From NCBI GenBank assembly GCA_021199595.1, contig JAJQHT010000046.1, positions 1 through 5,489 of the forward strand: a stretch of 5,489 nucleotides of DNA, given 5' to 3'. The notes beneath the pieces are model-generated. The model had not been told where the DNA came from. It was given only the letters and a program-made list of their open reading frames with translations, and did no database searches. A program made the position numbers and the translations under genes. The stretch comes from Oscillospiraceae bacterium (lineage in GTDB: Bacteria > Bacillota > Clostridia > Oscillospirales > Oscillospiraceae). How positions within the stretch are numbered: position 1 is the first letter of the stretch; each line of letters opens with the position of its first letter. This document shows, in pieces, positions 1 to 5,489 of the stretch.

Positions 1-57
1 ATTAAAAAGCGCGAGGACGACCTGGCTGCCGAGGTGGCCAAGCTGACCCAGGGCTAA
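1..57 (+). CDS. C-terminal end of an unidentified protein (partial)
   Basis: Reading from base 1, 18 codons run to a TAA at 55-57. The encoded tail is hydrophilic and helix-like (IKKREDDLAAEVAKLTQG), with alternating charged and hydrophobic residues suggesting the end of an amphipathic helix or coiled coil. A terminator hairpin follows about 58 bases after the stop, which supports this being a genuine gene end. Too little is present to name the family. Confidence 0.55.
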   Translation: MKKREDDLAAEVAKLTQG

Positions 58-114
58 AAGATACAAGGCTTTGCCAGGAGGTAATATCCGAGCGGCATAA
101 GCGGCATACAAGAT

Positions 115-155
115 AAAAAGCATCGACAGGTTATCGTAGCCTGTCGATGCTTTTT
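115..155. terminator. Bidirectional intrinsic terminator
   Basis: A perfect 16-bp inverted repeat: AAAAAGCATCGACAGG at 115-130 and its complement at 140-155, with a 9-nt loop. The GC-rich core is flanked by an A-run on one side and a T-run on the other, so it should terminate transcription in both directions. It sits between two convergent genes: the + strand gene ending at 57 and the minus-strand sirtuin ending at 180. Confidence 0.93.
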
Positions 156-179
156 GTCATAAAAGCAGTTCCGCCGTAC

Positions 180-1055
180 TTATTGGTCTGCCAGCATTGT
201 CAGCACGGAACCGATGTCATTGTCAATACAGATTGCCTGAGGCGCAATTTCCCGGGGACAAAAGGCTTCCCCAAGGTTAATGCAGGCATATACAGCCAGC
301 GGATTTTTCGCTGTCATCTGCCAGAAGGGGTATTTGATGATGACCGGGGTATTCGCTCCCACGCCAAGCTCTAGAAACAGAACGTGCATGGCTTCATGCC
401 GCCGGATAAAATCGCTGTAGCGCTTCGCCGCCTTGTGCCAGCCCGCATCCTCCACAAATGTGTCGTCGCATCGCAGATTCATGGTCATGGGCGCGCCGCA
501 GACCGGGCAGCGGGGGATCCGTTTCGAAGGAATTTTCATGTCCTTCTGTTCGGCGACCATTGTCCGAACGGCGTCCTCGTTGTCGTAGGTTTTGTCATGG
601 CAGGGCTTGGAGCATTGCCACAGGCCATAATCGCCCTGGGTATAGAACAGCCGCTTTTTATCAAATCCCGCAAGCTGGAATTGATGATCTACGTTGGTGG
701 TCAGTACGAAGTAGTCCTTGTTCTTCACCAGCTCCAGCAGGTCGGCATAAGGCTTTCCAACGCCCGCCTCATAGCGGTTGATCAGGATGTTCCGCGACCA
801 CCACGCCCAGTATTCCTCCAGACATTCAAAGGAGTAGAACCCGCCGGAATACATATCAGTGATGCCGTATTTTCTGTGAAAATCCGCAAAGGTCTTTTCA
901 AACCGCTCCCCGCTGTAGCGCATTCCTGCGGAGGTAGACAGTCCTGCCCCGGCGCCGATAACAATGGCGTCAGCTGTTTCCAGCTCATGCTTCAGCCGGT
1001 CGATATTATCTGAGAAGATTTTGGTAGATTTGTCGGTCGCTGTCTTTGAAAACAT
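180..1055 (-). CDS. Class M sirtuin (SirTM), NAD-dependent protein ADP-ribosyltransferase
   Basis: 291 aa, close to the usual SirTM length. The Rossmann NAD site is GAGAGLS at residues 34-40, followed by TSAGMRYSGERF. The catalytic region reads LTTNVDHQFQLAGF with Asn121, then FYTQGDYGLWQC, where Gln140 stands in place of the HG histidine of deacetylating sirtuins; this is the hallmark of class M. A four-cysteine zinc site is visible at C148, C152, C183 and C186. Characterised SirTMs of Staphylococcus and Streptococcus mono-ADP-ribosylate lipoylated GcvH-L and lack deacetylase activity; ADP-ribosyl transfer here is inferred from that family. The start ATG (1053-1055) has GAGG nine bases upstream. 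The first 50 bases overlap the end of the macrodomain gene, implying translational coupling of writer and eraser. It is the last gene of the operon, before the terminator at 115-155. No gcvH-L or lplA is visible nearby, so the substrate is unknown. Confidence 0.95.
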   Translation of the reverse strand: MFSKTATDKSTKIFSDNIDRLKHELETADAIVIGAGAGLSTSAGMRYSGERFEKTFADFHRKYGITDMYSGGFYSFECLEEYWAWWSRNILINRYEAGVGKPYADLLELVKNKDYFVLTTNVDHQFQLAGFDKKRLFYTQGDYGLWQCSKPCHDKTYDNEDAVRTMVAEQKDMKIPSKRIPRCPVCGAPMTMNLRCDDTFVEDAGWHKAAKRYSDFIRRHEAMHVLFLELGVGANTPVIIKYPFWQMTAKNPLAVYACINLGEAFCPREIAPQAICIDNDIGSVLTMLADQ

Positions 1056-1779
1056 TGAAAATTACCTCGATTTCGCTGTGAGTTTGTTTCCTGTACTCCT
1101 TCACGGTGCTGACCGCGATTTCCGCCGCCTTATCGCTGGGAAAGTGAAATACCCCGGTGGAGATGCAGCAGAAGGCGACGCTTTGAATTTTATTCTGCTC
1201 CGCCAGCGCCAGGCAGGAGTGATAGCAGGAGGCCAGAAGCTCCCTGTCCTCGGCTGTGAGCCGGGAGCCGACGACAGGGCCGACGGTGTGCAGCACATAA
1301 TCGCAGGGGAGATTGAACGCCGACGTTATTTTCGCTCCGCCTGTCTCTTCCTCGCGTCCCTGCCGTTCCATCAGCTCCGCGCAGGCGGCGCGAAGCTGAA
1401 CGCCCGCATAGGTATGAATCGTGTTGTCGATGCAGCTGTGGTTGGGGCGGAAGCAGCCGAGCATCTGGGAGTTGGCGGCGTTGACGATGGCTCCGCAGCG
1501 AAGGGTGGTAATGTCGCCCTGCCAGAGATAGAGGCCCTCCTGTAGCGGCGCCAGGTCGGCGATGTCGGTAATCCCTTTCTGCCGGGTTTCCTCCTGCAAA
1601 TAGGCGTCCTGTATTTCCAGAAACTCCGCGCTGACAGGCGCTGGCATCCGCACGTTGAAAAGCGCCCGCAGAAGCTGTTTTTGCTGCTGTTCGTCCGCGG
1701 GTATTTCCATGTCCCGATACTGCGCCTCCTCTGCGAGAAGCGCGCGAATCAGGTAAATTCTGCGTTCGTTCTGGGTCAT
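1006..1779 (-). CDS. Zinc-type macrodomain protein, probable ADP-ribosyl hydrolase
   Basis: 257 aa from the ATG at 1777-1779. That start has AGAGG six bases upstream and begins MTQNERRIYL; longer in-frame starts would run deep into the ferredoxin gene. Residues 1-80 form the helical N-terminal extension typical of SirTM-linked macrodomains. The macrodomain then begins with YLWQGDIT (D89), followed by AIVNAANSQMLG (N100 and N103), LHTVGP and the diphosphate loop CISTGVFHFP (206-214). The insertion GCFRPNHSC (C109, H114, C116) matches the metal-ligand motif of the zinc-containing macrodomain subfamily. Family members remove ADP-ribose placed by the partner SirTM, so this is the likely eraser. 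Its ATG lies 2 nt after the stop of the ferredoxin gene and its end overlaps sirT by 50 nt, which would favour coordinated production of the three proteins. Confidence 0.94.
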   Translation of the reverse strand: MTQNERRIYLIRALLAEEAQYRDMEIPADEQQQKQLLRALFNVRMPAPVSAEFLEIQDAYLQEETRQKGITDIADLAPLQEGLYLWQGDITTLRCGAIVNAANSQMLGCFRPNHSCIDNTIHTYAGVQLRAACAELMERQGREEETGGAKITSAFNLPCDYVLHTVGPVVGSRLTAEDRELLASCYHSCLALAEQNKIQSVAFCCISTGVFHFPSDKAAEIAVSTVKEYRKQTHSEIEVIFNVFKDSDRQIYQNLLR

Positions 1780-1781
1780 GG

Positions 1782-2213
1782 TTATCCTCTCTTTTCGATG
1801 GTCTGCTTCGGGCAGATTTCCGCGCAGTGCCCGCAGTGGAGACAGCGGCTCTGGTCGATGACCACTGGCTTGGAGGAGATGTCGATACACTTCTGAGGGC
1901 AGACGGAATAGCACAGCTTGCAGCCAATGCACTTATCGCCCACAAAATAACCGCTTGCCACCGCCTCCGGCTGACCGATCACAATGCTGTCCCTTGTCAC
2001 ATGGGCCGGGTCGCTGATGTCGAAGTATTCCCCGCTGGCCTCGGACAGATGAAAAACCTCCAGGGCGGAGCGGGTATCGCCGGGATAAATATCCTGCATA
2101 TAGGGATGCTTTTCAATGACGCGGGTCTGGGGATGGCCGTCCGAACCGATGGTGGCGACGGTGGTGGAGTGGATGTCCTCCACCAGCATTTTTAAATAAT
2201 CGTTCCCATTCAT
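1782..2213 (-). CDS. Truncated PPOX-fold / two-[4Fe-4S] ferredoxin fusion protein
   Basis: 143 aa. Residues 1-30 resemble the first strands of a pyridoxamine-phosphate-oxidase-like FMN barrel (YLKMLVEDIHSTTVATIGSDG). Residues 34-80 resemble its last part (KHPYMQDIYPGDTRSALEVF, then GEYFDIS). Residues 90-143 carry two complete CxxCxxCxxxCP motifs (C95/C98/C101/C105 and C124/C127/C130/C134) for two [4Fe-4S] clusters. From memory, full-length relatives are about 210-220 aa, so about 70 residues of the middle barrel, including much of the flavin site, appear to be missing in frame around residues 31-33. The protein may work as a plain electron carrier, or may use FMN held by the neighbouring PPOX protein. 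The start ATG (2211-2213) has GGAGG ten bases upstream. It is the second gene of the operon and ends 2 nt before the macrodomain ATG. The ferredoxin call is firm; the redox partner is unknown. Confidence 0.9.
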   Translation of the reverse strand: MNGNDYLKMLVEDIHSTTVATIGSDGHPQTRVIEKHPYMQDIYPGDTRSALEVFHLSEASGEYFDISDPAHVTRDSIVIGQPEAVASGYFVGDKCIGCKLCYSVCPQKCIDISSKPVVIDQSRCLHCGHCAEICPKQTIEKRG

Positions 2214-2240
2214 ATGGTATCGACCTCCATTTTGTCATAA

Positions 2241-2280
2241 GGGAGCGCCCAACGGGCGAGTATGACCGCCGGGCGCTCCC
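2241..2280. terminator. Intercistronic hairpin, possible attenuator or partial terminator
   Basis: A perfect 10-bp inverted repeat, GGGAGCGCCC at 2241-2250 and GGGCGCTCCC at 2271-2280. A second stem, GGCG 2255-2258 with CGCC 2267-2270, could extend it. It lies in the 90-nt gap between the PPOX gene and the ferredoxin gene. On the minus strand the stem is followed by TTATGACAAAATGG, not a clean T-run, so termination is probably partial. It could instead set the ratio of PPOX to downstream transcripts or protect the 3' end of the PPOX message. Genes on both sides are on the minus strand. Confidence 0.6.
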
Positions 2281-2303
2281 GAAATTGCGTGCTTTGCCGA
2301 AAA

Positions 2304-2699
2304 TCAGAACTCGTAAGGCGGGTTGCCGGAGAAGTCCGCAATCACGCCATGAGCGTTATTCAGGTAGAACACCTCGAAGATGGGGTTGTCGGCGGTCTGA
2401 TACTGGCCCTTCACGATAGGATTCTGGATGCACATCTCCTTGGCAGCCATGTTGTTTTCAAACACGGCCTTCCCGTGCAGACGAATCCAGGCATAGGCCG
2501 GGCTGGACACGGAAATTTCGATCTCCGGGTTTTCCTGCATATCCTTGTATACGTCCTTGGTGTTGTTGGTGCAGAACCACAGCTTGCCTTCCAGCTCCCC
2601 GGCGAACATGAACGGACGGCACTTGGCCTTTCCGTCGCGGCCAACCGTGGCCAGATACTGAACAGGATTCTCGTTCAAAAATTCGATGACTTTCTCCAT
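2304..2699 (-). CDS. Pyridoxamine 5'-phosphate oxidase-like FMN-binding protein
   Basis: 131 aa, a typical size for the small single-domain PPOX-like (split-barrel) family. It opens MEKVIEFLNENPVQYLATVGRDGKAKCRPF, the usual first strands, then continues KLWFCTNNTKDVYKDMQENP (about 40-58), the family's 'flavin loop plus helix' signature, and IRLHGKAVFE (72-81). Such proteins bind FMN, sometimes F420 or haem, and reduce or sequester small molecules; the substrate cannot be read from sequence. The ATG at 2697-2699 is preferred because GGAGG lies eight bases upstream. An in-frame TTG at 2712-2714 overlaps that ribosome binding site and is unlikely to be used. It is the first gene of the minus-strand operon, transcribed from the promoter at 2783-2811 and divergent from the HxlR regulator, which probably controls it. 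Confidence 0.93.
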   Translation of the reverse strand: MEKVIEFLNENPVQYLATVGRDGKAKCRPFMFAGELEGKLWFCTNNTKDVYKDMQENPEIEISVSSPAYAWIRLHGKAVFENNMAAKEMCIQNPIVKGQYQTADNPIFEVFYLNNAHGVIADFSGNPPYEF

Positions 2700-2733
2700 G
2701 ATGATTGCCTCCAAATGATAGATTTTGCGATGC

Positions 2734-2769
2734 GGGAAATGCTTTGCCGGAAAACATCTTGCATTTCCC
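2734..2769 (-). promoter_or_regulatory. Leader hairpin upstream of the PPOX operon
   Basis: A perfect 9-bp inverted repeat, GGGAAATGC at 2734-2742 and GCATTTCCC at 2761-2769, with an 18-nt loop. It would fold near the 5' end of the minus-strand transcript predicted to start around 2775. One arm touches a strong GGAGGG sequence (2768-2773) that faces an out-of-frame ATG at 2755-2757. It might affect message stability or translation; no ligand class is recognised. Confidence 0.4.
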
Positions 2770-2787
2770 TCCTGCTGTATCTATAAT
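2759..2787 (+). promoter_or_regulatory. Sigma-A-type promoter for the HxlR regulator gene
   Basis: TTGCAT (-35) at 2759-2764 and a consensus TATAAT (-10) at 2782-2787 are separated by 17 bp. The start of transcription would be near 2794, giving a leader of about 70 nt before the ATG at 2867. Both inverted repeats (2816-2829 and 2831-2852) then fall in the transcribed leader, a position suited to autorepression. Confidence 0.75.
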
Positions 2788-2811
2788 AAGGGTGTACAGA
2801 GAAATTGTAAA
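2783..2811 (-). promoter_or_regulatory. Sigma-A-type promoter for the PPOX-ferredoxin-macro-SirTM operon
   Basis: Read on the minus strand, TTTACA (-35, 2806-2811) and TATTAT (-10, 2783-2788) are spaced by 17 bp, with a start near 2775. The -10 box overlaps that of the opposing regulator promoter almost completely, so the two RNA polymerases should compete. The palindromes lie just upstream of its -35, where a bound regulator could activate. Confidence 0.7.
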
Positions 2812-2815
2812 GTAA

Positions 2816-2829
2816 GCACAATATTGTGC
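2816..2829. promoter_or_regulatory. 14-bp perfect palindrome, candidate operator
   Basis: GCACAATATTGTGC is a perfect palindrome lying 4 bp upstream of the -35 box of the minus-strand promoter and downstream of the start of the regulator transcript. A dimeric winged-helix regulator such as the adjacent HxlR protein would suit such a site. Binding is inferred, not shown. Confidence 0.5.
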
Positions 2830-2830
2830 C

Positions 2831-2852
2831 ATAGTTACCTTTTGGAAACTAT
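2831..2852. promoter_or_regulatory. Imperfect inverted repeat, candidate HxlR operator
   Basis: Two 9-bp arms, ATAGTTACC and GGAAACTAT, match at 8 of 9 positions around a TTTT centre. The repeat ends directly at the AGGAGG ribosome binding site (2853-2858) of the HxlR gene, so bound protein would block the gene's own transcription. Similar GTTAC/GTAAC-type repeats are common next to HxlR-family genes in Firmicutes. Confidence 0.55.
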
Positions 2853-2866
2853 AGGAGGAATTCGTC

Positions 2867-3220
2867 ATGGAAACGGAAAAAGACATTCAGGCAAAACCCG
2901 CCAGGGAATTGCCCGCCTGTCCCGTAGAAACTACATTAACCCTGATCAGCAATAAGTGGAAGGTGCTGATTCTCCGCGACCTGATGCCGGGAACAAAGCG
3001 ATTTGGAGAGCTGAAAAAATCCATCGGCTATGTGTCCCAAAAGGTGCTGACGGCGCAGCTGCGCCAGATGGAGGAAAGCGGCCTTTTGACTCGCACGGTA
3101 TTTCCTGAGGTTCCTCCCCATGTGGAATATACCCTGACGGCGCTTGGCTACAGCCTGAAGCCGGTCCTGGACGCCATGTGGGATTGGGGAGAAAACTACA
3201 AGGCGCAGAATGGGCAGTAA
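2867..3220 (+). CDS. HxlR-family winged-helix transcriptional regulator
   Basis: 117 aa, full length for the family. The pattern is standard: CPVETTLTLISNKWKVLILRDL (18-39), the recognition region RFGELKKSIGYVSQKVLTAQLRQMEESGLL (45-74), the wing RTVFPEVPPHVEYTLTALG (76-94) and a C-terminal dimerisation helix to residue 117. The only cysteine is Cys18 just before the helix-turn-helix, the position used for thiol sensing in relatives such as HypR and YodB of Bacillus subtilis, so response to electrophiles or oxidants is plausible but inferred. The ATG at 2867-2869 has AGGAGG eight bases upstream. The gene diverges from the PPOX operon and overlaps its control region, making it the probable local regulator. 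Its own operator-like repeat abuts its ribosome binding site. A terminator follows at 3226-3276. Confidence 0.95.
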   Translation: METEKDIQAKPARELPACPVETTLTLISNKWKVLILRDLMPGTKRFGELKKSIGYVSQKVLTAQLRQMEESGLLTRTVFPEVPPHVEYTLTALGYSLKPVLDAMWDWGENYKAQNGQ

Positions 3221-3225
3221 AACAC

Positions 3226-3276
3226 GAACCCCGGCACCTATGGCCGCAGCTTTTGCGGTCTGTGTGTCGGGGGTTC
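3226..3276. terminator. Bidirectional terminator between convergent genes
   Basis: GAACCCC at 3226-3232 pairs with GGGGTTC at 3270-3276. The stem continues through GCAC/GTGT-type pairs, and an inner hairpin is formed by CCGCA 3244-3248 and TGCGG 3254-3258. T-rich sequence follows on each strand (ATGTTTTGTGTTTC on +, GTGTTTTACTG on minus). It ends both the HxlR gene (stop 3218-3220) and the hydrolase gene (stop 3291-3293). Confidence 0.82.
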
Positions 3277-3290
3277 ATGTTTTGTGTTTC

Positions 3291-4265
3291 TTATGCCAGG
3301 TAGCGGCCAAAAAATTCGCTTATCTTGTCAAACGGGATTACGTCCATTCTGTCATAGAGATCTGTGTGAACTGCGCCCGGAATGAGCATAAGCTCCTTGT
3401 TATCGCCGGTCAGCTTCTGGTAGGCGTCCTTGCTGAAATAGCAGGAGTGAGCCTTTTCGCCGTGAATGATAAGAACGGCACTGCGAATTTCCTGGCTGTA
3501 CTGCAGGATAGGCATATTCATAAAGGACTGACAGCCGGTCACGTTCCAGCCGCCGTTGGAGTTTAAGGAGCGGGGGTGATAGCCGCGCTTGGTCTTATAA
3601 TAGTCGTAATAGTCCTTCACGAAAAACGGCGCGTCCTCCGGCAGCGGGTCTACCACGCCGCCGCCCAGGGCGTAGCTGCCGTTTTTGTAATCGGCGGTGC
3701 GCTGGGCGCAGAGGGCCTTGCGCTTTTCATATCTGGCCTCCTCGCTGTCCTCGCTGTCAAAGTAGCCGTTGGCGTTTACGCGGGTCATGTCGTACATGGT
3801 GGAGGCAACCGTCGCTTTGATGCGGGTATCCAGCGCCGCTGCGTTCAGCGCCATGCCGCCCCAGCCGCAGATGCCGATGATGCCGATGCGGTTCGGATCG
3901 ACGTTTTCCTGCACGGACAGGAAATCCACCGCCGCCATAAAATCCTCCGTGTTGATGTCGGGAGAGGCCATGTAACGGGGCTGCCCGCCGCTCTCGCCGG
4001 TATAGGAGGGGTCAAATGCAATCGTCAGAAAGTCCTTCTCCGCCATCGTCTGCGCATATAGGCCGGAGGACAGCTCCTTCACCGCGCCGAAGGGGCCGCA
4101 CACGGCAATGGCGGGGAGCTGCCCAACCGCATTCTTCGGCTCGTAGAGATCAGCCGCCAGGGTGATGCCGTATCGGTTGTGGAACGTCACCTTCCTGTGG
4201 TTCACCTTCTCGCTCTGCGGAAAAACCTTGTCCCACTCAGTTGTCAGATTCAATTTTTCTTCCAT
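3291..4265 (-). CDS. Alpha/beta hydrolase (YcjY/dienelactone-hydrolase-like)
   Basis: 324 aa with no signal peptide. The core fold is visible: LPAIAVCGPFGAVKE (50-64, first strand and oxyanion region), FLTIAFDPSYTGESGG (79-94), a nucleophile elbow IGIIGICGWGGMALNAAA (127-144), VLIIHGEKAHS (264-274) and the catalytic-histidine segment LIPGAVHTDLYD (294-305, His300). Residues 160-250 form a cap-like insertion. At the elbow the usual Gly-x-Ser-x-Gly serine is absent; Cys133 is the candidate nucleophile, and Trp135 occupies the place where related proteins with a CASGG sequence have serine. The natural substrate is unknown. The ATG at 4263-4265 has GAGGG seven bases upstream. It lies 46 nt after the cyclophilin-like gene, probably in the same transcript, and is the last gene before the terminator at 3226-3276. 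Confidence 0.92.
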   Translation of the reverse strand: MEEKLNLTTEWDKVFPQSEKVNHRKVTFHNRYGITLAADLYEPKNAVGQLPAIAVCGPFGAVKELSSGLYAQTMAEKDFLTIAFDPSYTGESGGQPRYMASPDINTEDFMAAVDFLSVQENVDPNRIGIIGICGWGGMALNAAALDTRIKATVASTMYDMTRVNANGYFDSEDSEEARYEKRKALCAQRTADYKNGSYALGGGVVDPLPEDAPFFVKDYYDYYKTKRGYHPRSLNSNGGWNVTGCQSFMNMPILQYSQEIRSAVLIIHGEKAHSCYFSKDAYQKLTGDNKELMLIPGAVHTDLYDRMDVIPFDKISEFFGRYLA

Positions 4266-4311
4266 AATGATTCCCTCGCTTTTTGAGTTTATTGCAAGAA
4301 TATGTTGACGC

Positions 4312-4659
4312 TTAATTCAGAGAAAAGATGACTGTTACATCACCGCTGCCCAGCGCGTCTTCCCAGCCGGTCAGGTCGTCGATATGGCCCAGACGGGTAT
4401 AACTCCAGGCGTTTGAGCCGTAGAAAATCACAATCTGATTGTCGTTATATAAGACAATATCTCCCGCCTGCGTTGTTGTCTGGCTGTTGCTGCTGGGAAG
4501 GCTGGTTCCAAGCGCACCGACCTTTTCAAAGCCGGAATAATCACGCATCTCGATCACAATAGGAGCGTCCTCCATCATTTCAACAAGGGCGTCCACGGCT
4601 TCATTTTCTTCCAGCGAGTCTGTAAAAAAAATGTTGCCGATTAGCACATTCAGTTTCAT
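4312..4659 (-). CDS. Cyclophilin-like fold protein, separated from its lipoprotein leader by a stop codon
   Basis: 115 aa. MKLNVLIGNIFFTDSLEENEAVDALVEMM, then VIEMRDYSGFEKVGALGTSLP, AGDIVLYNDNQIVIFYGSNAW and YTRLGHID match the bacterial cyclophilin-like domain, a small beta-barrel commonly found in secreted or lipid-anchored proteins beside flavodoxin-like genes. Isomerase activity has not been established for this group as far as I know. The reading frame continues upstream for ten codons to a TAA (4690-4692) and then into the lipoprotein leader at 4690-4890, so the ancestral product was probably one lipoprotein of about 190 residues. GGAGG five bases before this ATG (4657-4659) could permit reinitiation, which would leave the domain in the cytoplasm. 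Confidence 0.85.
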   Translation of the reverse strand: MKLNVLIGNIFFTDSLEENEAVDALVEMMEDAPIVIEMRDYSGFEKVGALGTSLPSSNSQTTTQAGDIVLYNDNQIVIFYGSNAWSYTRLGHIDDLTGWEDALGSGDVTVIFSLN

Positions 4660-4677
4660 AGCTTCCTCCGTGCTGGC

Positions 4678-4710
4678 GGTCGATTCTGCTTACTGCTGGG
4701 TGGATTCAGC
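4678..4710 (-). repeat. Imperfect tandem repeat around the interrupting stop
   Basis: On the minus strand GCTGAATCCACC (4699-4710) and GCAGAATCGACC (4678-4689) match at 10 of 12 positions with a 21-nt period, both encoding Ala-Glu-Ser-Thr. The TAA lies between them directly after two CAG codons. The pattern fits expansion of a low-complexity linker, with the stop arising inside it. Confidence 0.5.
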
Positions 4711-4890
4711 CTTCACTGCTGGTGCTTCCCAATCATCCGAGTTCCGCTCATCTTTGCCCGATGTTTTCGGTTCCGAGGTTTCAGAAATCCGTTCTGCGTC
4801 TGTGTTCGCGCCCTGTGAACCGGCACAGCTGACCAGAGATAACAAAACGCATAACAGAAGGAGGCACCCGATCCATCGCTTTTGGCACAT
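4690..4890 (-). CDS. Lipoprotein signal peptide and linker, truncated by an in-frame TAA
   Basis: 66 aa from the ATG at 4888-4890. The sequence MCQKRW, a hydrophobic run IGCLLLLCVLLSL and the lipobox LVSC (Cys22) make a clear lipoprotein signal peptide. The rest is a polar linker rich in Ser, Glu, Asp and Lys, ending AESTQQ. That linker is followed in the same frame by TAA, ten more codons (AESTASTEEA) and the cyclophilin-like domain, so this is very likely the front of an interrupted gene. This start sits 4 nt after the stop of the flavodoxin-fold gene (TAAGAAAATG), suggesting coupling. An ATG at 4915-4917 would add nine residues before the signal peptide and overlap the upstream gene; I consider it less likely. 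Confidence 0.75.
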   Translation of the reverse strand: MCQKRWIGCLLLLCVLLSLVSCAGSQGANTDAERISETSEPKTSGKDERNSDDWEAPAVKAESTQQ

Positions 4891-4894
4891 TTTC

Positions 4895-5434
4895 TTATAT
4901 GCTTCGGCCCAGATCATATGCCTGCCGCAAGGCAGGATGTCCCTGGATCGCGCCCTTCACATCAACGCCGCCGGCAAAAACTGTGCCGGCAAAATGTGCC
5001 TTTGGGAAGCACTCGATCCAGCCCTGTAATCCCGACTCCGCTCTTGCCGGAACCTCTGGTTCGTTTTCCGCGGCGGCGGTAAGCAGGTAAACGTCCCGGA
5101 AGGTATAGTCTGAATCATAAAGCGGATTCGCCCGATCCAGCATCGTCTTCATTTGGCCGCACATTTCGTAATAATAAATCGGGGTTGCGAAAACCAGCAC
5201 ATCTGCGTAACGCATCTTCTGCGCAATTTCGTCTGCATCGTCATGAATGATGCAGCGATGTGTACGCAGGCAGGAAAGGCAGCCCCTGCAGAAGCCGATG
5301 CTTTTGTCATACAGGCAGACTTTTTCCACCTCGTTTCCGCCCTCTTTTGCGCCGCGGGCAAGTTCATCTGCCAGCGTTTCGGAATTGCCGCCCTTGCGGG
5401 GACCTGTGCAAATCACCAATACTTTCTTAGACAT
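4895..5434 (-). CDS. Flavodoxin-fold NADPH-dependent FMN reductase / iron-sulfur flavoprotein-like
   Basis: 179 aa. It begins with a beta strand and flavin-phosphate loop, KVLVICTGPRKGGNSETLADEL (4-25). The segment IGFCRGCLSCLRTHRCIIHDDADEI (46-70) holds C49, C52, C55 and C61 in CX2CX2CX5C spacing, which matches the compact cluster motif of iron-sulfur flavoproteins. The flavin-ring loop ATPIYYYEMCGQMKTMLDR (83-101) is typical of the family. Such proteins carry FMN and pass electrons from NAD(P)H or ferredoxin to small acceptors; the acceptor here is unknown. The ATG at 5432-5434 is chosen because GGAGG lies eight bases upstream; another in-frame ATG at 5438-5440 is only two bases from that site. 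Its stop (4895-4897) lies 4 nt before the lipoprotein ATG. Confidence 0.92.
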   Translation of the reverse strand: MSKKVLVICTGPRKGGNSETLADELARGAKEGGNEVEKVCLYDKSIGFCRGCLSCLRTHRCIIHDDADEIAQKMRYADVLVFATPIYYYEMCGQMKTMLDRANPLYDSDYTFRDVYLLTAAAENEPEVPARAESGLQGWIECFPKAHFAGTVFAGGVDVKGAIQGHPALRQAYDLGRSI

Positions 5435-5489
5435 TTGCATTTCCTCCAGAGAAATTCTTCGTTTCGATTGCCGGAATGCCGCCGAGAAC
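5427..5489 (-). CDS. Possible C-terminal end of an upstream gene (partial)
   Basis: On the minus strand, 20 open codons run from the window edge to a TAA at 5427-5429, with a plausible tail VLGGIPAIETKNFSGGNANV. The stop overlaps the start of the flavodoxin-fold gene by 8 nt, as is common within operons. The other two frames are also open over this short stretch, so the call is tentative and no family can be named. Confidence 0.35.
   Translation of the reverse strand, partial: VLGGIPAIETKNFSGGNANV

Follow-up and report, generated by a model that had tools for sequence, protein, structure and literature searches.

The window analysed here spans an entire contig (5489 bases) of a metagenome-derived bacterial genome, a fragmented MAG with 65% completeness, and holds an extended SirTM operon of redox type that has no lipoyl genes. 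An earlier note on this DNA had described it as HxlR <> PPOX > PPOX-ferredoxin > zinc-macrodomain > SirTM, and genes, order and strands were confirmed with corrections; no GcvH or LplA was found among the eight open reading frames scanned with Pfam, in line with its description of an operon devoid of lipoyl carrier and ligase. With confidence a little short of even, we propose that this is an HxlR-controlled redox operon in which SirTM and the Zn-macrodomain protein (Zn-macro) form a switch acting on a non-lipoyl redox protein. In the mechanism that we infer, stress at Cys18 of HxlR would alter its binding to an inverted repeat at 2831-2852 and the operon would be switched on, PPOX and PPOX-ferredoxin (PPOX-Fd) would pass electrons in detoxification, and a redox protein would be ADP-ribosylated by SirTM and freed of the tag by Zn-macro, a switch that would turn it on or off in vivo. 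The likely target would be a non-lipoyl redox protein, PPOX-Fd first where it is intact. Because parts of the grouping recur in relatives mostly without the known lipoyl target, the tag probably controls electron-carrier proteins.

SirTM (180..1055, minus strand, 291 aa) was identified by phmmer and key residues as a class M sirtuin and predicted ADP-ribosyltransferase, with a phmmer match of 1.9e-75 to Streptococcus pyogenes SirTM 5a3a (SpySirTM). The catalytic trio Asn/Gln/Arg is present as N121, Q140 and R195 (Spy Asn118, Gln137 and Arg192), Q140 occupying the place of the catalytic His as in class M. N121 occurs in 196/196 aligned SirTM sequences and Q140 and R195 in 193/196, the window's sequence included. 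The motif GVGx[NT]TP is found as GVGANTP at residue 231, and cysteines stand at 148/152/183/186. Zn-macro (1006..1779, minus strand, 257 aa), a protein-ADP-ribose hydrolase family protein whose gene overlaps that of SirTM by 50 nt, scored 371 bits against NF003163 (cut-off 272) and matched 5kiv at 1e-78 and 8rsi at 6.5e-78; all three matches begin at the first residues, as expected for a protein with the N-terminal extension. Its zinc loop Cx4HxC, formed by C109/H114/C116, is present in all 153 distinct labelled Zn-macro sequences, the window's among them. Judged by their defining residues both proteins are complete, and they are likely to be writer and eraser of protein ADP-ribosylation. A defence role as an anti-phage sirtuin was rejected, as SirTM and Zn-macro were without any PADLOC model match.

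Two inverted repeats fit the bidirectional terminators that had been proposed as boundaries, but neither appeared in the list of a simple terminator scan of the window. The first (112..158), just past the SirTM stop and with an A-run and a T-run, has arms of 22 nt with 91% complementarity around a 3-nt loop in the inverted-repeat search and is likely a bidirectional terminator at the operon's 3' end. The second (3219..3283), located at the 3' end of HxlR where the next gene converges, is terminator-like, with 14-nt arms of 93% complementarity and 37 nt between them. As to the operon's own promoter, also claimed earlier, a promoter-like pair TTTACA-17-TATTAT was found at 2811-2783 on the minus strand (10/12 in a consensus scan); with seven such sites in the window vs 3.4 in shuffles, it weakly suggests a promoter.

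The divergent gene (2867..3220, plus strand) encodes a 117-aa regulator of the HxlR/DUF24 family (PF01638, 4.2e-33, 113 bits) with YybR 4a5m, YodB 5hs7 and HxlR 7bze among its relatives. As previously noted it is a single-cysteine protein. This residue, Cys18, lies N-terminally ahead of the winged helix, as in thiol sensors of the family; of 49 aligned sequences, 42 have Cys at its position, two have Thr and five a gap. Through this conserved cysteine HxlR would be expected to respond to thiol or electrophile stress. The excerpted text of PMC6943732 describes the HypR/YodB/CatR regulons of Bacillus subtilis, in which HxlR/DUF24 thiol sensors control oxidoreductases; the window shares with them a DUF24 regulator with an N-terminal cysteine adjoining flavin/nitroreductase-type genes, but adds the ADP-ribosylation pair, and its thiol sensing is a prediction. 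Family and N-terminal Cys are likewise shared with B. subtilis HxlR, a formaldehyde sensor in which the Lys at Cys+2 is needed for a Cys-Lys formaldehyde bridge (PMC7835342, in excerpt). In the window's protein this position is Val20, which makes such a bridge unlikely, and formaldehyde sensing was rejected.

The inverted repeat in the divergent intergenic region (2831..2852), ATAGTTACC-N4-GGAAACTAT, is the predicted HxlR operator. Repeats scoring at least 14 of 18 against this pattern, which was derived from the window and scored on loci related to one another, were found in 46 of 82 HxlR divergons (window's included), compared with 3 among 410 shuffles and 7 among 166 other divergons. With the best promoter-like pair located downstream of the repeat, either repression or activation could result.

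PPOX (2304..2699, minus strand, 131 aa) is of the FMN split-barrel type and NimC/NimA-like (PNPOx_N, 9.9e-12), its nearest solved relative being the NimC/NimA protein 2ig6 (1.9e-20). It precedes PPOX-Fd (1782..2213, minus strand, 143 aa), which was assigned from Pfam Fer4, alignments and AF2 models. PPOX-Fd stands directly upstream of Zn-macro on the same strand with a gap of 2 nt, so that the SirTM/Zn-macro pair is accompanied by two co-directional genes and does not form a minimal operon.

The earlier note had called for a survey of clostridial SirTM neighbourhoods, with a lack of conservation as evidence against its reading; these neighbours do recur. Among 394 genomes of the window's order, 29/38 PPOX-Fd genes (E<=1e-30) have a SirTM no more than 2.5 kb away, and SirTM is present in 34/38 genomes with PPOX-Fd vs 60/356 other genomes (Fisher 1e-19). 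In 20 genomes hand-picked from the 94 with SirTM, 17/31 HxlR genes (E<=1e-20) lie within 6 kb of SirTM, distributed over 16 of the 20, where 0.18 would be expected. The exact gene order of the window was seen in 5 loci only, parts of the grouping in many.

Two partly overlapping samples were used for the operon run upstream of SirTM, with gene calls and labels from our own scripts, for which one miscalled gene ends a run. In the order sample 107 SirTM rows led to 80 fetched regions, of which 77 were counted and three were sirtuin arrays; 11 of the 77 were dropped for having less than 3.5 kb upstream. The named loci, the best 80 of 593 confirmed and thus biased to the window's kin, lost 20 in the same way. 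PPOX-Fd was missing from the run in 45/66 order-sample loci and in 32/60 named loci (from the best 80 of 593), that is from more than half, and hence is no universal substrate. When present in the run, PPOX-Fd is the gene directly before the macrodomain gene in 21/21 order-sample and 24/28 named loci (again from the best 80 of 593). Over 53 loci, SirTM and PPOX-Fd pairwise distances showed a weak correlation (r 0.23, 0/999 permutations as high), those of SirTM and Zn-macro one of r 0.41. Universal PPOX-Fd substrates with tight co-evolution are thus not supported.

These variable neighbours are also what one would expect if the redox genes were merely co-regulated stress genes and SirTM/Zn-macro acted on a protein encoded elsewhere and common to all carriers, an explanation that we regard as unlikely. 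Cargo genes vary while macrodomain and SirTM persist, HxlR directly faces Macro-SirTM with a like operator repeat at some loci (L063, L073 and L125), and the frequent absence of PPOX-Fd and its weak distance correlation with SirTM point the same way. Against it stand the concentration of PPOX-Fd genes at SirTM loci far beyond chance and their fixed position next to the macrodomain gene. Against our preferred reading speaks that HxlR operons of this type can have PPOX-Fd with no adjoining SirTM (L217, L220 and L226). In its favour, the operator-like repeat is shared even by loci such as L063 and L073, and the alternative cargo is partly redox or redox-regulatory as well, including nitroreductase, NAD(P)H-binding protein, FMN reductase and Rrf2.

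A target encoded outside the operon could also be the glycine-cleavage protein GcvH in its canonical lipoylated form, for those lineages that have it, the window's clade included. We consider this improbable. GcvH, with full-length genes counted and in addition the fragment in the window's genome, was found in 12/94 SirTM genomes vs 23/300 others (p 0.15; 34 genomes with a match at E<1e-25, of 128 with a GCV_H match and 76 over the cut-off), and LplA in 20/94 vs 80/300 (p 0.34; 100 genomes at E<1e-20, of 109 with an LplA-B match). Including partial GCV_H matches over the cut-off (76 genomes) gave 24/94 vs 52/300 (p 0.10); the weak partial GCV_H and LplA matches are provisionally read as other biotinyl/lipoyl carriers or chance. 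Among lipoyl-related genes, the survey covered GcvH and LplA. Neither gene has a significant association with SirTM: 73/94 SirTM genomes contain neither, and 82/94, all other than the window's own, are without full-length GcvH; 89/94 reach 90% completeness or more with contamination of 5% or less. No GcvH-like small protein was found in 180 loci by a crude regular-expression motif scan run without its own control. SirTM genomes hold 11 GcvH and 20 LplA genes, of which only one and two, respectively, share the SirTM contig (7, 10 and >600 kb), so that the nearest lies at least 7 kb away and no operon of gcvH-L and lplA2 was encountered.

The genome search suggested earlier thus gave a divided answer. 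The operon contains neither gene, but the window's clade carries gcvH, and mostly lplA, elsewhere: gcvH is present in the window's genome as a contig-end fragment and at full length in all five closest relatives (G031, G027, G015, G004 and G028), of which four have lplA, as do four of the six genomes of the clade. This GcvH is canonical-looking and lies in a glycine-cleavage operon; the gene sizes at L227 and L229 fit gcvT-glyA > gcvH > gcvPA > gcvPB > lplA > lpd, and in G317 a set of this kind and a distantly related (33%) SirTM-like gene are 7 kb apart. By eye, however, the clade's GcvH proteins retain the C-terminal stretch which, according to the excerpted PMC4518038, would occlude the GcvH-L acceptor residues. 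The idea of a lipoyl protein elsewhere is hence compatible with the clade's gene content but finds no significant association overall, and the genome data speak against GcvH-L being the SirTM target. The earlier suggestion of a different target, perhaps a redox protein of this operon, which is close to our preferred reading, gains from the recurring neighbours and the missing GcvH/LplA association and loses from the state of PPOX-Fd, deleted in the window and missing at many SirTM loci.

In the window's PPOX-Fd both 4Fe-4S motifs are intact (Pfam Fer4), but its PPOX domain is shortened. Compared with five aligned relatives of 202 aa, a 177-nt in-frame deletion runs through the PPOX core, most of which is gone together with nearly invariant residues, and a length of 143 aa was seen only in this copy among the matches listed (120 of 1388 homologues). 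Cultured carriers such as Ruminococcus flavefaciens FD-1 (L102) and Flavonifractor sp. An10 (L113) have PPOX-Fd at full length. The model of a 202-aa relative matches 2hhz and 2ig6; the window's protein is without strands modelled there and so without a complete FMN split barrel, its AF2 model having pLDDT 52-62 over residues 1-60 and about 90 or more in the ferredoxin part. By length, alignment and model confidence, an ordinary PPOX-ferredoxin was rejected for this copy, and of the two FMN/Fe-S-type proteins announced for the operon the families stand while the second is internally deleted. That the operon is decaying in this strain, as a deletion of nearly invariant residues absent from the other 119 listed homologues might indicate, is very improbable, given that the remaining genes look intact, that frame and ferredoxin motifs are preserved, and that the deletion may stem from misassembly, a point on which the 98% relative (L032) gives no help, as its contig ends near the macrodomain start before reaching PPOX-Fd.

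The extended SirTM operon of Staphylococcus and Streptococcus comprises gcvH-L, macro, sirTM, lplA2, OYE and LLM (Rack 2015, PMC4518038, in excerpt). The window shares with it the SirTM and Zn-macro families, overlapping genes, flavin-type redox neighbours and a redox link, but has HxlR, PPOX and PPOX-ferredoxin in place of gcvH-L, lplA2, OYE and LLM. Minimal SirTM/Zn-macro operons, exemplified in the excerpt of PMC11490716 by MorMacro and the lone pairs of E. faecalis and Treponema pedis, also have the pair without lipoyl genes; here, in contrast, it belongs to a redox cassette linked to HxlR, parts of which recur in Clostridia. The excerpted texts of PMC4518038 and PMC11490716 already treat pairs lacking GcvH-L/lplA as a class, so that the absence of these genes is itself no novelty. 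For the clostridial company of SirTM (PPOX, PPOX-Fd and HxlR) no description was found in the open literature searched, nor was any paper combining macrodomain, sirtuin and HxlR; searches for an ADP-ribosylating sirtuin with a clostridial operon or ferredoxin returned nothing on point among the matches listed.

According to the same part of PMC11490716, GcvH-L was the sole known SirTM substrate as of 2024 and targets outside the lipoyl operon were elusive. Gene linkage over more than 100 mostly clostridial loci offers a short list of candidate targets (PPOX-ferredoxin, PPOX, nitroreductase and ACGX peptide), predicts a regulator with its operator, and speaks against a general requirement of such sirtuins for lipoyl chemistry. 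A more specific, rather unlikely version for Clostridia would be a lipoate-free switch, in which the HxlR thiol sensor induces the cassette and SirTM/Zn-macro modify and free a flavin-ferredoxin carrier, or else an ACGX cysteine peptide made by radical-SAM chemistry in the case of sister operons; if true, carrier or peptide would be the first class of SirTM substrates other than GcvH-L. No paper on ACGX together with radical SAM was found in the open literature searched. Some sister operons have ACGX radical-SAM peptide genes, and two records titled Spirochaetales (L099 and L105) combine the SirTM/Zn-macro pair with Rrf2.

The HxlR/DUF24-family regulator gene (HxlR, 2867-3220) lies divergent from a four-gene minus-strand run, in which PPOX (2304-2699) is followed by PPOX-ferredoxin (PPOX-Fd, 1782-2213), the zinc macrodomain (1006-1779) and, as last gene, the class M sirtuin SirTM (180-1055). 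The PPOX-Fd stop is 2 nt ahead of the macrodomain start, and the macrodomain and SirTM genes overlap by 50 nt. Inverted repeats with A/T runs at 112-158 and 3219-3283 bound the unit on its two sides; a simple terminator scan of the window reported neither. The source MAG (1.67 Mb, 335 contigs, 65% complete) holds the window as one entire contig. The adjoining minus-strand set at 3291-5440 comprises an alpha/beta hydrolase (UilS-like, below the cut-off), a cyclophilin-like protein and a flavodoxin-like FMN reductase.

Judged by sequence, the window SirTM and macrodomain are members of their families. The former matched S. pyogenes SirTM at 1.9e-75, is 98% identical to a SirTM from a record named Oscillospiraceae, and has both the Asn/Gln/Arg trio and GVGx[NT]TP, features named for SirTM in PMC4518038; across the collected sequences Asn was present in 196/196, and Gln and Arg in 193/196 each. 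The macrodomain matched NF003163 and solved zinc macrodomains and contains Cx4HxC, kept in 153/153 collected sequences. Two 510-aa proteins (P0002, P0018) resemble, by eye, a partial SirTM copy fused to a complete one.

SirTM was found in 34 of 60 relatives (E<=1e-3) and, across the order, in 94 of 394 genomes (E<=1e-20). We read 80 named loci (the best 80 of 593) and 77 from the order sample using a gene caller of our own, based on codon usage, and our own profiles, and counted only those with 3.5 kb or more of upstream sequence, i.e. 60 from the best 80 of 593 and 66 from the order sample. In these two sets, respectively, SirTM's run included the macrodomain in 58/60 and 55/66 and PPOX-Fd in 28/60 and 21/66; HxlR lay within seven genes on the opposite strand in 31/60 and 36/66, and any HxlR, Rrf2 or listed partner was seen in 53/60 and 44/66. 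The complete order HxlR<>PPOX>PPOX-Fd>Macro>SirTM occurred at 4 of the 60 loci from the best 80 of 593 (L066, L068, L084, L086) and at 1 of 66 in the order sample (L144). The cassette described in the earlier note is therefore uncommon in its exact gene order, whereas its parts are recurrent. Alternative cargo included NAD(P)H-binding, Rrf2, nitroreductase, SnoaL, FMN reductase and DUF1848 genes, and a 263-aa family without Pfam or NCBIfam match (20 members among the loci collected, e.g. L061 5788-6588), which is found repeatedly between HxlR and the macrodomain/SirTM pair. At some SirTM loci the neighbours were plain housekeeping or unidentified genes. Two loci from records titled Spirochaetales (L099, L105) have SnoaL-like, Rrf2-like, PPOX-Fd, macrodomain and SirTM genes in one row, which suggests transfer from Clostridia or binning errors.

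Linkage of both PPOX-Fd and HxlR to SirTM is far above chance. The 394 genomes hold 38 PPOX-Fd genes (E<=1e-30), 29 of them at <=2.5 kb from SirTM, and SirTM was present in 34 of the 38 genomes with PPOX-Fd vs 60 of the remaining 356. Among the nine unlinked copies, several occupy an HxlR operon of the same type, either without adjacent SirTM (L217, L220, L226) or accompanied by just the macrodomain (L225; also L218, which lies at a contig end); no HxlR was seen at L222 and L224. In 20 chosen SirTM genomes, 17 of 31 HxlR genes (E<=1e-20) lay at <=6 kb from SirTM vs 0.18 expected; three of the 20 had no HxlR match.

The divergent regions share ATAGTTACC-N4-GGAAACTAT, scoring at least 14 of 18 in 46/82 vs 3/410 shuffles and 7/166 other divergent regions, with the pattern derived from the window, itself one of the 82, and many loci related. 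The better promoter-like pair (2811-2783) has this operator-like repeat on its upstream side, and a weaker pair (2832-2804) is touched by it at the -35, so that the predicted HxlR control of the operon could be activation or repression. Cys18 of the window HxlR, kept in 42/49 aligned sequences, falls by eye at the place of the redox cysteine of the DUF24 sensors HypR (Cys14) and CatR (Cys7) (PMC6943732). Position Cys+2 is Val, whereas B. subtilis HxlR requires Lys there for its formaldehyde mechanism (PMC7835342). Because of this placement and substitution, thiol or electrophile sensing would be the best reading of the regulator.

The target is the weakest step of the proposed mechanism. PPOX-Fd is our first candidate because of its linkage to SirTM, but it is absent from the majority of SirTM loci, and SirTM and PPOX-Fd pairwise distances correlate weakly (r 0.23; 0/999 permutations as high, 53 loci); the SirTM-macrodomain correlation is 0.41. 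PMC4518038 (2015) reports lone SirTM/macrodomain operons, with SirTMs from families such as Clostridiaceae and Lachnospiraceae, and PMC11490716 still calls the targets of such systems elusive in 2024. Our literature search found no paper joining SirTM with HxlR or with PPOX-ferredoxin, and we file the window locus as a redox-type extended SirTM operon.

The earlier note had stressed the missing lipoyl carrier GcvH-L and ligase and considered a different target or a lipoyl protein encoded elsewhere. The lipoyl-gene survey of 394 genomes (94 with SirTM) found no GcvH-L, but a canonical-looking GcvH is available in the window's clade. GcvH (E<1e-25) occurred in 11/94 SirTM genomes vs 23/300 others (p 0.29), in 12/94 vs 23/300 with the window's own contig-end fragment included (p 0.15), and in 24/94 vs 52/300 with every match above the cut-off, partial ones included (p 0.10). 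The trend with SirTM is weakly positive and not significant. LplA was found in 20/94 vs 80/300 (p 0.34), and 73/94 SirTM genomes had neither gene. In the window's genus, full-length GcvH was present in 7/35 genomes, beside the window's fragment and one weak match, and LplA in 12/35; the clade closest to the window has GcvH. Two loci (L227, L229) show gene sizes consistent with a gcvT-glyA fusion, gcvH, gcvPA, gcvPB, lplA and lpd, and their GcvH retains, by eye, the canonical C-terminal stretch. In genome G317 a set of similar gene sizes and a SirTM-like gene of 33% identity are 7 kb apart. An 882-aa open frame in a further glycine-cleavage locus (L234 162-2810) reads by eye as a GcvT-serine hydroxymethyltransferase fusion, and frames of equal length occur in L227, L231 and L237.

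The window PPOX-Fd is itself shortened. Relatives of ~202 aa have a split-barrel PPOX domain (best Foldseek matches of one, 2hhz and 2ig6) followed by two 4Fe-4S motifs. The window protein has 143 aa, a length seen only in this copy among 120 listed of 1388 homologues; a clean 177-nt in-frame gap removes the stretch with the nearly invariant FLTAKGK segment. In its AF2 model, residues 1-60 have pLDDT 52-62 and the ferredoxin part about 90 or more. The deletion is either real or an assembly fault. The closest relative (L032, with 98% SirTM identity) gives no information on it as a species trait because its contig stops near the macrodomain start, before reaching PPOX-Fd.

Two further arrangements were observed. 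At L209, L210 and L211 (genomes G175, G329, G195), two or three divergent SirTM-like sirtuins (33-40% identical) stand in tandem with a divergent Rrf2-like regulator alongside; no neighbouring gene was labelled macrodomain, and the TNxD motif is not recognisable in some members. An ACGX-repeat cysteine peptide, its radical SAM/SPASM partner, a nitroreductase and PPOX-Fd share one operon, mostly with macrodomain-SirTM, at L041 (9706-11606), L113, L150, L154, L168, L176, L220, L225 and L226, where labels were NCBIfam-checked in L041 (TIGR04340, 600 bits against a cut-off of 400; TIGR04341) and, for the peptide only, L113, the others being script labels. TIGR04340 scored above cut-off in 9/245 genomes, and SirTM was present in 8 of these 9.
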